NCBI RefSeq assembly: GCF_017744555.1
Contig: NZ_JAGIBD010000002.1
Location: 93,781-157,780, forward strand
DNA: 64,000 bases
Direction: 5' to 3'
Source: Cellulomonas sp.
GTDB lineage: Bacteria; Actinomycetota; Actinomycetes; Actinomycetales; Cellulomonadaceae
Made by a program: the position numbers and the translations under genes. The notes beneath the pieces were generated by a model. It searched no databases, was not told the DNA's origin, and worked only from the letters and a program-made list of their open reading frames with translations. Below, in pieces: positions 1 through 64,000 of this stretch (position 1 is the stretch's first letter; every line of letters begins with the position of its first letter).

Positions 1-455
1 ACGAACGACACGGCCAGCACCGCGTACGCGATGCCGAAGTCCGTCGCCGGCTCGGGGTGCACGAGCTCCTGGACGCCATGCGTGATCGACACCCCGGCAC
101 CCACTGCGAACAGCCCGATCGCCGCGAACAGCGACCACACGTACACCTCGCGGCCGTACCCGAACGGGTGCGTCCGGTCCGCCGGACGGGAGGCCTTGCG
201 CTGGGCCAGCAGCAGGAACACCTCGTTGCCCGTGTCCGCCCAGGAGTGCGCGGCCTCCGCGAGCATCGACGCGGCACCCGTCAGCACCGCGGCAGCGGTC
301 TTCGCGACGGCGATCAGCAGGTTCGCCGCGAACGCGACGGCGACCGTGAGCGTGCTCTCGCCCCCGGTCTCCTGCGCCTGCTCGGCCGCGCCCGCCGGCA
401 GCACGGGCACGACCGGCTCGCCCCGTTCCCCGTCCGCGGGTCGCTCGTCACCCAT
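1..455 (-). CDS. Cation diffusion facilitator (CDF) family metal exporter, N-terminal part (cut by window edge)
   Basis: This is the first 151 codons of an inner-membrane divalent-metal exporter that normally uses proton antiport. After a hydrophilic N-terminus of about 35 residues come two hydrophobic segments, and then the family signature: the H-x3-D metal site in EAAHSWADTGNE followed by HPFGYGRE before a third helix. HPFGYGRE is typical of the CDF branch close to eukaryotic SLC30A9. The ATG at 455 is chosen because the protein starts hydrophilic there, as relatives do. The C-terminal half, including the cytoplasmic domain, lies outside the window. It is transcribed divergently from the VOC gene across 126 bp. 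The metal specificity cannot be read from this fragment. Confidence 0.85.
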   Translation of the reverse strand, partial: MGDERPADGERGEPVVPVLPAGAAEQAQETGGESTLTVAVAFAANLLIAVAKTAAAVLTGAASMLAEAAHSWADTGNEVFLLLAQRKASRPADRTHPFGYGREVYVWSLFAAIGLFAVGAGVSITHGVQELVHPEPATDFGIAYAVLAVSF

Positions 456-581
456 GCACCCGTGAGTAGCACAGCCCGGCACCCCCCGCCCGCCCGCGGC
501 CCTTGCACCGCCCCGGTGGCCGGGGTCGTCGGGATGGGTGTGTGATGGGGCCGTCCCCAGGTCACGGCAAGGAGGCCGCCC

Positions 582-1379
582 ATGTCGACGCACGCCGCCG
601 CCTTCCCGCCGGGCACGCCGGCGTGGGCGGACATCACGGTCCCGGACGTCCCGAAGGCGGAGGCGTTCTACGGCCCGCTGCTCGGCTGGGAGTTCGTGGT
701 CGGCGGGCCCGAGACGGGCGGCTACGTGCAGGCGACGCTCGACGGTCGGCGGGTGGCGGGCATGGCCGAGCCGATGGGTGAGGACCCGGCGCCGCCGGCG
801 GCGTGGTGCGTGTACCTGGCGACCGACGACGTCGCCGGCACGACGGCGGCCGTGACCGACGCGGGCGGTCAGGTGCTCGTGACGGGCATGGCGATCCTCG
901 ACATGGGCGTGATGGCGATCTACGTGGATCCGACGGGGGCCGTGTTCGGCGCGTGGCAGCCCGGCACGCACACCGGGTGGGACGCCGTCGACGAGCCCGG
1001 CTCGGTGGTGTGGTCGGAGGTCATGACGCACGACCAGCCCGCCGCGCTCGACTTCTACCGGCGCGTGTACGGGTGGGGCGTCGACGACATGTCGGCGCCG
1101 GGGTTCACGTACGCCACGGTGTCGGTGGACGGCCAGACGGTCGCGGGCGTCGGCGGCTACGGCAGCCAGGTCGGCCCGGACGCGCCCGCCGCGTGGACGT
1201 TGTACTTCGGGGTCGACGACACGGACGTGTCCGCGACCAGGGCGGCCGAGCTCGGCGGCACGGTGGTGAGCCCGCCGACCGACACCCCGTACGGCCGGAT
1301 GGCCCTCGTGCAGGGCCCGTTCGGCGAGGTCTTCGCGCTGATGGGCCCGAACGCCGAGCAACCCGCGGCGCAGGGCTGA
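582..1379 (+). CDS. VOC family protein with two glyoxalase-like domains
   Basis: The 265-aa cytosolic protein holds two tandem vicinal-oxygen-chelate domains, about residues 12-125 and 138-255. Each begins with the family's W-x-(D/E) strand (WADITVPD, WSEVMTHD) followed by AEAFYGPLLGWEF or ALDFYRRVYGWGV, and each ends in a DPTGA or GPFGE turn. Such two-domain proteins (often annotated 27 kDa antigen or hydroxylase-like) are common in actinomycetes, and few have a known substrate. A strong AAGGAGG site six bases before the ATG at 582 fixes the start. The gene is monocistronic; trmB begins about 100 bp further on from its own promoter. Confidence 0.85.
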   Translation: MSTHAAAFPPGTPAWADITVPDVPKAEAFYGPLLGWEFVVGGPETGGYVQATLDGRRVAGMAEPMGEDPAPPAAWCVYLATDDVAGTTAAVTDAGGQVLVTGMAILDMGVMAIYVDPTGAVFGAWQPGTHTGWDAVDEPGSVVWSEVMTHDQPAALDFYRRVYGWGVDDMSAPGFTYATVSVDGQTVAGVGGYGSQVGPDAPAAWTLYFGVDDTDVSATRAAELGGTVVSPPTDTPYGRMALVQGPFGEVFALMGPNAEQPAAQG

Positions 1380-1464
1380 CCGGTGGCCCGGGCGGTGGGC
1401 GGCGAGAGCGGCCGGGACCTCGTCCGGGCCGCGGGCCGACGACGGGACCGCGTCGGGACGTCCG

Positions 1465-1470
1465 TAGGCT
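1465..1470 (+). promoter_or_regulatory. -10 hexamer of leaderless trmB
   Basis: TAGGCT ends seven bases before the GTG at 1478 and no Shine-Dalgarno sequence is present. This is the layout expected when transcription starts at the start codon. Confidence 0.55.
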
Positions 1471-1477
1471 GACCGTC

Positions 1478-2221
1478 GTGAGCCTGCCGTCCGACGCCTT
1501 CCGCCACGTGGCGTCGCGCCCGCACGAGCCGCTGCGCACGTTCCACCCGCGCCGGGCGGCCCTGGGCAGGGAGCGCCAGGACGCGCTGGAACGGCTGTGG
1601 CCGCGGTTCGGCTTCTCGGTGCACGACGACGACCACGGCCCGATGCCCCGGACGCCCGACGGGATGCTCGACGTGCGCGCCCTGTTCGGCCGGGACGCGC
1701 CGCTGGTGCTGGAGATCGGCTCGGGCATGGGCGAGACGACGGCCGCGATGGCCGCCGCCGACCCCGGCCGCGACTACCTGGCGATGGAGGCGCACCTGCC
1801 GGGGGTCGCGAACCTGCTCGGGCTCGTCGAGGAGCTGGGCCTGACGAACGTCCGCGTGGGGCACGGCGACGCGCTCGACCTGGTCCGCCGCGCGCTGCCC
1901 GAGGGGTCGCTGGACGCGGTGCACGTGTTCTTCCCCGACCCGTGGCCCAAGGCCCGGCACCACAAGCGCCGACTGGTGCAGCCCGCGCACGTCGCGCTGC
2001 TGCGGTCCCGGCTGCGTGTCGGCGGCACGCTGCACTGCGCGACCGACTGGGTGCACTACGCCGACCAGATGCTCGAGGTGCTGACCGCCGACCCGGGGCT
2101 CGTGAACACGGCCACGGGGTTCGTGCCACGGCCCCCGCACCGGCCGGTGACCAAGTTCGAGCAGCGCGGCCTGGACCTGGGCCACGAGGTGCGCGACGTC
2201 GTGGTGCGGAGGGTTCGATGA
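1478..2221 (+). CDS. trmB: tRNA (guanine-N7-)-methyltransferase TrmB
   Basis: The 247-aa enzyme makes m7G46 in the variable loop of tRNAs using S-adenosylmethionine. Visible motifs are the SAM loop EIGSGMGE (residues 79-86), the diagnostic FFPDPWPK (151-158) with HHKRRLV just after it, and TDWVHYA further on. Length and motif order match bacterial TrmB. The frame is open far upstream, so the GTG at 1478 was chosen because TAGGCT sits seven bases before it and conserved sequence (FRHVASRPHEP) starts right after. The stop overlaps the next start (ATGA), so the following gene is probably translationally coupled. Confidence 0.95.
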   Translation: MSLPSDAFRHVASRPHEPLRTFHPRRAALGRERQDALERLWPRFGFSVHDDDHGPMPRTPDGMLDVRALFGRDAPLVLEIGSGMGETTAAMAAADPGRDYLAMEAHLPGVANLLGLVEELGLTNVRVGHGDALDLVRRALPEGSLDAVHVFFPDPWPKARHHKRRLVQPAHVALLRSRLRVGGTLHCATDWVHYADQMLEVLTADPGLVNTATGFVPRPPHRPVTKFEQRGLDLGHEVRDVVVRRVR

Positions 2222-3024
2222 CGCAGGACGCGACGACGGGCGCGACGACGGGCGGGCGGGAGTTCCGGGTGCTCATCGTGCCCGGGGTCAACCCGGACCG
2301 GTGGCTGCGGGTGTGGCAGGAGCGGCTGCCCGACGTGCCGGTCCGGCTGCTGCACGCCGACCCGTCCGACGCCGTCACCGCCCTGCGCGCAGGCGGCACC
2401 GACGTGGCCCTGGTCCGCCTCCCCGTCGACCGGGACGGCCTGCACGTCATCCCGCTCTACACCGAGGCGACCGTCGTGATGGTGCCCAAGGACCACGTGT
2501 TCTCGGTCGCCGAGGAGGTCACCCCCGACGACCTGGCCGACGAGACGGTGATCCGTCCGGACGACGACCTCGTGGGCTGGTCGGACGCGCCCGGCACCCC
2601 GTTCGCGGGCGGAGCCGTGCCGACCACCCCCGACGCGGTCGACCTGGTCGCGGCCGGCGTCGGCGTGCTGCTGCTCCCCCAGTCGGTGGCCCGACTGCAC
2701 CAGCGCCGCGGACTGACGGCCCGCCCGGTGGTCGACGCCCCGGGGTCCCCGATCGGCCTGGCGTGGCTCGTCGACGCCGAGGACGACCTCACGCAGGAGT
2801 TCATCGGCATCGTGCGCGGCCGCACGGCCGGGTCGTCGAGGGGCCGGGGAGCACCGCCCGCCGAGCCGGCGCAACCGAAGGCCGAGGCGAGGAAGAAGCC
2901 GCCGTCGTCGCAGCGCGGCGGAGCGTCGAGAGGTCACGGTCCTTCGTCCGGCACCGCGAAGAAGACCCCGGGCCGAGCCGCGAGCGCCAGCCGCGGCGCA
3001 CGCAAGCCGCGCCGGGGCCGCTGA
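2218..3024 (+). CDS. LysR-type substrate-binding-domain protein lacking the HTH
   Basis: The 268-aa protein resembles only the ligand-binding half of a LysR regulator: residues about 17-210 form the two-lobe fold (FRVLIVPGVNP, VALVRLPVD, VVMVPKDH, GVGVLLLPQSVA). No N-terminal winged helix is present. In its place, residues 211-268 are a disordered tail very rich in Lys, Arg, Ser and Pro, which may bind nucleic acid. Similar tailed, HTH-less proteins occur in other actinomycetes (from memory). It overlaps trmB by 4 nt and is followed after 4 nt by the YihY gene, suggesting one transcript. The ligand is unknown. Confidence 0.75.
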   Translation: MTQDATTGATTGGREFRVLIVPGVNPDRWLRVWQERLPDVPVRLLHADPSDAVTALRAGGTDVALVRLPVDRDGLHVIPLYTEATVVMVPKDHVFSVAEEVTPDDLADETVIRPDDDLVGWSDAPGTPFAGGAVPTTPDAVDLVAAGVGVLLLPQSVARLHQRRGLTARPVVDAPGSPIGLAWLVDAEDDLTQEFIGIVRGRTAGSSRGRGAPPAEPAQPKAEARKKPPSSQRGGASRGHGPSSGTAKKTPGRAASASRGARKPRRGR

Positions 3025-3028
3025 GCGC

Positions 3029-3922
3029 ATGTCCGACGCACGCGGCACGGATCCCGGGCTCACCGGGCGTGCGCGCGGCCTCGCCACGGACCAGCTGCGA
3101 CGCCTCCAGGGCACCGGCGCGTGGCGGCTCTGGACCGCGTGCGCGACGGGGTTCGTGCGGATCGAGCCCTTCGACCGGGCCATGACCCTCGCCGCCCAGG
3201 CGTTCACGTCGATCGTGCCCGTGCTCATCGTGGCTGCCGCGTTCGGGCCGTCCCACCGGGGGCCGGGCGACGCGCTCGCCGACGCGGTCGGCCTCTCGCC
3301 CGAGGCCCGCGACGCCCTCGCCGGCAGCGTGCCGACGAGCGCGCAGGTCAGCAGCAGCATCGGCGTCGCCGGGATCCTCGTCGCGCTCATCACCGCGACC
3401 GCCTACTCGCGGGCGCTGGAGCGGATGTACGCGAAGATCTGGGAGGTCGAGCGACCCGGCCTGCGGACGGCGTGGCGGTGGCTCGCGACCATCGTCGCGG
3501 TCGTCGCAGCCGTCGCGCTGCTGCGGATCACCCGCGAGGCCACCGCCGGGGGGACGTGGTCCGGAGTCGCCGACGCGGCCGCCGAGATCCTGGTGTGGAC
3601 CGCCGTGTGGACGTACGTCCCGTGGGTGCTGCTGCAACGCGAGGTGGCGGCCCGCGTGCTGCTGTGCGGCGGGCTGCTGTCCGCGGTCGCACTCGCCGTG
3701 ATGAGCGCCGTCGGGGCGATCTACCTGCCGATCGCCCTCGAGACGGGCGCGCGGCAGTTCGGGGTGCTCGGGATGACGTTCGCGTACATCGGGTGGCTGT
3801 TCGCGCTGTCGTTCGCCGTCCTCGTCGCGTCGGTGGTGGGACGGGCGTGCGCGCTGGACGACGGGCGGCTCGGGCGCGTCGTGCGCGGGGAGCCGCTGTC
3901 CGACTGGCACGACGCGGGCTGA
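3029..3922 (+). CDS. YihY/BrkB-family (UPF0761) membrane protein
   Basis: The 297-aa protein has about six predicted transmembrane helices and the YihY signature: AMTLAAQAFTSIVP in the first hydrophobic segment, then RALERMYAKIWEVE, a conserved amphipathic stretch. Members were once called ribonuclease BN, a name now considered wrong; the true role is unresolved, with transport or envelope functions suggested. It starts 4 nt after the LysR-like gene. The gene ends in open space before the convergent DUF5997 gene. Confidence 0.8.
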   Translation: MSDARGTDPGLTGRARGLATDQLRRLQGTGAWRLWTACATGFVRIEPFDRAMTLAAQAFTSIVPVLIVAAAFGPSHRGPGDALADAVGLSPEARDALAGSVPTSAQVSSSIGVAGILVALITATAYSRALERMYAKIWEVERPGLRTAWRWLATIVAVVAAVALLRITREATAGGTWSGVADAAAEILVWTAVWTYVPWVLLQREVAARVLLCGGLLSAVALAVMSAVGAIYLPIALETGARQFGVLGMTFAYIGWLFALSFAVLVASVVGRACALDDGRLGRVVRGEPLSDWHDAG

Positions 3923-3970
3923 CCCGCCTGCGGGCGGCCAGCCGCACCGCAGGACGTCGGGCCGGAGCCG

Positions 3971-4366
3971 TCAGGCCCGCTCGGCCTCCGCGCGACGGTC
4001 CGCCTCACGCGCCCGCAGGCGGCGCTCCTCGCGGCGGACCTCCTCCTGCGTGGCCCGCTCGCGCACGAGCCACTCGGGCGGGTCGGCCACGAGCGCGGCG
4101 ATCTGCTCGGTGGTGAGCGGCTCGGTCACGCCGCCGCGCGCGAGCCCGCTGATCGACACGCGCAGCCGCCCGGCGACCACGTTGCGCGGGTGTGGGCCGT
4201 CGCGGTGCAGGTCCACGAGCCACTGCGGGGGGTTGCGCTGCAGCTCGGCGAGCTCCTCGCGCGTGATCGTCCCCTGCTGGAACTCCTCAGGGGTCGCCGG
4301 CAGGTACACGTCGAGCTTGGCGGCCGCCGTGGACGGCTTCATCTCCTGGGACTTCTTGGGGGTCAC
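3971..4366 (-). CDS. DUF5997 family protein
   Basis: The 131-aa soluble protein has the family pattern: TMKPATAAKKL-like start (here EMKPSTAAAKL), YLPATPEEFQ, NPPQWLVDLHRDGPHPR, ISGLARGGVTEPLTTEQI and a charged C-terminal helix. It is widespread in actinobacteria with unknown function; the WLxxLRxxGPHPRxVVAxxLxVS stretch hints at a small helical, possibly nucleic-acid-binding fold (inference). The GTG at 4366 is preferred over the internal ATG at 4342 because family members carry the extra eight residues and TACCCT lies six bases upstream. Confidence 0.8.
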   Translation of the reverse strand: MTPKKSQEMKPSTAAAKLDVYLPATPEEFQQGTITREELAELQRNPPQWLVDLHRDGPHPRNVVAGRLRVSISGLARGGVTEPLTTEQIAALVADPPEWLVRERATQEEVRREERRLRAREADRRAEAERA

Positions 4367-4372
4367 GGGACC

Positions 4373-4378
4373 AGGGTA
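4373..4378 (-). promoter_or_regulatory. -10 hexamer of the leaderless DUF5997 gene
   Basis: TACCCT (minus strand) lies six bases before the GTG at 4366. No ribosome-binding site is visible. Confidence 0.5.
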
Positions 4379-4395
4379 ACGAGCACGCCGCCCGT

Positions 4396-4421
4396 GGCCG
4401 GCCCCGCGACAGGGACCGGCC
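4396..4421 (-). terminator. Terminator hairpin after glgP
   Basis: GGCCGG pairs with CCGGCC and an inner CCC/GGG adds to the stem, 10 bp beyond the glgP stop. No T-run follows, as is usual at this G+C content. Confidence 0.55.
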
Positions 4422-4431
4422 GCGGCGAGGC

Positions 4432-6903
4432 TCACGCGTTCGGGTCGACGGGCGGCGTGTGCCAGATCCGGTCGATGTAGTCGCGCATGCTGCGGTCCGA
4501 CGAGAAGAACCCGGAGCGCGCCACGTTGAGGACGGCCGAACGGGTCCACGCGTCCGTGTCGGCGTACGCGGCGTCGACCCGTTCCTGCGCGTCGAGGTAG
4601 GACTGGAAGTCGGCGAGCACCAGGAACCGGTCCTCCTGCAGCAGGTTCGCGACGACGGGCTCGAACACCCGGCGGTCGCCGCCCGAGAACTTGCCGGACG
4701 CGATGAGGTCGAGCGCGTGCCGCAGCGTGCGGTTCGACTCGTAGTACGACGTCGGGTGGTAGCCGGCGTCGACGATCTCGGCGACCTCCGGCTCGGTGAG
4801 ACCGAACAGGAAGAAGTTCTCGTCGCCGACGAGCTCGCGGATCTCGACGTTCGCGCCGTCGTCGGTGCCGATGGTGAGCGCGCCGTTGAGCGCGAACTTC
4901 ATGTTGCCCGTGCCGGACGCCTCCTTGCCGGCGAGCGAGATCTGCTCGGACAGGTCGGCCGCCGGGATGAGCGTCTCGGCGAGCGTGACGTTGTAGTTCG
5001 CCGGGAACACGATGCTGAGGCGCCCCTTGACCGCCGGGTCCTCGTTGATGGTCCGGCCCACCGCGTTGATGAGCCCGATGATCTGCTTCGCCATCCGGTA
5101 GCCGGGGGCCGCCTTCGCACCGAACGCGAACGTGCGTGGCGTGACCTTCTCGACGTCGAGCGTGCCGGACGTGATCTGCTCGTACAGCGACACCACGTGC
5201 AGCAGCTTCAGCGTCTGCCGCTTGTACTCGTGCAGGCGCTTGACCATGACGTCGAGCATCGTGTCGGGGTCGAGCTCGATCCCGTCGCGCTCGCGCAGCA
5301 CGCCGACGAGGCGGTGCTTGTTGTTCGTCTTGACCTCGCGGAACAGCCGCCGGAACTCGGCGTCGTCGGCGAGCGGCTCGAGCTCCTTGAGGCGCTCCAG
5401 GTCGGTGACCCACCCGTCGCCGATCGCGCCCGTGATGAGCCCCGACAGCCCCGGGTTGGCGAGCCGGACGAACCGGCGGGGCGTGATGCCGTTCGTGACG
5501 TTCGTGAACTTCTCCGGGAAGTAGTCGGAGAAGTCGCTGAGCACCTTGTCGCGCAGCAGCTGCGAGTGCAGAGCCGCGACGCCGTTGACCTTGGTGCCCG
5601 CGACCGTCGCGAGGTACGCCATCCGGACGGACCGCTCGGGGTGCTCGGCGATGATCGACATGCGCCGCACCCGCAGCTCGTCGTCCGGGTACCGCTCGCG
5701 CACGCCCTCGAGGAACTCCTCGTTGATCCGGTAGATGATCTCGAGGTGCCGGGGCAGCAGCCGGCCCATCAGCTCCGCGGACCACACCTCGAGCGCCTCG
5801 GGCAGCAGCGTGTGGCACGTGTAGGCGAACACCTGCTGGACGGTCGCCCACGCGTCGTCCCACGCCCAGCCGCGCTCGTCGACGAGGATCCGCATGAGCT
5901 CGGGGATCGCGATGACGGGGTGCGTGTCGTTCAGCTGGAAGATGATGCGCTTCGGCAGGTTGTGCAGGTCGAAGCCCTCGGGCAGCACCTGGTCGAGGAA
6001 GTTGCGCAGCGAGCACGCGACGAAGAAGTACTGCTGCTGCAGGCGCAGCTCCTTGCCCTGCGGGGTCGAGTCCTCGGGGTACAGGACCTTCGAGATGTTC
6101 TCCGCGAACGTCTGCGCCCGGACGGCCTCGGCGTAGTCGCCCGCGTTGAAGATCTCCAGGTCGAACGCGCGGGTCGCCTGCGCGCTCCACAGCCGCAACG
6201 TGTTCACGCGGCCGTTCTCGTAGCCCGGGACCATGTAGTTGTACGGGACGCCGAGCACGCTCCAGCCCGGCACCCACCGGGTCCGCTCGGTGCCCTCGTC
6301 GTCGTACGTCTCGGTGTGACCGCCGAAGTTCACCGTGACGGCGGCCTCCGGGTGCGGGAACTCCCACGGCGACCCGAGGGCCAGCCAGTTGTCGGGCTTC
6401 TCCACCTGCCAGCCGTCGACGAACGTCTGCCGGAAGATGCCGTACTCGTAGCGGATGCCGTACCCGATGCACGGCACGTTCATCGTCGCGAGCGAGTCCA
6501 CGAAGCACGCCGCGAGCCGGCCGAGGCCGCCGTTGCCGAGACCCGGCTCCACCTCGGCGTCGCGCAGCGTCGCGAGGTCGATCCCGAGGTTGCCGAGCCC
6601 CTCCTCGACGACGTCCTGCAGGCCCGACGCGAGCAGCGCGTTGTCGAGCTGCCGTCCGAGCAGGAACTCCGCCGACAGGTAGGCCACCGACTTGGCCTGG
6701 AGCTCCTGCTGACGACGCAGCGTCTCGAGCCACCGGACCATGAGGTAGTGCCGGACCGTCCTCGCCAGGGCGAGGTACTGGTCGTTGACCGAGGCCCGGG
6801 ACAGGTCGACGCCCTGCCCGAAGTTGAGCTCACGCAGGAACTCGCGTGTGAAGCCGTCGACCGTGCGCTCGCGGGTGGCGATGGGTTCCGTGTTCTGGGT
6901 CAC
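4432..6903 (-). CDS. glgP: Glycogen/starch/alpha-glucan phosphorylase (GT35)
   Basis: The 823-aa cytosolic enzyme releases glucose-1-phosphate from alpha-1,4-glucans using pyridoxal phosphate. The cofactor motif EASGTGNMKFALNG is intact near residue 660, with the Lys that forms the Schiff base, followed by GTDDGANVEI. N-terminal AYLSAEFLLGR, NGGLGRLAACF and IRYEYGIFRQ are classic GT35 sequences. Length matches E. coli GlgP/MalP. The GTG at 6903 is chosen over the further upstream GTG/ATG because TAGCGT stands seven bases before it and families start close to this point. It stands alone between DUF5997 and the divergent DUF2975/XRE pair; the only glycogen gene in the window. Confidence 0.95.
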   Translation of the reverse strand: MTQNTEPIATRERTVDGFTREFLRELNFGQGVDLSRASVNDQYLALARTVRHYLMVRWLETLRRQQELQAKSVAYLSAEFLLGRQLDNALLASGLQDVVEEGLGNLGIDLATLRDAEVEPGLGNGGLGRLAACFVDSLATMNVPCIGYGIRYEYGIFRQTFVDGWQVEKPDNWLALGSPWEFPHPEAAVTVNFGGHTETYDDEGTERTRWVPGWSVLGVPYNYMVPGYENGRVNTLRLWSAQATRAFDLEIFNAGDYAEAVRAQTFAENISKVLYPEDSTPQGKELRLQQQYFFVACSLRNFLDQVLPEGFDLHNLPKRIIFQLNDTHPVIAIPELMRILVDERGWAWDDAWATVQQVFAYTCHTLLPEALEVWSAELMGRLLPRHLEIIYRINEEFLEGVRERYPDDELRVRRMSIIAEHPERSVRMAYLATVAGTKVNGVAALHSQLLRDKVLSDFSDYFPEKFTNVTNGITPRRFVRLANPGLSGLITGAIGDGWVTDLERLKELEPLADDAEFRRLFREVKTNNKHRLVGVLRERDGIELDPDTMLDVMVKRLHEYKRQTLKLLHVVSLYEQITSGTLDVEKVTPRTFAFGAKAAPGYRMAKQIIGLINAVGRTINEDPAVKGRLSIVFPANYNVTLAETLIPAADLSEQISLAGKEASGTGNMKFALNGALTIGTDDGANVEIRELVGDENFFLFGLTEPEVAEIVDAGYHPTSYYESNRTLRHALDLIASGKFSGGDRRVFEPVVANLLQEDRFLVLADFQSYLDAQERVDAAYADTDAWTRSAVLNVARSGFFSSDRSMRDYIDRIWHTPPVDPNA

Positions 6904-6910
6904 CTTTCGC

Positions 6911-6916
6911 ACGCTA
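6911..6916 (-). promoter_or_regulatory. -10 hexamer of leaderless glgP
   Basis: TAGCGT on the minus strand, seven bases before the GTG at 6903; no convincing Shine-Dalgarno site. Confidence 0.5.
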
Positions 6917-7016
6917 GCCACGACCGGGGGTCGCATGCCAGGCGGGAGGACCACGAAGTACGTCACCACGTCGCCCGGGGCATCCGAGCACGTCGCGTTC
7001 GACGCTCAAGTCGAGC

Positions 7017-7066
7017 ATCTCGACTGTCGATATGGCCGGCGGGAGCAGCACATCGATCGTCGATAT
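7017..7066. promoter_or_regulatory. Two palindromic operators before the DUF2975/XRE operon
   Basis: Two 17-bp imperfect palindromes, at 7017-7033 and 7050-7066, share the plan half-site-N3-TCGATAT. The left halves ATCTCGA and ACATCGA each differ by one base from the perfect mate ATATCGA. Their starts are 33 bp apart, about three helical turns. The second ends directly at the GGAGG ribosome site (7067-7071) of the DUF2975 gene, so a bound protein would block expression. The natural candidate is the XRE repressor encoded by the second gene of this operon. Confidence 0.6.
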
Positions 7067-7079
7067 GGAGGTCGGGCCG

Positions 7080-7793
7080 ATGACCACGACGGGGAGCACT
7101 GGCACGACCGTGCGGCGGGACGTCGCGACGGCGACCGTCGTCGGGATCGTCGTGGTCGCCGCCTGGCTGGCCGTCGTGGTCGGCGTGGTCGCCGGGGTGC
7201 GTGGCGTGCTCGACGGCGCGGCCGCGGTGCCCGTCGCGATGGGCCCGTCCGCACCGGCATGGTCGGAGGTCGTCGTGCCCTGTGTCGAGGGCGACGGGTG
7301 CGAGCCGTCGGTCTCCGCCGACGTGTGGCCGTCGGGCGAGCCGCTGCCGGCACAGCCGTCCGGGCCGCTGAGGCTCTGGGTGCTCGACGCGGACCCCCTG
7401 ACCGCCGCGCTCGCGGGGGTGCCCGACTGGCTCGGGCTCGTCACCGGCGGAGTCGTGACGCTGCTGCTCCTCCCGGTGCTCCGCGCGACGGCGGCGGGCC
7501 GCCCGTTCGCAGCCGGTGGTGCTCGGCGGCTCACGGTCGCGGCGGCCGTCGTCGCGGGTGCGTGGCTGCTGGCGCTCGCCCTGCCCGCGCTCGCGGGCCC
7601 GCGGGTCGTCGCGCTCAGCGAGCAGGCGCCCCTCAGCGACGGGGTCCGCACGTGGGACCTCCCGTCCGGGTGGCTCGTCCCGGACGTCCACGTGACCTGG
7701 TGGCCGCTCCTCGTCACGCTGCTGCTGGGGGCGCTCGCGGCGGCCGCCGCCCGCGGCGCGCGCCTGGCGGCCAACACCGAGGGGCTCGTGTGA
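7080..7793 (+). CDS. DUF2975 family membrane protein
   Basis: The 237-aa protein has four predicted transmembrane helices: about residues 18-40, a second pair around the middle (VPDWLGLVTGGVVTLLLLPVL, LTVAAAVVAGAWLLALALPAL) and one near the C-terminus. The loop between helices 1 and 2 is long and predicted outside. DUF2975 proteins are typically paired with a small XRE regulator, as in Bacillus yoaS-yozG; that pairing is exactly what follows here. The ATG at 7080 has a GGAGG eight bases upstream, which rules out the earlier in-frame ATG at 7032. Its stop overlaps the next start (GTGA). Function unknown. Confidence 0.8.
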   Translation: MTTTGSTGTTVRRDVATATVVGIVVVAAWLAVVVGVVAGVRGVLDGAAAVPVAMGPSAPAWSEVVVPCVEGDGCEPSVSADVWPSGEPLPAQPSGPLRLWVLDADPLTAALAGVPDWLGLVTGGVVTLLLLPVLRATAAGRPFAAGGARRLTVAAAVVAGAWLLALALPALAGPRVVALSEQAPLSDGVRTWDLPSGWLVPDVHVTWWPLLVTLLLGALAAAAARGARLAANTEGLV

Positions 7794-8017
7794 GCGACGA
7801 CGACACGCCCCACCGGGTCGTGTGCCGGCTCGGCGCGCTGCTCGACGACCGTGGCATGACCCTCGTGCAGCTCGCCGTCGCGACGGGCATCACGGTGGCG
7901 AACCTGTCCGTGCTGAAGAACGGGCGGGCGCGGGCGATCCGGTTCAGCACGCTCACGGCGGTGTGCGACGCGCTCGGGTGCACCCCGGGCGACCTGCTCG
8001 ACCTGGAACCGGCGTGA
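7790..8017 (+). CDS. Small XRE-family transcriptional regulator (YozG type)
   Basis: The 75-aa protein is a bare helix-turn-helix domain: LDDRGMTLVQLAVATGITVANLSVLKNGRARAIRFSTLTAVCDALGCTPGDLL. The recognition helix lies in ITVANLSVLKN. This is the YozG-like class that accompanies DUF2975 membrane proteins. It overlaps the membrane-protein gene by 4 nt, implying coupled translation. It probably represses its own operon through the palindromes at 7017-7066 (inference); the membrane partner may sequester it or signal to it. Confidence 0.85.
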   Translation: MSDDDTPHRVVCRLGALLDDRGMTLVQLAVATGITVANLSVLKNGRARAIRFSTLTAVCDALGCTPGDLLDLEPA

Positions 8018-8201
8018 GCTAGCCCTCGCGACGACCTCCGGACCAGGTCCAGCGCGTCCTGCGCGAGGAGCTCGCGGAACGCGGAGTGCCCGTCTACCAC
8101 CTCGTCGAGGACATCGCGGGCTTCGTCCCGAACCGGACTGACGCCGACACGCGACGACGAGCCGGACGTCCTGGCGCAGCGACGCAGCGACGCATCGGGT
8201 C

Positions 8202-8207
8202 TACTGT
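8202..8207 (+). promoter_or_regulatory. -10 hexamer of a leaderless open frame
   Basis: TACTGT ends seven bases before the GTG at 8215, supporting that GTG as the original start of the membrane-protein part of the chimera. Confidence 0.4.
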
Positions 8208-8214
8208 TCGCGTC

Positions 8215-8775
8215 GTGCCAGAGCGCCCTGTCGACCGCGTCGCCCGGCATCGCGACGACACGCGGGTCGTCAAGGCGGGCGGCACGCGGTCCCGCGTCGC
8301 GACCACGCTGCTGGTCGGCGGGCGGCTGCTCCCGGTGGTGACCGTGGCGGCGGTGGCGTGGAGCCGCCTCACGCGCGACTCCTGGGCGGGAGCGCCGCTG
8401 GACGACGCGGGCTTCTCGACCGCATGGCAGCCGAACCTCGCGATGGCGCTCTGCGTCGTCCTAGGGTTCGCGTTGCCCTTCGTCGTCCTTCCGGTGGGCT
8501 CGTCGGCGCTCGCGACCGGCAAGGGCGACCGCCTGTCGCTGGAGTCCTCGCCGCACGGTGCCGGCCGGAACCATTCACGGTCCGCCGCCCGCCGGCTGTT
8601 CACGCACGAGCAGCTGCGGGAGGCGATGGCCGGGATCGAGTTCCGTGACACCGACGCGTTCATCGACGAGATCCCCGCGGCGTACAAGGACGTCGAGCGG
8701 GTCATGGCCGACGCCGCCGACCTCGTCGAGGTCCGCCACACGCTGCGGCAGATCCTCAACGTGAAGGGCGACTGA
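8215..8775 (+). pseudogene. Chimera: membrane-protein N-terminus joined to the last ~85 residues of RtcB
   Basis: The open frame encodes 186 aa in two unrelated parts. Residues 1 to about 100 hold two hydrophobic segments (TTLLVGGRLLPVVTVAAVAW and MALCVVLGFALPFVVLPVG) of an unrecognised membrane protein. From about residue 102 it is the C-terminus of the RNA ligase RtcB: GKGDRL, the guanylate-binding HGAGR, DEIPAAYKDVERVMADAADLVEVRHTL and the terminal NVKGD. RtcB is normally about 400 residues, so its N-terminal 80%, with the metal-binding His and Cys residues, is missing here. The fusion is in frame at about 8517 and points to a deletion between two genes. It should have no ligase activity. 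Whether the chimera is still made is unknown. Confidence 0.75.
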
Positions 8776-8777
8776 CG
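8716..8777 (+). repeat. Direct repeat copy 1: last 20 codons of rtcB
   Basis: 62 bp covering the codons for ADLVEVRHTLRQILNVKGD, the stop and two more bases. It matches 9512-9573 at 58 of 62 positions. This copy keeps the family's usual residues (HTLRQ, NVKGD). Confidence 0.9.
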
Positions 8778-8780
8778 CAT

Positions 8781-8811
8781 CGGCCCCCACTCGTTCACCG
8801 GGTGGGGGCCG
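8781..8811 (+). terminator. Terminator hairpin after the rtcB remnant
   Basis: A perfect 10-bp stem, CGGCCCCCAC with GTGGGGGCCG, around an 11-nt loop, only 5 bp past the stop codon. It probably served the intact rtcB. Confidence 0.75.
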
Positions 8812-9073
8812 GACTCGCTCTGAACGGCGGTCCGAGAACGTCGGCCAACCGCCGATCGGCGCCCCACACCGCTCGTCGGTCGAGAACGAGCCCGAACGGT
8901 GGCGTGAAGCCATCGCGGTCCGGGAAAGAGCTAGTCCGCTGCCTCGTGGACTGCCACATCGGTGCGGACGCCGCCAAACGGAACGGGTCGCCTGTGGATA
9001 ACCGTCAATGGCCGGCGCGGCCGACCTGTAGACAGCCTCCACTGCTTGAAGAGTTAAGAGTACGGGGGCAGGT
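8812..9073. other. Non-coding stretch before the endonuclease gene
   Basis: About 260 bp in which no convincing gene is seen on either strand; the short open frames have no ribosome site or recognisable protein. The last 80 bp are visibly richer in A and T than the surroundings (GAAGAGTTAAGAGTA), consistent with imported DNA. No group I intron core could be identified by eye. Confidence 0.5.
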
Positions 9074-9571
9074 ATGGACGACGCCGAGGCGGCGTATATT
9101 GCTGGGTTCTTCGACGGCGAAGGATCCCTCGGGATATACAGCAACGGCACGACTGGGCGTTGCTTGCGAGCGCAGATCACGCAAGCCGAGTCCAAGGAAG
9201 CTCGGGAGACGCTTGAGCGCTGGCGCGCGCGATGGGGCGGTTCGCTCTGCACACTGAATCGGTCGCTGCGTCGCCACGCAATGATCTGGCAGGTAAGCGG
9301 CGACAACGCGGCCGACTTTCTTCGGGAGATCCGGCCATGGCTCCGACTCAAGGCGGATCAGGCTGACATCGCTATTGCGTGGCAGTCGGCCCGCCCAGCG
9401 ACGCGCCGAGACGAGCGAGGTCGCATTCTCGGAAGGACCCCGGCCGAAAGGGCACGCGACGATCTGGCGGCCGCCACTCTCGTGGCCATGAAGCGGCCAG
9501 CGGCCGAGCCTGCCGACCTCGTCGAGGTCCGGCACACGCTGGGGCAGATCCTCAACGTAGAGGGCGACTGA
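9074..9571 (+). CDS. LAGLIDADG-type homing endonuclease, ending in a duplicated rtcB tail
   Basis: The 165-aa product begins with the LAGLIDADG signature AAYIAGFFDGEGSLGI, whose Asp/Glu pair normally binds catalytic metal, followed by a second half with WQVSGDNAADFLREI. One motif suggests a homodimer. Such enzymes cut long, rare sites and spread themselves into them. The final 20 residues (ADLVEVRHTLGQILNVEGD) are a copy of the RtcB C-terminus, read in frame. Codon use is less GC-biased than neighbouring genes. GGGGGCAGGT just before the ATG at 9074 supports the start. The adjacent rtcB remnant suggests rtcB was the target gene. Confidence 0.75.
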   Translation: MDDAEAAYIAGFFDGEGSLGIYSNGTTGRCLRAQITQAESKEARETLERWRARWGGSLCTLNRSLRRHAMIWQVSGDNAADFLREIRPWLRLKADQADIAIAWQSARPATRRDERGRILGRTPAERARDDLAAATLVAMKRPAAEPADLVEVRHTLGQILNVEGD

Positions 9572-9573
9572 CG
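9512..9573 (+). repeat. Direct repeat copy 2: rtcB tail fused to the endonuclease frame
   Basis: 62 bp, 58 identical to 8716-8777. The four changes alter two residues (Arg to Gly, Lys to Glu). The distance between copy starts is 796 bp. No terminator hairpin follows this copy. Confidence 0.9.
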
Positions 9574-9618
9574 GCCGTCGGCGCGACATGTCGAGACCCC
9601 GCGCGATCTGATGGGTCC

Positions 9619-10458
9619 ATGAGCACCGTCCCGAACATCGCCCTGAACAACGGCGTGCAGATCCCGCAGCTCGGCTACGGCGTCTTCCAGATCCCGCCCG
9701 AGCGGACCAAGGACGCGGTCCTCCAGGCGTTCGACGTCGGCTACCGCCACATCGACACCGCGCAGAGCTACCGCAACGAGGAGGGTGTCGGCGCGGCGCT
9801 GCGGGAGTCCGGGCTGGCCCGCGGCGACGTCTTCGTGACCAGCAAGCTGAACAACGGCGCGCACGCCCCCGCGGCCGCGCACGAGGCGTTCGACCGGACG
9901 CTGGAGCGGCTCGGCACCGAGTACGTCGACCTGTTCCTCATCCACTGGCCGCTCGCGATGCTGAGCGACTTCGTGGAGACCTGGCGGGCGCTCGAGGACA
10001 TCTACGCGTCCGGACGGGCCAGGGCCATCGGGGTGTCGAACTTCCAGCGCGCCCACCTGCGCCGGCTGCTGGAGGAGACGGACGTCACCCCCGCCGTCAA
10101 CCAGATCGAGGTGCACCCCTACCTCACGCAGGTCGGCCTGCGAGCGCTCGCGTTCGAGCACGGGATCGCCGTCGAGGCGTGGTCTCCCCTCGGCCAGGGA
10201 GCCGTGCTGGGCGACGAGACGATCGGGCGCATCGCACGGAGCCACGGCAGGACGCCGGCGCAGGTGATCCTGCGGTGGCACCTCCAGCACGGCCACGTCG
10301 TGTTCCCGAAGTCCTCGACACGGGCGCGCGTGGAGGAGAACTTCGACGTCTTCGACTTCGTGCTGAGCGACGAGGACCTCGTGGACATCGACCGCCTGAA
10401 CCGGGACGAGCGCACGGGTCCGGACCCCGACACGTTCGACCGGATGCCCCCGGCCTGA
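9619..10458 (+). CDS. Aldo/keto reductase
   Basis: The 279-aa cytosolic oxidoreductase has the complete AKR catalytic tetrad: Asp in GYRHIDTAQSY, Tyr in the same stretch, Lys in VTSKLNN and His in LIHWPL. The NADPH-binding end is present as VFPKSSTRARVEENFDVFDF. It is closest in type to the AKR5 / 2,5-diketo-D-gluconate reductase group, which reduces many aldehydes and ketones. The ATG at 9619 starts the conserved NIALNNGVQIPQLGYGVF. It lies directly downstream of the endonuclease module, whose stop is 47 bp away. The physiological substrate is not apparent. Confidence 0.9.
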   Translation: MSTVPNIALNNGVQIPQLGYGVFQIPPERTKDAVLQAFDVGYRHIDTAQSYRNEEGVGAALRESGLARGDVFVTSKLNNGAHAPAAAHEAFDRTLERLGTEYVDLFLIHWPLAMLSDFVETWRALEDIYASGRARAIGVSNFQRAHLRRLLEETDVTPAVNQIEVHPYLTQVGLRALAFEHGIAVEAWSPLGQGAVLGDETIGRIARSHGRTPAQVILRWHLQHGHVVFPKSSTRARVEENFDVFDFVLSDEDLVDIDRLNRDERTGPDPDTFDRMPPA

Positions 10459-10463
10459 CGGGC

Positions 10464-10727
10464 TCAACCGCGCGGGCCCGGCCCCGGCTCGCGTGTGCTC
10501 CGTGGGCGGCCTGGTCCGCGGGTGGGTCCGGCCTCGGCCGGGAGGCGGCCGGCGTCCTTGAGCGCCCGGCGGAGCAGCATGTCGATCTGCGCGTTGACGC
10601 TGCGCAGGTCGTCGGCGGCCCACCGGGCGAGCGCGGCGTGCACGGCGGGGTCGAGGCGGAGCAGGACCGCGTGGCGCTCGGCGGCGGCTCGCCGACGCTC
10701 CGCCCCCGACCCGTCGGAGGTCGCCAT
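10464..10727 (-). CDS. Ribbon-helix-helix (Arc/HicB-antitoxin-like) DNA-binding protein
   Basis: The 87-aa protein holds a short RHH fold: strand AVLLRLDPAVHAAL, helix WAADDLRSVNAQIDMLLRRALKDAG, then a basic disordered tail. It is annotated as HicB-family antitoxin in related genomes, but no toxin gene is nearby. It begins 2 nt after the SPFH stop and is therefore co-transcribed with it. I chose the ATG at 10727 because upstream codons overlap the SPFH coding end. It is the probable binder of the paired GATATC palindromes in front of the operon (inference). Confidence 0.75.
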   Translation of the reverse strand: MATSDGSGAERRRAAAERHAVLLRLDPAVHAALARWAADDLRSVNAQIDMLLRRALKDAGRLPAEAGPTRGPGRPRSTREPGPGPRG

Positions 10728-10729
10728 CC

Positions 10730-11692
10730 TCAGGAGTACAGCGAGCCGGTGTTGACGATCGGGGTGGCCCGGCTCTCGCCGCACAGGACGACGAGCAGGT
10801 TGGACACCATCGCGGCCTTCCGCTCGTCGTCGAGCACGACGATGTCGTCCTGCTCGAGCCGCGCGAGGGCCTGCTCGACCATCCCGACGGCGCCGTCGAC
10901 GATGCGCTCGCGGGCCGCGATGATCGCGCCGGCCTGCTGCCGCTGCAGCATGGCCTGCGCGATCTCGGGGGCGTAGGCGAGGTTCGAGATGCGCGCCTCG
11001 ACGACCTCGACACCCGCGATGACGACGCGCGCCGCGACCTCGGTGGCGATCTCGGCGGACACGACATCGGTCGCGCCGCGGAGGCTGTTCTCGCCGTGCT
11101 CGGCGTGATCGTACGGGTGCGACATCGCGACGTGCCGCAGCGCGGACTCGGACTGGACGCGCACGAAGTCGGTGTAGTCCTCGACGGCGAACGTCGCGCG
11201 GGCGGTGTCGGCGACCTGCCAGACGACGATCGCGGCGATGTTCACCGGGTTGCCGTCCGCGTCGTTGACCTTGAGCTCGTTGGTCTCGAAGTTGCGGACC
11301 CGCACGGACACCTTGTGCCGCCGCGTGAGGGGCATCGCGACGACGAGGCCGGTGCGCCGGATCGTGCCGACGTAGCGGCCGAAGAGCTGCAGGACGCGGG
11401 TCTGCCCGGGGCTGACGACGGAGAGCGAGCCGAACGCGAGGATCGAGCCGAAGAACGCGAGGATCCCGGCGAGGACGAACAGCCCGTCGTCCTCGGTGTC
11501 CGCGAGGATGAACATCCGGATCATCACGACGAGCAGGACGAACGCGAGCAGCAGCACCGGGAGGGCCACGGCGGCGCCCGCGGACCGGGCCTCGCGCTCC
11601 TCGACCTCGACGCGCGTCCCGGCGTGACCGACGGGTGCGCCTGCCGGGATGCCACCGGTCGACTCCTGCGGCGGGACGTGCGTGTCGGTCAT
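10730..11692 (-). CDS. SPFH/band-7 domain membrane protein
   Basis: The 320-aa protein has a cytoplasmic N-terminus, two hydrophobic segments (about residues 40-65 and 75-95), then an SPFH domain ([21 protein letters not shown] through [18 protein letters not shown]) and a coiled C-terminal helix ([29 protein letters not shown]). Bacterial SPFH proteins assemble as large oligomers in lipid microdomains. An ATG at 11692 with GGAGG five bases upstream is preferred to the ATG at 11704. The C-terminus continues into the RHH gene. SPFH plus RHH is a recurrent actinobacterial pair (from memory); its function is unknown. Confidence 0.85.
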
Positions 11693-11715
11693 GGCAGCCT
11701 CCATCGGGATCCGAG

Positions 11716-11734
11716 CGATATCAAAGTGATATCA
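11716..11734. promoter_or_regulatory. Tandem GATATC palindromes before the SPFH-RHH operon
   Basis: CGATATCA and TGATATCA are two 6- to 8-bp palindromes whose centres (11719.5 and 11730.5) are exactly 11 bp apart, one helical turn. RHH proteins bind as paired dimers on such phased half-sites. The stretch is strikingly A+T-rich against its surroundings and lies 24-42 bp before the SPFH start, so it probably overlaps the promoter. Confidence 0.6.
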
Positions 11735-11896
11735 CAATTGTGGCTGTGGTCGACGAGGGACGGAAGTCCCAGAACGACGACGCCCGGCCGGCCGACAGGG
11801 AGCACGGGACCGTCGCACGCCGTGACGGTCCCGCCCTGTCGCGTCGACCCCCGGAGCACCCGCCATGCGTCTCGGCCCACCCCCGTGGGTGCTCCC

Positions 11897-12763
11897 GTGA
11901 CGGCCGTCCTCGGGCTCGTGTGCCTGCTGCTCTCGGCGTGCGGGACGGTGCCCCAGCTCGTGCGGGTGCGGACGACGGGTGACGTGGCCGGGCTGAGCGT
12001 CGCGGCGCTGCTCAGCTCGCTGGTCTCCGCCGTCGGGTGGGGCGTGTACGGGGTGCACCTCGGGGACGTGTGGGTCGTCGCGCAGTCGGTCGCCGCGTTC
12101 CTGCCGACGGCGGCGACCGTGCTGGTCGCGCTGTCCGCCGGTGCGTCGCGAGCGGGCATGCGGGTGCCTGCGGTGTGGGCGTCGGTGCTGGTCACCGCGT
12201 CCGGTGCTGCGTGGCGCCACGGGATCGGCGTCGTCACCGTGGTGCTCGGGTGCTCGGTGCTGTGGCTGGTCGCGCCGGCGGCGCTCACCGCGTGGCGGTC
12301 GGCCGACGTGTCCGGGATCGCCGGCGGCACGTGGGCACTCCTGGCGGTGAATGGCCTGGTCACGGGCGCGTACGGGGTCGTCGCGGACGTGCCGGCGAAC
12401 CTGGTCTACGCGGTCGCGGCGCTCACCGGCGCGGCGGCGGTCCTGCTCCGGCTGCACCTCGCACGTCGTGCCACCGGCGCACCCGCGCTGTCGCCGCCGT
12501 GGACGCGGGCCGCCGACGCGCTCGTCCGGCCCCGCGGAGACACCACCGCCCACGGGCTACCGTGCTCGGGTGGCGACGAGCAGCGGCGGGCCGACGATCA
12601 CGCTCCGGCCGTACCGGTCCCCCGACGACGCCCCGGCGACGTTCGCCGTCTTCCAGGCCGCGGTCCGGCAGACGGCCGCCGCACTGTACGACCCGGAGCA
12701 GATCGAGGCGTGGGCAGGCCCGGCCGACGCGGACCTGACCGGTTGGGACGTCCGCCGGCGTGA
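11897..12763 (+). CDS. PQ-loop (SWEET-like) membrane protein with an unusual C-terminal run-on
   Basis: The recognisable part, about residues 1-200, has six to seven hydrophobic helices and one clear PQ-loop: LSACGTVPQLVRVRTTGDVAGLSV, the hallmark of SWEET/SemiSWEET sugar carriers. A second, decayed copy is suggested by WLVAPAALTAWRSADVSGIAGGTW. After the last helix (VYAVAALTGAAAVLLRLHLARR) the frame stays open for another 90 codons of low-complexity Arg/Gly/Pro sequence and overlaps the GNAT gene by 194 nt. The GTG at 11897 overlaps the stop of a possible 11-residue leader frame (11865-11900, MRLGPPPWVLP). Either the long tail is real or a frameshift hides the true stop. Confidence 0.6.
   Translation: MTAVLGLVCLLLSACGTVPQLVRVRTTGDVAGLSVAALLSSLVSAVGWGVYGVHLGDVWVVAQSVAAFLPTAATVLVALSAGASRAGMRVPAVWASVLVTASGAAWRHGIGVVTVVLGCSVLWLVAPAALTAWRSADVSGIAGGTWALLAVNGLVTGAYGVVADVPANLVYAVAALTGAAAVLLRLHLARRATGAPALSPPWTRAADALVRPRGDTTAHGLPCSGGDEQRRADDHAPAVPVPRRRPGDVRRLPGRGPADGRRTVRPGADRGVGRPGRRGPDRLGRPPA
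12558..12563 (+). promoter_or_regulatory. -10 hexamer of the leaderless GNAT gene
   Basis: TACCGT six bases before the GTG at 12570, located inside the PQ-loop reading frame. Confidence 0.5.
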
Positions 12764-13079
12764 GGCGGCGACGGTCCTGGCGGAGTCGGACGGCGAGGTC
12801 GTGGGCTTCTCCGACCTTCGGCACGACGGCCTGGTCGACATGCTCTTCGTCCACCCCCGGGCCGGCGGCCGCGGAGTCGCACGGATGCTCGTCGAGGCCG
12901 TGCAGGCCGACGCCCGGTCCCGTGGGCTGACGATGCTGCGCACGTTCGCCAGCCGGAGCGCGAAGCCGGCGTTCGAGCGTCTGGGGTTCTCGGTCGTCGA
13001 GTACCGGCCCGACAACACGGCGCGGAACGGCGTCGTCGTCCCCAACTACGAGATGCGCTGCGTGCTGTCTCCGGAATGA
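12570..13079 (+). CDS. GNAT-family N-acetyltransferase
   Basis: The 169-aa enzyme transfers an acetyl group from acetyl-CoA to an unknown amine. The N-terminal ITLRPYRSPDDAPATFAVF is a typical GNAT entry, and the CoA-binding loop is VHPRAGGRGVARMLVEAV (Q/R-x-x-G-x-G/A). The C-terminal part ends in RLGFSVVEY, as in the YafP/PA4866 type. The GTG at 12570 is supported by TACCGT six bases upstream and by the start of family similarity a few codons later. It overlaps the frame of the PQ-loop gene. Confidence 0.85.
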   Translation: MATSSGGPTITLRPYRSPDDAPATFAVFQAAVRQTAAALYDPEQIEAWAGPADADLTGWDVRRREAATVLAESDGEVVGFSDLRHDGLVDMLFVHPRAGGRGVARMLVEAVQADARSRGLTMLRTFASRSAKPAFERLGFSVVEYRPDNTARNGVVVPNYEMRCVLSPE

Positions 13080-13116
13080 GTTCAAGTACCGGACGCACAT
13101 CGTCCGGAACCGTTCC

Positions 13117-13122
13117 TACCGT
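13117..13122 (+). promoter_or_regulatory. -10 hexamer of the leaderless DinB-like gene
   Basis: TACCGT, seven bases before the ATG at 13130. Confidence 0.5.
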
Positions 13123-13129
13123 CGGTCGC

Positions 13130-13717
13130 ATGACGACCTACGAGCAGTTCGGAACACCTCTCGCCGGGACCGACGTCGAGCACCTCGTCGGCTCCCTCGA
13201 CCTCATGCGCGTCACGTTCCGCTGGAAGACGGACGACCTCGACGCCGCCGGCCTCGCCCAGACCGTCGGCGCCTCCAAGCTCACGCTCGGCGGCCTGCTG
13301 AAGCACCTCGCCGCCGTCGAGGACACCTACTTCTCGTGGCACCTCGCCGGGCAGCACCCCGGCCCGATCTGGCACCCCGAGCGCTGGGAGGAGAACCACT
13401 CCGAGCTCCTCGCGGCGGGCGACGACACCCCCGGCGACCTCTACGCGATCTGGGACGGCGCCGTGCACCGGTCGCGCACCCGGCTGCGGGACGCGCTCGC
13501 GGGCGGTGGGCTCGACCAGCTCGTGCACCGGGCCGACGACGCCGGGAACCACGTGAGCCTGCGGCGCCTGCTGTTCGACCTCGTCCAGGAGTACGCGCGG
13601 CACACCGGTCACGCGGACCTCATCCGGGAGGTCGTCGACGGGCGCGTCGGGGAGGACCCGCCCGACGGGTGGCGGCCCAGGGCCGGCGACCCGCTCACGT
13701 GGCTGTGGCGGGCGTGA
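13130..13717 (+). CDS. DinB-family (DUF664) protein
   Basis: The 195-aa protein is a four-helix-bundle of the DinB/DUF664 class. The three metal-ligating His positions of the family are visible: in GLLKHLAAVED, in WHLAGQHPG or nearby, and in YARHTGHADLIRE. Many members are mycothiol-dependent enzymes in actinobacteria, so thiol transfer or detoxification is possible here (inference). The ATG at 13130 follows TACCGT by seven bases. The 3' end overlaps the convergent WYL regulator by 23 nt. Confidence 0.8.
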   Translation: MTTYEQFGTPLAGTDVEHLVGSLDLMRVTFRWKTDDLDAAGLAQTVGASKLTLGGLLKHLAAVEDTYFSWHLAGQHPGPIWHPERWEENHSELLAAGDDTPGDLYAIWDGAVHRSRTRLRDALAGGGLDQLVHRADDAGNHVSLRRLLFDLVQEYARHTGHADLIREVVDGRVGEDPPDGWRPRAGDPLTWLWRA

Positions 13718-14804
13718 CGTCGTCGGGCCCGGCGCGGTGGACGCCCGCGGGGGTGGACGGGCCGGACGGTCCGCCGTCCCGCCCGGCGGTCGGGGGCGTC
13801 GAGGCGTTCGCGGCGCTGCTCGGGTCGGCGCTGTCCGTCGCGCCGGTCGCGCCGCTCGTCGCCGAGATCATCCGCCGGCCCAGCGACCGCACGGTGGCGA
13901 GCAGCTCGGGGCCGCCGATCACGCGGAAGGGCACCGGCAGAGCGGCGAGGCGCTCGGCGTACCAGTAAGGGTTGCTGGTGGTCGCGACCAGCCGGCACGA
14001 CGAGCCGTCGACCGCCTCGAGCCGCCCGATGGTCCGCGGCACCCACGCCCGGGCCCGGTGCACGGGCGCGTCGATGACGACCTCGACCGAGAACTCCCAC
14101 CCGACGGCCAGGTGCGCTTCGAGCTCGGCGACGGGGTCGAGGTCGTCGGGCGGCACGAACGTCGCGTCGAGCACCTCGACGTCGAGCACGCGGTCCACCC
14201 GGTAGGCGCGCCGGGCGTCGGCGTGGTGCGCGTGGCACAGCAGGTACCAACGGCCGTGCCGCACGACGACGGCCCACGGGTCGACGTCGGTGTGCCACGT
14301 GCGCCCGCTCTCCGACCGGTACTCCAGGCGCACGGACCGGTGGGCGGTGGACGCCTCGACCAGGGCCGTCGCGGTCGCCGGGTCCGGGCGGGCGGACCCG
14401 GTGTCCGGGGCCGGTGACACCCCCGACCGGACCGCCTCGGCCGAGGCGGCGACGCCCGACGGCAGCGACCGCAGGATCTTGCCGAGCGCGGTGCCGACGG
14501 GCGCGTCCGGGTCGGCGACGTCGTGGTGGCCGTCGAGCAGAGCCATGACCAGCGCGAGCGCCTCGTCGGCCGAGAACACCATCGGCGGCGGCCGCACCCC
14601 ACGACCCACCCGGTACCCGCCGTACGGGCCGCGGGTCGCCACGATCGGGATGTCGGCCGCCCGGAGCGTCGCGACGTACCGGCGGGCCGCCCGCTCGGTC
14701 ACGTCGAGCGCGTCGGCGAGCCGCTGCGCGGTGATCCCGGGCGACCGCTGGATGAGCTCGAGCGCGACGAGCGCCCGCGCCGTCGGGTTCTGCTCCTCGC
14801 CCAC
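13695..14804 (-). CDS. WYL-domain transcriptional regulator (YafY family)
   Basis: The 369-aa regulator has an N-terminal winged HTH (ALELIQRSPGITAQRLADALDVTERAARRYVATL) and GPYGGYRVGRG, a WYL domain around residues 140-215 (RLEYRSESGRTW, VVVRHGRWYLLCHAHH) and a WCX-type C-terminus; the last 50 residues are disordered. WYL domains sense ligands, often nucleic acid or nucleotide. The GTG at 14804 is chosen for an AAGGGGG site just upstream and because family similarity begins there; the frame stays open upstream only by chance. It is the last gene on the strand of the galactosidase operon, 50 bp after it, and has its own inverted repeat. Confidence 0.85.
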   Translation of the reverse strand: MGEEQNPTARALVALELIQRSPGITAQRLADALDVTERAARRYVATLRAADIPIVATRGPYGGYRVGRGVRPPPMVFSADEALALVMALLDGHHDVADPDAPVGTALGKILRSLPSGVAASAEAVRSGVSPAPDTGSARPDPATATALVEASTAHRSVRLEYRSESGRTWHTDVDPWAVVVRHGRWYLLCHAHHADARRAYRVDRVLDVEVLDATFVPPDDLDPVAELEAHLAVGWEFSVEVVIDAPVHRARAWVPRTIGRLEAVDGSSCRLVATTSNPYWYAERLAALPVPFRVIGGPELLATVRSLGRRMISATSGATGATDSADPSSAANASTPPTAGRDGGPSGPSTPAGVHRAGPDDVTPATAT

Positions 14805-14817
14805 GACACCCCCTTGG

Positions 14818-14842
14818 GTAGCGGACGACTTTCGTCCGCTAC
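14818..14842. promoter_or_regulatory. Perfect 11-bp inverted repeat between the galactosidase and WYL genes
   Basis: GTAGCGGACGA and TCGTCCGCTAC flank a 3-nt centre. It lies 13 bp after the beta-galactosidase stop and 13 bp before the WYL start. It could act as the WYL operator, as a terminator for the sugar operon, or both; no T-run follows. Confidence 0.6.
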
Positions 14843-14854
14843 TCGAGACGGTAC

Positions 14855-16861
14855 TCAGTCCTCGCGGAGCACCACCACGCCCCGGGCCGGGACGCGGTCG
14901 CCCGACGAGTGCGACGCACCCCGGACGAGGTCCGTGCCGGACGCACGCAGCGGCAGGTCGGTGCCCGTGTGGTTGATCGCGAACAGCCACGAGCCGGTGT
15001 CCGACGAGCGCCGCACGACCTCCAGCCCGCCCGGCGACGGCACCACGGGCTCCACGCCCGCATCCGACAGCACCCGGTCGAGCAGCGCCGCGACGGATGG
15101 CCCGTCGAGCCGCGTCGACAGGTACCAGGCTCCCCCGCCGCCCTCGACGGACCGACGCGTCAGCCCCGGCCGGCCCGCGGACGGCCCGTCCGCGAACGTC
15201 GCCAGCACCTCGGCCCCGGTCGCGACGAGCCGCTCGCTCCACACCGTCCCGACCGACCCGTCGCTCAGCGACACGACGCCGTCGGCCGGCAGCGGCGCGA
15301 ACTCCTCGACCCGTACGCCGAGCAGGTCGCGGAACGCCCCGGGGTACCCGCCGAGGATCACGCGGTCGGCCTGGTCGACGATCCCGGAGAAGTAGGTCAC
15401 CAGAACCTGACCACCGCGCGACACGACCCCAGACAACCGGTCGGAGAGGTCGGACGGCGCGAGGTACAGGGTCGGCACGAGGACCACGTCGTACCCGTCG
15501 AGCGCCGCCGACGCGGGCAGCACGTCCACCGCGACGCCCGCGTCGAGCAGGGCGCCGTGCAGGTCGCGCGCGACGTCGAGGTACTGCACGTCGACGCTCG
15601 GGTGCGCCTCGAGGTCGCTCGCCCACCACGCGGCCGTGTCCCACAGCAGCGCGACGCGCGACCGCGGGACCACGGACCCGCGCACCTCGGCGAGCCGTCC
15701 GAGCACCGCACCGAGCTCCGTCACGGACCGGAACACGTCGGAGTCGCGCCCGGCGTGCGGCACCATCCCCGAGTGGTACTTCTCGGCGCCCGCCCGGGAC
15801 TGCCGCCACTGGAAGAAGAGCACGCCGTCGGACCCGCGGGCGACGTGCTGCAGCGAGTTGCGCAGCATCTGCCCGGGCTCCTTCGCGAGGTTGCGCGGCT
15901 GCCAGTTCACGGCGCTCGTCGAGTGCTCCATGAGGAGCCACGGCCTTCCGCCAGACAGCCCCCGGACCCGGTCGGCGCTGAACGCGAGCTCGGCCCAGCC
16001 GCGCGGGTTCTCGGCCCACAGGTAGTGGTCGTTGGACACGATGTCGACGAGCGGCGTGGTCGCCTGGTAGTCGATCTGGTGGAAGTCGCCCATGACCATG
16101 TAGTTCGTGGTGACGGGCAGGTGCGGCGTGACCTCGCGCAGCACCGCCGCCTCGGCCTCGAGGTGCGCGACGAACGCGTCGGACGAGAACCGCTCGAAGT
16201 CGAGCCGCTGCCCGGGGTTCGGGATGGTCGTGGTGCGGCGCGGCGGCAGGATCTGCTCGAACGACGTGTACCGCTGGCCCCAGAACGCGGTGCCCCACGC
16301 GAGGTTGAGCGCGTCGACGTCGGCGTACTGCTTGCCGAGCCAGTCGCGGAACGCCGCCGCCGACACGTCGCAGTAGCAGCGCCCGTTGTGGCACGCGAGC
16401 TCGTTGGAGACGTGCCACATCTTCACGGCCGGGTGGTGCCCGTACCGCTCGGCGAGCACGCGGGCGATGCGCGTGGCGTGGTGACGGATGACGGGCGACG
16501 ACACGCACCACGACTCGCGGCTGCCGTGCGTGAACCGCAGGCCGTCGGCGTCGACTGGCAGCATCTCGGGGTGCTGCAGGTGCAGCCAGACGGGCGGCGC
16601 CGCGCTCGGGGTCGCCAGGTCGACGCCGATGCCGGCGCCGTGCAGCAGGTCGAGGATCTCGTCGAGCCAGTCGAACTCGAACCGCCCCTCCTCCGGCTCG
16701 AGCTGCCCCCACGAGAAGATGCCGAGGCTGACCAGGTTCACGCCTGCTTCCTGCATCAGCGAGACGTCCTCGGCCCACACCTCCCGCGGCCACTGCTCGG
16801 GGTTGTAGTCGGCGCCGAACGCGATGCCGTCGGTGGGCCAGCGGCCCGTCCAGCGGCTCAC
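14855..16861 (-). CDS. GH42 beta-galactosidase
   Basis: The 668-aa enzyme hydrolyses beta-galactosides. It begins GIAFGADYNPEQWP, the family start. The acid/base is Glu154 (WHVSNELACHN) and the nucleophile Glu312 (WLLMEHSTSAVNWQ). Four Cys of the GH42 zinc cluster are present (Cys119, Cys157, Cys162, Cys164). The trimerisation domain (VALLWDTAAWWA) and C-terminal beta domain are complete. There is no signal peptide, so it acts inside the cell on imported sugar. The GTG at 16861 overlaps the upstream stop (GTGA), indicating coupling to the other GH42 gene. Confidence 0.93.
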   Translation of the reverse strand: MSRWTGRWPTDGIAFGADYNPEQWPREVWAEDVSLMQEAGVNLVSLGIFSWGQLEPEEGRFEFDWLDEILDLLHGAGIGVDLATPSAAPPVWLHLQHPEMLPVDADGLRFTHGSRESWCVSSPVIRHHATRIARVLAERYGHHPAVKMWHVSNELACHNGRCYCDVSAAAFRDWLGKQYADVDALNLAWGTAFWGQRYTSFEQILPPRRTTTIPNPGQRLDFERFSSDAFVAHLEAEAAVLREVTPHLPVTTNYMVMGDFHQIDYQATTPLVDIVSNDHYLWAENPRGWAELAFSADRVRGLSGGRPWLLMEHSTSAVNWQPRNLAKEPGQMLRNSLQHVARGSDGVLFFQWRQSRAGAEKYHSGMVPHAGRDSDVFRSVTELGAVLGRLAEVRGSVVPRSRVALLWDTAAWWASDLEAHPSVDVQYLDVARDLHGALLDAGVAVDVLPASAALDGYDVVLVPTLYLAPSDLSDRLSGVVSRGGQVLVTYFSGIVDQADRVILGGYPGAFRDLLGVRVEEFAPLPADGVVSLSDGSVGTVWSERLVATGAEVLATFADGPSAGRPGLTRRSVEGGGGAWYLSTRLDGPSVAALLDRVLSDAGVEPVVPSPGGLEVVRRSSDTGSWLFAINHTGTDLPLRASGTDLVRGASHSSGDRVPARGVVVLRED

Positions 16862-18987
16862 CGGGTCACCGCCACGAGCACGTCCCACGAGCCGAGCGTG
16901 AGAGTGTCACCCGCCGAGACCGGGCCTCCGGGGGCGTCGGCGGGCGGCGGGTCCGCAGGACGGTCGCCGCGCGGGGCGACGAGGACGGACAGGTCGACAG
17001 GTACGGTCACGGCGGCGGCCTCCCAGGACCAGTTGTGCAGGACGTGGACGCGGGACCCGTCGGGCCGCGTCGAGGTGTGGACGGTGACGCTCGGCGGCAG
17101 GTCCTCCCAGCCGGCGAGCGGCACCGGGACGAGCCACGACGCGAGCGACCGCGCCAGGTCGAGACCCGGGACGGTCCCCACGACGGTGACACGACCCGAG
17201 CCGTGCGCGCGCGTCGTGGCCGCCGCCCACGCCCCGAGGTGCGGGTGGTCGAACGTGGCGAGCACGTCCGCGCCGTCGGGCACGAGGCACTCGGCCCAGG
17301 CCGTCGCCTCCCCGGTGAGCGCACCGGTCACCGGCACGGGGTCGACGAGGTTGGCGAACTCGTCGTAGGAGGCACCCGCAGCGGTCGCGAGCCGAGCGGG
17401 CTGCACCGACGCACGTGCCCGCCCCTCGTGGTCCGCGTACGCGGTGCGCGGCCCGACGACGAGGTGGCCGCCGGCATCGGCGTACCGCAGCAGCCACGTG
17501 AGGTCGCCGTCGGACGCCGGGTAGTACCCGGCCGCGACGAGCACGGGATGCTTCTCGACGACCGCCGCCGGGTCGGCGGCGAACAGGTGCTGCGGCCGCA
17601 CGACCCGCACCTGCAGGCCGGCGTCGAAGACCCCGCGGTAGAACGCGCCGACGATCCGCGGGTAGCTGTTGACGTCGCCCGTCCCGTCGGGCCGCTGCAG
17701 CGGCGGCTGGCCCGCGAGCGCGAACCGCGCGTCCGTCGACGACAGGATCGCGACGTCGGCGTCCGGCTCAGCGTCGGCCAACGCGCCGCCGGCCCGACCG
17801 AGCTCCGCCCCGAGCAGCGACAGCTCCCGGTAGGCCCGCCCCGGCACGCCGCTGTGCGGCAGGACGCCGCCCCAGTACGTCTCGGCGCCGTAGTGCAGCG
17901 TGTGCCAGTGCCAGTACTCGATCATCCGGGCGCCGCGCGCGACGAGCGCCCACGCGGCCTGCCGCCACTGCCCCGGGTACGCGGGGAAGTTCGTCGACGG
18001 GCCGCCGATGGACTGCGCGTCCGTCTCGGTGACGAGGAACGGTTCGCCGCGCGACGAGAACATGATGTCGCCGACCTGGAACAGCGCCCACGTGCCGTAC
18101 GCGGTCCAGTACTGGGCCGGGGTCTGCGACGACGGGTGAGCCAGCGCGTCCTGCATCCCGTAGTACGCGTTCCCGCTGGTCACGTCGAGGACGCTCGCGA
18201 GGTCGGCGTCGTCGAGCGCGGGCCGCTCGTACGCGATGCACGTGGTGACGAACTGCTCGTCCCGCGCCAACGCCCGCACCGCCTCGGCCTGCCAGGCGAT
18301 CATCTCGGTCGTCAGGGACGCCTGGAACCGCCGCCACGCGAGGTCGTACTGCGGCTGGGCGTTCCCGTCGGGCGTCCACAGGTCGGCCCACGTGGACAGC
18401 CGGTGCGACCAGTAGACGAGCCCCCACTCGCGGTTGAGCGTCTCGACGTCGCCGTACTTCTGCCGCAGGTGGTCGACGAACCGCTCGAACACCCCGCGGT
18501 TGTGCAGCAGGTGCAGGCCGGGCTCGTTGTCGACCTGGAACCCGACGACGGCCGGGTGGTCCCGGTACCGCTCGACGATGCGCCGCAGGATCCGCTCGGC
18601 GTGGAACCGGAACGCGGGGTGCGTGAAGTCGGCCTCCTGCCGGGCACCCCACCCCATCGGCTCGCCGGTGCGCAGCTCGCCGGCGACCTCCGGGTACCGG
18701 CGGGCCAACCACATCGGCACCGCGTACGTCGGCGTGCCGAGCACCACCTCGATGCCCCGGGCGTGCGCGCCGTCGAGCACGGGCTCGAGCCAGTCGAGGT
18801 CGAACCGCCCCTCCTCGGGCTCCCATGTCGACCACACCGACTCGCCGACGCGGATCACCGTGAACCCGGCCGCCGCCATCAGGTCGAGATCCCGCTCGAG
18901 CGTCTCCGGCTTGGGGTCGTCGCCCGGTCCCGCGTACTCGTAGTAGTACGCGGCGCCGAAGCGCACACCGTCGTGCTGCACAGCCAT
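16858..18987 (-). CDS. Second GH42-type beta-galactosidase/glycosidase
   Basis: The 709-aa protein starts VRFGAAYYYEYAG and has the GH42 architecture. The acid/base is Glu155 (FQVDNEPGLHL) and the likely nucleophile Glu321 (FLVTETDAQSIGGPS). The four zinc-site Cys of its neighbour are absent, so it belongs to a separate subfamily and may prefer another galactoside or arabinoside. No signal peptide is seen. The ATG at 18987 has a purine-rich GGAAGAGAGAGA before it. It sits between the permease genes and the first GH42 enzyme in one operon. Confidence 0.88.
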   Translation of the reverse strand: MAVQHDGVRFGAAYYYEYAGPGDDPKPETLERDLDLMAAAGFTVIRVGESVWSTWEPEEGRFDLDWLEPVLDGAHARGIEVVLGTPTYAVPMWLARRYPEVAGELRTGEPMGWGARQEADFTHPAFRFHAERILRRIVERYRDHPAVVGFQVDNEPGLHLLHNRGVFERFVDHLRQKYGDVETLNREWGLVYWSHRLSTWADLWTPDGNAQPQYDLAWRRFQASLTTEMIAWQAEAVRALARDEQFVTTCIAYERPALDDADLASVLDVTSGNAYYGMQDALAHPSSQTPAQYWTAYGTWALFQVGDIMFSSRGEPFLVTETDAQSIGGPSTNFPAYPGQWRQAAWALVARGARMIEYWHWHTLHYGAETYWGGVLPHSGVPGRAYRELSLLGAELGRAGGALADAEPDADVAILSSTDARFALAGQPPLQRPDGTGDVNSYPRIVGAFYRGVFDAGLQVRVVRPQHLFAADPAAVVEKHPVLVAAGYYPASDGDLTWLLRYADAGGHLVVGPRTAYADHEGRARASVQPARLATAAGASYDEFANLVDPVPVTGALTGEATAWAECLVPDGADVLATFDHPHLGAWAAATTRAHGSGRVTVVGTVPGLDLARSLASWLVPVPLAGWEDLPPSVTVHTSTRPDGSRVHVLHNWSWEAAAVTVPVDLSVLVAPRGDRPADPPPADAPGGPVSAGDTLTLGSWDVLVAVTR

Positions 18988-19035
18988 GTCTCTCTCTTCC
19001 CCGTGGTGCTTTCCGTCAGTCCGCGATCCGGGCGC

Positions 19036-19968
19036 TCAGCCCTTGACCGCGCCGCTCGCGAGCCCCGACTGCCAGTACCGCTGCAGGTACAGGAAGGCCA
19101 GGACGAGCGGGATGATCGAGATGAACGCGCCGGTGATGATCGTCGAGAACAGCGCCCGCGACCCCGAGCCGCCGGCCGCGAGCGCCTGCCACTGCGCGAG
19201 CCCGACCGTGAGCGGGTACAGGTCCGGCGAGTTGAGCATGATGAGGGGCAGGAAGTAGTTGTTCCACGTCGACACCAGCGCGAACAGCAGCACCGTGACC
19301 ATGCCCGGTGCGAGCAGCCGCAGCCCGATGGTGAAGAAGATCCGCAGCTCCCCGGCGCCGTCCACGCGGGCCGCCTCGATGAGGGTGTCGTCGACCGCGT
19401 CGGCCGCGTAGACCCGCATGAGGTAGACGCCGAACGGACTGACGAGCGACGGCAGGATGACCGCCCACGGGGTGTTCGTCAGGCCCGCGTTCGCGAACAG
19501 CAGGTACGTCGGGATGGTGAGGGCCGTCATGGGGATCATCACTGCGCCGAGGATCCCGCTGAAGATGAGATTGCCCCCGCGGAACCGGTACTTCGCGAAC
19601 GCGTACCCCGCCATGGTCGCGAGGAACGCGGCGCCGACCGCGCTCACGACCGCGTAGACGAGCGAGTTGCGCAGCCACAGCAGGTACACGCCGTCCTGCG
19701 TCGTGAACACGTCCTGGATGTTGGCCCACAGCGAGTTCGTGCCCGAGAACCACAGGCCGAAGCTCGTGAACAGGTCGGCGTTCGACTTCGTCGAGGCCAC
19801 GACCAGCCACCACAGCGGCAGCAGGAAGTAGAGCAGCGCGACGAACATCGCGACGGTGAGGAGCTTGCTGCGCCGCGGCTGGTCGGACGAGTGCGCCCGG
19901 CGGGGCTGCCCGGTCTCGGGGGGCGTCCCGGTGACGACGGGCTCGACGGTGGCGGGGATCGTCGTCAT
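19036..19968 (-). CDS. Carbohydrate ABC transporter permease (MalG type)
   Basis: The 310-aa inner-membrane protein has six predicted helices. The cytoplasmic EAA loop that docks with the ATPase is clear (EAARVDGAGELRIFFTIGLRLLAPG). The N-terminus of about 35 residues is polar and disordered, the C-terminus ends FLYLQRYWQSGLASGAVKG, typical of MalG relatives. Its ATG overlaps the stop of the other permease (ATGA). No ATPase gene lies in the operon, so a shared MsiK-type ATPase elsewhere probably powers it, as is usual in actinobacteria. Confidence 0.92.
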   Translation of the reverse strand: MTTIPATVEPVVTGTPPETGQPRRAHSSDQPRRSKLLTVAMFVALLYFLLPLWWLVVASTKSNADLFTSFGLWFSGTNSLWANIQDVFTTQDGVYLLWLRNSLVYAVVSAVGAAFLATMAGYAFAKYRFRGGNLIFSGILGAVMIPMTALTIPTYLLFANAGLTNTPWAVILPSLVSPFGVYLMRVYAADAVDDTLIEAARVDGAGELRIFFTIGLRLLAPGMVTVLLFALVSTWNNYFLPLIMLNSPDLYPLTVGLAQWQALAAGGSGSRALFSTIITGAFISIIPLVLAFLYLQRYWQSGLASGAVKG

Positions 19969-20906
19969 CGCGCTGCACGCTCCTTGCGCTGGGCGGACAG
20001 CTGCACCGTGTACGACACGACCATGATGACGATGCCGAGGATGAAGGCGATCGCTGCCGCGTAGTTGCTGTCCCTGTTGATGAACGCGAGGTTGTACGCG
20101 TAGAGGTTCGGCGTGTAGTCGATGCCGATCACGTTGGGCGCGATGTTGCGCAGGATGCTGGGCTCGTTGAACAGCTGGAACGAGCCGATCACCGAGAAGA
20201 TGACGGTCAGCAGGATGGCCGGCCGGATCGCGGGGATCTTGATGCTCCACGCGGTGCGGACCGTCCCCGCACCGTCCACGGCGGCGGCGTCGAACAGCTC
20301 GCGCGGCACGGACCGCAGGGCCGCGTACAGGATGATCATGTTGTAGCCGATGAACTCCCAGCTCACGATGTTCATCAGCGAGAACAGCATCCAGTCGGCC
20401 GACAGGAACTGCGGCGCGGGCGCTCCCAGCTTCTCGGCGAGCTGCGCGAACGGACCGAAGTCCCCGCCGTACAGGTACCCCCACATGAGGGCCGCGATGA
20501 CGCTCGGCACGGCGTACGGGATGAAGATGCCGAGCCGGATGAACCGCTGCAGGTACAGCACGCCCGCGTCGAGCAGCAGTGCGAACACCAGCGACAGGCC
20601 GAGCATCACGGGCACCTGGATGACCAGGAACACCGCCATGCGGGCCACGCCCGACAGGAACGACGGGTCGGTGAGCGCCCGCGTGTAATTCTCGAGGCCG
20701 ACGAACGTGTTGCCGCCGACGAGCTGCTCACGGAACAGGCTGAGGTAGCCGGAGTACACGATCGGGACGACGAGGAACAGCAGGAACACGACGACGAACG
20801 GGGCGATGAGCACCCACGCGGCGGTGTTCTCGCGACGGCGGAGCCGCGACGGGCCGCGGCGCAGGGCCGTGGGCTTCTCGGGCAGGCGGAGGTCGGCTGT
20901 GGTCAT
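19965..20906 (-). CDS. Carbohydrate ABC transporter permease (MalF type)
   Basis: The 313-aa protein has six to seven helices and the EAA loop DAAAVDGAGTVRTAWSIKIPAIRPA. The start of family similarity (RRRENTAAWVLIAPFVVVFLLF) is about 25 residues after the ATG at 20906, which has a GGAG seven bases upstream. It forms the transmembrane pore with the MalG-type gene that follows. A strong hairpin stands between it and the upstream binding-protein gene. Confidence 0.92.
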   Translation of the reverse strand: MTTADLRLPEKPTALRRGPSRLRRRENTAAWVLIAPFVVVFLLFLVVPIVYSGYLSLFREQLVGGNTFVGLENYTRALTDPSFLSGVARMAVFLVIQVPVMLGLSLVFALLLDAGVLYLQRFIRLGIFIPYAVPSVIAALMWGYLYGGDFGPFAQLAEKLGAPAPQFLSADWMLFSLMNIVSWEFIGYNMIILYAALRSVPRELFDAAAVDGAGTVRTAWSIKIPAIRPAILLTVIFSVIGSFQLFNEPSILRNIAPNVIGIDYTPNLYAYNLAFINRDSNYAAAIAFILGIVIMVVSYTVQLSAQRKERAAR

Positions 20907-20928
20907 GGTGGGTCTCCTCAGGCCGGGT

Positions 20929-20962
20929 GCGCCGCCCCGCGGGTGTGGGCGCGGGGCGGCGC
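20929..20962 (-). terminator. Intra-operon hairpin after the binding-protein gene
   Basis: A perfect 13-bp stem (GCGCCGCCCCGCG with its complement) around an 8-nt loop, 10 bp beyond the binding-protein stop. Hairpins here usually protect the abundant binding-protein mRNA and reduce read-through to the permeases. Confidence 0.65.
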
Positions 20963-20971
20963 GGACCGGCG

Positions 20972-22348
20972 CTACTTGACGGTGAAGCCCTGCTGCTTCG
21001 CGTAGCTGACGAGGTCGTCCTGCCACGCCTTGAGCGCGCCGACGACGTCACCCTTGTCGGCGATCGCCTTGCCGACCGTCTCCTGGCCCGCCGAGTAGGC
21101 GTAGTCCATGAACGGCAGCCACCCGAAGTCCTCGGGGACGGTCGTCGAGATCTCGGCGAAGAGCTTGTTGACCTCCTGGCCGCCGTAGAACTCGGACTTC
21201 TGGTCGGTGAACTCGGGGCTCTCGAGCGTGTCGTTCGTCGTCGGGAAGAGGAACTGCTCGTTCGCCATCATCAGAGTCGACGCGGCGTCGTGGTTGAGCC
21301 ACAGGGCGAACTGCGCGGCGGCGATCGGGTTCTTGGTGCTCTTCAGCACCGCGTCCGACGACCCGCCCCAGTTGGCGGACACGGGGTCACCGCCCGACTC
21401 CCACTGCGGCACCTGCGCGGCCCGCCACAGGCCCGACGTGTTCTCCGCAGTCCCCTGCAGGAACACGGGCCCCCACGCCGCGGTCGGTGCCCAGCTCGCG
21501 TACTTGCCGTTCGCGAGGCCCTGGTACCAGGTGTCGGTGAAGTCGGGGTCGACCGAGACGAGGTCCTTCTGGATGAGGTCCTGCCAGTACTGCGCGAGCT
21601 GCTGGGCCTTGTCGGAGTTGACGTCGATCGTGACCGTCTTGTCACCGTCCCAGCCGAACGGGCGGGCGCCGATCTGCCACATCATCCCCGCGAACTGGCC
21701 CATGTCGTTGCCGGGCAGGTTCGTGATGTACGTGTTCGGGTCGGCCGTGTGGATCGTCTGGGCCGCCGTCGCGAAGTCGTCCCACGTCGCGGGGACCTCG
21801 ACACCGGCCTTCTGGAACAGGTCGTCGCGGTAGAGGATCCCCATCGGGCCGGAGTCCTGCGGGATGCTCCAGATCTTCGACCCGTCCGTCGACAGCACCT
21901 GCTTCCACACCCACGGGACGTAGTCGTCCTTGGTGTCGGCCGGGATGTACGGGGTGAGGTCCAGCAGGTTGTCGCCGAGGGCGAACGACTGCACGTGCTG
22001 GAACTCGATCTGCGTGACGTCGGGAGCGCCCTTGCCGGACTGCAGCGCGCTGCGCATCTTCTTGTAGTGGTCGGCGCCCTGGCCGACGTTGACGACCTCG
22101 ACCTTGATCTTCGGGTACGCCTTCTCGAACAGGTCGACCTCCTTCTGGATGTCGGGCACCCAGGTCCAGAAGGTCAGCGTGGTCGGCGTCTGCATCGCCT
22201 TGTCGATGTCGGCCTGGCTGACGGCGGCCGTCGTGGCCTCACCGCCACCCCCGCCGCTGCTGCACGCCGTGAGCGCGAGCGCGGCGACGGCGATGCCTGC
22301 CGTGAGTCCCGTGGCCTTGCGACGCCACGTCGTCGTCTTCCTGGACAT
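20972..22348 (-). CDS. ABC transporter sugar-binding lipoprotein
   Basis: The 458-aa extracytoplasmic protein begins with a lipoprotein signal (RRKATGLTAGIAVAALALTAC), with the modified Cys near residue 30 followed by a Ser/Gly linker. The rest is a class-1 (MalE-like) solute-binding fold: TLTFWTWVPD, GAPDVTQIEF, GILYRDDLFQKAGVEVPATWDDF, AWGPVFLQG, LWLNHDAAS. An ATG at 22348 with AAGGAG upstream is preferred to the earlier ATG at 22372. It follows lacI by 42 bp and leads the transport genes. The GH42 genes imply a beta-galactoside ligand. Confidence 0.93.
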   Translation of the reverse strand: MSRKTTTWRRKATGLTAGIAVAALALTACSSGGGGGEATTAAVSQADIDKAMQTPTTLTFWTWVPDIQKEVDLFEKAYPKIKVEVVNVGQGADHYKKMRSALQSGKGAPDVTQIEFQHVQSFALGDNLLDLTPYIPADTKDDYVPWVWKQVLSTDGSKIWSIPQDSGPMGILYRDDLFQKAGVEVPATWDDFATAAQTIHTADPNTYITNLPGNDMGQFAGMMWQIGARPFGWDGDKTVTIDVNSDKAQQLAQYWQDLIQKDLVSVDPDFTDTWYQGLANGKYASWAPTAAWGPVFLQGTAENTSGLWRAAQVPQWESGGDPVSANWGGSSDAVLKSTKNPIAAAQFALWLNHDAASTLMMANEQFLFPTTNDTLESPEFTDQKSEFYGGQEVNKLFAEISTTVPEDFGWLPFMDYAYSAGQETVGKAIADKGDVVGALKAWQDDLVSYAKQQGFTVK

Positions 22349-22390
22349 GCTCCACTCCTTCGTGTTGCGCATGGGTGCTGCGGAGAGCCG

Positions 22391-23428
22391 CTACCGGGTG
22401 GCTGCCGGTGGGGCTGTCGTCTCCCGGACCACGAGCTCGACCGGGACGTCCTCGCGGCGGTCCTGCCGCCGGGGGTTCTCGATGGCGTCGACGAGCATCC
22501 CGACGCCGAAGGTGGCCAGGTTGCCGAGGTCCTGCCGGATGGTGGTCAGCGCGCGGGGCAGGTACGCAGCCTCGGGGACGTCGTCGAAGCCGACGACGCT
22601 CACGTCGCCCGGGACGTCACGCCCCGCCTCGGTCATCGCGCGCAGCACGCCGATGGCCATCTGGTCGTTCGCGACGAACACGGCCGTGACGTCGGGGTCG
22701 GCCGCCAGGTGCACGCCCGCCTCGTACCCGGAGCGCGCGGACCAGTCGCCGAAGCGGACGGGCGGCACCTCGACCCCGGCGGCGCGCAGCGCGCGCTCCC
22801 AGCCGTCGAGTCGCAGCCCGCTCGAGCGCCAGCCCTGGGGGCCGGCGACGTGGTGGACGGTGCGGTGCCCGAGGCCGAGCAGGTGCTCGGTGGCCTGCTG
22901 ACCGCCGCCCGCCTGGTCGGCGTCCGCGACGACCTCGTTGGTCGACACGCCGTACGACCCGGACAGGCTGAGCAGCGGCAGGTCACCGACGCCGCCCGGC
23001 GCCAGGGTGAAGATCCCGACGGGCTCGTTGACGACGATGCCGTCGACGCCCTGGTCCAGCAGGTCGCGGAGCGCCGCGGTGATGGTCTCGGGCTCGCCCT
23101 CGAGCGTGTTGACCACGGACATCGTGTAGCCCGCGCTCCGGATGGCGTGCTCGGCGCCGACCATGAGGGACGAGGGGCCGTAGTCGGTCGACCCGACGGA
23201 CAGGACGCCGATGGTCCGGCTGCGCCCGAGGACGAGGTTCCGGGCCGCACGGTTGGGGCGGTAGCCGAGCGTCTTGATGGCCGCGTGCACCCGGTCGCGC
23301 ACCTCGGCGCTCACGTGCGGGTCGCCGTTGATGACGCGGGAGACGGTCTTCTGCGAGACGCCGGCGGAGCGCGCGACGTCCATCGCGACGACCGGGCGGT
23401 GCTTGCTGGTGACGGTCTCGTCGGCCAC
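22391..23428 (-). CDS. LacI-family repressor of the galactoside operon
   Basis: The 345-aa regulator has the N-terminal LacI HTH (VVAMDVARSAGVSQKTVSRVINGDPHVSAEVRDRVHAAIKTLGYRPN) and a periplasmic-binding-protein-like effector domain (IGVLSVGSTDYGPSS, VFVANDQMAIGVLRAM, VSVVGFDDVPEAAYLPRALTTIRQD). It is the first gene of the sugar operon and lies behind two identical operators, so it should repress itself and all genes downstream and release on sugar binding. The GTG at 23428 has AAGGGA 11 bases upstream. Confidence 0.93.
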   Translation of the reverse strand: MADETVTSKHRPVVAMDVARSAGVSQKTVSRVINGDPHVSAEVRDRVHAAIKTLGYRPNRAARNLVLGRSRTIGVLSVGSTDYGPSSLMVGAEHAIRSAGYTMSVVNTLEGEPETITAALRDLLDQGVDGIVVNEPVGIFTLAPGGVGDLPLLSLSGSYGVSTNEVVADADQAGGGQQATEHLLGLGHRTVHHVAGPQGWRSSGLRLDGWERALRAAGVEVPPVRFGDWSARSGYEAGVHLAADPDVTAVFVANDQMAIGVLRAMTEAGRDVPGDVSVVGFDDVPEAAYLPRALTTIRQDLGNLATFGVGMLVDAIENPRRQDRREDVPVELVVRETTAPPAATR

Positions 23429-23461
23429 GGGGTGATGTCCCTTCTCGGCGCCCTTGTCGGA

Positions 23462-23475
23462 TGACTACGTAGTCA
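23462..23475. promoter_or_regulatory. LacI operator 1, perfect 14-bp palindrome
   Basis: TGACTACGTAGTCA, a perfect palindrome 34 bp before the lacI start. It repeats exactly at 23486-23499. Confidence 0.85.
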
Positions 23476-23485
23476 AGGCGCCGCG

Positions 23486-23499
23486 TGACTACGTAGTCA
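23486..23499. promoter_or_regulatory. LacI operator 2, perfect 14-bp palindrome
   Basis: A second identical TGACTACGTAGTCA, 24 bp from the first. TTGACT on the minus strand at its edge may be the -35 element of the operon promoter. Confidence 0.85.
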
Positions 23500-23660
23500 A
23501 GTGATCCAGGTCACGAAATGGTGACGGTTTCGATATCTCCGGCCGCGGGAGCGCGACCACCTGACCGCGTCCCCACCGCCCCGTGTCGGAGGTGGTCGTT
23601 AGGCTCCCGCGCGGCCCGGGTCGCCGTCCGGGGCCACCACGCACGAGGTGAGGACCGACC

Positions 23661-24437
23661 ATGTACAGCGTCACCCGCGGCGACGGCCCGGCCGTGCTGC
23701 TCGTCCACGGCTTCGGCCTGGACCACCGCTTCATGACCCCGCTCGACGACACGATCGCGGCCTCCGGCCGGCGCCGCGTGTACGTCGACCTGCCCGGCAT
23801 GGGCCGCAGCGCCGACGTCCCCGCGACGAGCTCGGACGACGTGCTCGACGCCCTGACCAGCCTTGTCGCGAGCGAGCTCGGCGGCGAGCCGTTCGCGGTC
23901 GTGGGCTCGTCCTACGGCGGGCTCCTGGCACGTGGCCTCGCGGCGCGGCTCGGCGACCAGGTCACCGGGCTCGCACTCCTGTGCCCGGTCGTCGAGGCGG
24001 ACGTCCGCGACGCTCCACGCCCGCACGTCGCCGTCGAGGACCCCGCGCTGCTCGCGACGCTCGACCCGCGCGAGGCCGCCGAGTACGCGTTCATGGCCGT
24101 CGTGCAGTCGCCGCAGACCTGGGCGCTGTTCCGCGACCACGTCCTGCCCGGCATGCGCGCGGCCGACGCGTCGACGCTCGCCGCCGTCCGGTCCGCGTAC
24201 GCCCTGACCGACCACCCCGAGGCGGACGGCCGGACGTTCGCCGGCCCGACGCTCGTCCTCACCGGCCGCCACGACCACGTCGTCGGGTACCGGGACGCGT
24301 TCGGGCTGCTCGAGCACTACCCCCGGGCCACGTTCGCCGTCCTCGACGACGCCGGCCACAACGCGATCCTCGAGCAGCCCCGCGTCGTCGAGGCGCTGCT
24401 CACCGAGTGGCTGCGCCGCCTGCCCGGCCCCGCCTGA
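23661..24437 (+). CDS. Alpha/beta hydrolase
   Basis: The 258-aa enzyme has the hydrolase fold: oxyanion region LLVHGFGLDHRF, nucleophile Ser84 in GSSYGG, the acid Asp in LTGRHDHVVGY and the His in DDAGHNAIL, all in the right order. It resembles proline iminopeptidase or lactone/ester hydrolases of the family, but substrate is not predictable. There is no signal peptide. The ATG at 23661 has GAGGA six bases upstream and TAGGCT (23603-23608) as a possible -10 element. It is transcribed divergently from lacI and unlikely to belong to the sugar regulon unless the operators act both ways. Confidence 0.88.
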   Translation: MYSVTRGDGPAVLLVHGFGLDHRFMTPLDDTIAASGRRRVYVDLPGMGRSADVPATSSDDVLDALTSLVASELGGEPFAVVGSSYGGLLARGLAARLGDQVTGLALLCPVVEADVRDAPRPHVAVEDPALLATLDPREAAEYAFMAVVQSPQTWALFRDHVLPGMRAADASTLAAVRSAYALTDHPEADGRTFAGPTLVLTGRHDHVVGYRDAFGLLEHYPRATFAVLDDAGHNAILEQPRVVEALLTEWLRRLPGPA

Positions 24438-24761
24438 GCGCGCGCCGGGCCGTCGCCGGAAACACCCCTCTCGGGGGACTTCCGCCCGGAACCGGACAGC
24501 GGCACCATAGGCACGCCCGATCGCGAAGCAAGGCCCCGGCCGCCTCGCGCCGGGCCATTGGGGCTGCGGGCAGGGCGGCACCAGCAGCACCGCGACACCG
24601 ATGCCCACCCGACGCCGAGCCGTGCACGCCGGCCCGACGCCATCGCCCCTCGGCCCGTCGACCACGGGCCCGCACACCGCGACACCTCGACTGGTCCGGC
24701 ACCGGACCGGCGCCACGCGACACCGAGCCCGGCCCGGCGACACCGGGGAGGAGCGACAGGC
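24438..24761. other. Intergenic stretch with one short hairpin
   Basis: No credible gene is seen. A small stem-loop at 24458-24483 (CCCC-TCTC-GGGG with flanking GGAA/TTCC) may end the hydrolase mRNA. The rest is Pro/Arg/His low-complexity sequence in every open frame. A promoter for the small gene at 24762 should lie here but no clear -10 is visible. Confidence 0.4.
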
Positions 24762-24974
24762 ATGAGCGAACCCCGCGCGGGCGGCTACCGCGAGCCCCTG
24801 GCCGGCGAGTCGCTCGACGAGTACGAGGCCGCCCTCGCCGCGGCCGAGGACGAGGTGGTCGCGGCGATCTGGCGCGCCACCCTCCGCGGCGCCCTGGGCG
24901 ACACGACGGCGACGCCCCCGGCGACCGAGCCGACCGACCTCCCTGACACCGCGGCAGCGGACGACGGCACCTGA
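24762..24974 (+). CDS. Small acidic hypothetical protein
   Basis: The 70-aa product is not recognised. It begins SEPRAGGYREPLAGESLDEYEAAL, continues with a likely helix (AAAEDEVVAAIWRATLRGAL) and ends in a Thr/Pro/Asp-rich disordered tail. A strong GGGGAGGAG site eight bases before the ATG at 24762 is the best evidence that it is translated. It stands alone between the hydrolase and the convergent lipoprotein gene. The long in-frame upstream extension to 24558 is Arg/His/Pro-rich and probably not coding. Confidence 0.55.
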   Translation: MSEPRAGGYREPLAGESLDEYEAALAAAEDEVVAAIWRATLRGALGDTTATPPATEPTDLPDTAAADDGT

Positions 24975-25025
24975 CGCCCGACCGGCGCGCCGGCGCGCGC
25001 CTCGTACGGACCGGTCCCGTTCCGG

Positions 25026-25754
25026 TCAGACGCCCTGGACCTTCGCGACCGCCGCGCCGGCGACCTGCGTGAGGACCGACGCGTCGGTCACGCCGAGCGT
25101 GAGCAGGGTGATCTGCTCGTCGCCGGCGGCGATCAGCACGGCGTCGATCTCCGCCTCGAAGTCCTCGGACGTGCCGGTGAGCGCGAACGCGACGCTGCCG
25201 TCACCGAGCGACGGCACGGGGAGCGTGACGAGCTCGAACGCCGTGACGACGCCGTCCGCGTCGGTCTCCGTGAACGTCGGGCATGCCGCGATCGCCGTCG
25301 CCATGGCCGCGATGTCCGCGGCGCTGGTGCCGGGGACGGTCTCGACCTGCTCGGCGACCAGCTGCGTGGTGTCGCCGTTCGTCAGGTGCACCTTGGCGGT
25401 CGCCGTGGGGGTGACGTCGTCGGCCTCGATCGCGTCGAGGACCGGCTGGCAGGCGGCGGGTTCGACGGTCGACGGGCCGGTCGACTCCTCCTCGGCGAAC
25501 AGGTCGAACCCGGTGGCCTCGACGACCCAGTCCGCCGCGACGTCCGTCGGGTGCAGCAGGGCGGCCTCGACCTGGGCCTGGGTCAGCGAGAGGTGCTCGG
25601 TCGTCGCGGTGGGCGTCGAGGTGGCGCTCGGCGTGGTCGTCGTCGTCCGGGTCGCGGTGGGCTCGGCGGCGGCGCCGCTGCCTCCCGCGCAGGCCGTGGT
25701 CGTCCCGAGCAGGACGAGCGAGAGGGCGGCGAGGGCCAGGGGGCGCGAACGCAT
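25026..25754 (-). CDS. Secreted lipoprotein of unknown function
   Basis: The 242-aa protein has a lipoprotein-type signal (MRSRPLALAALSLVLLGTTTAC), then a Thr/Pro/Ala-rich linker of about 30 residues, then a folded domain (about 60-240) that resembles PknH-like extracellular sensor domains in size and strand pattern: two Cys (ACQPVLDAIEA, ACPTF) at spacing fit for a disulphide. No sharper similarity is visible. It is anchored outside the membrane. It begins 80 bp after the GT-B-like gene and could be co-transcribed with it. Confidence 0.7.
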   Translation of the reverse strand: MRSRPLALAALSLVLLGTTTACAGGSGAAAEPTATRTTTTTPSATSTPTATTEHLSLTQAQVEAALLHPTDVAADWVVEATGFDLFAEEESTGPSTVEPAACQPVLDAIEADDVTPTATAKVHLTNGDTTQLVAEQVETVPGTSAADIAAMATAIAACPTFTETDADGVVTAFELVTLPVPSLGDGSVAFALTGTSEDFEAEIDAVLIAAGDEQITLLTLGVTDASVLTQVAGAAVAKVQGV

Positions 25755-25834
25755 GGTGGTGCCTATCTGTGAGCGGGCGCAGCGCCCGGACGGTAGTCGT
25801 CCCGCGAGGTCGGGGACGGCGGGTCTCGCGGAGG

Positions 25835-26884
25835 TCAGGCCGGGAACCACCGGTGGACGTGCTCGACGATCGCGCGGTCGAAGGCGTCGTCGTCGTGCCG
25901 CGCGCGCAGCCACTCCTGGAACGAGCCCCCGGCGGCGTCGTCGAGCTCGCGGCGGCACGCGACGGTGTCGGTCACGGCCCGCAGCAGCAGCTCCTCGGCC
26001 TCGGCGGGCGTCCGGTAGAAGAACGGGAACGACGGCGGCAGGATCGCGCGCGCCCACGGCAGGTCGGGGAACACCCCGACGGCCCCCGCGACGAGCGCCT
26101 CGATGTACTCCAGCCCGTACGACTCCTCGGTCGCGGTCGCGAGGAACGCGGTCGTGCGTGCGAGCGCCTGCCAGTAGTCGTCGCGGCTCGCCGTCAGGGG
26201 TCCGACCCAGCACCACGGGTGCCGGGACAGCCGCATGGCTTGCTCGGACACGAGGTGGGACTCGACGAGACGGGCCTCGACGCGGATCGGCGTCCGGCGG
26301 TGCACGCGCTCGACGACGTCGATGAACGTCGCCGGCGCCTTGCGGTCCGACAGGTAGATCGCCGGGTAGAGCACCACCGGCACGTCAGGCTCCTGCCGGG
26401 GCCGCACGTGCTCCAGCCGGATGCCGAGGTTGACCCAGCCGATGCGGGCCTGCTCGGCGAGCTGCTGCACCGTCCACTGCGCGACGATCTCGCGGACCTC
26501 GGTCGCGGTGCGCTCGGAGTTCGCGAAGGTCGGGAACAGCGCGCACGACATGCCGAGCGCGGCCCGCTCGACCCGGTGCTCGAACTGCGCGGTGTCCCAC
26601 CAGACGAAGTTCATGACCTTCGGCTCGTCGCACCCGGCGCGCAGCCGCCGCCACACGCTGAAGGAGTCGACGACGTCCATGTTGATGACGACCGTGTCGG
26701 ACCCGTCGACGAACTCGAGCGGCAGCATGTCGAAGCCGTCGCACCGCCGCGGGCCGTCGCTGATGACCAGCGCGCCGGGGAACACCCGCAGCAGTCGCCG
26801 CACCAGCGTCGCGCCGGCGTCGTGCCCGGCCACCCGCCCGCCCTCGACGAGCAGGTGGCCGTAGCGGATCGCGACCTTGGTCAT
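25835..26884 (-). CDS. GT-B-like putative glycosyltransferase
   Basis: The 349-aa soluble protein is best explained as a GT4-type glycosyltransferase: the C-terminal half holds TATEESYGLEYIEALVAGAVGVFPDLPW, the E-x7-E motif that binds the sugar nucleotide, and is preceded by a strand pattern (PVVLYPAIYLSDRKAP). The N-terminal part (MTKVAIRYGHLLVEGGRVAGHDAG) looks like the acceptor-side Rossmann domain but without a clear family match, so the assignment stays tentative. Its ATG overlaps the stop of the pyrophosphatase gene (ATGA), which makes these two a strange but clear operon. Confidence 0.6.
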   Translation of the reverse strand: MTKVAIRYGHLLVEGGRVAGHDAGATLVRRLLRVFPGALVISDGPRRCDGFDMLPLEFVDGSDTVVINMDVVDSFSVWRRLRAGCDEPKVMNFVWWDTAQFEHRVERAALGMSCALFPTFANSERTATEVREIVAQWTVQQLAEQARIGWVNLGIRLEHVRPRQEPDVPVVLYPAIYLSDRKAPATFIDVVERVHRRTPIRVEARLVESHLVSEQAMRLSRHPWCWVGPLTASRDDYWQALARTTAFLATATEESYGLEYIEALVAGAVGVFPDLPWARAILPPSFPFFYRTPAEAEELLLRAVTDTVACRRELDDAAGGSFQEWLRARHDDDAFDRAIVEHVHRWFPA

Positions 26885-29424
26885 CGTCCTGGCGCCTCCA
26901 GCACGGGAGCCTCGGGCGCCGTCGCCGCGGCGTCGCTCCCGGTCGCGGTGTCGGTCGCCGTCTCGGTCGTGGTGTCGGTCGCCGTCTCCGGAGCCGCGCC
27001 CGACGACGGTGCAGCGCCACCGGCGGGTGCCGGCTCCTCCTCGAGCGAGCTGTGGATCCGCATCCCGTAGAACGAGCGGTGCACGAAGTACGCGGAGGCC
27101 AGGAAGAACACGGCGGCGAGCCCGACGGTCAGCCCGTGCTGCCCGCGGCCGGTCATGTCGACGGCGAGGTCGACGGCGAGCAGGCCGAACAGGGTCGTGA
27201 ACTTGATGACCGGGTTCAGGGCCACCGAGGAGGTGTCCTTGTACGGGTCGCCGACGGTGTCGCCGACGATCGTCGCGTCGTGCAGGGCCGTGCCCTTGGC
27301 GTGCAGGTCGACCTCGACGATCTTCTTCGCGTTGTCCCAGGCACCGCCCGCGTTGGCCATGAAGATCGCCTGGTAGAGGCCGAAGATCGCGATGGAGATC
27401 AGGTAGCCGATGAAGAACGACGGCTCGACGAACGCGAAGGCCAGGGTCGCGAAGAAGACGCCGAGGAAGATCGTGAGCATGCCTTGCTGGGCGTACTGGG
27501 TGCAGATCTCGACGACCTTGCGAGAGTCCTCCTCGCTGGCCTTCGTCTCTCCGTCGAGCTTGATCGTGGCCTTGATGAACTCGACGGCCCGGTAGGCACC
27601 CGTGGTGACGGCCTGGATGGATGCGCCGGTGAACCAGAAGATCATCGCGCCGCCGGTGATGAGACCGAGCAGGAACGGCGGGTGCAGCAGCGACAGCTGC
27701 GACAGTCCGGTCGTGAGGCCATGCGTCAGGCCGACGATGATCGAGAAGATCATCGTCGTCGCGCCGACGACCGCGGTGCCGATGAGCACCGGCTTGGCGG
27801 TGGCCTTGAACGTGTTGCCGGCGCCGTCGTTCTCCTCGAGCATGCGCTTGGCGCGGTCCCACTGCGGGTCGAACCCGTGGTCCCGCGCGAGCTCGGTGTC
27901 GATGTCGTCGAGGTCCTCGATCACCGACAGCTCGTAGACGCTCTGCGCGTTGTCCGTCACGGGACCGTACGAGTCGACCGCGATCGTCACGGGGCCCATC
28001 CCGAGGAACCCGAACGCGACGAGCCCGAACGCGAACACGGACGGCGCGACCATGAGGTCGCCGAGCCCCTGCGTGCTGATGAGGTACGCGCCGCCCATGA
28101 GCCCGACGACGACCATGCCGAGCCAGTAGGCCGAGAAGTTGCCGGCGACAAGGCCGGACAGGATGTTGAGCGACGGGCCTCCCTGCCGCGAGCTCTTGAC
28201 GACCTCACGGACGTGCCGGCTCTGCGTCGACGTGAACGCCTTGACGAGCTCCGGGATGAGCGCGCCGGCGATCGTGCCGCACGAGACGATCAGCGCGAGC
28301 CGCCACCACTGGGCGTCGACCTCGCTGCCCCCGAGCACCACGAGCGTCGTCACGAAGGTCGCGACGATGCAGGCGGCCGACGTGATCCACACGAGGCTCG
28401 ACAGCGGCGCCTCGAAGTCCATCCGGTCCGCGTCGCGGTACTTGCGGCGGGTCCACGCGTCGTTGACCTGGTACGACGCGGCCGCCGCGATGATCATCAC
28501 GGCGCGCACGACGAAGATCCAGACCAGCAGCGTCGCCTGCACCTTCGCGTCGGGCACCGCCAGCAGCACGAACGTCACGAGCGCGACGCCGGTGACGCCG
28601 TACGTCTCGAAGCCGTCCGCGCTCGGGCCCACGGAGTCGCCCGCGTTGTCACCCGTGCAGTCGGCGATCACGCCGGGGTTGCGGGCGTCGTCCTCCTTGA
28701 TCTTGAACGCGATCTTCATGAGGTCGGAGCCGATGTCGGCGATCTTCGTGAAGATGCCGCCCGCGATGCGCAGCGCCGAGGCGCCGAGCGATTCGCCGAT
28801 CGCGAACCCGATGAAGCACGCACCGGCGACGTCGCGCGGCAGCGCCAGCATGATGAGCAGCATCATCATCAGCTCGAGGCTGATGAGCACCATGCCGATC
28901 GACATGCCGGACCGCAGCGGGATCCGGTGCAGCGGCAGCGGCTTGCCGCGCAGCGACGCGAACGCCGTGCGGGAGTTCGCGAGGGTGTTGACGCGGATCC
29001 CGAACCACGCGACCGCGTACGAGCCGGCCATGCCGACGAGCGAGAACGCGATGACGATCGCGACCCGGCCCCACCCGAACCCGACGAGCGCCTTGTAGTA
29101 GACGACGATCACCGCGGCGATGAACACCCACAGGATCAGCAGGAACTTCCCCTGCTTCGTCAGGTAGGCCTTGCACGTCGAGTAGATGAGCTCGGAGACC
29201 TCGCGCATCGACGTGTGCACCGGCTGCGCCTTGAGCTCCCGGTACACGGCCACGCCGAAGGCGAGGCCCGCCATGCAGACGACGAGGCCGAGCGCGAGCA
29301 GCAGCCGCCCCGAGATCCCCCACAGCACCTCGACGCCGCCGAGGTCCGGGAGCTGGAGGCTCGCCTCGCCGCCCGCTGTGCCGATCCCCGCACCCACTGA
29401 TGTCCCGACCACGGCCGTCCTCAC
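26881..29424 (-). CDS. hppA: Membrane-bound proton-translocating pyrophosphatase (divergent, Na+-regulated clade)
   Basis: The 847-aa protein with about 16 helices hydrolyses pyrophosphate to pump protons. The catalytic loop is not the canonical DVGADLVGKVE but DIGSDLMKIAFKIKEDDARN, then PGVIADCTGDNAGDSVGPSADGFE. A Lys in GNTFKATAK falls at the site that gives potassium independence in canonical enzymes. This pattern fits the divergent, Na+-inhibited H+-PPase group I recall from Chlorobium limicola and Cellulomonas fimi. The C-terminal 60 residues are a Thr/Ala/Pro tail not found in usual PPases. GTG at 29424 is uncertain; a GTG at 29412 is possible. Two CCTAGG-like palindromes lie upstream. 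Confidence 0.93.
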   Translation of the reverse strand: MRTAVVGTSVGAGIGTAGGEASLQLPDLGGVEVLWGISGRLLLALGLVVCMAGLAFGVAVYRELKAQPVHTSMREVSELIYSTCKAYLTKQGKFLLILWVFIAAVIVVYYKALVGFGWGRVAIVIAFSLVGMAGSYAVAWFGIRVNTLANSRTAFASLRGKPLPLHRIPLRSGMSIGMVLISLELMMMLLIMLALPRDVAGACFIGFAIGESLGASALRIAGGIFTKIADIGSDLMKIAFKIKEDDARNPGVIADCTGDNAGDSVGPSADGFETYGVTGVALVTFVLLAVPDAKVQATLLVWIFVVRAVMIIAAAASYQVNDAWTRRKYRDADRMDFEAPLSSLVWITSAACIVATFVTTLVVLGGSEVDAQWWRLALIVSCGTIAGALIPELVKAFTSTQSRHVREVVKSSRQGGPSLNILSGLVAGNFSAYWLGMVVVGLMGGAYLISTQGLGDLMVAPSVFAFGLVAFGFLGMGPVTIAVDSYGPVTDNAQSVYELSVIEDLDDIDTELARDHGFDPQWDRAKRMLEENDGAGNTFKATAKPVLIGTAVVGATTMIFSIIVGLTHGLTTGLSQLSLLHPPFLLGLITGGAMIFWFTGASIQAVTTGAYRAVEFIKATIKLDGETKASEEDSRKVVEICTQYAQQGMLTIFLGVFFATLAFAFVEPSFFIGYLISIAIFGLYQAIFMANAGGAWDNAKKIVEVDLHAKGTALHDATIVGDTVGDPYKDTSSVALNPVIKFTTLFGLLAVDLAVDMTGRGQHGLTVGLAAVFFLASAYFVHRSFYGMRIHSSLEEEPAPAGGAAPSSGAAPETATDTTTETATDTATGSDAAATAPEAPVLEAPGR

Positions 29425-29453
29425 CTCGTCACAGGTTCTCCACGTGCGCTTCG

Positions 29454-29495
29454 GAACCTAGGTGCGCTGGTCAGCCTTCATCTGCGACCTAAGTC
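29454..29495. promoter_or_regulatory. Paired CCTAGG-type palindromes upstream of hppA
   Basis: GAACCTAGGTGC (29454-29465) and GACCTAAGTC (29486-29495) have centres 31 bp apart, about three turns. They match the core of the 14-mer at 38693 and the site at 30315. They lie 30-71 bp before the hppA start, the usual distance for activator sites of NarL/DosR regulators. Confidence 0.45.
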
Positions 29496-30042
29496 ACTTC
29501 TTCTCGGCCCCGACGGTGCTGACGGCCCGCACCAGCTCCCTGCCCCACGCGTACGCCCGGTCCTCCTCACCCGGCGCGGGGCCGCCGTGTCTGCCGACGA
29601 CGACGAACGACGCCGGCGGCACCAGCAGCTCGCCGCCCGCCCGCCGCACCTGCCGGGCGAGCTCCTTCGCGCCGGACCCCGCGAAAGGCGCGTCGACGCG
29701 GGTGTCGAAGACGGCGATCGCCTCGTCCCGGCGCAGGCCCGCGGTCGCCAGCCAGTCCGTGACGCCGGTCATCGACAGGACGATGCCGTCGGCGGCCGCC
29801 ATCTCGCGGGTGCGGGAGGTGGGGGCGTGCCGCATGTGCGTCGGACAGGCCAGGACCAGCAGGTCGCGGTCGGGCGGCACCCGCCCGACCGCGCACCCTG
29901 CCTCGATCACGTCGCACCGGGCGTCCAGCGACGCACACCCGACGGCGACGAGCTGGGCCAGGCGCATCGTCGCGCCGAACATGGACTCGACCACGAGGAC
30001 CACCCGCACGGCTCCAGGCTCGTCCTGCCCTCCCCCGGTCAC
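29494..30042 (-). CDS. Flavodoxin-like protein
   Basis: The 182-aa protein resembles a flavodoxin: phosphate loop VVLVVESMFGATMRLAQLV (Ser/Thr-rich P-loop), then LLVLACPTHMRHAP where the isoalloxazine ring sits, and FVVVGRHGG near the end. A role in electron transfer or protection during low oxygen is plausible (inference). The GTG at 30042 is used, but a GTG at 30009 is also possible and begins right at the domain. It is 21 bp after the 55-aa gene and probably co-transcribed. A CCTAAG-type site overlaps its last codons and serves hppA. Confidence 0.7.
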   Translation of the reverse strand: MTGGGQDEPGAVRVVLVVESMFGATMRLAQLVAVGCASLDARCDVIEAGCAVGRVPPDRDLLVLACPTHMRHAPTSRTREMAAADGIVLSMTGVTDWLATAGLRRDEAIAVFDTRVDAPFAGSGAKELARQVRRAGGELLVPPASFVVVGRHGGPAPGEEDRAYAWGRELVRAVSTVGAEKK

Positions 30043-30063
30043 GAGGGTCGAACGTCCCGAGAC

Positions 30064-30231
30064 CTAGCGGCGACCGACGGTCGCGGCGTGGTGCAGGTGC
30101 AGCGACGGCACGAGGTGCGGCCGACGCACCCGACGGCCGTAGCTCTCGAGCGTGGAGCGTCGCCGCTCCAGCCGAACCTCGAGGTCGTGCTCCTCGCGCG
30201 AGTACAGGGCGATGGCCAGGTCGGGATGCAT
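30064..30231 (-). CDS. Small 55-aa basic protein
   Basis: The product is not recognised with confidence. It is strongly charged: MHPDLAIALYSREEHDLEVRLERRRSTLE, followed by a basic, His-rich end (HLVPSLHLHHAATVGRR). An amphipathic helix spans residues 5-30. Short proteins starting MHPDLAxALxRxR occur before other genes in actinobacteria (from memory). The ATG at 30231 has GGAG seven bases upstream and beats the ATG at 30246. A CCTAGG palindrome lies 85 bp upstream, and the flavodoxin gene follows directly. Confidence 0.6.
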   Translation of the reverse strand: MHPDLAIALYSREEHDLEVRLERRRSTLESYGRRVRRPHLVPSLHLHHAATVGRR

Positions 30232-30314
30232 CAGGGGTCTCCTCATTGAGCACTGCGTGATGTGCGGCTTGTGGCCGCGCTCACACTGTCCTCGCCCGGA
30301 GGACGTCGAACACC

Positions 30315-30327
30315 GGACCTAGGTCAC
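30315..30327. promoter_or_regulatory. CCTAGG-type palindrome before the 55-aa/flavodoxin genes
   Basis: GGACCTAGGTCAC, with a perfect 10-bp core GACCTAGGTC at 30316-30325. It resembles the 14-mer at 38693 and the hppA sites. Confidence 0.5.
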
Positions 30328-30379
30328 AGGTCGACGCGGTCGCGCGCGGACGGTCGTCGCGCGGGTGCGTCGTCGCAGG

Positions 30380-31279
30380 TCAGTGCGCCGAGGATGCCTC
30401 TGCGAGCGCGGGAATCATCCCCTCCAGACGGGTGACGACCCCTTGCGCCGGCGGCAGCAGGGGCGCAGGCAGCCGGCCGGTGCCCAGCCCGAGGATCTCG
30501 CCGATCGCGTGCACGACCCGGGGGCCGCCGTGCGCGAGCGCCAGCTCGACAACGGGCCGCACCGTCGCGACGAGCCGGTCGACCTCCGCCCGGTTGCCCG
30601 TGACCCCCGCGCGGGCGAGCGCCACGTACGGGTCTGGCAGGACGGAGGCGAGGCCCGAGTGCCACGTCCGGGCACCCGCGAGCAGCCCCTCGACACCCAG
30701 CAGGTCGCCGCTGAACCCGACCTCGACCGACGCGGGTGCCCCGGCGAGGAGCCCGGCCGAACGCGACGCCACCTCCGCGGCGTCCGCCCCGCGGTCCTTG
30801 ACGCCGCCGATCCCCGGCAGCGCCGCGACCCGCAGCATCGTCTCCACGCTGAACGAGAACCGCGTCGCCACGGGGTTGTGGTACGCCCACACGGGGCGGT
30901 CGACGGCGCGTGCGACGTCCGCGTACAGGCCGACGACCTCGTCGTCGGTGAGCGGCAGGTACGACACGGTCGCCAGGAGGAACCCGTCGGCGGCGGCGGC
31001 GTCCTGCGCGTGCGCGATCACCGCCTCCGTCGTCGTCGCACCGATCCCGGCCACGAGCGGTACGCGACCCGCCACCGCCTCGGCGGCCACCTCGACGACC
31101 CGGCGGCGCTGCGCCCGGTCGAGGTAGGCCGCGCCACCGGTGGAGCCGAGCACCGCGACCCCGCCGACGCCGGCCTCGACGGCCCTGTCGACCAGCGCCG
31201 CGAGCGCCGGCTCGGCGACCCGACCGTCGGCCGTGCGCGGGGTGGGCGGGTAGGCGACCAGGGATCCCAGGAGCGGCAT
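30380..31279 (-). CDS. Dihydrodipicolinate synthase-family aldolase
   Basis: The 299-aa (beta/alpha)8 enzyme is a class I aldolase. The Schiff-base Lys161 (GGVKDRG) and the Tyr133 of AYHNP stand at the positions known in E. coli DapA, and the GSTGGAAYL loop corresponds to the substrate-binding GTTGE. The last differs (Gly-Ser-Thr-Gly-Gly), so a substrate other than pyruvate plus aspartate semialdehyde is likely; related enzymes act on sugar acids, neuraminate or 4-hydroxyproline derivatives. There are no lysine-pathway neighbours. The ATG at 31279 is six bases after TACGCT, while an upstream ATG/GTG is possible but less likely. Confidence 0.82.
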   Translation of the reverse strand: MPLLGSLVAYPPTPRTADGRVAEPALAALVDRAVEAGVGGVAVLGSTGGAAYLDRAQRRRVVEVAAEAVAGRVPLVAGIGATTTEAVIAHAQDAAAADGFLLATVSYLPLTDDEVVGLYADVARAVDRPVWAYHNPVATRFSFSVETMLRVAALPGIGGVKDRGADAAEVASRSAGLLAGAPASVEVGFSGDLLGVEGLLAGARTWHSGLASVLPDPYVALARAGVTGNRAEVDRLVATVRPVVELALAHGGPRVVHAIGEILGLGTGRLPAPLLPPAQGVVTRLEGMIPALAEASSAH

Positions 31280-31285
31280 CCCGGC

Positions 31286-31291
31286 AGCGTA
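31286..31291 (-). promoter_or_regulatory. -10 hexamer of the leaderless DapA-like gene
   Basis: TACGCT (minus strand), six bases before the ATG at 31279. Confidence 0.5.
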
Positions 31292-31301
31292 ACGAGCCGG
31301 G

Positions 31302-32933
31302 TCAGCCCGCGACGGGGTCCGTCGCAGGCCGGTCGGCACGACGTGCGTCCGGGTCCGGTGCCGACCTCACGACGAGGATCGCGACGTCGTCTTCCCGGCC
31401 GGAGATGTCGAAGCGTTCCAGCAGCAGGTCGCACAGCAGCTCCGGCTGGAGGGTGCGGGCGCCGGCGACGGCGTCCGACATGTTCGAGAGCGCCGTGCGG
31501 ATGTCACCCGCCCGCCGTTCGAGCAACCCGTCGGTGACGAGGACGAGGGTGTGGTCCGCGGAGAGCTCAACGGTGCTGGACAGCCGCTCGCCCCGGTTCG
31601 GCAGCCCGAGCAGCGGCGAGGAGCCCTCCATGTACGAGGCGCCGTCGGCGGTGACGAGCAGCGGGGGCAGGTGACCGGCGTTCGTCACGACGACCCGGCC
31701 CGCCGCAGCGTCGAGCACGGCGACGCACACGGTGACGAACTCCGGGTGGTTGCGGATCAGGAGGTCGTTGAGCAGGTCGAGGGCGCGCGCGGGCGGGTGG
31801 CCTTCGAGCAGGTACGCGCGCAACGAGATGCGCAGCTCCACCATCACGGTCGCCGCCCGCAGCGAGTGGCCCTGGACGTCCCCGATCACGACGGCGAGCG
31901 TGCCGTCGCCGAGCTCGAACGCGTCGTAGAAGTCGCCGCCGACGCTCATCTGCGCGTCCGAGGCGCTGTACCGAGCGGCGACGTCGACCCCCGGGAGCGT
32001 CGGCAGGGTCGCGGGGAGCATCGACCGCTGCAGCGTCAGCGCGAGCTCGTGCTCCTCCCGGAACGAGTGCATGTTCGCGAGCGTCACGGTGAGCGCGTCA
32101 GCGAGGCGGACCGTGACCGCCTCCTCCTCGGGCGTCAGCGCGTCCTGGTCGTCGTCGAGCCGCGCTGCGACCGCGCCGACGAGCCGGCCCGCGGGATCAC
32201 GCAGCGGGACGTAGTGCCACCCGCCGACCGGCACACCGGCCCGGTCGAGCATGTCGCGCCACGCGCCAGGCACCTCGTCGGGCCGGAACTGGCCCGGTGC
32301 GGTGGCCTGCGGGAACACGAACGGGCTCACCAGCCGGCTGTACACGACCGGCTGGCCGGGGCCGGCGCACACGCACCGGGCGACCGCACCGTCGTGCGCG
32401 CGGGCGACGACGATGACGGGCCGCTCGAGGACGCCCGCGGTGCCGACGGCCGCCGCACGCATGATCTGGTCGAGCGACGTCGCCGCGCTCATGGGCACGA
32501 GCGCGGTCGCGAGCCGGGTCAGCCGCTGCGCCTGCTCGTCGACGTCCCGGCGCGCCTCGTGCGACCGGCACAGCGCCCCGATCACCGCGAGGAACTCGTC
32601 CCGGTCCAGCGGCTCCGCGAGGTAGGCGTCCGCCCCGAGCGCGAGACCCGACGAACGCGCCCGGGCGTCGATCGCAGTCGCCGAGACGTGCAGCACGGGC
32701 ACCGCCGCCGTCGCCGTCGCCTCCTTGACCCGGCGGCCCACGTCGAGCCCGGACATGTCCGGCAGGTTCACGTCGAGCACGATCGCGTCGAGGTGCGAGC
32801 CTGCCGCCGCGAGCGCGTCCACGCCGGTCGCCGCCTCGCTCACCTCGTAGCCGGCGCGACGCAGCCAGCTCGCCATCACGTACCGGTGGGCGTCGGTGTC
32901 GTCGACGACCAGCACGTGCCGCGCGGGGCTCAC
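31302..32933 (-). CDS. Receiver-GAF-PP2C (SpoIIE/RsbU-like) protein phosphatase
   Basis: The 543-aa protein combines a receiver (residues 1-125, phosphorylatable Asp54), a GAF domain (about 140-290) and a PP2C phosphatase domain (310-530: GGDFYDAFEL, VIGDVQGHSLRAATVM, NAGHLPPLL, DGLLERR). Such proteins dephosphorylate anti-anti-sigma or STAS proteins. In the receiver the conserved Lys is replaced by Glu107 (LAEPLD) and the Thr by Ser84, so signalling may be modified. It is the last gene of the stressosome operon and overlaps the hybrid kinase (GTGA), its obvious partner. Confidence 0.88.
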   Translation of the reverse strand: MSPARHVLVVDDTDAHRYVMASWLRRAGYEVSEAATGVDALAAAGSHLDAIVLDVNLPDMSGLDVGRRVKEATATAAVPVLHVSATAIDARARSSGLALGADAYLAEPLDRDEFLAVIGALCRSHEARRDVDEQAQRLTRLATALVPMSAATSLDQIMRAAAVGTAGVLERPVIVVARAHDGAVARCVCAGPGQPVVYSRLVSPFVFPQATAPGQFRPDEVPGAWRDMLDRAGVPVGGWHYVPLRDPAGRLVGAVAARLDDDQDALTPEEEAVTVRLADALTVTLANMHSFREEHELALTLQRSMLPATLPTLPGVDVAARYSASDAQMSVGGDFYDAFELGDGTLAVVIGDVQGHSLRAATVMVELRISLRAYLLEGHPPARALDLLNDLLIRNHPEFVTVCVAVLDAAAGRVVVTNAGHLPPLLVTADGASYMEGSSPLLGLPNRGERLSSTVELSADHTLVLVTDGLLERRAGDIRTALSNMSDAVAGARTLQPELLCDLLLERFDISGREDDVAILVVRSAPDPDARRADRPATDPVAG

Positions 32934-34684
32934 GCCTGCCCTGCGGACAGCCCGGCGGCGGCCGCGGCGTCGAGGAGCGCGTCGCGGGCGAGGTCGCGCT
33001 TCGCGACGAACACGGCACCCGGCAGGTCGTCGGTGCGCAGCGGCTCGGCGCTCGACAGGAGCACGACCGGGACGTGCTCCAGCGCGGGGTCGCGCCGCAT
33101 CGCCGCGAGCACCGCGTCACCGTTGAGCACGGGCATGCGGACGTCCATGAGGACCAGGGTCGGCGTCGACGCGCGGAGCCGCTCGAGCGCCTGCTGGCCG
33201 TCCGACGCCTCCACGACCGAACCGGCGAGCTCGCCGAGGAGGCCTCGGAGCACCTGACGGTAGGCGTCGTCGTCGTCGACGACGAGCACGCGCGCGAGCA
33301 GCGGCTGCAGGCGCTCCTGGTCGGCGTGCACGGGCGCACCGTCGGCGGAGCCGACGGGGAGCGTGACGACGAACGTGCTGCCGCGGCCCGGCTCGCTGGT
33401 CAGCGCCAGGTCGCCGCCGAGCGCCTCGACGGTGCGTCGCGCGTACGGCAGACCCAGGCCGGTGCCCTTGACCGACGGCTGCAACCGGTTCGGGACCTGG
33501 TAGAACTCCTCGAACACCCGCTCGACGTGCTCGGCGTCGATGCCGAGGCCCGTGTCCTCGACGCGCAGGACGACGTGCTCGCCGGACTCGTCCGGCGCCG
33601 CCGTGAGCCGCACGTGGCCGGAGTCGGTGAACTTCAGCGCGTTCGTCAGGAGGTTGCGCAGCACGCGCGCGAGCAGGTCGCGGTCGGTCCTCAGCGTCGT
33701 CCCGGGCGGGACCTGCACGTCCAGCGCCACACCGGGCCGGGCGAGCGGCAGCAGCGTCCCCTGCAGCTCGGCGGACAGCGGTCCGAGGTCGACGTCGGCG
33801 AGGACGACCTCCTGACGGCCCGACTCGGCGCGCGCGAGGTCGAGCAGCTCGTTGACCATCGCGAGCAGCGCACGCGAGCTGCCCTCCAGGTAGGACACCT
33901 GCACGCGTTGCTCGTCGTCCAGCGCGGACTCGGCGAGGAGCGACGCGAGTCCGAGGATCGAGTTGACCGGTGTGCGCAGCTCGTGGCTCACGTTGCGCAG
34001 GAACCGCGTCTTCGCCTCGTTCGCGGCGGCCAGCTGCTTGCTGCGCTCGTCGAGCTCGGCGTACAGCGCGACGACGCCGGTGTTCGTCTCCTCGAGCTCG
34101 TCGGACAGCTGGTTGTACATCGCCAGGACGCCGCGGTTGGTCTCCTCGAGCTCCTCGTTCGCCCGCGCGAGCTCGTCGCTGCGCGTGCGCAGCTCGTCGA
34201 GCGTGCGCACCAGCTCGAGGTTCTGGATCCGCAGCTCGTCGTCGGCCGTCGCCTTCCGCGGCCGGCTCAAGGCACCACGCACGTCGTCCAGTGTGTGGCG
34301 GTTCCAGCCCCCACGCACGGGGAGACGCTTGCCGAGAACCACGACGCTGCCGCCCGCCGGACCCGCCGCGACCTGCACGGAGTCGACGAGGCGACGCGCC
34401 GCGGGCACACCTCCGGCGTCGACGGCGCCGTCCGGAGCGAGCTCGTACCGGGACGTCATCGTCACGAGCAGCTCCCCCGGGGCGGGCTCCGTGACGACCT
34501 CGACGAGCACCGTCGAGCCGCCGCCCGCGAGCACGTCGCGGCCGACCTCCGAGAGCGCGGTCGCGAGGCGCACCTGGTCCTGCCGGTCCAGGCCCAGGAG
34601 CTCGGCGGCCTCCCGGCCCAGCTGGCGCAGGGTCACGACGTCGCGCTCGTCGGCGAGCTCCTCCTCGCTGAGCAGGTACCTCAC
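32930..34684 (-). CDS. Hybrid histidine kinase with RsbT-like N-terminus
   Basis: The 584-aa soluble protein has an N-terminal degenerate RsbT/HATPase-like domain (1-130), a coiled coil (about 148-225; ELARANEELEETNRG), a HisKA domain with His234 (FLRNVSHELRTP), an HATPase domain (NLLTNALKFT, DTGLGID, GTGLGLPYARR) and a C-terminal receiver (LVLMDVRMPVLNG). No membrane helix is present. Placement after rsbT and the PP2C ATPase suggests that stressosome release of RsbT-like switch proteins feeds into this kinase and on to the receiver-PP2C gene it overlaps. The GTG at 34684 is 7 nt after the preceding stop. Confidence 0.88.
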   Translation of the reverse strand: MRYLLSEEELADERDVVTLRQLGREAAELLGLDRQDQVRLATALSEVGRDVLAGGGSTVLVEVVTEPAPGELLVTMTSRYELAPDGAVDAGGVPAARRLVDSVQVAAGPAGGSVVVLGKRLPVRGGWNRHTLDDVRGALSRPRKATADDELRIQNLELVRTLDELRTRSDELARANEELEETNRGVLAMYNQLSDELEETNTGVVALYAELDERSKQLAAANEAKTRFLRNVSHELRTPVNSILGLASLLAESALDDEQRVQVSYLEGSSRALLAMVNELLDLARAESGRQEVVLADVDLGPLSAELQGTLLPLARPGVALDVQVPPGTTLRTDRDLLARVLRNLLTNALKFTDSGHVRLTAAPDESGEHVVLRVEDTGLGIDAEHVERVFEEFYQVPNRLQPSVKGTGLGLPYARRTVEALGGDLALTSEPGRGSTFVVTLPVGSADGAPVHADQERLQPLLARVLVVDDDDAYRQVLRGLLGELAGSVVEASDGQQALERLRASTPTLVLMDVRMPVLNGDAVLAAMRRDPALEHVPVVLLSSAEPLRTDDLPGAVFVAKRDLARDALLDAAAAAGLSAGQA

Positions 34685-34691
34685 CGTGGCG

Positions 34692-35717
34692 TCACCTCGA
34701 CGCCGCGGCCGGCAGCACCAGGGCGCTCGCGTCGTCCTGCCGGACCCCGAAGTCCCTCAGCAGCACGGTGGCGACGACGAGCGGCGACCGGGTGAGCAGC
34801 CCCAGGTAGGGCGCGAGGTCCATCCGCGCCGTCAGGCCGTCGCTGTGCATCACGACGACCCCGGCCGGGCCGATCGGGTACGTGGCCTCCCGGATGGTGC
34901 GGGCCTGCGCGCCCGCGATGCCGGGGTGGCTGATCATGCCGCGCGAGCCCGCGTCGTCGAGGACCGTCCCGACGATGTTGCCGATGCCGGCGTACCGCAC
35001 GGAGCCGCCCTCCACCCGCGCGACCGCGACCGCGGCCCCGCGAGTGCCGTGCAGCGCCCGGTGGACCGCGGTGAGCAGCGCGGTCGGCGGACCCTCGGGT
35101 GCGGCGCGGAAGGCCCGCACGGCCTCCTGGGCCGCCTTCGCCGCGAGCGGGCCGTGCCCGAGGCCGTCGACGAGCATCGCCGACACCACGCCGTCGTCGA
35201 CCCGGAACGCGTAGGCGTCGCCGCAGACCGGCTCGCCCGTCATCGGCCGCGTGAGGCCCGCGGCTGCGGGCGTGGTGACGACCTGGTCGGCGTCCCGCGC
35301 GAACGTCACCGCGACGACCGTGCCGAGCCCCGGACGCGTCCACAGGTCCCACGTCGAGGCGAGCCGCACGAACGACCCCATCCCGATGCCGAGCGTCCCC
35401 GTCGTCGACGTCCCGTCACGCAGCGCGTGGTCCACGTCGGCGATGCCCGGGCCGCGGTCCACGGCGACGAGCTCGAGCGTCGCCTCGACGACGCCACGCC
35501 GGGCCCGCAGGAGCATGCTGCCCCCGCCCGCGTGCTTCACCTGGTTCGTCGCGAGCTCGGTCGCGACGATGGCGACGCCGGCGGTGCGCTCCTCGTCGAA
35601 CCCCAGCCGGTGGGCGAGGCCGGTCGCCGAGCGCCGCACCGCGCCCGCGGCGCTCATGTGGTCGACCGCGAGCCACTCGACGTCCTCGACCTCGTCGGCG
35701 ACGCCCGTGCCGGTCAT
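34692..35717 (-). CDS. RsbT-type ATPase fused to a PP2C (RsbX-like) phosphatase
   Basis: The 341-aa protein joins an anti-sigma-factor-type ATPase (1-140: VATELATNQVKHAGGG, DRGPGIAD, GIGMGSFVRLAS) to an RsbX-like phosphatase (150-340: DGLGHGPLAAKAAQEA, GIGNIVG, MHSDGLTARMDLAP). In stressosomes RsbX dephosphorylates RsbR and RsbS to reset the complex; here this job is fused to a second ATP-binding domain. The ATG at 35717 overlaps the rsbT stop (ATGA). Confidence 0.85.
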   Translation of the reverse strand: MTGTGVADEVEDVEWLAVDHMSAAGAVRRSATGLAHRLGFDEERTAGVAIVATELATNQVKHAGGGSMLLRARRGVVEATLELVAVDRGPGIADVDHALRDGTSTTGTLGIGMGSFVRLASTWDLWTRPGLGTVVAVTFARDADQVVTTPAAAGLTRPMTGEPVCGDAYAFRVDDGVVSAMLVDGLGHGPLAAKAAQEAVRAFRAAPEGPPTALLTAVHRALHGTRGAAVAVARVEGGSVRYAGIGNIVGTVLDDAGSRGMISHPGIAGAQARTIREATYPIGPAGVVVMHSDGLTARMDLAPYLGLLTRSPLVVATVLLRDFGVRQDDASALVLPAAASR

Positions 35718-36130
35718 CGCGACCACGACGTGATCTCGATGCGCGTGCCCGCGCCTGGGGCCGTGTCGATGGTGAACGTCTCGACGAGGCGCCGCGCGCC
35801 CGACAGGCCGAGGCCCAGCCCGTTGCCGCTCGTGTACCCGTCGGTCATGGCCAGGTCGAGGTCCGCGATGCCCGGGCCGTCGTCGGAGAACCGGACGCGC
35901 ACACCCGTGCGGCGCGCGTCGCTCACGAGCGTGAGCACGGCCTCGCCGCCGCCCCCGTACACGAGCGTGTTGCGCGCGAGCTCGCTCGCGGCGGTGACGA
36001 ACTTCGTCTGGTCCACGAGCGAGAGGCGTGCGGTCTGGGCGAGCGCGCGCACGGCCTGCCGGACCCGGACCACGTCCGCGTCCACCGCGATGGGCACCGC
36101 CTCCGGCTCACCCACCTGGGGGCCGCTCAC
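35714..36130 (-). CDS. rsbT: RsbT-type switch kinase
   Basis: The 138-aa protein is a GHKL ATPase of the RsbT type: VTAASELARNTLVYGGGG (N box), FSDDGPGIADLDLAM and NGLGLGLSGARRLVE (ATP lid). RsbT phosphorylates RsbS and RsbR on stress and then leaves to activate its target. It lies directly after rsbS with a GTGA overlap, in the classical R-S-T order. Confidence 0.9.
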   Translation of the reverse strand: MSGPQVGEPEAVPIAVDADVVRVRQAVRALAQTARLSLVDQTKFVTAASELARNTLVYGGGGEAVLTLVSDARRTGVRVRFSDDGPGIADLDLAMTDGYTSGNGLGLGLSGARRLVETFTIDTAPGAGTRIEITSWSR

Positions 36131-36528
36131 TCAGCCTCGGTCCCGTCCGGGTCGAGGAGCAGGTGCTCCGCGTCGTCCTCGCCGACGTCGAGCAGCCGCA
36201 GGCCCTTCTCCACGTCGAGCGCGGTCCGCACGCCGCCGAGGGACAGCCCGAGCTCGACCATCGTGATCGCGACCGCCGGCCGCATGCCGACCACGACCGT
36301 CGTCGCGTCCAGCACGCGGGAGATCGATGCGATCGACGCGAGCATCCGGCCGATGAAGCTGTCGACGATCTCGAGGCCCGAGATGTCGATGAGGACACCG
36401 CGCGCACCCGTCGACGTGATCCGGTCGGCGAGGTCCTCCTGCAGCTGGAGGGCCGTGTGGTCCTGCAGGTCCACCTGGATCGAGACGAGCAGGGTCGTGC
36501 CGATCTTGAGGATCGGGACGCTCTCCAT
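36127..36528 (-). CDS. rsbS: RsbS-type STAS scaffold protein
   Basis: The 133-aa STAS-domain protein has the pattern LKIGTTLLVSIQVDLQDHTALQLQEDL and the phosphoacceptor region DISGLEIVDSFIGRML, where RsbT acts on Ser. It is about 15 residues longer at the C-terminus than Bacillus RsbS, with an acidic tail. The ATG overlaps the RsbR stop by one base. Confidence 0.9.
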   Translation of the reverse strand: MESVPILKIGTTLLVSIQVDLQDHTALQLQEDLADRITSTGARGVLIDISGLEIVDSFIGRMLASIASISRVLDATTVVVGMRPAVAITMVELGLSLGGVRTALDVEKGLRLLDVGEDDAEHLLLDPDGTEAE

Positions 36529-37382
36529 CAGGCGACCGTCAGGGCCGACGTCTCCGCCCTCCGGCCCTTGCCGGTGCGGAGCGCCGCGACCAGCGCGTCG
36601 GCGAGCGTCGCCTTGGTGCGGATGTCGCCGAACTCGATGCCGAGCGCCACGATCGTCTGCGCGATCTGCGGGCGGATGCCGCTGATGGTGCACTCGGCAC
36701 CCATGAGCCGGGCCGCCACGACCGTCTTCAGCAGGTGCTGGGCGACCTGCGTGTCGACGGCCGGGACGCCGGTGATGTCGATGATCGCGTGCTCGCTGCC
36801 CGTGTCGACGAGCGTCTGGAGCAGCTTCTCCATCACGACCTGGGTGCGGGCCGAGTCGAGCGTGCCCACGAGCGGCACCGCGACGACGCCCTCCCACAGC
36901 TTGACCACGGGGGTCGACAGCTCGAGGAGCTGCTCGGCCTGCTCCGCGATGATCGACTCGCGCGCGGAGGCGAAGGTCTCGAACGTGAACAGCCCCAGGT
37001 CGTCGACCAGGCGGAGCAGCGTGAGCAGGTCGGCCGGTGCGAGGGTCGCGTCGCCGTCCGAGAGGATCGCGTACAGCCCCTCCTTGAGCGCGAACACCGA
37101 GATGGCCGTCTCGCGCGGCGAGAAGCCCTGCCGCGCCCGCGTCGTCGAGACGCTGCCGAGCAGCCCGCGGAGCCCTTCGAACGCCGGGTCGGTGAGCGCC
37201 AGGCCACCGGCGGCCAGCCCTGCGACCAGGGTGTCGAGCACGTCGGTCTGTTCACGCTCCAGCTCGGACCGGGTGATCCGGCCGCGCAGCTCCCCGGCCG
37301 CGGTCTCGAGCCACGCGGCGGCGATGCGCTCGCGGCGGTCCTGCAGCAACGACGACAGCGGCGTGACGGGTTCCTGGGCCAT
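36528..37382 (-). CDS. rsbR: RsbR-type stressosome sensor
   Basis: The 284-aa protein has an N-terminal helical RsbRD sensor domain (1-150, TAISVFALKEGLYAIL) and a C-terminal STAS domain (LWEGVVAVPLVGTLDS, DITGVPAVDTQVAQHLLK, ISGIRPQIAQTIVALGI), in which conserved Thr residues are RsbT targets. Together with RsbS it would build the stressosome core. It is the first gene of the operon; AAGGAG sits before the ATG at 37382. Confidence 0.92.
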   Translation of the reverse strand: MAQEPVTPLSSLLQDRRERIAAAWLETAAGELRGRITRSELEREQTDVLDTLVAGLAAGGLALTDPAFEGLRGLLGSVSTTRARQGFSPRETAISVFALKEGLYAILSDGDATLAPADLLTLLRLVDDLGLFTFETFASARESIIAEQAEQLLELSTPVVKLWEGVVAVPLVGTLDSARTQVVMEKLLQTLVDTGSEHAIIDITGVPAVDTQVAQHLLKTVVAARLMGAECTISGIRPQIAQTIVALGIEFGDIRTKATLADALVAALRTGKGRRAETSALTVA

Positions 37383-37500
37383 CAGGGGTCTCCTTGCACG
37401 GTCCGACGAGGATGGTTCGGGGCAGCATCCACGTGTGTGCGCACGCAGGAGCCGACCGGCGGGGCGACTCTACCTTCCGCGGTACAGCCGCGAGGCGTGG

Positions 37501-38574
37501 TCAGCCCGCGTCGAGCGGGACGCCGCCGAGCACGGTCAGGCTCACGACGACGTAGACGACGTACAGCCCGAGCAGCAGGACGCCGTGCCGGCGGCGCAGC
37601 CGCCCGGTCGCGAGCAGCACGGCCGCGAGCGCCGTCAGCACCAGCAGCACGGGCAGGTGCCAGACGAGCACGGAACGGTCGACGGTGATCACGCCGCCCG
37701 CGAGCAGGACGACGCCGAGCTTGCCGGTCACGGAGAACACCACGCTCCCGATCACGTTGCCGACGCCGATCTCCGGCACGCCGCGTCGGGCGGGCTCGAC
37801 GGTGAGGAGCACGTCCTCCAGCGACAGCGCGAGCGTCGCGACCGTCACGCCGAACACGGTGCCGTCGAGGCCGAACGTGTCGAGCACCCCGCCGGTGCCG
37901 CGTCCGGCGACGACCGACCCCACGACGACGCCGACGAGCGCGAGCACGACGAGCGCCGCACCGGCGGGCGCGGAACGGCGTCGCGCCCGGAGGAACCCCT
38001 GGTCGACGCGCAGGTCGGCGGGCAGCACGAACGCGCCCCGCGGCTCGTCGGGAGGGCCGGCCGGGCTCGTCGCCGATGCCCCGGCGCCGACCCGCTCGAG
38101 CTCCTCGTAGAGCCCGGCGGTCCGGAACACCGGCCGCCGCGACACGTACTCCCGCACAGCGACCCACGCGACGAACCCCAGGAACAGCACCACGAGCACG
38201 CCCCCGACGACCCGCGTGAGCACACCGGTCAGGGCCACCAGCAGGAGGAGCACCGGCGCGGCCACGAACAGCACGAGGTAGTCGCGGGGCACGTCCACCC
38301 GGCTGGGCGCGAGCAGCGCCGCGAGCGCCAGCACGACGCCCGTCATCGCGACCGACGTCCCGACCACCGACCCGAGCGCGACCTGCGGCATGCCCTCGAC
38401 GTTGACGACGACGCCGTACGCGAGGTCGTCGAGCTCGATCCCCGTGAGCACGACCGCGACGAGGAACAGCGACACCGCCCACCGGCTCGCGACGCCGACC
38501 AGGTGGCCGACGAGCTTCTCCGCGCTGTACACGAGCAGCGCGACGCCGAGCACGAACTCGATCACCGGGAGCAC
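37501..38574 (-). CDS. Cation/Ca2+ exchanger of the CaCA superfamily
   Basis: The 357-aa inner-membrane protein has ten or so helices in two inverted alpha repeats: GSVVGTSVAMTGVVLALAAL in the first and GVGNVIGSVVFSVTGKL in the second, the G-N/T-x-x-G-S/T motifs that hold the cation. A cytoplasmic loop of about 60 residues separates them. The ion (Ca2+ or Na+/H+) is not determinable. The GTG at 38574 has GGAGG six bases before it. A CCTAGG palindrome lies in the divergent promoter region. Confidence 0.8.
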   Translation of the reverse strand: MLPVIEFVLGVALLVYSAEKLVGHLVGVASRWAVSLFLVAVVLTGIELDDLAYGVVVNVEGMPQVALGSVVGTSVAMTGVVLALAALLAPSRVDVPRDYLVLFVAAPVLLLLVALTGVLTRVVGGVLVVLFLGFVAWVAVREYVSRRPVFRTAGLYEELERVGAGASATSPAGPPDEPRGAFVLPADLRVDQGFLRARRRSAPAGAALVVLALVGVVVGSVVAGRGTGGVLDTFGLDGTVFGVTVATLALSLEDVLLTVEPARRGVPEIGVGNVIGSVVFSVTGKLGVVLLAGGVITVDRSVLVWHLPVLLVLTALAAVLLATGRLRRRHGVLLLGLYVVYVVVSLTVLGGVPLDAG

Positions 38575-38692
38575 GGGCAGCCCTCCGTCGGGCCGGCTGC
38601 AGAGCGGACGCCGTCCCATCGTGGAGGCGGGCGGAGTCGCCCGGCAACGGCTGCCGCCGGCGACGATCACCCGCTCGATCACCCCGAGGGTC

Positions 38693-38706
38693 GGGACCTA
38701 GGTCCC
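38693..38706. promoter_or_regulatory. Perfect 14-bp palindrome GGGACCTAGGTCCC
   Basis: It lies in the divergent region between the exchanger (starts 38574) and the PAS gene (starts 38743), 37 bp before the latter. Its GGGAC half-sites recall DosR/DevR boxes. Confidence 0.6.
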
Positions 38707-38742
38707 AGATCGCTGGCCCGACCTGCGACGAAGGGTCGGGGT

Positions 38743-39294
38743 GTGCGACCACCCGCAGCCCGCCCCACCTCCCAGGAGAGGACGTTCGCGCGTGAGGAGA
38801 TCATCGTCTCCAAGACCGACCTGCGCGGGCACCTGACCTACGCGAACGACGTGTTCGTCCGCGTCTCCGGCTACACCCGGCGCGAGCTGCTCGGCCGCCC
38901 GCACTCGCTGATCCGGCACCCCGACATGCCGCGTGCCGTGTTCCGCACGCTGTGGGACACGGTCCAGTCGGGCGACGAGATCTTCGCGTACGTGAAGAAC
39001 CTCGCCGCCGACGGGTCGTTCTACTGGGTGCTCGCGCACGTCACGCCGTCGACCGACGCGCACGGCGTCCCGGTGGGCTACCACTCCAACCGGCGGCTGC
39101 CCGAACCCGCGGCGATCCGCGCCGTCGAACCCGTCTACGCGCTGCTCCTTGCCGAGGAGCAGCGGCACCCGACGGGCAACGCGGCGGTCGACGCGTCGTC
39201 CGCGCTGCTGCGGGACTGGCTCGACGAGCGCCGCACGACCTACGACGAATGGGTGTGGAGCGTCATCAACGCGCACGAGGGCGGTGCCCGGTGA
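38743..39294 (+). CDS. PAS-domain sensor of the aerotaxis-receptor type
   Basis: The 183-aa soluble protein is almost entirely an Aer-like PAS domain: [55 protein letters not shown], then [16 protein letters not shown]. In Aer this domain binds FAD and senses redox state; the Trp in FYWV and the [13 protein letters not shown] loop fit. It lacks a membrane or signalling part, which is supplied by the next gene through a GTGA overlap. The GTG at 38743 is chosen because the family begins [14 protein letters not shown]. Confidence 0.85.
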
Positions 39295-40193
39295 GGCAGC
39301 TGCTCCGGCGGAGCGGGACCGTGACGGTCGTCGATCCCGGTCCGGCGACGAGCACGGGCGGGCTCGACGCGATCGTCGACGTGCTGCACCGTGCGGCCGC
39401 CGGCGACTTCGAGGCCCGCACCGCCGAATCCGACGACCCCGCGCTCGACGAGGCCGGCCGCGCGCTCAACTCCCTGCTCGACGTGGTCGACGCGTTCGTC
39501 CGCGAGTCGGGTGCCGCGCTCGCCGCGAGCGCCCGCGGGCGCTTCCACCGGACGTTCGTCGAACGCGGCCTGCCCGGGGCGTACCGCGACGGCGCGCGCC
39601 GCATCAACGACGCCCGCGACCTGCTGCGCGCCGCCGACGAGGCCGCCACCGAGGAGGCCGAGGTCCGCAGCGTCATCGTCGCGCAGGCCGTCGAGGTCTC
39701 CCAGCACGTCGCGGCCGCGTCGACGGAGCTCGGCGCGTCCGCGCAGAGCCTGCGCGGCACCGTCTCGGCCGGTGTGGACGAGCTCGGCACGACCGTCGAC
39801 CTCGTGCACCGGCTGGAGGACGCCTCCACCCGCATCGACGAGGCCGTCACCCTGATCCTCGAGGTCGCGTCCCGGACCCGTCTGCTCGCCCTCAACGCGA
39901 CCATCGAGGCCGCGCGGGCCGGCGAGCACGGCAAGGCGTTCGGGGTCGTCGCCGACGAGGTCCGGCAGCTGTCCGACCGGGTCGCGGCGTCGTCCGCGGA
40001 CATCTCGGCGCAGGTCGACGAGGCCCAGGCGGTGTCTCGCGAAGTCTCGACGTCGATCAGCCGGGTCGCCGCGCTGATCGCGGAGATCGACGCCGAGGCG
40101 ACCGGTGTCTCGTCCGCCGCGGGTCACGCCGAGGGCGGCCTGGCCCGGATGGCCGAGTCGCTGCGCGCGGACATCGGGCGCTTCGCGGAATGA
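39291..40193 (+). CDS. Soluble methyl-accepting-chemotaxis-type signalling protein
   Basis: The 300-aa protein has no membrane segment. Residues 1-125 form a HAMP-like helical input; 126-300 are an MCP coiled-coil with the conserved tip [44 protein letters not shown] near 195-245. With the upstream PAS gene it forms a split Aer: PAS senses, this protein transmits. No chemotaxis kinase or flagellar gene is in the window. Confidence 0.85.
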
Positions 40194-40194
40194 C

Positions 40195-40539
40195 CTAGTA
40201 CGTCGGCGCCTGGCTCGCGAGCACGACGGCGAAGACGATGAACAGGACGTAGCCGACCATCATCAGGCCGAAGTAGCACGCGCCGACGATGACGGCGATC
40301 CGGCCCCACTTCTTCGCGTCGGCCGCGGCCTGGAACGCCTCCTGGTGGCGCCCGGTGAACCAGAGGTCGGAGACCTTCGACACGGCGAGCAACGCCGGGA
40401 TCGCCACGGGCCAGAACACGAGCATCCCCGCGATGACCCAGCCGAGGTTCTTGTTCGGCGGCATCGGTGGGTAGAACTGCTGCGGCGGGACGGCAGGACC
40501 GTACGCCGGCTGCTGCGCGGCCTCGTCGGGGAGGGTCAT
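40195..40539 (-). CDS. CD225/dispanin-like membrane protein
   Basis: The 114-aa protein starts with a Pro/Gln-rich cytoplasmic part and has two helices (NLGWVIAGMLVFWPVAIPALL and IAVIVGACYFGLMMVGYVLFIVFA) with the conserved middle KVSDLWFTGRHQEAFQAAADAKKW. This is the CD225 (interferon-inducible transmembrane-like) pattern seen in many actinobacterial proteins. Function is unknown; membrane organisation is possible. It ends next to the MCP gene, whose stop is 2 bp away. Confidence 0.78.
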   Translation of the reverse strand: MTLPDEAAQQPAYGPAVPPQQFYPPMPPNKNLGWVIAGMLVFWPVAIPALLAVSKVSDLWFTGRHQEAFQAAADAKKWGRIAVIVGACYFGLMMVGYVLFIVFAVVLASQAPTY

Positions 40540-40649
40540 CGGGGTCCTTCACGTGGTGGCGGGTGACGGCGCGCGGACGGTCGTCGGGTGCCGTGGCCCG
40601 AACAGTACGGGCACTCCTCGTCACGCGGGCGCGAACGGGAGGCGACCGG

Positions 40650-41819
40650 TCAGATCCAGCGGCGGACCTTGAACACCCCGAACAGCCCGAGGCTCACCAC
40701 GGCCATCGCCCCGACCGCGAACAGGTACCCGAACCGCCAGTGCAGCTCCGGCATCGCGTCGAAGTTCATGCCGTACACGGTCCCGACGAGCGTCGGCGCG
40801 AACAGGATGGCCGCCCACGCGGAGATCTTCTTGACCTCCTCGTTCTGGGCGTTGCTCGTCTCCGTCAGGACGCGCATCTCCTCGTTCTGCCGCTGCGCGA
40901 CGAGCGTCGAGTTCACCGTGAGGATGTCGCGCAGCGCCGCCCGCTGACCCTCGGCACGCTCGACGGCCTCAGTCACATGGTCGGCGACGTCGCGCAGGTA
41001 CCGCTGGAGCTCGGTGTGCACGCCGTACTTGTCGAACCCGACGGCGAGCGCCGCGAGGATGTGCTGCAGGGGCCGGGCGCTGCGCAGGAACTCGACGACC
41101 TCACGGGACAGCTCGTAGATGCGCCGCGACACCTCGAGCCCACCCCCGAACACGTCGGACTCGATCTCGTCGACGTCGTTCTCCAGGCCCGCGATGACGG
41201 GCACGTACGCGTCGACGACCGCGTCGAGGATCGCGTAGAGCACCGCCTCGGGTCCGCGCTCCAGCATCTCCGGCTCGGACTCGAGCCGGCGCCGCACCGC
41301 CGCCAGGTCCGGCGAGGCACCGTGCCGCACGGTGACGACGAAGTCCTTGCCGACGAACACGTGCAGCTCGCCGAACTCGACCTCCTCGACGTCGTCCAGG
41401 TAGCGCGCCGGACGCAGGACGACGAACAGCGTGTCCCCGTAGCGCTCCAGCTTGGGGCGCTGGTGCGCGACGATCGCGTCCTCGATCGCGAGGTCGTGCA
41501 GGTCGAACTCCGCGGCGAGCCGGGCGAGCTCGGACGGCTCGGGACGCTCGAGCCCGATCCACGCCATCGTCCCGGGCTTCGCCCGCAGGGCACGGACGGT
41601 CTCGTCGAGCTGGTCGAACACCGCGACACGCCGACCGTGCCGGTACGTCGCGGCGGCGACGAGGCTCGACCGGGCGTCGGGCGTGGCCGGCGTCGCGGCG
41701 GCCGGGGCGGGCTGCGCCGCGTCGTCGTGCGGACGACGCGCGAGCGCCGCCAGCGGGCCGAGGACGGTGGCACGCACGGACGTGCGGGCCGACGGGCGTG
41801 CGGGGGTGCGGGTGGTCAT
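40650..41819 (-). CDS. corA: CorA-family Mg2+ transporter
   Basis: The 389-aa protein has a large cytoplasmic N-terminal domain (about 60-325), a long stalk helix and two C-terminal transmembrane helices. The selectivity motif GMN is in VGTVYGMNFDAMPELHW. Its N-terminal 60 residues are a disordered Arg/Pro/Ala extension. GGAG five bases before the ATG at 41819 supports the start over 41837. A 17-codon leader with a strong ribosome site lies 76 bp upstream, so Mg2+-dependent control is likely. Confidence 0.92.
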   Translation of the reverse strand: MTTRTPARPSARTSVRATVLGPLAALARRPHDDAAQPAPAAATPATPDARSSLVAAATYRHGRRVAVFDQLDETVRALRAKPGTMAWIGLERPEPSELARLAAEFDLHDLAIEDAIVAHQRPKLERYGDTLFVVLRPARYLDDVEEVEFGELHVFVGKDFVVTVRHGASPDLAAVRRRLESEPEMLERGPEAVLYAILDAVVDAYVPVIAGLENDVDEIESDVFGGGLEVSRRIYELSREVVEFLRSARPLQHILAALAVGFDKYGVHTELQRYLRDVADHVTEAVERAEGQRAALRDILTVNSTLVAQRQNEEMRVLTETSNAQNEEVKKISAWAAILFAPTLVGTVYGMNFDAMPELHWRFGYLFAVGAMAVVSLGLFGVFKVRRWI

Positions 41820-41895
41820 GGGTGCTCCAGCGGTCATGTCGGGACCGCCCGAGCACACCGCTGCGGGCACTCGTGGTGCCGGACGGGTCGGGCGG

Positions 41896-41949
41896 TCAGC
41901 CGTCGAGGGGACGGGGCGGCTGACTACTGGGAGGTTCGCTGCGAGTCAT
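41896..41949 (-). CDS. Leader peptide upstream of corA (17 aa)
   Basis: MTRSEPPSSQPPRPLDG, with GGAGGAGG six bases before the ATG, the strongest ribosome site in this region. It is Pro-rich with acidic/Pro stretches (EPP, RPLDG), like E. coli mgtL and Salmonella corL, where Mg2+ or Pro levels govern ribosome progress and read-through into a Mg2+ transporter gene. It ends 76 nt before corA. Too short for ordinary gene calling. Confidence 0.6.
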   Translation of the reverse strand: MTRSEPPSSQPPRPLDG

Positions 41950-42060
41950 GCGACACCTCCTCCGACCGGCGGCGCTGGCCGCACTGAGGACGCCGGTCCT
42001 CCCGGCGCCGGGGACACGGTACTCCTCGACGGTGGTCGGACGGACAGCCTGAGCGAGACG

Positions 42061-42531
42061 TCAGTCCGAGACCTGGAGCCCCGAGATCGGCGTGCCGGGC
42101 GGGAGGTCCTTGACCTGCTGGTGGATCTGCCCGCCGAGGGCGAGCGAGACGACGAAGTCGACGAGCTCGAGATTCTCGACCGTGAGCTCGCCTCCCAGGA
42201 CGGGAGGAACCGTGAAGCCGAGCACCTGGTTGCCCGTCGGGTTGAGGCCCGCCTCGGAGGCCGCGACGACGAGGCCGGCCATGAGGTAGCGGTCCTGGCC
42301 GTCCGGAGTGTTGAGCGCTGCCTGGAGCTCGGCGCCGCTGGCCCACGAGACCGTCAATGAGCCCTCGACGGTGTCGAGGAACCAGAACTGGCCGTCCGGT
42401 CCCTCGAGGAAGACGTCACCGAACGCTGTGGCGAGCCGGGGCGTCAGAGCCCCGCCGGCCTCGCCCAGCCACGCCCACGACTCGAGGGCACGCGCGTAGT
42501 CGTCGGGCGCGAATCGACGGATCAGGTCCAC
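42061..42531 (-). CDS. DUF1851 / T6SS-immunity-like (Tdi1) protein
   Basis: The 156-aa protein resembles the DUF1851 family: WAWLGEAGGALTPRLATAFGDVFLEGPDGQFWFLDTVEGSLT, PPVLGGELTVENLELVDFVVSLALGGQIHQQVKDLPPGTPI. Some members neutralise secreted ADP-ribosyltransferase or NADase toxins of type VI systems, but no such toxin or secretion gene is here, so it may be an orphan immunity gene. The GTG at 42531 is the only good start. Upstream of it is the tRNA-Arg terminator. Confidence 0.75.
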   Translation of the reverse strand: MDLIRRFAPDDYARALESWAWLGEAGGALTPRLATAFGDVFLEGPDGQFWFLDTVEGSLTVSWASGAELQAALNTPDGQDRYLMAGLVVAASEAGLNPTGNQVLGFTVPPVLGGELTVENLELVDFVVSLALGGQIHQQVKDLPPGTPISGLQVSD

Positions 42532-42575
42532 GGACGCACGCTAGCGCCGGCTGGGCGTTCCCGTGCGGGAAACAA

Positions 42576-42608
42576 CAAGGCCCCGGAACCTGTGAGTCCG
42601 GGGCCTTG
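42576..42608 (-). terminator. Intrinsic terminator of tRNA-Arg
   Basis: Perfect 12-bp stem CAAGGCCCCGGA / TCCGGGGCCTTG with a 9-nt loop; on the minus strand it is followed by TTGTTGTTT, a true T-rich tail. Confidence 0.9.
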
Positions 42609-42619
42609 TCAATGTGATG

Positions 42620-42692
42620 TGCGCCCGAAGGGACTCGAACCCCCAACCTTCTGATCCGTAGTCAGATGCTCTATCCATTGAGCTACGGGCGC
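42620..42692 (-). tRNA. tRNA-Arg (anticodon ACG)
   Basis: A 73-nt cloverleaf: acceptor GCGCCCG pairs with CGGGCGC, anticodon stem TCTGA/TCAGA with loop CTACGGA, TTCGAGT T-loop and discriminator A. A34 would become inosine and read CGU, CGC and CGA. Confidence 0.95.
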
Positions 42693-42800
42693 ATGGCCCT
42701 CTGCGGGCCGCGTAAGACGATACAGGTCACGGGCCCCCGGCCCAAACCGGATAGGGGTGACCCTGCCCACGTCGCCGCAGCCCCTGGCAGGATCGCGCGC

Positions 42801-44030
42801 ATGACGGCACCCGCGACAGAAGGTCGGCTCGGCACGGGCGGCGGCCGGTGGGGCATGCGGGCCGACGTCCTGCGGCACGGCGGCGGGCACGACTCGAGCC
42901 GCGTCGGGTTCGTCGAGCTGTTCTTCGACCTGGTGTTCGTGTTCGCGGTGACCCAGCTGTCGCACAGCCTCATCGCGCACCCGGACGTCGAGCACCTGCT
43001 CCAGGTACTGGTGCTGGCGTGGGCGGTCTGGTGGTTGTGGATCGACACCACGTGGGTGACGAACTGGCTGGACCCGGACCGGCTGCCGGTGCGGGCGATG
43101 CTCATCGTGCTCATGCTGCTGGGGCTCGTGATGTCGAGCGCGATCCCGGAGGCGTTCGGCGACAAGGCGCTGCTGTTCGCGGTGCCGTACGTCGTCATCC
43201 AGGTCGGGCGGACGGCGTTCACCACGTGGGCGATGGGCCGGCACTGGCCGGACAACGCGACGAACTTCGTGCGGATCACCATCTGGGTGTCCGTGTCCGG
43301 GGCGTTCTGGGTCGCGGGTGCGCTGCTCGACGACGCACGGATGACGCTGTGGGTCGTGGCGGCGCTCATCGACGTCGTCGGGCCGCGCGCGCTGTTCTGG
43401 GTGCCGGGCATGGGCCCGACGAACCCGAACACGTGGGAGGTCCGCAGCCAGCACATGGCCGAGCGGGTGTCCCTGTTCATCATCATCAGCCTGGGCGAGT
43501 CGATCATCGTCACCGGCTCCGCGTTCTCCGAGCTCGAGGTCGACGCGGTCACGGTCGTCGCGTTCCTCGCGGCGTTCGTCAGCACGGTGCTCATGTGGCT
43601 GCTGTTCTTCGACCGTTCCGAGCAGAAGGCCGCGGCGTACTTCGCCGCGCAGGACCAGCCCGGGATGGTCGCGCAGACGGCCTACACGTACGTGCCGTTC
43701 CTGCTGGTCACGGGCATCATCCTGACGGCCGTGGCCGACGAGCTCGTCCTCCTCCACCCGGGTGGGCACGAGGGTGCGACAGACGCGTGGACCGCGTGGA
43801 TCATGTGCGGCGCGGCGGCCGTCTACCTGCTGGGCAACGCGCTCTTCCGACGAGCGACCGGGGGCCGGTGGTCGGCGTGGCACCTCGGCGGCGTCGTCGT
43901 CGCGCTCGGCCTGGCGCTGCTCCGGGGGGCCGTCACGCCGCTCACGCTGAGCTGGCTGACCAACGCGGTGCTGCTCGCCGTGCTCGTGGGGGACGTCGTC
44001 CGGGCCCGGCGGGCCGCGGCGTCCGTCTGA
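42801..44030 (+). CDS. Low-temperature-requirement A (LtrA) family membrane protein
   Basis: The 409-aa protein has about eleven helices and the LtrA hallmark RVGFVELFFDLVFVFAVTQLSH near the N-terminus, then ERVSLFIIISLGESIIVTG, both well conserved. LtrA was found in Listeria as needed for growth in cold; function is unknown, transport is suspected. The ATG at 42801 follows CAGGAT by seven bases, a near match to the leaderless layout. A long terminator follows. Confidence 0.85.
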   Translation: MTAPATEGRLGTGGGRWGMRADVLRHGGGHDSSRVGFVELFFDLVFVFAVTQLSHSLIAHPDVEHLLQVLVLAWAVWWLWIDTTWVTNWLDPDRLPVRAMLIVLMLLGLVMSSAIPEAFGDKALLFAVPYVVIQVGRTAFTTWAMGRHWPDNATNFVRITIWVSVSGAFWVAGALLDDARMTLWVVAALIDVVGPRALFWVPGMGPTNPNTWEVRSQHMAERVSLFIIISLGESIIVTGSAFSELEVDAVTVVAFLAAFVSTVLMWLLFFDRSEQKAAAYFAAQDQPGMVAQTAYTYVPFLLVTGIILTAVADELVLLHPGGHEGATDAWTAWIMCGAAAVYLLGNALFRRATGGRWSAWHLGGVVVALGLALLRGAVTPLTLSWLTNAVLLAVLVGDVVRARRAAASV

Positions 44031-44037
44031 CCTCACG

Positions 44038-44072
44038 ACGAAGGCCCGGTCCGTCGTGGACCGGGCCTTCGT
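44038..44072. terminator. Bidirectional terminator between ltrA-like gene and tRNA-Ser
   Basis: Perfect 15-bp stem (ACGAAGGCCCGGTCC with its complement), 5-nt loop, 8 bp from the LtrA stop and 5 bp from the tRNA 3' end. Confidence 0.85.
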
Positions 44073-44076
44073 GAAG

Positions 44077-44165
44077 CGGAGACGGTGGGATTTGAACCCA
44101 CGGAAGGGTTGCCCCTTCACGACCTTAGCAGGGTCGCGCACTAGACCTGGCTATGCGACGTCTCC
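44077..44165 (-). tRNA. tRNA-Ser (anticodon GCT)
   Basis: An 89-nt type II tRNA: acceptor GGAGACG/CGTCTCC, discriminator G, anticodon stem CGACC/GGTCG with loop CTGCTAA, long variable arm GAAGGGGCAACCCTTC, T-loop GGTTCAAATCC. Confidence 0.95.
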
Positions 44166-44216
44166 AGGACGTGGGACAGGGTACCCGGGCCCGGCGCCCT
44201 GCACCAAAGCCGTCCG

Positions 44217-45497
44217 TCAGCGGTCGAACGCCCAGGTCCGGTCGGTGAGCATCCGGGCGACGGCGAGGCCGATGGACAGCGCGACGACGACCAGCGCGGC
44301 CTGCACCGTGTACGACAGCGCGAGGATCGTGGCGCCGTCGGCGAGGTGGAACACGGCCCGGTAGGCCGTCGCGCCGGGGACCATGATGACGACGGCCGGC
44401 ACGGAGATCGTCACGCGCGGCACGTGGATCCGCGGGGCGGCGTAGGCCGCGAGCACCCCGACGACGAGCGCCGCCATGGCCGCCGCGCTCTGCGCCGCGA
44501 ACCCGGCGGCGATGAGCTCGAGCCGTCCGACGTTCGCGAGCATCCCGACGGTCGCAGCGAGCAGCGCCATCCGCCACGGGCTGTTGAACATGAGGGCGAA
44601 CCCGAGCACGCCGAGGAAGCTCGCGGCGAACCGCAGCACGAGCAGCACCCCGGGGTCGAGGTCGAGCGGCGTCGCGGGGTCGGGCGCGAGGCCGACGATG
44701 CTCGACACCGCCCACAACGACAGCGCCGCGGACACCAGGATCATGAGCGCGTACACCAGGCGGGTCAGCCCCGCGGAGAAGTCCAGACGGGCGAGATCGA
44801 GCGCTGCGGTGACGAGCGCGAAGCCCGGGATGAGGAACAGCACGGCCGAGACGTAGCCGGCCTGGTGACGACCCTCGATCGCACCGGCGGCCTGCAAGAG
44901 CTCGACGAGCCCGAGGTACGTGAATGCCGCGACGGCCGCCGCGAGCATCGTCACGCCGAACTGGTTGTACCCACGGTGCAGCATCGCGCGGCGGACCAGC
45001 TGGCCGAGCGCGGCACCGACGAACACCGTGCCGATCTCGACGGGCCCGCCGTTGTTGAGGAACGCGAACGCCGCGCACGCCATCCCCGACCAGATCGCGT
45101 TCACGAGGGCCGGGTACAGCGGCGGCTTGGCGGCGATGCGGTCGAGCTCGGCCGTCGCGCGCTCGACGGTGATCTCCTCGCCCGTGGTCCTCGCGTCGCG
45201 CTCCAGGTCGCTGACGAGGATCTCGAGGTCGGCGAGGCGGTCGGCGTTGACGCCCACGCGGCGGACCTCCGACACCTCCGTGCGGAAGCTGCGGCCGCGG
45301 TGCGACGTCGTCGTGATCTCCGTCAGCGTCACCTGTGCCTCGTGGCGGTCGACGCCCAGCGCGTGAGCCATGCGGGCCATCGAGGCCTTCACGCGGTAGG
45401 AGCCGGTGCCGGCGGACAGGCTGAGCCGCCCTACCCGCAGCGCGACGCCGGAGCGTCGGATCAGCTCGAGCTCGTCGTCCGTGGGCGCGGTGGGCAC
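44217..45497 (-). CDS. Threonine/serine exporter ThrE family protein
   Basis: The 426-aa protein has a soluble N-terminal half (1-150, LSLSAGTGSYRVKASMARMAHALGV, typical DUF1212) and about ten helices, covering both DUF1212 and DUF3815 modules as in Corynebacterium ThrE. It probably exports small amino acids. The GTG at 45497 follows CATGAT by six bases, close to the leaderless pattern. An 8-bp inverted repeat lies just upstream. Confidence 0.85.
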   Translation of the reverse strand: MPTAPTDDELELIRRSGVALRVGRLSLSAGTGSYRVKASMARMAHALGVDRHEAQVTLTEITTTSHRGRSFRTEVSEVRRVGVNADRLADLEILVSDLERDARTTGEEITVERATAELDRIAAKPPLYPALVNAIWSGMACAAFAFLNNGGPVEIGTVFVGAALGQLVRRAMLHRGYNQFGVTMLAAAVAAFTYLGLVELLQAAGAIEGRHQAGYVSAVLFLIPGFALVTAALDLARLDFSAGLTRLVYALMILVSAALSLWAVSSIVGLAPDPATPLDLDPGVLLVLRFAASFLGVLGFALMFNSPWRMALLAATVGMLANVGRLELIAAGFAAQSAAAMAALVVGVLAAYAAPRIHVPRVTISVPAVVIMVPGATAYRAVFHLADGATILALSYTVQAALVVVALSIGLAVARMLTDRTWAFDR

Positions 45498-45520
45498 CCG
45501 CCCATCATGGCGGCGACCGG

Positions 45521-45541
45521 CCCTGGTCGGCAGGACCAGGG
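45521..45541. promoter_or_regulatory. Inverted repeat upstream of the ThrE-like gene
   Basis: CCCTGGTC and GACCAGGG with a 5-nt gap, 24 bp before the start codon; possible operator. Confidence 0.4.
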
Positions 45542-45763
45542 ACCTCGTGCCGGAGGCGAACACCTGAGAACCGCCTGAGAGTCCCCTGTCCGCTGCGGGC
45601 GAATCTCCCTTGACCCTCCGTCTCGCGCGCTGGTGTGCTGACCAGCGGCAACCCTGCGACCCGGGGATGTCAGAGGGCGCCGCTAGCGTGCGGCTTGCAT
45701 CCCCACACCTCATCCGGCGACGACGCCGATCCCTACCTTTCCTGCGCCTCCAGGGAGCCTGCT

Positions 45764-47302
45764 GTGACCGACCCTGCCCTCACGACCGACGCGCCTCGCG
45801 ACGCGTCCGAGTCCCCCGCACCCGACCCGCGACGCTGGCTGATCCTCGCCGTCATCGCCATCTCGCAGCTCATGCTCATCATCGACGCGTCGATCATGAA
45901 CATCGCGCTGCCGTCCGCCGCCGCGGACCTCGACATCGCGCCTGCCGACATCCAGTGGGCCGTGACCGCCTACACGCTCGCGTTCGGCGGCCTGCTGCTG
46001 CTCGGCGGGCGCATCGCCGACTACGTCGGCCGCAAGCGCGCGCTCCTCATCGGGCTCCTCGGGTTCGCGGTCGCGTCCGCGCTCGGCGGCGCCGCGCAGA
46101 GCGAGGCGCTGCTGTTCGCGGCCCGTGCGCTGCAGGGCGCCTTCGGCGCGCTCCTCGCACCCGCGGCTCTCGCGCTCATCACCGTGACGTTCACCGAGGG
46201 ACGCGAGCGCGCCAAGGCGTTCGGCGTGTTCGGTGCCATCTCCGGCGGTGGTGCCGCAATCGGCTTGCTGGCCGGTGGTGCGCTCACCGAGTACCTCGGC
46301 TGGCGCTGGTGCCTGTTCGTGAACCTGCCGATCGCGATCTTCGCGGCGATCGCCGGCGCGCGGATCCTCAAGGAGTCGAAGGCCCACGGCGACACCCGGT
46401 TCGACATCCCCGGCGCGATCCTCGCGTCGTCCGGGCTCGTCGCGCTCGTCTACGCGTTCACGGAGGCCGCCAAGCAGACCACCGGCGAGGACGGGCTCCC
46501 GCAGGCCGTCGGCTGGACCGACCCGCTCGTCGTCGGGCTGCTCGCGTTCGCCGCGGTCGCACTCGTGTCGTTCGTGCTGCTCGAGCGTCGCGTCGCGAAC
46601 CCGCTGCTGCCGCTGCGCATCGCGCTCGATCGCAACCGGGGCGGCTCCTACCTGGTGTTCTTCCTGGTCGGCGCCGGGCTGTTCTCGATGTTCCTGTTCA
46701 TGACGCTGTACTTCCAGTACGTGCTCGGGTACGAGCCCATGAAGGCCGGGTTCGCGTTCCTGCCGTTCAGCGTCGGGATCATCCTCATGGCCGGCGTCGT
46801 CGCGCAGCTGCTGCCGCGCGTCGGGCCCAAGCCGCTCATGCTCGTCGGGCTCGCGCTCGCCACCACGGGTCTGCTGCTCCTGCTGCGCACGTCGCCGACG
46901 TCCTCGTACGCGACCTCGGTGCTGCCCGGCCTCATCGTCATGAGCGTCGGCATGAGCATGGTGTTCATCCCCGCGTCGAGCACCGCGCTGTACGGGGTCG
47001 GCGGGCACGACGCCGGCATCGCCTCCGCGCTGCTCAACACGTCGCAGCAGGTCGGCGGGTCGCTCGGGCTCGCGCTGCTCAACACGTTCGCCATCACCGC
47101 GACGACCAACAAGATGGCCGACCTCGCGGCGTCCGGGCAGGACGTCACCCAGCCGGCCGTCGCCGCGCAGGCGCAGGTCGCCGGGTACCACGTCGCCTTC
47201 CTCGGCGGCGGGGTGCTGCTCGCGCTCGCGTTCCTCGTGGCGCTCGCCCTGATCTCCGCGAACAAGGCCGACCTGCCTCGTGAGGCGGCCGTCGCGGCCT
47301 GA
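45764..47302 (+). CDS. MFS drug exporter, DHA2 (EmrB/QacA) family
   Basis: The 512-aa inner-membrane protein has 14 helices. Family motifs are seen: IDASIMNIALPSAAADL in helix 1, GGRIADYVGRKRALLIG (motif A), ARALQGAFGALLAPAALALI, GVFGAISGGGAAIGLLAGGAL (motif C). It likely uses proton antiport to export drugs or dyes. The GTG at 45764 follows GGGAG by seven bases. No regulator gene is adjacent. A strong terminator follows. Confidence 0.92.
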   Translation: MTDPALTTDAPRDASESPAPDPRRWLILAVIAISQLMLIIDASIMNIALPSAAADLDIAPADIQWAVTAYTLAFGGLLLLGGRIADYVGRKRALLIGLLGFAVASALGGAAQSEALLFAARALQGAFGALLAPAALALITVTFTEGRERAKAFGVFGAISGGGAAIGLLAGGALTEYLGWRWCLFVNLPIAIFAAIAGARILKESKAHGDTRFDIPGAILASSGLVALVYAFTEAAKQTTGEDGLPQAVGWTDPLVVGLLAFAAVALVSFVLLERRVANPLLPLRIALDRNRGGSYLVFFLVGAGLFSMFLFMTLYFQYVLGYEPMKAGFAFLPFSVGIILMAGVVAQLLPRVGPKPLMLVGLALATTGLLLLLRTSPTSSYATSVLPGLIVMSVGMSMVFIPASSTALYGVGGHDAGIASALLNTSQQVGGSLGLALLNTFAITATTNKMADLAASGQDVTQPAVAAQAQVAGYHVAFLGGGVLLALAFLVALALISANKADLPREAAVAA

Positions 47303-47307
47303 CGTCG

Positions 47308-47349
47308 GTCAGGGGGTGCCCGTGCTGGAGGGGCCGGGCACCCCCTGAC
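47308..47349. terminator. Terminator after the MFS gene
   Basis: Perfect 15-bp stem GTCAGGGGGTGCCCG / CGGGCACCCCCTGAC with a 12-nt loop, 6 bp after the stop; also serves the convergent YdeI gene. Confidence 0.85.
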
Positions 47350-47368
47350 GGACCCGGTCTGGTCGCCG

Positions 47369-47950
47369 TCATTGGACGGCGCGCTTGCCCTCCTGGGCCA
47401 GGCGGGCCGTCTGCTCCAGGCGGGCGGCCCGGGTCTCGGGGCGCTTCGCCTGGACGATCCAGACGAGGATCATGCGGCGCGCCGACTTCGGGAACGCGTC
47501 GTACTGCTCGCGGGAGCCCGGATAGCGGTCGAACGCGGCCGCCAGGTCGTCCGGGACGACGAGGTTCTCGACGTCGTCGAGCAGCGTCCACGAGCCGTCC
47601 GCTTTCGCGGCATCGATGACGGCTCTTCCCGCGGCGGTCATCCGACCGTCGGCCTCCAGGCGGAGGATGCGCTCCTTGTTCGTCCGCGCCCATCCGCTGC
47701 CCGGCTTCCGGCGGGTGAACCAGAGCATCCCGCGCTCGTCGTCGAGCGACCGGTTCGTCGAGTCGATCCAGCCGAAGCAGAGCGCCTCCTCGACGGCCCG
47801 CTCGTACGGGACCGACGGCCGGCCCGTCGCCGACTTCCACGACACCAGCCAGACGCTCGGGGTGTCCGCGTGGTGCGCCTCCAGCCAGGCCCGCCACTCC
47901 TCGACCGTCTCGGCGTGCACCCGAGGTGCGTCGTCACGGGTTCCGGCCAT
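47369..47950 (-). CDS. YdeI/OmpD-associated family protein
   Basis: The 193-aa soluble protein has the YdeI pattern: WLEAHHADTPSVWLVSWK, PYERAVEEALCFGWIDSTNRSLDDERGMLWFTRRKPGSGW, then PDDLAAAFDRYPGSREQYDAFPKSARRMILVWIVQAKRPETRAARL. Bacillus YdeI protects against antimicrobial peptides; mechanism is unknown. AAGGAG lies before the ATG at 47950. It follows the Lys-repeat gene by 18 bp, so the two may be co-transcribed. Confidence 0.85.
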   Translation of the reverse strand: MAGTRDDAPRVHAETVEEWRAWLEAHHADTPSVWLVSWKSATGRPSVPYERAVEEALCFGWIDSTNRSLDDERGMLWFTRRKPGSGWARTNKERILRLEADGRMTAAGRAVIDAAKADGSWTLLDDVENLVVPDDLAAAFDRYPGSREQYDAFPKSARRMILVWIVQAKRPETRAARLEQTARLAQEGKRAVQ

Positions 47951-47968
47951 GGGGCTCCTTCGTCGGGG

Positions 47969-49309
47969 TCATGAGGGTGGCTCGTCGTCGAGGGCGTCGA
48001 GCTCGCGGTCCGCCGCCTGGAGGGCTCGTTCCGCTCGGCGGAGGTCCTGGGCGGCGGCGATCGCGGACCGCTCCTCGTCGTGCAGCGCACGCTCGGCCTT
48101 GGCGAGGCGGTCCTCGGCGCGGACCGCGTCCTTGTCCGCCTTCGCGATGCGGCGTCGCAGGTCGGTCATGGCGGTCCTGAGCTCGTCGTGCAGGTCGTGC
48201 GCGGCGCGGGCCGCCTGCGACGCGGCGTCGAGGTCGGCCCTGCGCTCGTCGCGTCGGCCGGTCGCGCGATCGGCGGCCTTGCGGGCGCGGTCGCGCGCAT
48301 CGACGGCTGCCGCCCGAGCGGTCTCTGCGGCACGGCGGCGTCGTTCCGCAGCCGTCGCCGACGAGCCGGTTCGCGCCCTGCCCGCGGCGGACGTCGACCC
48401 GCGGGCAGCGTCGGTCGTCGTGCCGCCCGCACCCGTCGTCGCCCCACCGGCCTTCGTCGTGGCGCCGTCCTTCGTCTTGCCGTCCTTCGTCTTGCCGGCC
48501 TTCGTCTTGCCGGCCTTCGTCGTGCCGCCGTCGTTCGTCTTGCCTGGCTTCGTCTTGCCTGCCTTCGTCGTGCCGCCGGCCTTCGTCCCCGCACGCATCG
48601 ACGTCGCGACGGGCTCCGCGGGCCCGCGCGACGCCGCGCGGCCGGTGCTCGTGCGTTCGTCGTCCGCGTCGCGGGGCTCGTCCACGTCCTCGACCACCGT
48701 CAGACGCCCGCGCGGTACGCGGCGGAGCGAGCCGCCGGACCCGGTCTTCGCCGCTCGAGCGGCAGGCGCGTCGTCGGCGCCACCCGCCGGGGCGTCGTCG
48801 TCGGCCACCGCGAGCCCGAACCCGCCCAGACCGCCGAACCCCGAGTACTCGCGGCCGGCGGCGAGGTGGCCGGACGTGACGTCCCGCGCGATGTCGGGGT
48901 CCGCGAGCGCGGCGGTGAGGGTCTGGTCGACCTCCTGCGCGACGGCGTCCCCGACGCGCTGACCGGCAGCGGAGCCCAGTGTCCGTGCCCGCGCGACGAG
49001 GCCGGTCACGAGCGCCCGCCGCTCCCGGGACAGGTCGCGCAGCGCGCGCCCGTCGAAGGTCCGCTCGGCCTCCCGCAGCGCGTCGCCGAGCGTGACGACC
49101 CGGTCGGCGAGCCCGGGGTCGTCGCGGACCAGGGCGTTGATGAGCGCGGCAGCCGCGGTCGGCTTGCGCAGCGCGGCGATCTCGCGGGCCAGGTCGCGGT
49201 CGCCGGCGGCCCGGGCGGCCTTCGCGGCGGCGTCGCGGCGGGCGACGAAGTCGTCGGGCGCTCCCCCGTACAGGTCGTCGAGCACCTCGGAGCGCGGCGC
49301 GTCCGACAC
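47969..49309 (-). CDS. Coiled-coil protein with Lys/Thr/Gly repeats
   Basis: The 446-aa product has a structured N-terminus (1-180, AREIAALRKPTAAAALINALVRDDPGLADRVVTLGDALREAERTFDGRALRDLSRERRALV), a disordered middle with a tandem TKxGK repeat (residues about 240-285) and a long C-terminal coiled coil (300-440, rich in Ala/Arg/Asp). The N-terminal pattern recurs in actinobacterial proteins of unknown function next to exoribonuclease genes. GAGG five bases before the GTG at 49309 and a 7-nt gap to the RNB gene suggest an operon; it may modulate RNA binding (inference). Confidence 0.7.
   Translation of the reverse strand: MSDAPRSEVLDDLYGGAPDDFVARRDAAAKAARAAGDRDLAREIAALRKPTAAAALINALVRDDPGLADRVVTLGDALREAERTFDGRALRDLSRERRALVTGLVARARTLGSAAGQRVGDAVAQEVDQTLTAALADPDIARDVTSGHLAAGREYSGFGGLGGFGLAVADDDAPAGGADDAPAARAAKTGSGGSLRRVPRGRLTVVEDVDEPRDADDERTSTGRAASRGPAEPVATSMRAGTKAGGTTKAGKTKPGKTNDGGTTKAGKTKAGKTKDGKTKDGATTKAGGATTGAGGTTTDAARGSTSAAGRARTGSSATAAERRRRAAETARAAAVDARDRARKAADRATGRRDERRADLDAASQAARAAHDLHDELRTAMTDLRRRIAKADKDAVRAEDRLAKAERALHDEERSAIAAAQDLRRAERALQAADRELDALDDEPPS
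48451..48588. repeat. Degenerate 15-bp tandem repeat inside the coiled-coil gene
   Basis: Units of CCTTCGTCTTGCCGG and variants, about eight times, encoding T-K-x-G-K on the minus strand. Its copy number may vary between strains. Confidence 0.75.
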
Positions 49310-49316
49310 GGCAGCC

Positions 49317-50780
49317 TCAGCGGTTCCCGTCGAGCACGAACCGCACGGTCCGCCTGGCGACGGACGCCTCCGTGAGCCGCACGTCGACGCGCTCCCCCAG
49401 CGGCAGCTCGACACCCTCGACGCGTCCGCGCACCACAGGGTCACGGAGCTGGACGACGCCCGCGGTCCGGTCGTCGCGCACGTCGACGACCACGCCGGAG
49501 AACGTCTCGCCGACCCGGTCGGCGAGCAGCACGGCCTCGACGAGGTCGAGGCATCCGCGCTCGTACTCGGACGCCCGACGGTCGCCGCCCGCCATGAGCG
49601 CCGGCAGGAGCGGCAGCGCGTCGCGGACCCACCCGGGAACCTCGTCGCCCGCGCACACGGCGACGCACACCTCGCCGACGAACCGGTCGACGAGCCGGCG
49701 CAGCGGCGCGGTGGCGTGCGCGTAGGGGGCCGCGATGGCGGCGTGCTCGACGTCGTCGGGCACCGTCCCGTCGAACGCGACGTAGGCGGCGCCGCGCAGG
49801 AGCGTCGTGGCCTCGGTGAGAAGCGCGGCCTCGGCGGGCTTGGACGCGTCGAGGTCACGGATGAACTCGCCGTGCGACGCGCCCTGCGGCCACGGGACGG
49901 CCAGGGCGGCGGCCGAGCGGCGGAGGCGGTCGACGTCGCGCGGGTCGGCGGCGGGCAGGGTGCGCAGCACGCCGATGCGGGCGTCGATCATGAGCCGGGC
50001 CGCGCACATGCCGGTGAGCAGGGAGATCTGGGCGTTCCAGTCCTCGACGGGCAGCGTCGCGCGGCTGACGAGGGCCCAGCCGTCGTCGGCGACGGGCACG
50101 ACCTCCTGCTCGGGGGTCGGCAGCGTGATGCCGCCGCGCGCCCGTTCGGCGTCCTCGCGCAGGCGTCCGACCTCCCGGAGCAGCTGCAGCGACGGCGAGG
50201 CGGTGCCGTCGTCGAGGGCGGCCTGCACGTCGTCGTACGTGTGCTGCGCGCGGCTGCGGACCCGCGCCCGGCGCACCGAGACGTCCCCGGGCGCACCGGT
50301 CGCGTCGAGGTCGATCGTCCACAGCAGCGCGGGCGCGTCCTGGCCGGGCAGCAGGCTCGCGACGCCCTCGGAGAGCTCGGGCGGGTGCAGCGGGGTGCGG
50401 CCGTCGGGTGCGTACAGGGTCTCGACGCGGCGCCGGGCCTCGCTGTCGACGGCCCCGCCGGGCGCGACCCACGCGGCGACGTCGGCGATGGCGTACCGGA
50501 CGCGGTAGCCGCCGTCGCGGCGCTCGATGTGGACGGCCTGGTCGAGGTCGCGGGAGCCGGGCGGGTCGATCGTGACGAGCTCGACGTCGGTGGCGTCGAG
50601 CGGTGCCGCCACGGGCCGGCCCGCTGCGCTGAGCGCCTCGGCGAGGACGTCCGCCGGGAAGCCGTCGGGGATCGCCAGCTCGTCGCGCAGCGCCCGCAGC
50701 CCGCCGCGGACGGCGGCGTCGACGTCCTCGGCACCCGCGACAGCGGGCGGGGCGGCGAGGTGGACGCGGCGTCGGGGCAC
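49317..50780 (-). CDS. RNB-domain exoribonuclease (RNase II family)
   Basis: The 487-aa protein is an RNase II/R-type 3'-5' exonuclease. The catalytic motif DPPGSRDLDQAVHIE carries the metal-binding Asp residues; YAIADVAAWVAPGGAVDSEA, TLYAPDGRTPLHPPELSEG and YAHATAPLRRLVDRFV follow. It is shorter than E. coli RNase II and lacks clear N-terminal cold-shock domains; a short S1-like end (VDVRLTEASVARR) may remain. GTG at 50780 follows TAGGCT by six bases. Confidence 0.9.
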   Translation of the reverse strand: MPRRRVHLAAPPAVAGAEDVDAAVRGGLRALRDELAIPDGFPADVLAEALSAAGRPVAAPLDATDVELVTIDPPGSRDLDQAVHIERRDGGYRVRYAIADVAAWVAPGGAVDSEARRRVETLYAPDGRTPLHPPELSEGVASLLPGQDAPALLWTIDLDATGAPGDVSVRRARVRSRAQHTYDDVQAALDDGTASPSLQLLREVGRLREDAERARGGITLPTPEQEVVPVADDGWALVSRATLPVEDWNAQISLLTGMCAARLMIDARIGVLRTLPAADPRDVDRLRRSAAALAVPWPQGASHGEFIRDLDASKPAEAALLTEATTLLRGAAYVAFDGTVPDDVEHAAIAAPYAHATAPLRRLVDRFVGEVCVAVCAGDEVPGWVRDALPLLPALMAGGDRRASEYERGCLDLVEAVLLADRVGETFSGVVVDVRDDRTAGVVQLRDPVVRGRVEGVELPLGERVDVRLTEASVARRTVRFVLDGNR

Positions 50781-50786
50781 GCCGTG

Positions 50787-50792
50787 AGCCTA
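50787..50792 (-). promoter_or_regulatory. -10 hexamer of the leaderless RNB gene
   Basis: TAGGCT (minus strand), six bases before the GTG at 50780. Confidence 0.5.
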
Positions 50793-50897
50793 GGTCGGCG
50801 CGGTCCGTCGCGCCCAGGGATCTGCGCTCCGGTCGCGGTTCGGCGGGCGCGTGGTCATGATCACGGAGCCGTCGGGCGGACGCAGACGCGCCGGGCG

Positions 50898-50909
50898 CCG
50901 GTGCACCGG
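50898..50909. promoter_or_regulatory. 12-bp perfect palindrome CCGGTGCACCGG
   Basis: Located 104 bp upstream of the acyl-CoA dehydrogenase start; possible operator of that operon. Confidence 0.35.
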
Positions 50910-50925
50910 GCGCCTCGCCCGCCGC

Positions 50926-50973
50926 GCGTCCGGCGGCCGACCGGTGAGGGCGTCCGGCGGCCGACGGGTGCGG
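50926..50973. repeat. Tandem 24-bp direct repeat upstream of the acyl-CoA dehydrogenase gene
   Basis: Two adjacent copies, 50926-50949 and 50950-50973, with two mismatches (GCGTCCGGCGGCCGAC core). Could be regulatory or an N-terminal coding repeat if a further upstream start were used. Confidence 0.6.
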
Positions 50974-51012
50974 GCGCCCGCCGAACAGGTCCCCGGGAGT
51001 GCGGAGGTCGGG

Positions 51013-52026
51013 ATGCGGCACGAGGTCGACGAGGTCCGGCTGGCGCCGTTCGCCGAGCGCGGCACCACGGACGTCCCGGAGGACGTCGGGGAGGCGTTGC
51101 GCGTCGCGGTCGACTGGCCGGACACGCTCGTGCCGGGCGCGGGCGGCACGCGCGCGCTGTGGGAGCTGCTCGCGACGCTGGCCGCGTCCGACCTGGCGGT
51201 CGCGCGTGCGGTGGAGCCGCACCTCGACGCCCGTGCGATCCTCGCGCAGGCAGGCATTCCCGCGGGCAGCACGACGTGGGGCGTGTTCGCGGCGGAGGCG
51301 CCCGACGTCCGGCTCGACGCGCGGCCCACGGGCGCGGGCGACGTGTGGCACCTGACCGGCACCAAGCCGTGGTGCTCGCTCGCGGCCCGGCTCGACACCG
51401 CGCTGGTGACGGCCCACCTGGAGGACGGCGGCCGCGGGCTGTTCGCGGTCGACCTGCGGGGTGACGACATCACGGTGCTCAGCACGCCGTGGGCGGCGCG
51501 TGGCCTGGCGGAGATCCCGTCGGTGCCGGTGCGGTTCGACGACGTGCCGGCGGTCCCGGTCGGCGCACCCGGCTGGTACCTGGAGCGGCCGGGGTTCTGG
51601 TGGGGCGGGATCGGGGTCGCGGCGTGCTGGTTCGGCGGCGCCGTCGGCGTCGGGCGTCGCGTGCTCGCCGAGGCCCGCAGGCGGGACGACGACCGGCTGC
51701 TCGCGATGCATCTGGGGACGGTCGACGAGTCGCTGGAGTCCGCGCGCCGGGCGCTCGCGGAGGCCGCGGACCTCGTCGACGCCGGCACGCTGGACGCCGC
51801 CGACGGGCGCGTGCTCGCGAAGCGCGTGCGGGGCACGGTCGCCCGGACCTGCGAGGACATGCTCACGACGGCCGCGCACGCGCTCGGACCGGCACCGCTG
51901 GCCTTCGAGCCGGACCACGCCAAGCGCGTCGCCGACCTGCAGGTCTACGTGCGGCAGCACCACGCCGAGCGGGACGCGGCGTCGCTCGGCTCGGCGTGGG
52001 CGGGGCGTGAGGACCGCCCGTGGTGA
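51013..52026 (+). CDS. Acyl-CoA dehydrogenase-like flavoprotein
   Basis: The 337-aa protein resembles acyl-CoA dehydrogenases: N-terminal LLATLAASDLAVARAVEPHLDAR, FAD-domain GDVWHLTGTKPWCSLAARLDTALVTAH, and a C-terminal helical bundle ARRALAEAADLVDAGTLDA, ending LQVYVRQHHAERDAASLG. It is shorter than the usual 380-400 residues and has no clear catalytic Glu, so the reaction may not be a classical acyl-CoA oxidation. GGAGG five bases before the ATG at 51013 fixes the start. It opens a four- to six-gene operon with a deacetylase-methyltransferase, a GT2 and a lipoprotein. Confidence 0.8.
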   Translation: MRHEVDEVRLAPFAERGTTDVPEDVGEALRVAVDWPDTLVPGAGGTRALWELLATLAASDLAVARAVEPHLDARAILAQAGIPAGSTTWGVFAAEAPDVRLDARPTGAGDVWHLTGTKPWCSLAARLDTALVTAHLEDGGRGLFAVDLRGDDITVLSTPWAARGLAEIPSVPVRFDDVPAVPVGAPGWYLERPGFWWGGIGVAACWFGGAVGVGRRVLAEARRRDDDRLLAMHLGTVDESLESARRALAEAADLVDAGTLDAADGRVLAKRVRGTVARTCEDMLTTAAHALGPAPLAFEPDHAKRVADLQVYVRQHHAERDAASLGSAWAGREDRPW

Positions 52027-53372
52027 CGTTCGACGGCCGCGCACCGGGCACCGACCCGGCCGTCTGGACCGCCCGGTTCGACGACCTGCACGCGCTGGCG
52101 CTGCCGACCGGCCGGACCGTCGTCGTGGCCGCGCATCCCGACGACGAGACCCTGGGCGCGGGCGGGCTGATCGCCACGCTGGCCGCCCGAGGGCTGCCGC
52201 CGGAGGTCGTCGTCGTGTCCGACGGCTCCGGGTCCCACCCCGGCTCCCCGACGCTCGACCCCCAGGCGCTCGCCGTCCGGCGGCGCGCCGAGGTCGTCGC
52301 GGCGGTCCGCACGCTGTCGCCGCAGTCCCCCGTGACGCTGCTCGGCCACCCCGACGGCGGCCTGCGCGAGGTCCGCGCCGAGGTGCTCCGCGACTTCCGC
52401 CGTGTGTGCGCCGGCCCGACGCCGGCCCTGCTCGTCGCACCGTGGCGCGGCGACGGCCACCGCGACCACCGGGTCGTCGGCGAGGTCGCCGCGCAGGTCG
52501 CCGACGCGCTCGGCTGCCCGCTCGTCGAGTACCCGCTCTGGCTGTGGCACTGGGCGACGCCCGACGACGACCGCGTGCCCTGGGACCGGCTGCGTGCGCT
52601 CGACCTCGACCCCGACGCGGCGCTGCGCAAGCGCCGGGCCGTCGACGAGCACGCGACGCAGGTCCGGCCACTGTCGGGCGACCCCCGCGACGCCGCGACG
52701 CTGCACCCCCGGTTCCTGCGCGGCTTCGACCGGGACGTCGAGGTGCTCGTCGTGGGAGCCGCGAGCGAGTCCCGCGACCTCGGCCAGGACTTCTTCGACG
52801 GCACCTACACCCGACACGACGACCCGTGGGGCTACACCGACCGCTGGTACGAGGCCCGCAAGCGCGCCCTGACGCTTGCTGCGCTCCCCGACGAGAGGTA
52901 CGGCCGGGCGATCGAGATCGGCTGCTCCATCGGCGTCCTGACCGCGGACCTCGCGGGTCGCTGCGACGACCTGGTCGCGCTCGACGTCTCCCCGCTCGCG
53001 GTCGCCCGCGCCCGCGAGCGCCTCGCCGACCGGCCGCACGTCCGCGTGATGACGGGTGACGTCGCGCGCGACATGCCCGACGGCCCGTTCGACCTCGTCG
53101 TCCTGTCGGAGGTCGGGTACTACCTCACCCGCCCCACGCTGCGCGGCGTGCTCGACGGGCTGCGCGACCGGCTCTCCCCTGGCGGCACCTTGCTCGCCTG
53201 CCACTGGCGCCATCCGGTGGCGGCGTACCCGCTGACCGGTGACGATGTGCACCGCAACCTGGCCCGCACGCGCGGGCTCACGCGTCTCGCAGTGCACACG
53301 GAGGAGGACATGGTGCTCGAGGTGTACTCGCCGGACCCGCGGTCCGTCGCCCGGCGGACGGGGCTCGCATGA
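52020..53372 (+). CDS. PIG-L deacetylase fused to NodS-like SAM methyltransferase
   Basis: The 450-aa bifunctional protein has an N-terminal PIG-L domain (about 30-225) with the zinc motif VVAAHPDDETLGAGG and DGHRDHRVVGE, then a class I methyltransferase (about 255-450) with AIEIGCSIGVLTADLAGRCDDLVALDVSPLAV, like the NodS N-methyltransferase family. PIG-L enzymes remove N-acetyl groups from GlcNAc conjugates, NodS methylates the resulting amine, so the two domains would act in sequence on one sugar (inference). It overlaps the dehydrogenase at GTGGTGA and the GT2 gene by ATGA. Confidence 0.85.
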   Translation: MVTFDGRAPGTDPAVWTARFDDLHALALPTGRTVVVAAHPDDETLGAGGLIATLAARGLPPEVVVVSDGSGSHPGSPTLDPQALAVRRRAEVVAAVRTLSPQSPVTLLGHPDGGLREVRAEVLRDFRRVCAGPTPALLVAPWRGDGHRDHRVVGEVAAQVADALGCPLVEYPLWLWHWATPDDDRVPWDRLRALDLDPDAALRKRRAVDEHATQVRPLSGDPRDAATLHPRFLRGFDRDVEVLVVGAASESRDLGQDFFDGTYTRHDDPWGYTDRWYEARKRALTLAALPDERYGRAIEIGCSIGVLTADLAGRCDDLVALDVSPLAVARARERLADRPHVRVMTGDVARDMPDGPFDLVVLSEVGYYLTRPTLRGVLDGLRDRLSPGGTLLACHWRHPVAAYPLTGDDVHRNLARTRGLTRLAVHTEEDMVLEVYSPDPRSVARRTGLA

Positions 53373-54076
53373 TCCGGCACGTCGCCGTCGTGGTCCCCGC
53401 CCGCGACGAGGAGGAGCTCGTCGGCCGCTGCCTGCGGTCGATCGCCGAGGCGCGGCGGGAGTCGCCCGTGCCGACGTCGCTGGTCGTGGTGCTCGACGCG
53501 TGCACGGACGGCACCGCGGCGGCCGTCGCGGACGCGATCGGCGACGACGTCGGCGCCGGCGTGCAGGTCGTCACCACGGAGATCGGCAATGTCGGCGCCG
53601 CCCGCGCGCTCGGGGTGTCGCACGCGCTCGTCGGGCTGGACCTCGACCCCACCGAGGTGCTGCTGGCCTGCACGGACGCCGACTCGCAGGTGCCGCCCTG
53701 GTGGCTGCTGGAGCACGTGCGCCTCGCCGACGCGGGTGCCGACGTCGTCGTCGGCACCGTGCGGCCCGACCCGGACGACCTCGACGCGGACGACCTCGAC
53801 GCCTGGTCGGCGACCCGCGTGCCCGGCAAGCCGAACGGCCACGTGCACGGCGCCAACCTGGCCGTGCGGGTGTCGTCGTACGTCCGCGCGGGCGGCTTCC
53901 CCCGCCGCACCGAGCACGAGGACGTCACGCTCGTCGCGTCGCTGCGGGCGACCGGTGCGCGAGTGGTCCCGTCGGACGCGGTCGACGTGCTCACGTCCGG
54001 TCGCCGCGTCGGCCGCACGCCTGGTGGGTACGCCGGTTACCTGCAGGAACGGTTCCCGGTGGGCGCCGGGGCATGA
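53369..54076 (+). CDS. GT2-family glycosyltransferase
   Basis: The 235-aa enzyme has a GT-A fold: VAVVVPARDEEELVGRCLRSI, LVVVLDACTDGTAAA, the metal DxD in LLACTDADSQVPPWWL, and HVHGANLAVRVSSYVRAGGFPRRTEHEDVTL. There is no membrane helix. Acceptor and sugar are unknown; within this operon a GlcNAc transfer would provide substrate for the PIG-L domain. Overlaps on both sides (ATGA) indicate tight coupling. Confidence 0.88.
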   Translation: MIRHVAVVVPARDEEELVGRCLRSIAEARRESPVPTSLVVVLDACTDGTAAAVADAIGDDVGAGVQVVTTEIGNVGAARALGVSHALVGLDLDPTEVLLACTDADSQVPPWWLLEHVRLADAGADVVVGTVRPDPDDLDADDLDAWSATRVPGKPNGHVHGANLAVRVSSYVRAGGFPRRTEHEDVTLVASLRATGARVVPSDAVDVLTSGRRVGRTPGGYAGYLQERFPVGAGA

Positions 54077-54489
54077 GGACGCCGGTGCTCGTCGTCGTCG
54101 CGGTGGTCGCCCTCCTCGCGGGGTGCGCGGCGCGACCGGACGGCACCGACGCGGACGCCGTCGCCCACGCCTTCTACGCCGCGGTCGCCCACGAGGACGG
54201 CGACGCCGCGTGCGCGCTGCTCGCACCGTCCGCGCTCGAGAACCTCGAGTCCGACAGCGACGAGCCGTGCGCGGAGGCGGTGCTCGACGGCGACGTGGGC
54301 GCGACGCTCACCGAGCGCGTGCCCGACGGGCCCGCGACGTCGGTCCACGTGGCCGGGCGCGCCGCGCAGGTGGTGCTGCCCGACGACGTCGTGTTCCTCA
54401 CGGTCGACGGCGACACGTGGCGGCTCACCGCCGCCGGCTGCGACGCCCGGCCGGAGCGTCCCTACGACTGTGTGATCGAAGGGGGCTGA
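54073..54489 (+). CDS. Small lipoprotein
   Basis: The 138-aa protein has a lipoprotein signal (MRTPVLVVVAVVALLAGC), followed by a small folded domain (VAHAFYAAVAHEDGDAACALLAPSALENLE, a pattern found in NTF2-like and Mce-associated secreted domains) with three Cys (CALLA, EPCAEAV, GCDAR/DCVIEGG). It would sit outside the membrane. It overlaps the GT2 gene by ATGA, so it belongs to this operon. Confidence 0.75.
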   Translation: MRTPVLVVVAVVALLAGCAARPDGTDADAVAHAFYAAVAHEDGDAACALLAPSALENLESDSDEPCAEAVLDGDVGATLTERVPDGPATSVHVAGRAAQVVLPDDVVFLTVDGDTWRLTAAGCDARPERPYDCVIEGG

Positions 54490-54491
54490 CG

Positions 54492-54575
54492 ATGCGGACG
54501 CTGTTCGTCATCGTGCTCGGCGGCATCCTGCTGGGCCTGGCGTACTTCGCGACCCTGGCGGTGCTGCACCGATGA
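54492..54575 (+). CDS. 27-aa single-helix membrane protein
   Basis: MRTLFVIVLGGILLGLAYFATLAVLHR: one transmembrane helix bounded by Arg at both ends. It begins 3 nt after the lipoprotein stop and its stop overlaps the DUF6766 ATG (ATGA), so it is embedded in an operon, which is strong evidence that it is real. Function unknown; too short for most gene callers. Confidence 0.65.
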   Translation: MRTLFVIVLGGILLGLAYFATLAVLHR

Positions 54576-55243
54576 GCCGCCTGAAGAACCACGGCCTGAC
54601 GCTCTTCTTCGGCGCGATCTTCCTCGCCGCGCTCGCCGGGCAGGCGATCAGTGGCGTCGCGCTCGTCAACCGGGAGCAGATCGAGGCCGGGCTGACGCCG
54701 ATCACGCTCGCCGAGTACGTCACGACGTCGCAGTTCGCCGTCGACGTCACCGAGAACTGGCAGTCGGAGTTCCTGCAGTTCCTGCTCTACATCCTGGCGA
54801 CCGTGTGGCTGCTGCAGCGCGGGTCGCCCGAGTCGAAGCCGCTCGACGAGGCCGGCCGCGAGAGCGACGAGGACCAGAAGGTCGCCGAGTTCTCCCGCCC
54901 GGACTCGCCGCCGTGGGCGCGCGTCCGTGGGTGGCGGCTGTCCGTCTACTCGCACTCGCTCGGGCTCGTGATGGGCACGATCTTCGTGCTCAGCTGGTTC
55001 GTGCAGTCGCTGGCCGGTGCCGTCGCGTACTCCGAGGACCAGATGCGCAACTTCGCCGACCCCGTCTCGTGGACCCAGTACCTCGCGCTGCCCGACTTCT
55101 GGAGCCGCACGCTGCAGAACTGGCAGTCGGAGTTCCTCGCCGTCGCGAGCATGGTGGTGCTGTCGATCTACCTCCGCGAGCGCGGCTCCCCCGAGTCGAA
55201 GCCGGTCGGGGTGTCGCACGAGGCGACGGGGGTGGAGGGCTGA
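54572..55243 (+). CDS. DUF6766 membrane protein with an internal duplication
   Basis: The 223-aa protein has four helices. Two parallel halves are evident: NWQSEFLQFLLYILATVWLLQRGSPESKP and NWQSEFLAVASMVVLSIYLRERGSPESKP, each preceded by a helix pair and a T/D-rich extracellular loop. The GSPESKP end motif is also seen in other actinobacterial proteins of this family (from memory). No function is known. Its 4-nt overlap with the 27-aa gene suggests they work together. Confidence 0.75.
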   Translation: MSRLKNHGLTLFFGAIFLAALAGQAISGVALVNREQIEAGLTPITLAEYVTTSQFAVDVTENWQSEFLQFLLYILATVWLLQRGSPESKPLDEAGRESDEDQKVAEFSRPDSPPWARVRGWRLSVYSHSLGLVMGTIFVLSWFVQSLAGAVAYSEDQMRNFADPVSWTQYLALPDFWSRTLQNWQSEFLAVASMVVLSIYLRERGSPESKPVGVSHEATGVEG

Positions 55244-55305
55244 CCCCGTCGGGTGACGTCCGCCACGAGCCGCCCGCTCGCCGCGCGGAACGTCCGGCCG
55301 CCTCC

Positions 55306-55311
55306 TACCCT
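55306..55311 (+). promoter_or_regulatory. -10 hexamer of the leaderless PAP2 gene
   Basis: TACCCT, six bases before the ATG at 55318. Confidence 0.5.
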
Positions 55312-55317
55312 CCCAGC

Positions 55318-55995
55318 ATGCCTGCGACGACCGTCCGGAAGCGCGCCCTCCTGCGGGCCGCCGCATTCGGCCTGGGCGTGTCCGTGCCGGTGTTCGTGCT
55401 CGCGTACCTGGTCCGGGCGGAGGCGCCCGGGCTGGTCCGGCTCGACCAGCAGGCGATCGTCGCGGCGACGACGTTCACGCGCGAGCACCCCGCGTTCCTG
55501 CGGGCGCTCGTGGTGTGGCAGCAGCTCCTGCAGGCCAAGTGGGTCAACCTCGCGGGCGCGCTGCTGTGCCTGTGGGTCTGGCGCAAGCACGGCCTCGCGA
55601 CCCGCGCGCTGTGGGCGTTCTGCACGCTCATGGCGGCATGGGTGCTGCAGCTCGCCGCGAAGGGTCTGGTCCAGCGGGCGCGCCCGGTCGTCGAGGACGC
55701 GCTCGAGCACGCGCCGGGCTCGAGCTTCCCGTCGGGCCACGCGACGAACACGGCTGCCGCGGCCGTGACGCTGACGCTGCTCGTGTGGCCGCTGCTCGGT
55801 CGGCGTGGACGCGTCGCGGTCCCCGTCGTCGCGGGCACCGTCACCCTGATCACCGCTCTGGACCGCGTGTTCCTCGGCGTGCACTACCCGTCCGACGTGG
55901 TCGCCGGCATGCTGTTCGGCACCGCGATGGCCGGCGCCTCGTACATCGGCTACCGCGGCTGGTCCGCGGAGCCCTCGCCGGAGAGGATCCCGTGA
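55318..55995 (+). CDS. PAP2-family phosphatase
   Basis: The 225-aa membrane protein has the three-part PAP2 active site: KGLVQRARP, SFPSGHATNT and ALDRVFLGVHYPSDVVAG, with about six helices. It should remove phosphate from phosphatidate, diacylglycerol pyrophosphate or undecaprenyl pyrophosphate. It starts the three-gene operon with another PAP2 and a lipid kinase. The ATG at 55318 is six bases after TACCCT. Confidence 0.9.
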   Translation: MPATTVRKRALLRAAAFGLGVSVPVFVLAYLVRAEAPGLVRLDQQAIVAATTFTREHPAFLRALVVWQQLLQAKWVNLAGALLCLWVWRKHGLATRALWAFCTLMAAWVLQLAAKGLVQRARPVVEDALEHAPGSSFPSGHATNTAAAAVTLTLLVWPLLGRRGRVAVPVVAGTVTLITALDRVFLGVHYPSDVVAGMLFGTAMAGASYIGYRGWSAEPSPERIP

Positions 55996-56720
55996 CCCCG
56001 CTCGCGCTCCAGGCGGACCACCGCCGCCGCTCCTCGGTGCACACGTTCGTGCACCGCTACGAGCTCGACACGTCGGCCCCCACGTTCGGGTCGGCCTGTC
56101 GCGACCTCGCACGCCGCGCCGTGCTGCCCGCCGTCGTGTGGTGGCTCGCCGTCGTCGGGATCGGCCTGCTCATCGTCGGACCCCTCCACGACCTTCCCGC
56201 GGAGTCCGCCGTCAACGAGTGGTTCGCGGGGCAGCGCACCGCGACGCTCAACAACGTGACCCTCGCGCTGTCCGACATCGGCATGACCGAGTCGATCATC
56301 GGCGCGTGCGTGCTGTTCGTGGCGCTGTTCTGGTGGCGAACCAAGCAGTGGTGGGTCGCCGTGGTCCCGGCGATCGCGATCGGCATGCAGGCGATCCTGT
56401 TCCTCACGTCGTCGCTGCTCGTCGGGCGGGAACGTCCCGAGGTCGAGCTCCTCGACAACTCCCCGCCGACCACCGCGTTCCCGAGCGGTCACACGAGCGC
56501 GTCCACCGCGTTCTACGTGACGCTCGCGATGATGTGCCAGCGGATCACGCGGCCGTGGCTGCGCTGGGGCCTGACGGTCCTCTGCCTCCTCGTCCCGTTC
56601 CTGGTCGGGACCGCGCGCCTGTACCGCGGCATGCACCACCTCACCGACGTGCTCGTCGGCATGGCGAACGGGCTCGTCTGCGCGTTCCTCGCGTGGCGCT
56701 ACCTGCGGCGGGACGTGTGA
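55992..56720 (+). CDS. Second PAP2-family phosphatase
   Basis: The 242-aa protein has the motifs VGRERPEVELL, AFPSGHTSAS and ARLYRGMHHLTDVLVG; about six helices with a polar N-terminus of 40 residues. Its start GTG overlaps the stop of the preceding PAP2 (GTGA). Two dissimilar PAP2 enzymes plus a lipid kinase suggest a lipid-phosphate cycle. Confidence 0.9.
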   Translation: MTPLALQADHRRRSSVHTFVHRYELDTSAPTFGSACRDLARRAVLPAVVWWLAVVGIGLLIVGPLHDLPAESAVNEWFAGQRTATLNNVTLALSDIGMTESIIGACVLFVALFWWRTKQWWVAVVPAIAIGMQAILFLTSSLLVGRERPEVELLDNSPPTTAFPSGHTSASTAFYVTLAMMCQRITRPWLRWGLTVLCLLVPFLVGTARLYRGMHHLTDVLVGMANGLVCAFLAWRYLRRDV

Positions 56721-57670
56721 GCCGCGTCCCCGCCGCCGAGCAGCGGCACCACGACGGCCCGCTGCGGTCCGCGGTCGTCATCAACGCGAACCGCGTCGAG
56801 GGCGCGGACGAGCTGCGGTCCGCCATCACCGAGCAGCTCGTCGAGGCCGGCTGGCCCGAGCCGGCATGGCTCGAGACGACCGCGGAGGACCCCGGCCTCG
56901 GCCAGACCCGCCAGGCCGTCGAGGACGGCGTCGACGTCGTGTTCGTGTGCGGCGGCGACGGGACCGTGCGTGCGGTCGTCGAGGGGCTCGCGGGGTCCGA
57001 CGTCGCGCTCGCCGTCCTCCCGGGCGGCACGGGCAACCTGCTCGCGGCCAACCTCGACATCCCCACCAACGTGCCCGACGGCATCGCGACGGCCCTGGCC
57101 CGCGGCCGGCGCCAGGTCGACATCGGCGAGGTCGACGGGCAGGCGTTCGCCGTCATGGCCGGCATGGGCTTCGACGCCAAGATGGTCGACGACGCCCCGA
57201 CGGGCCTCAAGGCCAAGGCGGGCTCCGTCGCGTACGTGGTCTCCGCGCTCCGGCACCTCGCCGACGACGAGATGCACGTCGAGGTCCGCGTCGACGACCA
57301 CCCGCCCGTCCGCCGGCACGCGCGCAGCGTGCTCGTCGGCAACGTCGGCCGGCTCCAGGGCGGTGTCCGGCTGCTGCCCGAGGCCGAGGCCGACAACGGC
57401 GAGATGGACGTCGCCATCATCGCGCCGCGCAACCTCGGCCACTGGGTGCAGCTCGCCGTCGCCGTCGTCCTGCGCCGCGAGCGCGTGCCGCGCATGGAGG
57501 TACTGCGCGGTTCGCGGATCAGGGTCCGCTCCACCCGCCCGCAGCCGCGTCAGCTTGACGGCGACGTCATCGACCCGTCCGACACGCTCGTCGCGAACGT
57601 CCGGCCCGGCGCCCTGTGGGTCTGCGTGCACCAGCCCGACACGACCGAGGACCTCGCCGAGGGCGAGTAG
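56717..57670 (+). CDS. Diacylglycerol kinase-family lipid kinase
   Basis: The 317-aa soluble kinase belongs to the DAGK catalytic family (DgkB/YegS type): nucleotide motif VFVCGGDGTVRAVVEGLAG, LPGGTGNLLAANL, and the C-terminal MAGMGFDAKMV. It would phosphorylate diacylglycerol or a similar lipid. The GTG at 56717 overlaps the PAP2 stop (GTGA). Together the genes could interconvert phosphatidate and diacylglycerol, possibly during membrane lipid turnover. Confidence 0.9.
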   Translation: MSRVPAAEQRHHDGPLRSAVVINANRVEGADELRSAITEQLVEAGWPEPAWLETTAEDPGLGQTRQAVEDGVDVVFVCGGDGTVRAVVEGLAGSDVALAVLPGGTGNLLAANLDIPTNVPDGIATALARGRRQVDIGEVDGQAFAVMAGMGFDAKMVDDAPTGLKAKAGSVAYVVSALRHLADDEMHVEVRVDDHPPVRRHARSVLVGNVGRLQGGVRLLPEAEADNGEMDVAIIAPRNLGHWVQLAVAVVLRRERVPRMEVLRGSRIRVRSTRPQPRQLDGDVIDPSDTLVANVRPGALWVCVHQPDTTEDLAEGE

Positions 57671-57709
57671 GCCCGACCCGACGACGCACCTCCCGACCGG
57701 ACGGGTGAC

Positions 57710-58027
57710 CTACAGCCCGTCCGGCCGGATCTTCTCCGCGTCCGTCGTCTCGTCGACGAGGTCGCCGACCTCGCCGCCGGGCAGGTCCGCCGCGCGGATC
57801 TTGTGGGCCTCCGTCGTCGCCGCCTCGGCCTCCGCCACGGGGTCGATCGGGTCGCCCGGCAGCCCCGCAGCGCGGATCCGCTCACCCTCGGTCTCCGTGT
57901 CGACGTCGGGACGCTCGCCCGGCACCCCCTCCGACCGGATCCGCTCACCCTCGGTCTCGAACCGTTTGTCCTCGAACCGTTCGCTCTCGAACCGCTCGTC
58001 CGGGGTGCGCTCGCTCTGCGTGTCCAT
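57710..58027 (-). CDS. Hypothetical acidic protein with IRxxGLPG repeats
   Basis: The 105-aa protein is highly charged and probably disordered. Four near-repeats appear: GERIRSEGVPGE, GERIRAAGLPGD, AHKIRAADLPGG and AEKIRPDGL, after a Glu/Arg-rich N-terminus (ERFESERFEDKRFETEGE). Such proteins are not recognised. GAGGAGG before the ATG at 58027 argues that it is translated. It is convergent with the DAGK operon and divergent from the LuxR gene. Confidence 0.65.
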   Translation of the reverse strand: MDTQSERTPDERFESERFEDKRFETEGERIRSEGVPGERPDVDTETEGERIRAAGLPGDPIDPVAEAEAATTEAHKIRAADLPGGEVGDLVDETTDAEKIRPDGL

Positions 58028-58148
58028 GCGGTCCTCCTCGACGTCCTCGTCGACCCACGACCCGTCGAGCGTACGTCGGGGCCCGCAGACCGCGACCGGT
58101 GAACCGACCGGGCCCCTGCACCGTTCTCAGCACAACCGTCACACGAAC

Positions 58149-58170
58149 TTCACCCGATGCGACGGGTGAA
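58149..58170. promoter_or_regulatory. 8-bp inverted repeat before the LuxR gene
   Basis: TTCACCCG and CGGGTGAA with a 6-nt gap, 120 bp upstream of the LuxR start; possible operator. Confidence 0.45.
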
Positions 58171-58289
58171 ACGGTCATCAACGGCCCGCGAGGTGCCGAT
58201 GAATCGTGTACCGGAGCGTCGTCGCCCGTGTCGGACGAAGAAGTCGTCCAGGGGTCCGCAAGACGCCGCCTCCAGGGGGAGGGAACACC

Positions 58290-58523
58290 ATGACCATGAC
58301 CATCGCCACCGAGCCGCGCACCGACGACGACGTCGTGACGCTGACCACCCGTGAGCGCGTCGTCCTCGCCGAGCTGCGTCAGGACATCACGCTCGAGGAG
58401 ATCGCCCGCCACCTGTGGGTGACCCGGAACACGGTGAAGTCCCAGGTGCGGTCCATCTACAAGAAGATCGGCGTCTCGACGCGGGCCGAGGCGGTCGCCT
58501 GGGCACGCGCGCACCGCGTCTGA
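58290..58523 (+). CDS. Orphan LuxR-type HTH protein
   Basis: The 77-aa protein is a bare LuxR/NarL DNA-binding domain: LTTRERVVLAELRQDITLEEIARHLWVTRNTVKSQVRSIYKKIGVSTRAEAVAWARAHRV. The recognition helix is TRNTVKSQVRSIYKKIG. No receiver or autoinducer domain is present. GGAGGG six bases before the ATG at 58290 supports the start. It could act on promoters with NarL-type sites, including its own (inference). Confidence 0.85.
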   Translation: MTMTIATEPRTDDDVVTLTTRERVVLAELRQDITLEEIARHLWVTRNTVKSQVRSIYKKIGVSTRAEAVAWARAHRV

Positions 58524-58532
58524 CACCACACG

Positions 58533-58624
58533 CGGAGGGCGTGGGATTCGAACCCACGAGGACGGGGTTGTCCCGCCCCAACGGTTTTCAAGACCGTCTC
58601 TTTCGGCCGCTCAGACAGCCCTCC
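58533..58624 (-). tRNA. tRNA-Ser (anticodon TGA)
   Basis: A 92-nt type II tRNA: acceptor GGAGGGC/GCCCTCC, discriminator G, anticodon stem ACGGT/ACCGT with loop CTTGAAA, long variable arm, T-loop GGTTCGAATCC. Confidence 0.95.
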
Positions 58625-58725
58625 CGGCCCGCGACCCGGACCGGTGGCGTCGTGACGTCGTCGTCCGGCCGCGGCCCGCTCCGCGGAGCGTGCACGAGTC
58701 TCCCACAGCCCGTCCGGGTGCGGGT

Positions 58726-60120
58726 TCAGACGCCCTTCGTCGCGGGCAGCCGTCCGCTGTCGATCGCCTCGACGAGCCGGGTGTGGTCGCCCTCGATGCG
58801 GTCCGCGTAGCCGACGGCGTACTCGGTGAGCGCCTCGTCGGCGCGCTCCGACGAGCCGAGGTACGCGGCGATCGCCACCCGGTCGCCCGACCGTGAGTGC
58901 GCCCGCGCGAGGCTCCACCCGCACAGCTCGGCGTAGCGCGCCATCCCCGCGGGGATGGCCTCCTCGACCGGCAGGGATCCCTTCCAGTCGCGGAGCTGAC
59001 GGACGTAGAAGTCGCGCTCGACGTCGTCGACGCCCGTGACACGCTGCCAGCCGAGGAAGATGTCGCTGGCGGCCTGCATGAGTCGCTGCCCCTCGACGAC
59101 CCGCTGCGCGTGGTTGCCGTAGTCGCTCGCGCCGGCGAACTCCTCGAGGACCGACGCCTGCGCCTCTTTCGCCTGCAGGACGATGAGGTCGTTCTCGTCG
59201 GTGCCCTGCAGCAGGATGACCCACGCGCGCGTGCCGACGCTGCCGACCCCGACGACCTTGCGCGCCATGTCGACGAGCCGGTACTGCTCGAGCAGGTGCC
59301 GGCGGTCGTCCTGCAGGGACGTGCGGTACGCGACGAGCAGGTCGTGGAACCGCAGGGCAGCGTGGTTCTCGTCCATGAGGTCCCGCAGCGGGACGAGCAG
59401 CGGCGGGTCCGCGACGAAGCGGCGTCGACCGTCGACGAGCTCGGTGAGCTTGCCGACGGCCTTGAGGTGGTCGCTCGACCGGGCCTTCGAGATCGTCGCG
59501 CGCGTGCGGCGCACCGAACGCCCCGGCAGGGACGTCAGCAGCTCGTCGATCATGTCGTCGACGGACGCGTGCGCGTACCAGACGGCCAGGGACGCCTGCC
59601 CCGCGAACTCCCGCACCGCCTCCCGGTACGCGCGCGCCGCACCGAGCACCGCCTGCCGGCGTTCCTTGCGGGAGAAGTCGTTCGCGCGACCGGCGAGCTC
59701 CACGCTCGCGAGCAGCCGCTTGACGTCCCACTCGAACGGGCCGGGCAGCGTCTCGTCGAAGTCGTTCAGGTCGAACAGCAGCCGCCGCTCGGGCGAGCCG
59801 AACACCCCGAAGTTGCTCAGGTGCGCGTCACCGCACAGCTGCACGCGCAGGCCCGTGTCGGGCGTCGTCGCGAGGTCGTGCGCCATGACCAGCGCCGACC
59901 CCCGGTAGAACGCGAACGCCGAGTCCGACATCCGCCCGTACCGCAGCGGGATCAGCTCGGGCACGCGGATCGTCGCCTGCTGCTCCAGCAGGTCCAGCGG
60001 GTCGGGCCGACCGTCGGTGGGACCGGTGTCCGCGAGGGCGTCCAGCGGCAGCGCCGTGCGGGCCGCCTTGCCGCGCTGCACCCTCTCGTCACGGCTCAGA
60101 CGCTCCACCGGGGTGCTCAC
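58726..60120 (-). CDS. DUF2252 family protein
   Basis: The 464-aa soluble protein has the DUF2252 layout, remotely like aminoglycoside phosphotransferases: FYRGSALVMAHDL, VQLCGDAHLSNFGVFGSPERRLLFDLNDFDETLPGPFEWDVKRL (phosphotransferase-like catalytic core), VGVGSVGTRAWVILLQG, and AYAELCGWSLARAHSRSGD. The kinase target is unknown. The GTG at 60120 follows TAGGTT by six bases. Common in actinobacteria, usually monocistronic. Confidence 0.85.
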   Translation of the reverse strand: MSTPVERLSRDERVQRGKAARTALPLDALADTGPTDGRPDPLDLLEQQATIRVPELIPLRYGRMSDSAFAFYRGSALVMAHDLATTPDTGLRVQLCGDAHLSNFGVFGSPERRLLFDLNDFDETLPGPFEWDVKRLLASVELAGRANDFSRKERRQAVLGAARAYREAVREFAGQASLAVWYAHASVDDMIDELLTSLPGRSVRRTRATISKARSSDHLKAVGKLTELVDGRRRFVADPPLLVPLRDLMDENHAALRFHDLLVAYRTSLQDDRRHLLEQYRLVDMARKVVGVGSVGTRAWVILLQGTDENDLIVLQAKEAQASVLEEFAGASDYGNHAQRVVEGQRLMQAASDIFLGWQRVTGVDDVERDFYVRQLRDWKGSLPVEEAIPAGMARYAELCGWSLARAHSRSGDRVAIAAYLGSSERADEALTEYAVGYADRIEGDHTRLVEAIDSGRLPATKGV

Positions 60121-60126
60121 GGTCCG

Positions 60127-60132
60127 AACCTA
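60127..60132 (-). promoter_or_regulatory. -10 hexamer of the leaderless DUF2252 gene
   Basis: TAGGTT (minus strand), six bases before the GTG at 60120. Confidence 0.5.
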
Positions 60133-60160
60133 CGACCGCCACGGGCGCCACGCCCACCCG

Positions 60161-60676
60161 TCAGGCGGACGACCCGTCCTCCCACCAGCGCGCCGGCATC
60201 CCGGGACTCACCACGTCGAGCGCGTACAGCGTCGCGACCCGCGCGAGCTGCAGGTCGTACGTCGCGACCGCGCGCACGTCGGGGTGCGCGATCGCGGCGC
60301 CGACGTGCAGCGCGGCGAACGGCGGGAGCACCCCCGCGACGTGGCTCGCCGCCCGCAACGTCTGGTCGGAGAACCGCACGACCTCGACGCGGGCGGCGAC
60401 GTCGTGCAGGACGCCGTGCGCCTCGGGCCCGCCGGCCAGCGCGAGCCGGCGCAGCTCCGACAGGCCGAGCGGCGTCGTCACGAGGTCCGCCTCGTGCGCC
60501 GCCGTCCACACGAGCCACTCCGCGCGCCAGGGCTCGCCCACGAGGTACCGGGCGAGCGCCGAGCCGTCGGCGTACACCCGCCGCCGGACCGGGACCGCGT
60601 CGTCCGGCGCAGGACGCGGCTGCGGCACGAGACGCAGACCTGCCCCACGCGGGAGGACGGGTGCGTCGGCGGGCAC
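60161..60676 (-). CDS. PIN-domain protein
   Basis: The 171-aa protein has a PIN fold with the acidic residues expected of a metal-dependent RNase: VYADGSALARYLVGE (first Asp), TTPLGLSELRRLAL (Glu) and VRAVATYDLQLARVA (Asp). No antitoxin gene is adjacent, so it may be a solitary PIN protein or part of another system. The first 40 residues are Arg/Pro-rich and unusual. GTG at 60676 follows GATCAT by six bases; GTG at 60694 is possible. Confidence 0.75.
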   Translation of the reverse strand: MPADAPVLPRGAGLRLVPQPRPAPDDAVPVRRRVYADGSALARYLVGEPWRAEWLVWTAAHEADLVTTPLGLSELRRLALAGGPEAHGVLHDVAARVEVVRFSDQTLRAASHVAGVLPPFAALHVGAAIAHPDVRAVATYDLQLARVATLYALDVVSPGMPARWWEDGSSA

Positions 60677-60747
60677 CCGTCCATGATCACGCACCCGGCT
60701 GGGTCCCGACGAGACGGACGTCCCGTCGCCTGCCGCGCGGAGACGCC

Positions 60748-60777
60748 GACGGCCGGCCCCTGAGGGGACCGGCCGTC
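60748..60777 (-). terminator. Terminator of the conservon
   Basis: Stem GACGGCCGG/CCGGCCGTC with an inner CCCC/GGGG stem, 17 bp beyond the cvnD stop. Confidence 0.75.
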
Positions 60778-60793
60778 GTGCGTCAGACCAGGA

Positions 60794-61405
60794 TCACCGT
60801 GCGCGCAGACGCTCCATCGCGAGCTGCACGAGCGAGATGAGGGCCTGCTTGGTCGCGGCACGCGAACGCGCGTCCGTGTACAGCACCGGCACGTGCGCCG
60901 GGATCGCGAGCGCCTCGCGGACGTCGTCGAGCTGGTGCTTGGCGACGCCGTCGAAGCAGTTCACGCCCACGACGAACGGGATGCCGCGGCTCTCGAAGTA
61001 GTCGACGGCCGGGAAGCACTGGTCCAGGCGGTCGGTGTCCACGAGCACCACGGCGCCGATCGCGCCGCGGACCAGGTCGTCCCACATGAACAGGAAGCGG
61101 TCCTGGCCCGGCGTGCCGAACAGGTACAGCCACAGCGACCCCGGCAGGGCGATGCGACCGAAGTCCATGGCGACCGTGGTGGTGGTCTTGCGGTCCGAGA
61201 CGCCACCGGCGTCATCGACGCCGACGGAGTGCTCGGTCATCGCGGCCTCGGTGTTGAGGGGCTCGATGTCCGAGATGGACCCGATGAAGGTCGTCTTGCC
61301 GACGGCGAAGCCGCCTGCGACGACGATCTTGACGACGGTGGGGGCGATGGACCCCGCCGTTCCGGCCGGAGCGGCCACGGCGGCGTCAGAGGGCGGAAAT
61401 GCCAT
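60794..61405 (-). CDS. cvnD: Conservon GTPase CvnD
   Basis: The 203-aa protein is a small Ras-like GTPase of the conservon type. Walker A is GGFAVGKTTFIGSIS, the switch-II region LFGTPGQDRFLFMWDDLVRGAIGAVVLVD, and GVNCFDG replaces NKxD. The first 28 residues are a disordered Ala/Pro tail. Conservon GTPases complete a receptor-like module with CvnA-C. The ATG at 61405 overlaps cvnC by 20 nt; TGA at 60794 precedes a terminator. Confidence 0.92.
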   Translation of the reverse strand: MAFPPSDAAVAAPAGTAGSIAPTVVKIVVAGGFAVGKTTFIGSISDIEPLNTEAAMTEHSVGVDDAGGVSDRKTTTTVAMDFGRIALPGSLWLYLFGTPGQDRFLFMWDDLVRGAIGAVVLVDTDRLDQCFPAVDYFESRGIPFVVGVNCFDGVAKHQLDDVREALAIPAHVPVLYTDARSRAATKQALISLVQLAMERLRAR

Positions 61406-61763
61406 TGAGAACACTCTCCAGCACGCTCAGGGACAGGGCGGGGGACTCACCGGTGTTCACGTCGACCGGCTGCGAGGTGTGGACGCGCACGTACTGCTGG
61501 TCGGCCAGGTCGGACACGAGGATCCGGACCACGCCGAGCGGCAGGTGCAGAAGGGCCGAGAGCTCGGCCACGGAGATGTAGTTGTGCGCGGCGTGCTGGA
61601 TGATCGCCCGCTTCTCCGGCGGGAGACCCTGGCCGGACACGGCACCCGGCATCACCTCGACCAGCGCCTCGAGCGGCAGGTCGGAGCGCGCCGAGCGCAC
61701 GCGGCCGCCGGTCACGGCGTAGGGCCGGACCGTTCGCGCCTCGTACTCGATGTGCTCGCTCAT
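61386..61763 (-). CDS. cvnC: Conservon protein CvnC (DUF742)
   Basis: The 125-aa protein has the DUF742 pattern: RTVRPYAVTGGRVRSARSDLPLEALVEVMPGA, HAAHNYISVAELSALLHLPLGVVRILVSDLADQQYVRVH, and a conserved LESVLNGISAL end. In Streptomyces CvnC links CvnB and CvnD. It overlaps cvnD and follows cvnB by 17 bp. Confidence 0.93.
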   Translation of the reverse strand: MSEHIEYEARTVRPYAVTGGRVRSARSDLPLEALVEVMPGAVSGQGLPPEKRAIIQHAAHNYISVAELSALLHLPLGVVRILVSDLADQQYVRVHTSQPVDVNTGESPALSLSVLESVLNGISAL

Positions 61764-61780
61764 CCGTCGTACTCCTGGCC

Positions 61781-62230
61781 TCAGGCCACCGGCGCGCGCG
61801 TGGCGCCGTCGACGGGGAGCTGGCCGCGCATCTCGGAGATGAGCTGGGGCGTCAGGGTCGCCTCGGTCCGCGAGACGAGCATCGCCATCTCGTAGCCGAT
61901 GAGCCCGACGTCGCAGCTCGACTCCGCCACCACGGCGAGGACGGAGCCGTTCGAGACGCTCATCAGGAAGAGGAACAGCTGGTCCATCTCGATGATCGCC
62001 TGACGCACCTCCCCCGCACGCAGCTGGCGCGACGCGCCACGGGTCAGGCTCGACATACCCGAGACGATGGCCGCGAGCTGGTCGCCGCTGGTGCGGTCGA
62101 GCTGCTCCGACATCGCCATGAGAAGACCGTCGGCCGACACCACGAGCGTGTGGCGAGTGCCGGGCACGGTCCGGACGAAGTTGTCCAGGAGCCAGCCGAA
62201 GTTGGCTGCCTCGGTGCTGAGCGCGGTCAC
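61781..62230 (-). CDS. cvnB: Conservon roadblock/LC7 protein CvnB
   Basis: The 149-aa protein is a roadblock/LC7-domain protein: NFGWLLDNFVRTVPGTRHTLVVSADGLLMAMSEQLDRTSGDQLAAIVSGMSSLTRGA, with a C-terminal GLIGYEMAMLVSRTEATLTPQLI helix. It likely acts as GTPase-activating or scaffold partner for CvnD. AGGAGG four bases before the GTG at 62230 fixes the start. Confidence 0.93.
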   Translation of the reverse strand: MTALSTEAANFGWLLDNFVRTVPGTRHTLVVSADGLLMAMSEQLDRTSGDQLAAIVSGMSSLTRGASRQLRAGEVRQAIIEMDQLFLFLMSVSNGSVLAVVAESSCDVGLIGYEMAMLVSRTEATLTPQLISEMRGQLPVDGATRAPVA

Positions 62231-62315
62231 ACTTCCTCCTTGCTGGTGCAGTCGACGACTGCGGGGTTGCGCGTCACCGAGGCGGCGACGACGTGGGTGG
62301 GTGCGGTCGGAGTCA

Positions 62316-64000
62316 TCAGGCAGGGCCGTTCTGCTGGGTGGAGGCGTCACCGGAGGCGCGGCGGCCGCGGGACGTCCCGGACTGGAAGCTCGACAGACGC
62401 GAGCGGAGCTCGTCCGCGTCACGCTGCACGGGCTTGCCCTCGTCGGCCTGCGCGGGCGTCGTCGGGACGGCCGACGGCACACGCCGGGTGAGCTGCTCGC
62501 CCGAGCCACCGACCGCGCTCGGCCGGTAGGCCGAGAGCTGGCTCAGCTCCGACAGCGCCTGCTCCTGGATGTCGGAACGCAGTGCGAGCATGGCCGCGAC
62601 CTCGTCGTCCAGGGTCCCGATCCGCGGTGCGACGGACGGCGGGACGTTCGGGTGGGGCACCGTCGACACGGGAGCACCGGCGGCCGGCGGGCGCGCGGCC
62701 CACTCCGGCGGCGACCACGAGCCGGCGGACCGCTGCTCCAGAGGGGCGGGGGCGGCGGGAACCGGGGCCGGCGTGCTCGCGACCGGCGCGGCGGGCGCCG
62801 ACCACGACGGAGCCGACCAGCTCGGCGCCGACTGCTCGGCGACCGGGGCGGGCTGCTCCGCCGACCACGCGGACGTGCGGGGCGGGGACACCGGCTCTGC
62901 AGCGGCCTGCGCGACGGACGGCGTGCCCGCCGAGGCGGTGTCGTCACCCTTGCGCTTGCCGAACAGGCCGCCCCAGCGACGCTTCGGGCGGGACTCGTCG
63001 TCACCCTGGACCAGCTCCGAGAACGCCTGCTCGGGAGCCGGCGCGGCGGCCCACGGCTGCTGCACCGGAGCCGGAGCTGCCGGGACGACGGGCGCGGGAG
63101 CCGGAGCCTGGGCGAACGGCGCCGGAGCAGGAGCCGTTGCCGGAGCGAACGGTGCCGGTGCGGGCGCCTGGGCGAACGGAGCGGGAGCCTGCGCGTACGG
63201 CGCCGGGGGCGGCGCGAACGGCGCGGGAGCGGGCGCGAACGGGGCCGGGGCCTGGGCGAACCCGGCCGGCGCGTACGGCTCCGGTGCGGGCGCGTACTGC
63301 TCCGGGGCCTGCGCGTACGGCGCCGGGGCGTACGGCGCCTCGACGGGCGCGTGCTCCTCGACGACCTCGGCGACGGGCTGCGGGTCGGGCTCGAGCGTCG
63401 GCCACGCCTCGGCGACCGGCGCGTCCCAGGTCTCGGGCTCGAGCTCGGGGATCACCGGCGCGATGGTCGCGGTCTCGTCCGTACGGGCGTTGGTCGCCTC
63501 GACGGCCTCGTCCGCGGGCGCCTGCCACGTCGGCGGCTGCCACGCGGGTGCCTCCCACGCGGGTGTCGGCCACGCGTCCCCGGCCGGCTCCTGGACGTCG
63601 GCCGTCGCTGCCGGGGCCTCCGGGACGATCGGCATGGCGCCGGTGTGCCAGGCGCGCGCCTCGTCGAGCGTCCGCTCGAACGGGGCCTGCGGTGCTGCGC
63701 TCTGCTGCGCCTGCGCGGCACGGGCGGCAGCGCCGGCCCAGCCCGAGTAGCCGCTGTACGACGTGAACGCGGCGGGCGCGTCGGCCACCGGGGCGTCGGC
63801 GGCGACCGAGCGGCGCGTCGGGAGCACCGGCGCCACCTCGGCGGCGGGCTCGACGACGGGCTCGGCGACCTGCTCGGCCGCAGCCTCGTGCAGCACGGTG
63901 TCGAACATCGGCGAGTCGTCGAGCGGCGACACGCGGGACGGCAGCTCGGCCACGGCGGGCTCGTCGACCGGCTCGGCGGCCTGCGGGGCCCACGGCTCGT
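62316..64000 (-). CDS. cvnA: Conservon sensor kinase CvnA, C-terminal part (cut by window edge)
   Basis: This 560-residue fragment is the cytoplasmic end of CvnA. The upstream transmembrane and kinase parts lie outside the window, so the assignment rests on the cvnBCD genes that follow and on the conserved end (LSELSQLSAYRPS, AVGGSGEQLTRRVPSAVP, DADELRSRLSSFQSGTSRGRR). The segment 63070-63345 is a long Pro/Ala/Phe/Tyr repeat (APxPFA/YAxAP units), much longer than the equivalent linker in typical CvnA, and may be an intrinsically disordered interaction tail. The frame is open through the window edge. Confidence 0.8.
   Translation of the reverse strand, partial: EPWAPQAAEPVDEPAVAELPSRVSPLDDSPMFDTVLHEAAAEQVAEPVVEPAAEVAPVLPTRRSVAADAPVADAPAAFTSYSGYSGWAGAAARAAQAQQSAAPQAPFERTLDEARAWHTGAMPIVPEAPAATADVQEPAGDAWPTPAWEAPAWQPPTWQAPADEAVEATNARTDETATIAPVIPELEPETWDAPVAEAWPTLEPDPQPVAEVVEEHAPVEAPYAPAPYAQAPEQYAPAPEPYAPAGFAQAPAPFAPAPAPFAPPPAPYAQAPAPFAQAPAPAPFAPATAPAPAPFAQAPAPAPVVPAAPAPVQQPWAAAPAPEQAFSELVQGDDESRPKRRWGGLFGKRKGDDTASAGTPSVAQAAAEPVSPPRTSAWSAEQPAPVAEQSAPSWSAPSWSAPAAPVASTPAPVPAAPAPLEQRSAGSWSPPEWAARPPAAGAPVSTVPHPNVPPSVAPRIGTLDDEVAAMLALRSDIQEQALSELSQLSAYRPSAVGGSGEQLTRRVPSAVPTTPAQADEGKPVQRDADELRSRLSSFQSGTSRGRRASGDASTQQNGPA
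63070..63345. repeat. Pro/Ala-rich coding repeat in cvnA
   Basis: About twenty imperfect 12-21 bp units coding for APAPFAPAP, APYAQAP and similar, all on the minus-strand frame. Confidence 0.7.

Follow-up and report, generated by a model that had tools for sequence, protein, structure and literature searches.

A LAGLIDADG endonuclease gene ending in a copy of the rtcB tail in Cellulomonas sp., and its relatives beside rtcB in phages and bacteria

Homing by 3'-end replacement in described systems

In the literature that we found, homing by replacement of the 3' end of a target gene is described only in fungi, in yeast nuclear genes and in fungal mitochondria. The WHO elements of Torulaspora and Lachancea yeasts reside at FBA1, and in the passages that describe them (Coughlan et al. 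2020, eLife, PMC7282813) an endonuclease gene of the LAGLIDADG superfamily is flanked on one side by the target gene, its 3' end replaced, and on the other by a stranded 3' piece of that gene, as we propose here for rtcB. The endonuclease-bearing alleles are, in the same passages, distinct at their 3' end, a further likeness to the rtcB elements (PMC7282813). WHO elements are nuclear, encode an intein-derived protein with a zinc finger and target FBA1, whereas the rtcB elements belong to phages and bacteria and encode a small, predicted I-CreI-like enzyme. Moreover, the WHO fragments measure, as far as those passages go, about 400 bp with a dispensable reading frame, whereas the rtcB fragments measure about 60-84 nt and form an in-frame fusion in three of seven elements. 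Because the 165-amino-acid protein of our locus gave no intein or zinc-finger match (Pfam gave nothing beyond its single LAGLIDADG domain) and appears I-CreI-like, we regard the rtcB element as one that would work like WHO without classing it as WHO.

Fungal mitochondrial mORFs that carry a foreign gene C-terminus have been described for atp6, atp9, cox2 and nad3 of Glomus and atp6 of Allomyces (PMC3630166), and for atp6 and cox2 of Phlebia (PMC4019555). In the portions of both papers that deal with them, an inserted 3' end is followed by a LAGLIDADG or GIY-YIG ORF and, downstream, by the native 3' end, and relatives resemble the native copy more closely in nucleotides than they do the inserted one, as in two of the phages described below (L056 and L146). 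They differ from the rtcB elements in being mitochondrial and in their target genes. The free-standing endonucleases of T-even phages lie near their targets and co-convert flanking sequence, as proposed here, but the relevant passages of PMC2988022 mention no second 3' end of the target gene left stranded. The arrangement reported here was not found among the papers listed from the open-licence PubMed Central literature on homing endonucleases, rtcB, WHO elements and bacterial 3'-end replacement, and rtcB goes unmentioned in a survey of phage homing endonucleases (PMC10448857).

The rtcB locus of the window and its empty counterpart

The window, the whole 64,000-nucleotide stretch of Cellulomonas sp. 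DNA that was analysed, carries two direct copies of an rtcB tail with an endonuclease gene between them. A first-pass annotation, made from the letters alone, had noted 62-bp repeats at 8716-8777 and 9512-9573 with 58 of 62 identical positions; this is confirmed for the 62-nt core, and the ungapped alignment extends to 72 nt (8706-8777 and 9502-9573, both forward strand) at 65/72. The 4-kb region contains 15 direct-repeat families, of which this one is the longest and the most alike; the next-longest repeats are 40 nt and 65-73% alike, and none of the shorter ones exceeds 85%.

The same annotation had taken the repeats for rtcB tails, and copy 1 indeed closes an ORF (8086-8775, with a GTG at 8215 as an alternative possible start) whose residues 140-228 match positions 331-426 of the Pfam RtcB profile (PF01139, E 1e-22). 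The remaining rtcB 3' end (8517-8775, forward strand) comprises about 86 codons with the stop, fused in frame to upstream sequence within ORF 8086/8215-8775, close to the 85 codons first reported. It is the sole RtcB match in its own genome (4.30 Mb, 139 contigs, 90% complete), and the remainder of the gene is missing from this locus, as had been claimed. A hairpin of 13 pairs, one of them G-U, follows at 8781-8811 (forward strand), placed as in a relative of the same genus (G020); we read it, like the earlier annotation, as the rtcB terminator. The spacer (8812-9073, forward strand) has no counterpart in G020. Then comes the endonuclease gene (9074-9571, forward strand; 165 amino acids), whose body spans 9074-9511 and whose C-terminus is an RtcB tail: as first noticed, the ORF runs in frame through copy 2 and ends on the stop codon of that copy, which we read as a displaced rtcB tail. 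The description of the DNA between the repeats as A+T-richer also stands, with a GC content of 66% in the spacer and 66% in the endonuclease gene against 73% for the window. The leader of the downstream gene (9572-9618, forward strand) measures 47 nt, compared with 85 in G020, and the hairpin of G020 is absent after copy 2, standing after copy 1 only. The aldo/keto reductase gene itself (9619-10458, forward strand; Pfam PF00248) is a right flank common to G020, where it directly follows rtcB.

G020 is collinear with the window on both flanks (1457-6981 at 90% and 9502-10460 at 83%) and has a full rtcB of 392 codons (start taken at the first in-frame ATG) with a single tail; a single terminator-like hairpin and the same reductase gene follow. 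Judged by this collinearity, the G020 locus is an empty site, the kind of relative, with an intact rtcB, a single tail and no module, that the first-pass annotation had proposed to look for, and it bears out the proposal of an endonuclease module at the rtcB 3' end with a doubled tail and the loss of most of rtcB. Relative to G020, the window has about 0.8 kb extra between the first tail and the reductase gene and lacks the 5' part of rtcB. Window positions 1457-6981 and 8517-8811 can be aligned to the G020 locus (L032), the latter at 90% nucleotide identity, and the intervening stretch cannot. This stretch (6982-8516, no strand assigned) replaces the 5' part of rtcB and the upstream sequence of G020, and its 3' end is a membrane-protein-like fragment, so labelled from hydrophobic stretches only, with homologues in two further genomes, G023 (53%) and G002 (45%).

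An RtcB match was found in 28 of the 58 genomes searched, own genome included, and several genomes that are 99-100% complete gave none. As rtcB is patchy across the genus, its loss in the lineage of the window is not unusual. Further empty sites are present in the phages SirSheldon, PegLeg, Bongo and BrutonGaster and in six relatives of Kutzneria.

The endonuclease and its relatives beside rtcB

The endonuclease of the window carries the motif IAGFFDGEG in a single LAGLIDADG domain and matches PHROG 5046 (E 1e-23); its Pfam matches fall below the curated cut-off. Its structure model (mean pLDDT 84, with the RtcB-derived tail modelled at low confidence) comprises helices (H) and strands (E) in the order H3-16, E17-23, E29-38, H41-54, E57-62, E68-75 and H76-89, an alpha-beta-beta-alpha-beta-beta-alpha fold shared with I-CreI, I-CvuI and I-MsoI, which were the Foldseek matches (E down to 2e-7). 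As modelled, the protein is an I-CreI-like LAGLIDADG endonuclease. I-CreI is intron-encoded, as are I-CvuI and I-MsoI, whereas the window enzyme adjoins a protein gene and carries an RtcB-derived tail. The seg and mob enzymes of the T-even phages differ in belonging to the GIY-YIG and HNH families.

A translated search of 50,697 phage records gave 45 matches, the best three being OneUp, Pumpernickel and Skinny, in which the endonuclease directly follows rtcB and starts within 14 nt of its stop. Seven of the 45 were examined (20 were among the matches listed), and in the other four, DotProduct, Whitney, Navo and Lacusarx, the endonuclease lies at other genes. In DotProduct (L041, 2595-4586) and Whitney (L042, 2619-3482), related LAGLIDADG domains lie within ORFs annotated as DNA methyltransferase or methylase, and in the Sphingobium phage Lacusarx (L044, 2935-3480) a related LAGLIDADG ORF overlaps the start of an annotated tmRNA gene. 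Among bacteria, a pattern-based contig scan covering one genome per species (84,980 species) yielded 10 loci, the best from Kutzneria sp. 744, where the endonuclease lies 86 nt after rtcB; this genome (L045, G775) has a second rtcB elsewhere. IMG/VR added two rtcB-linked phages, L056 (also present as a second contig, L144) and L146. The viral scans covered the best 80 of 323, the best 80 of 109 and the best 80 of 392 relatives; OneUp and L056 were the only rtcB-linked endonucleases in the last two of these. Of the loci compared with RtcB queries, 6 of 173 in one set and 3 of 80 in another gave a match, and every matching locus either belongs to the rtcB-side group or repeats one of its members. 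Used alone as query, the window endonuclease had no relative in viral contigs or plasmids, and across 395 other genomes of the order it gave two weak matches (32-35% identity) and no more; a profile search of 394 genomes of the class returned the own genome only.

The seven distinct endonucleases at rtcB (window, OneUp, Pumpernickel, Skinny, Kutzneria, L056 and L146) form one group in a tree built from 87 of 129 non-identical rows (support 86/62), and in none of 500 label shuffles were the rtcB-linked labels as clustered. We regard the support for an rtcB-linked clade as moderate. The first-pass annotation had held that homologues lying elsewhere, with no rtcB nearby, would speak against its proposal. 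This applies in part, as distant LAGLIDADG relatives do lie at other genes, for example at thyX in Navo, but the seven closest elements found are at rtcB.

The rtcB 3' ends, the tail copies and their explanation

We propose that the window locus is probably the decayed remains of a homing element that targets rtcB specifically. The unit would consist of an I-CreI-like LAGLIDADG gene together with the rtcB 3' end upstream of it. The enzyme would cut an endonuclease-free rtcB about 20-28 codons before the stop, and repair from the element-bearing allele would give the recipient rtcB the donor 3' end (copy 1, no longer cut) and the endonuclease gene, while the tail that the recipient had before would be left behind downstream (copy 2). 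This leftover tail would, in the window and two phages, have come to lie in frame as the C-terminus of the endonuclease. In the window, the 5' part of rtcB, about three quarters of the gene, was also lost and the rest joined to the membrane-protein-like fragment. We infer cleavage, the cut site and homing, as well as the origin of the window locus by the same steps, from comparison of sequences.

Alignments with endonuclease-free sister phages show that Skinny and OneUp each have a replaced rtcB 3' end next to the endonuclease. Skinny and SirSheldon share 54/69 nt at the end of rtcB against 1140/1169 over the rest (p 2e-9), and OneUp and BrutonGaster 50/69 against 1104/1149 (p 2e-10), where the 69-nt cut was chosen after OneUp was seen. 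Skinny and SirSheldon are almost identical up to the last 180 nt, where 140/180 positions agree without gaps (143/179 in gapped bins) and 9 of 59 amino acids differ, one of them in the last 25 positions; the endonuclease follows. OneUp and BrutonGaster are identical over 82 nt up to the V-M codons, which adjoin the point where the repeat of the window begins, and from this breakpoint 19 of the last 68 nt differ. No such 3' excess was seen in pairs of empty sites (SirSheldon/Bongo 69/69; SirSheldon/Reindeer 56/69 against 961/1128; Big4/Zooman 67/69). The rtcB end of Kutzneria is not replaced (61-63/69 with four relatives whose identity is 92-93%, and 59-61/69 with two farther ones; no p below 0.12), and rtcB of Pumpernickel, about a quarter different along its whole length from its nearest relatives, is too distant for a 3'-end comparison. 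As for a donor of the Skinny 3' end, the other 146 matching phage records all stand at 60-80% identity. The rtcB genes of SirSheldon (L135) and Bongo (L137) have identical ends but differ in internal blocks, about 300-900 nt from the 3' end, a mosaicism unconnected with the endonuclease. The junction between rtcB and the lipoprotein/band-7 gene holds a ParB-like nuclease gene in Reindeer (L138, 1810-2145) and the endonuclease in Skinny.

In three of the seven rtcB-linked elements (window, L056 and L146), the endonuclease ends in an in-frame RtcB tail. The fused tails of L056, KDISIIMENQKDLVEILVELTPLGVIKG, and L146, KDIDWVMEQQKDLVKILVELTPLAVIKA, are each identical to the tail of their own rtcB at 20 of 28 residues, and the two copies are strongly diverged in nucleotides (55/84 in L056, 52/84 in L146, where 372 nt with another ORF separate rtcB from the endonuclease). 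Tail scores are 91-95 for these three loci and at most 48 for the others among 173 and 80 loci (repeat fetches included); the Skinny, OneUp, Pumpernickel and Kutzneria loci have no tail copy. A scan for tail repeats in 188 endonuclease loci (5 too short) gave L056 and L146 as its only clean cases; among the remaining high-scoring loci, the four inspected by alignment were all compositionally biased frames. A candidate tail copy in L223/L305 was likewise rejected, being two tandem LAGLIDADG ORFs (750-1247 and 1334-1954 in L223) that share near their ends a 20-nt string, GAAGGTTCAGAGACTATAAT, which we take to be reminiscent of a group I intron core. Separately, the phage contig L249 carries at 3001-3102 a second copy of the rtcB 5' part (RtcB residues 11-44), about 400 nt upstream of the full gene, a region with no Rfam match.

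The RtcB of L056 retrieved 33 viral loci, one of them truncated within rtcB, and in the 2.5 kb that follow rtcB only the two L056 contigs have a tail copy or a LAGLIDADG motif. Once the L056 contigs themselves and four loci that were truncated or nearly duplicate had been set aside, there were 27 relatives, not independent of one another, for comparison. The fused tail of L056 is nearer in nucleotides than rtcB's own 3' end to 24 of the 27 (the reverse in 1, ties in 2), and that of L146 to 23 (the reverse in 4); two of these relatives, L263 and L266, were aligned out of register, and leaving them out gives 22 v 1 for L056 and 21 v 4 for L146 among 25. At the amino-acid level the fused tail is favoured in L146 (19 v 3) and not in L056 (7 v 10). 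In both phages the identity of copy 1 falls short of that of the gene body by 5-6 points, a lower value than 23 of 24 control genes give, and copy 2 is level with the gene body (+0.010 and -0.005). In nucleotides, then, the fused tail is shown by these alignments to be the more native-looking copy in L056 and L146. Between the two phages, the fused tails differ mostly by silent changes (dN 0.20, dS 1.47), a rough ratio because it rests on 28 codons. Copy 2 of the window gives no sign of constraint against G020 (dN 0.127, dS 0.123).

Ordinary intronless homing with co-conversion, the tail copies being accidents of imprecise repair without a role, would account equally well for the replaced 3' ends of Skinny and OneUp, and Skinny, OneUp, Pumpernickel and Kutzneria, with no tail copy, are in line with it; co-conversion is usual in phage homing, according to the relevant passages of PMC2988022. 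This reading predicts neither in-frame tails in two branches of the group nor native-looking fused tails beside an imported-looking rtcB end, and we consider it unlikely, though the strongest of the competing explanations.

The window taken alone is compatible with another origin, a local tandem duplication of the tail, for instance by sister-chromosome repair of a break in rtcB, with no mobile unit. Both of its copies are nearest G020 and have the codon choices of G020, copy 1 (71/72 over 8704-8775) more so than copy 2 (64/72 over 9500-9571), and the window alone therefore gives no sign of an imported 3' end. This order is, as far as the alignment tells, the reverse of the one predicted for an imported copy 1; under homing, the donor allele would need to have been almost identical to the rtcB of the recipient. 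Other observations that count against the homing reading are the position of the hairpin after copy 1 only, the Kutzneria locus with neither tail copy nor replaced end, the ORF that separates rtcB from the endonuclease in L146, and the amino-acid comparison for L056. Against local duplication, the same architecture recurs in two phages, and the endonuclease gene between the copies has, in the other genomes of the order searched, just the two weak matches given above; we hold local duplication to be somewhat less probable still than accidental tail copies.

The first-pass annotation had likened the locus to integrative elements that recreate tRNA 3' ends, and a direct repeat of a gene's 3' end flanking an insert, which would restore the gene, is what an integrative element with the rtcB 3' end as its attachment site would leave. 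The likeness is not supported, and homing that replaces the 3' end of the target, as in WHO elements and mORFs, compares better. Four further ORFs in the roughly 0.7-kb insert were compared with Pfam without a match, so that there is no sign of an integrase, and the repeat is absent in the phage relatives Skinny, OneUp and Pumpernickel or strongly diverged, as in L056 and L146; we consider such an element highly improbable. Descent from an intein or group I intron that once interrupted rtcB, with copy 2 as the downstream exon, is just as improbable: LAGLIDADG enzymes often live in introns and inteins, but the rtcB reading frame already ends at the stop of copy 1, positions 8000-10500 have no Rfam match at the gathering score, and the endonuclease starts at most 14 nt from the rtcB stop in Skinny, OneUp and Pumpernickel.

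Homing near the V-M codons with replacement of the 3' end would be the simplest account of all the loci. The candidate target region in the window lies at 8692-8712 (forward strand), where the codons read V-E-R-V-M-A-D and those of G020 I-D-Q-V-M-A-D; the breakpoint of the replaced OneUp tail falls at the same codons. Three substitutions among 252 nt are private to the window in comparison with 21 relatives, and two of them (8692 and 8697) fall in this 21-nt stretch, which was chosen post hoc and in which 3 of the 21 relatives, more divergent, are also privately changed. These two changes might be those of an allele that is no longer cut. A pseudopalindromic target was considered and rejected: G020, SirSheldon and PegLeg have 7 of 9 pairs but BrutonGaster 5 of 9, scores at least as high occur elsewhere in the genes, and the score of OneUp is not below that of BrutonGaster. 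We suggest, as a tentative extension, that an rtcB-specific family of homing elements in phages and bacteria swaps the 3' end of its target, and that in part of this family the stranded tail has been captured and selected at the protein level.

Since the same anatomy as in the fungal systems occurs in phages and bacteria, at a different gene and with a much smaller enzyme, the strategy is suggested to have arisen more than once. Homing that replaces the 3' end would explain the abruptly different rtcB 3' ends of Skinny and OneUp, for which Skinny with SirSheldon or PegLeg, and OneUp with BrutonGaster, are the phage pairs for comparison. That phage RtcB protects against tRNA cleavage is put forward as speculation in the passage of PMC3203893 that raises it. 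If phage RtcB does mend tRNAs cut by host defences, the element would be a parasite of a counter-defence gene, and the RtcB tail that it captured could have a role beyond that of a recombination arm.
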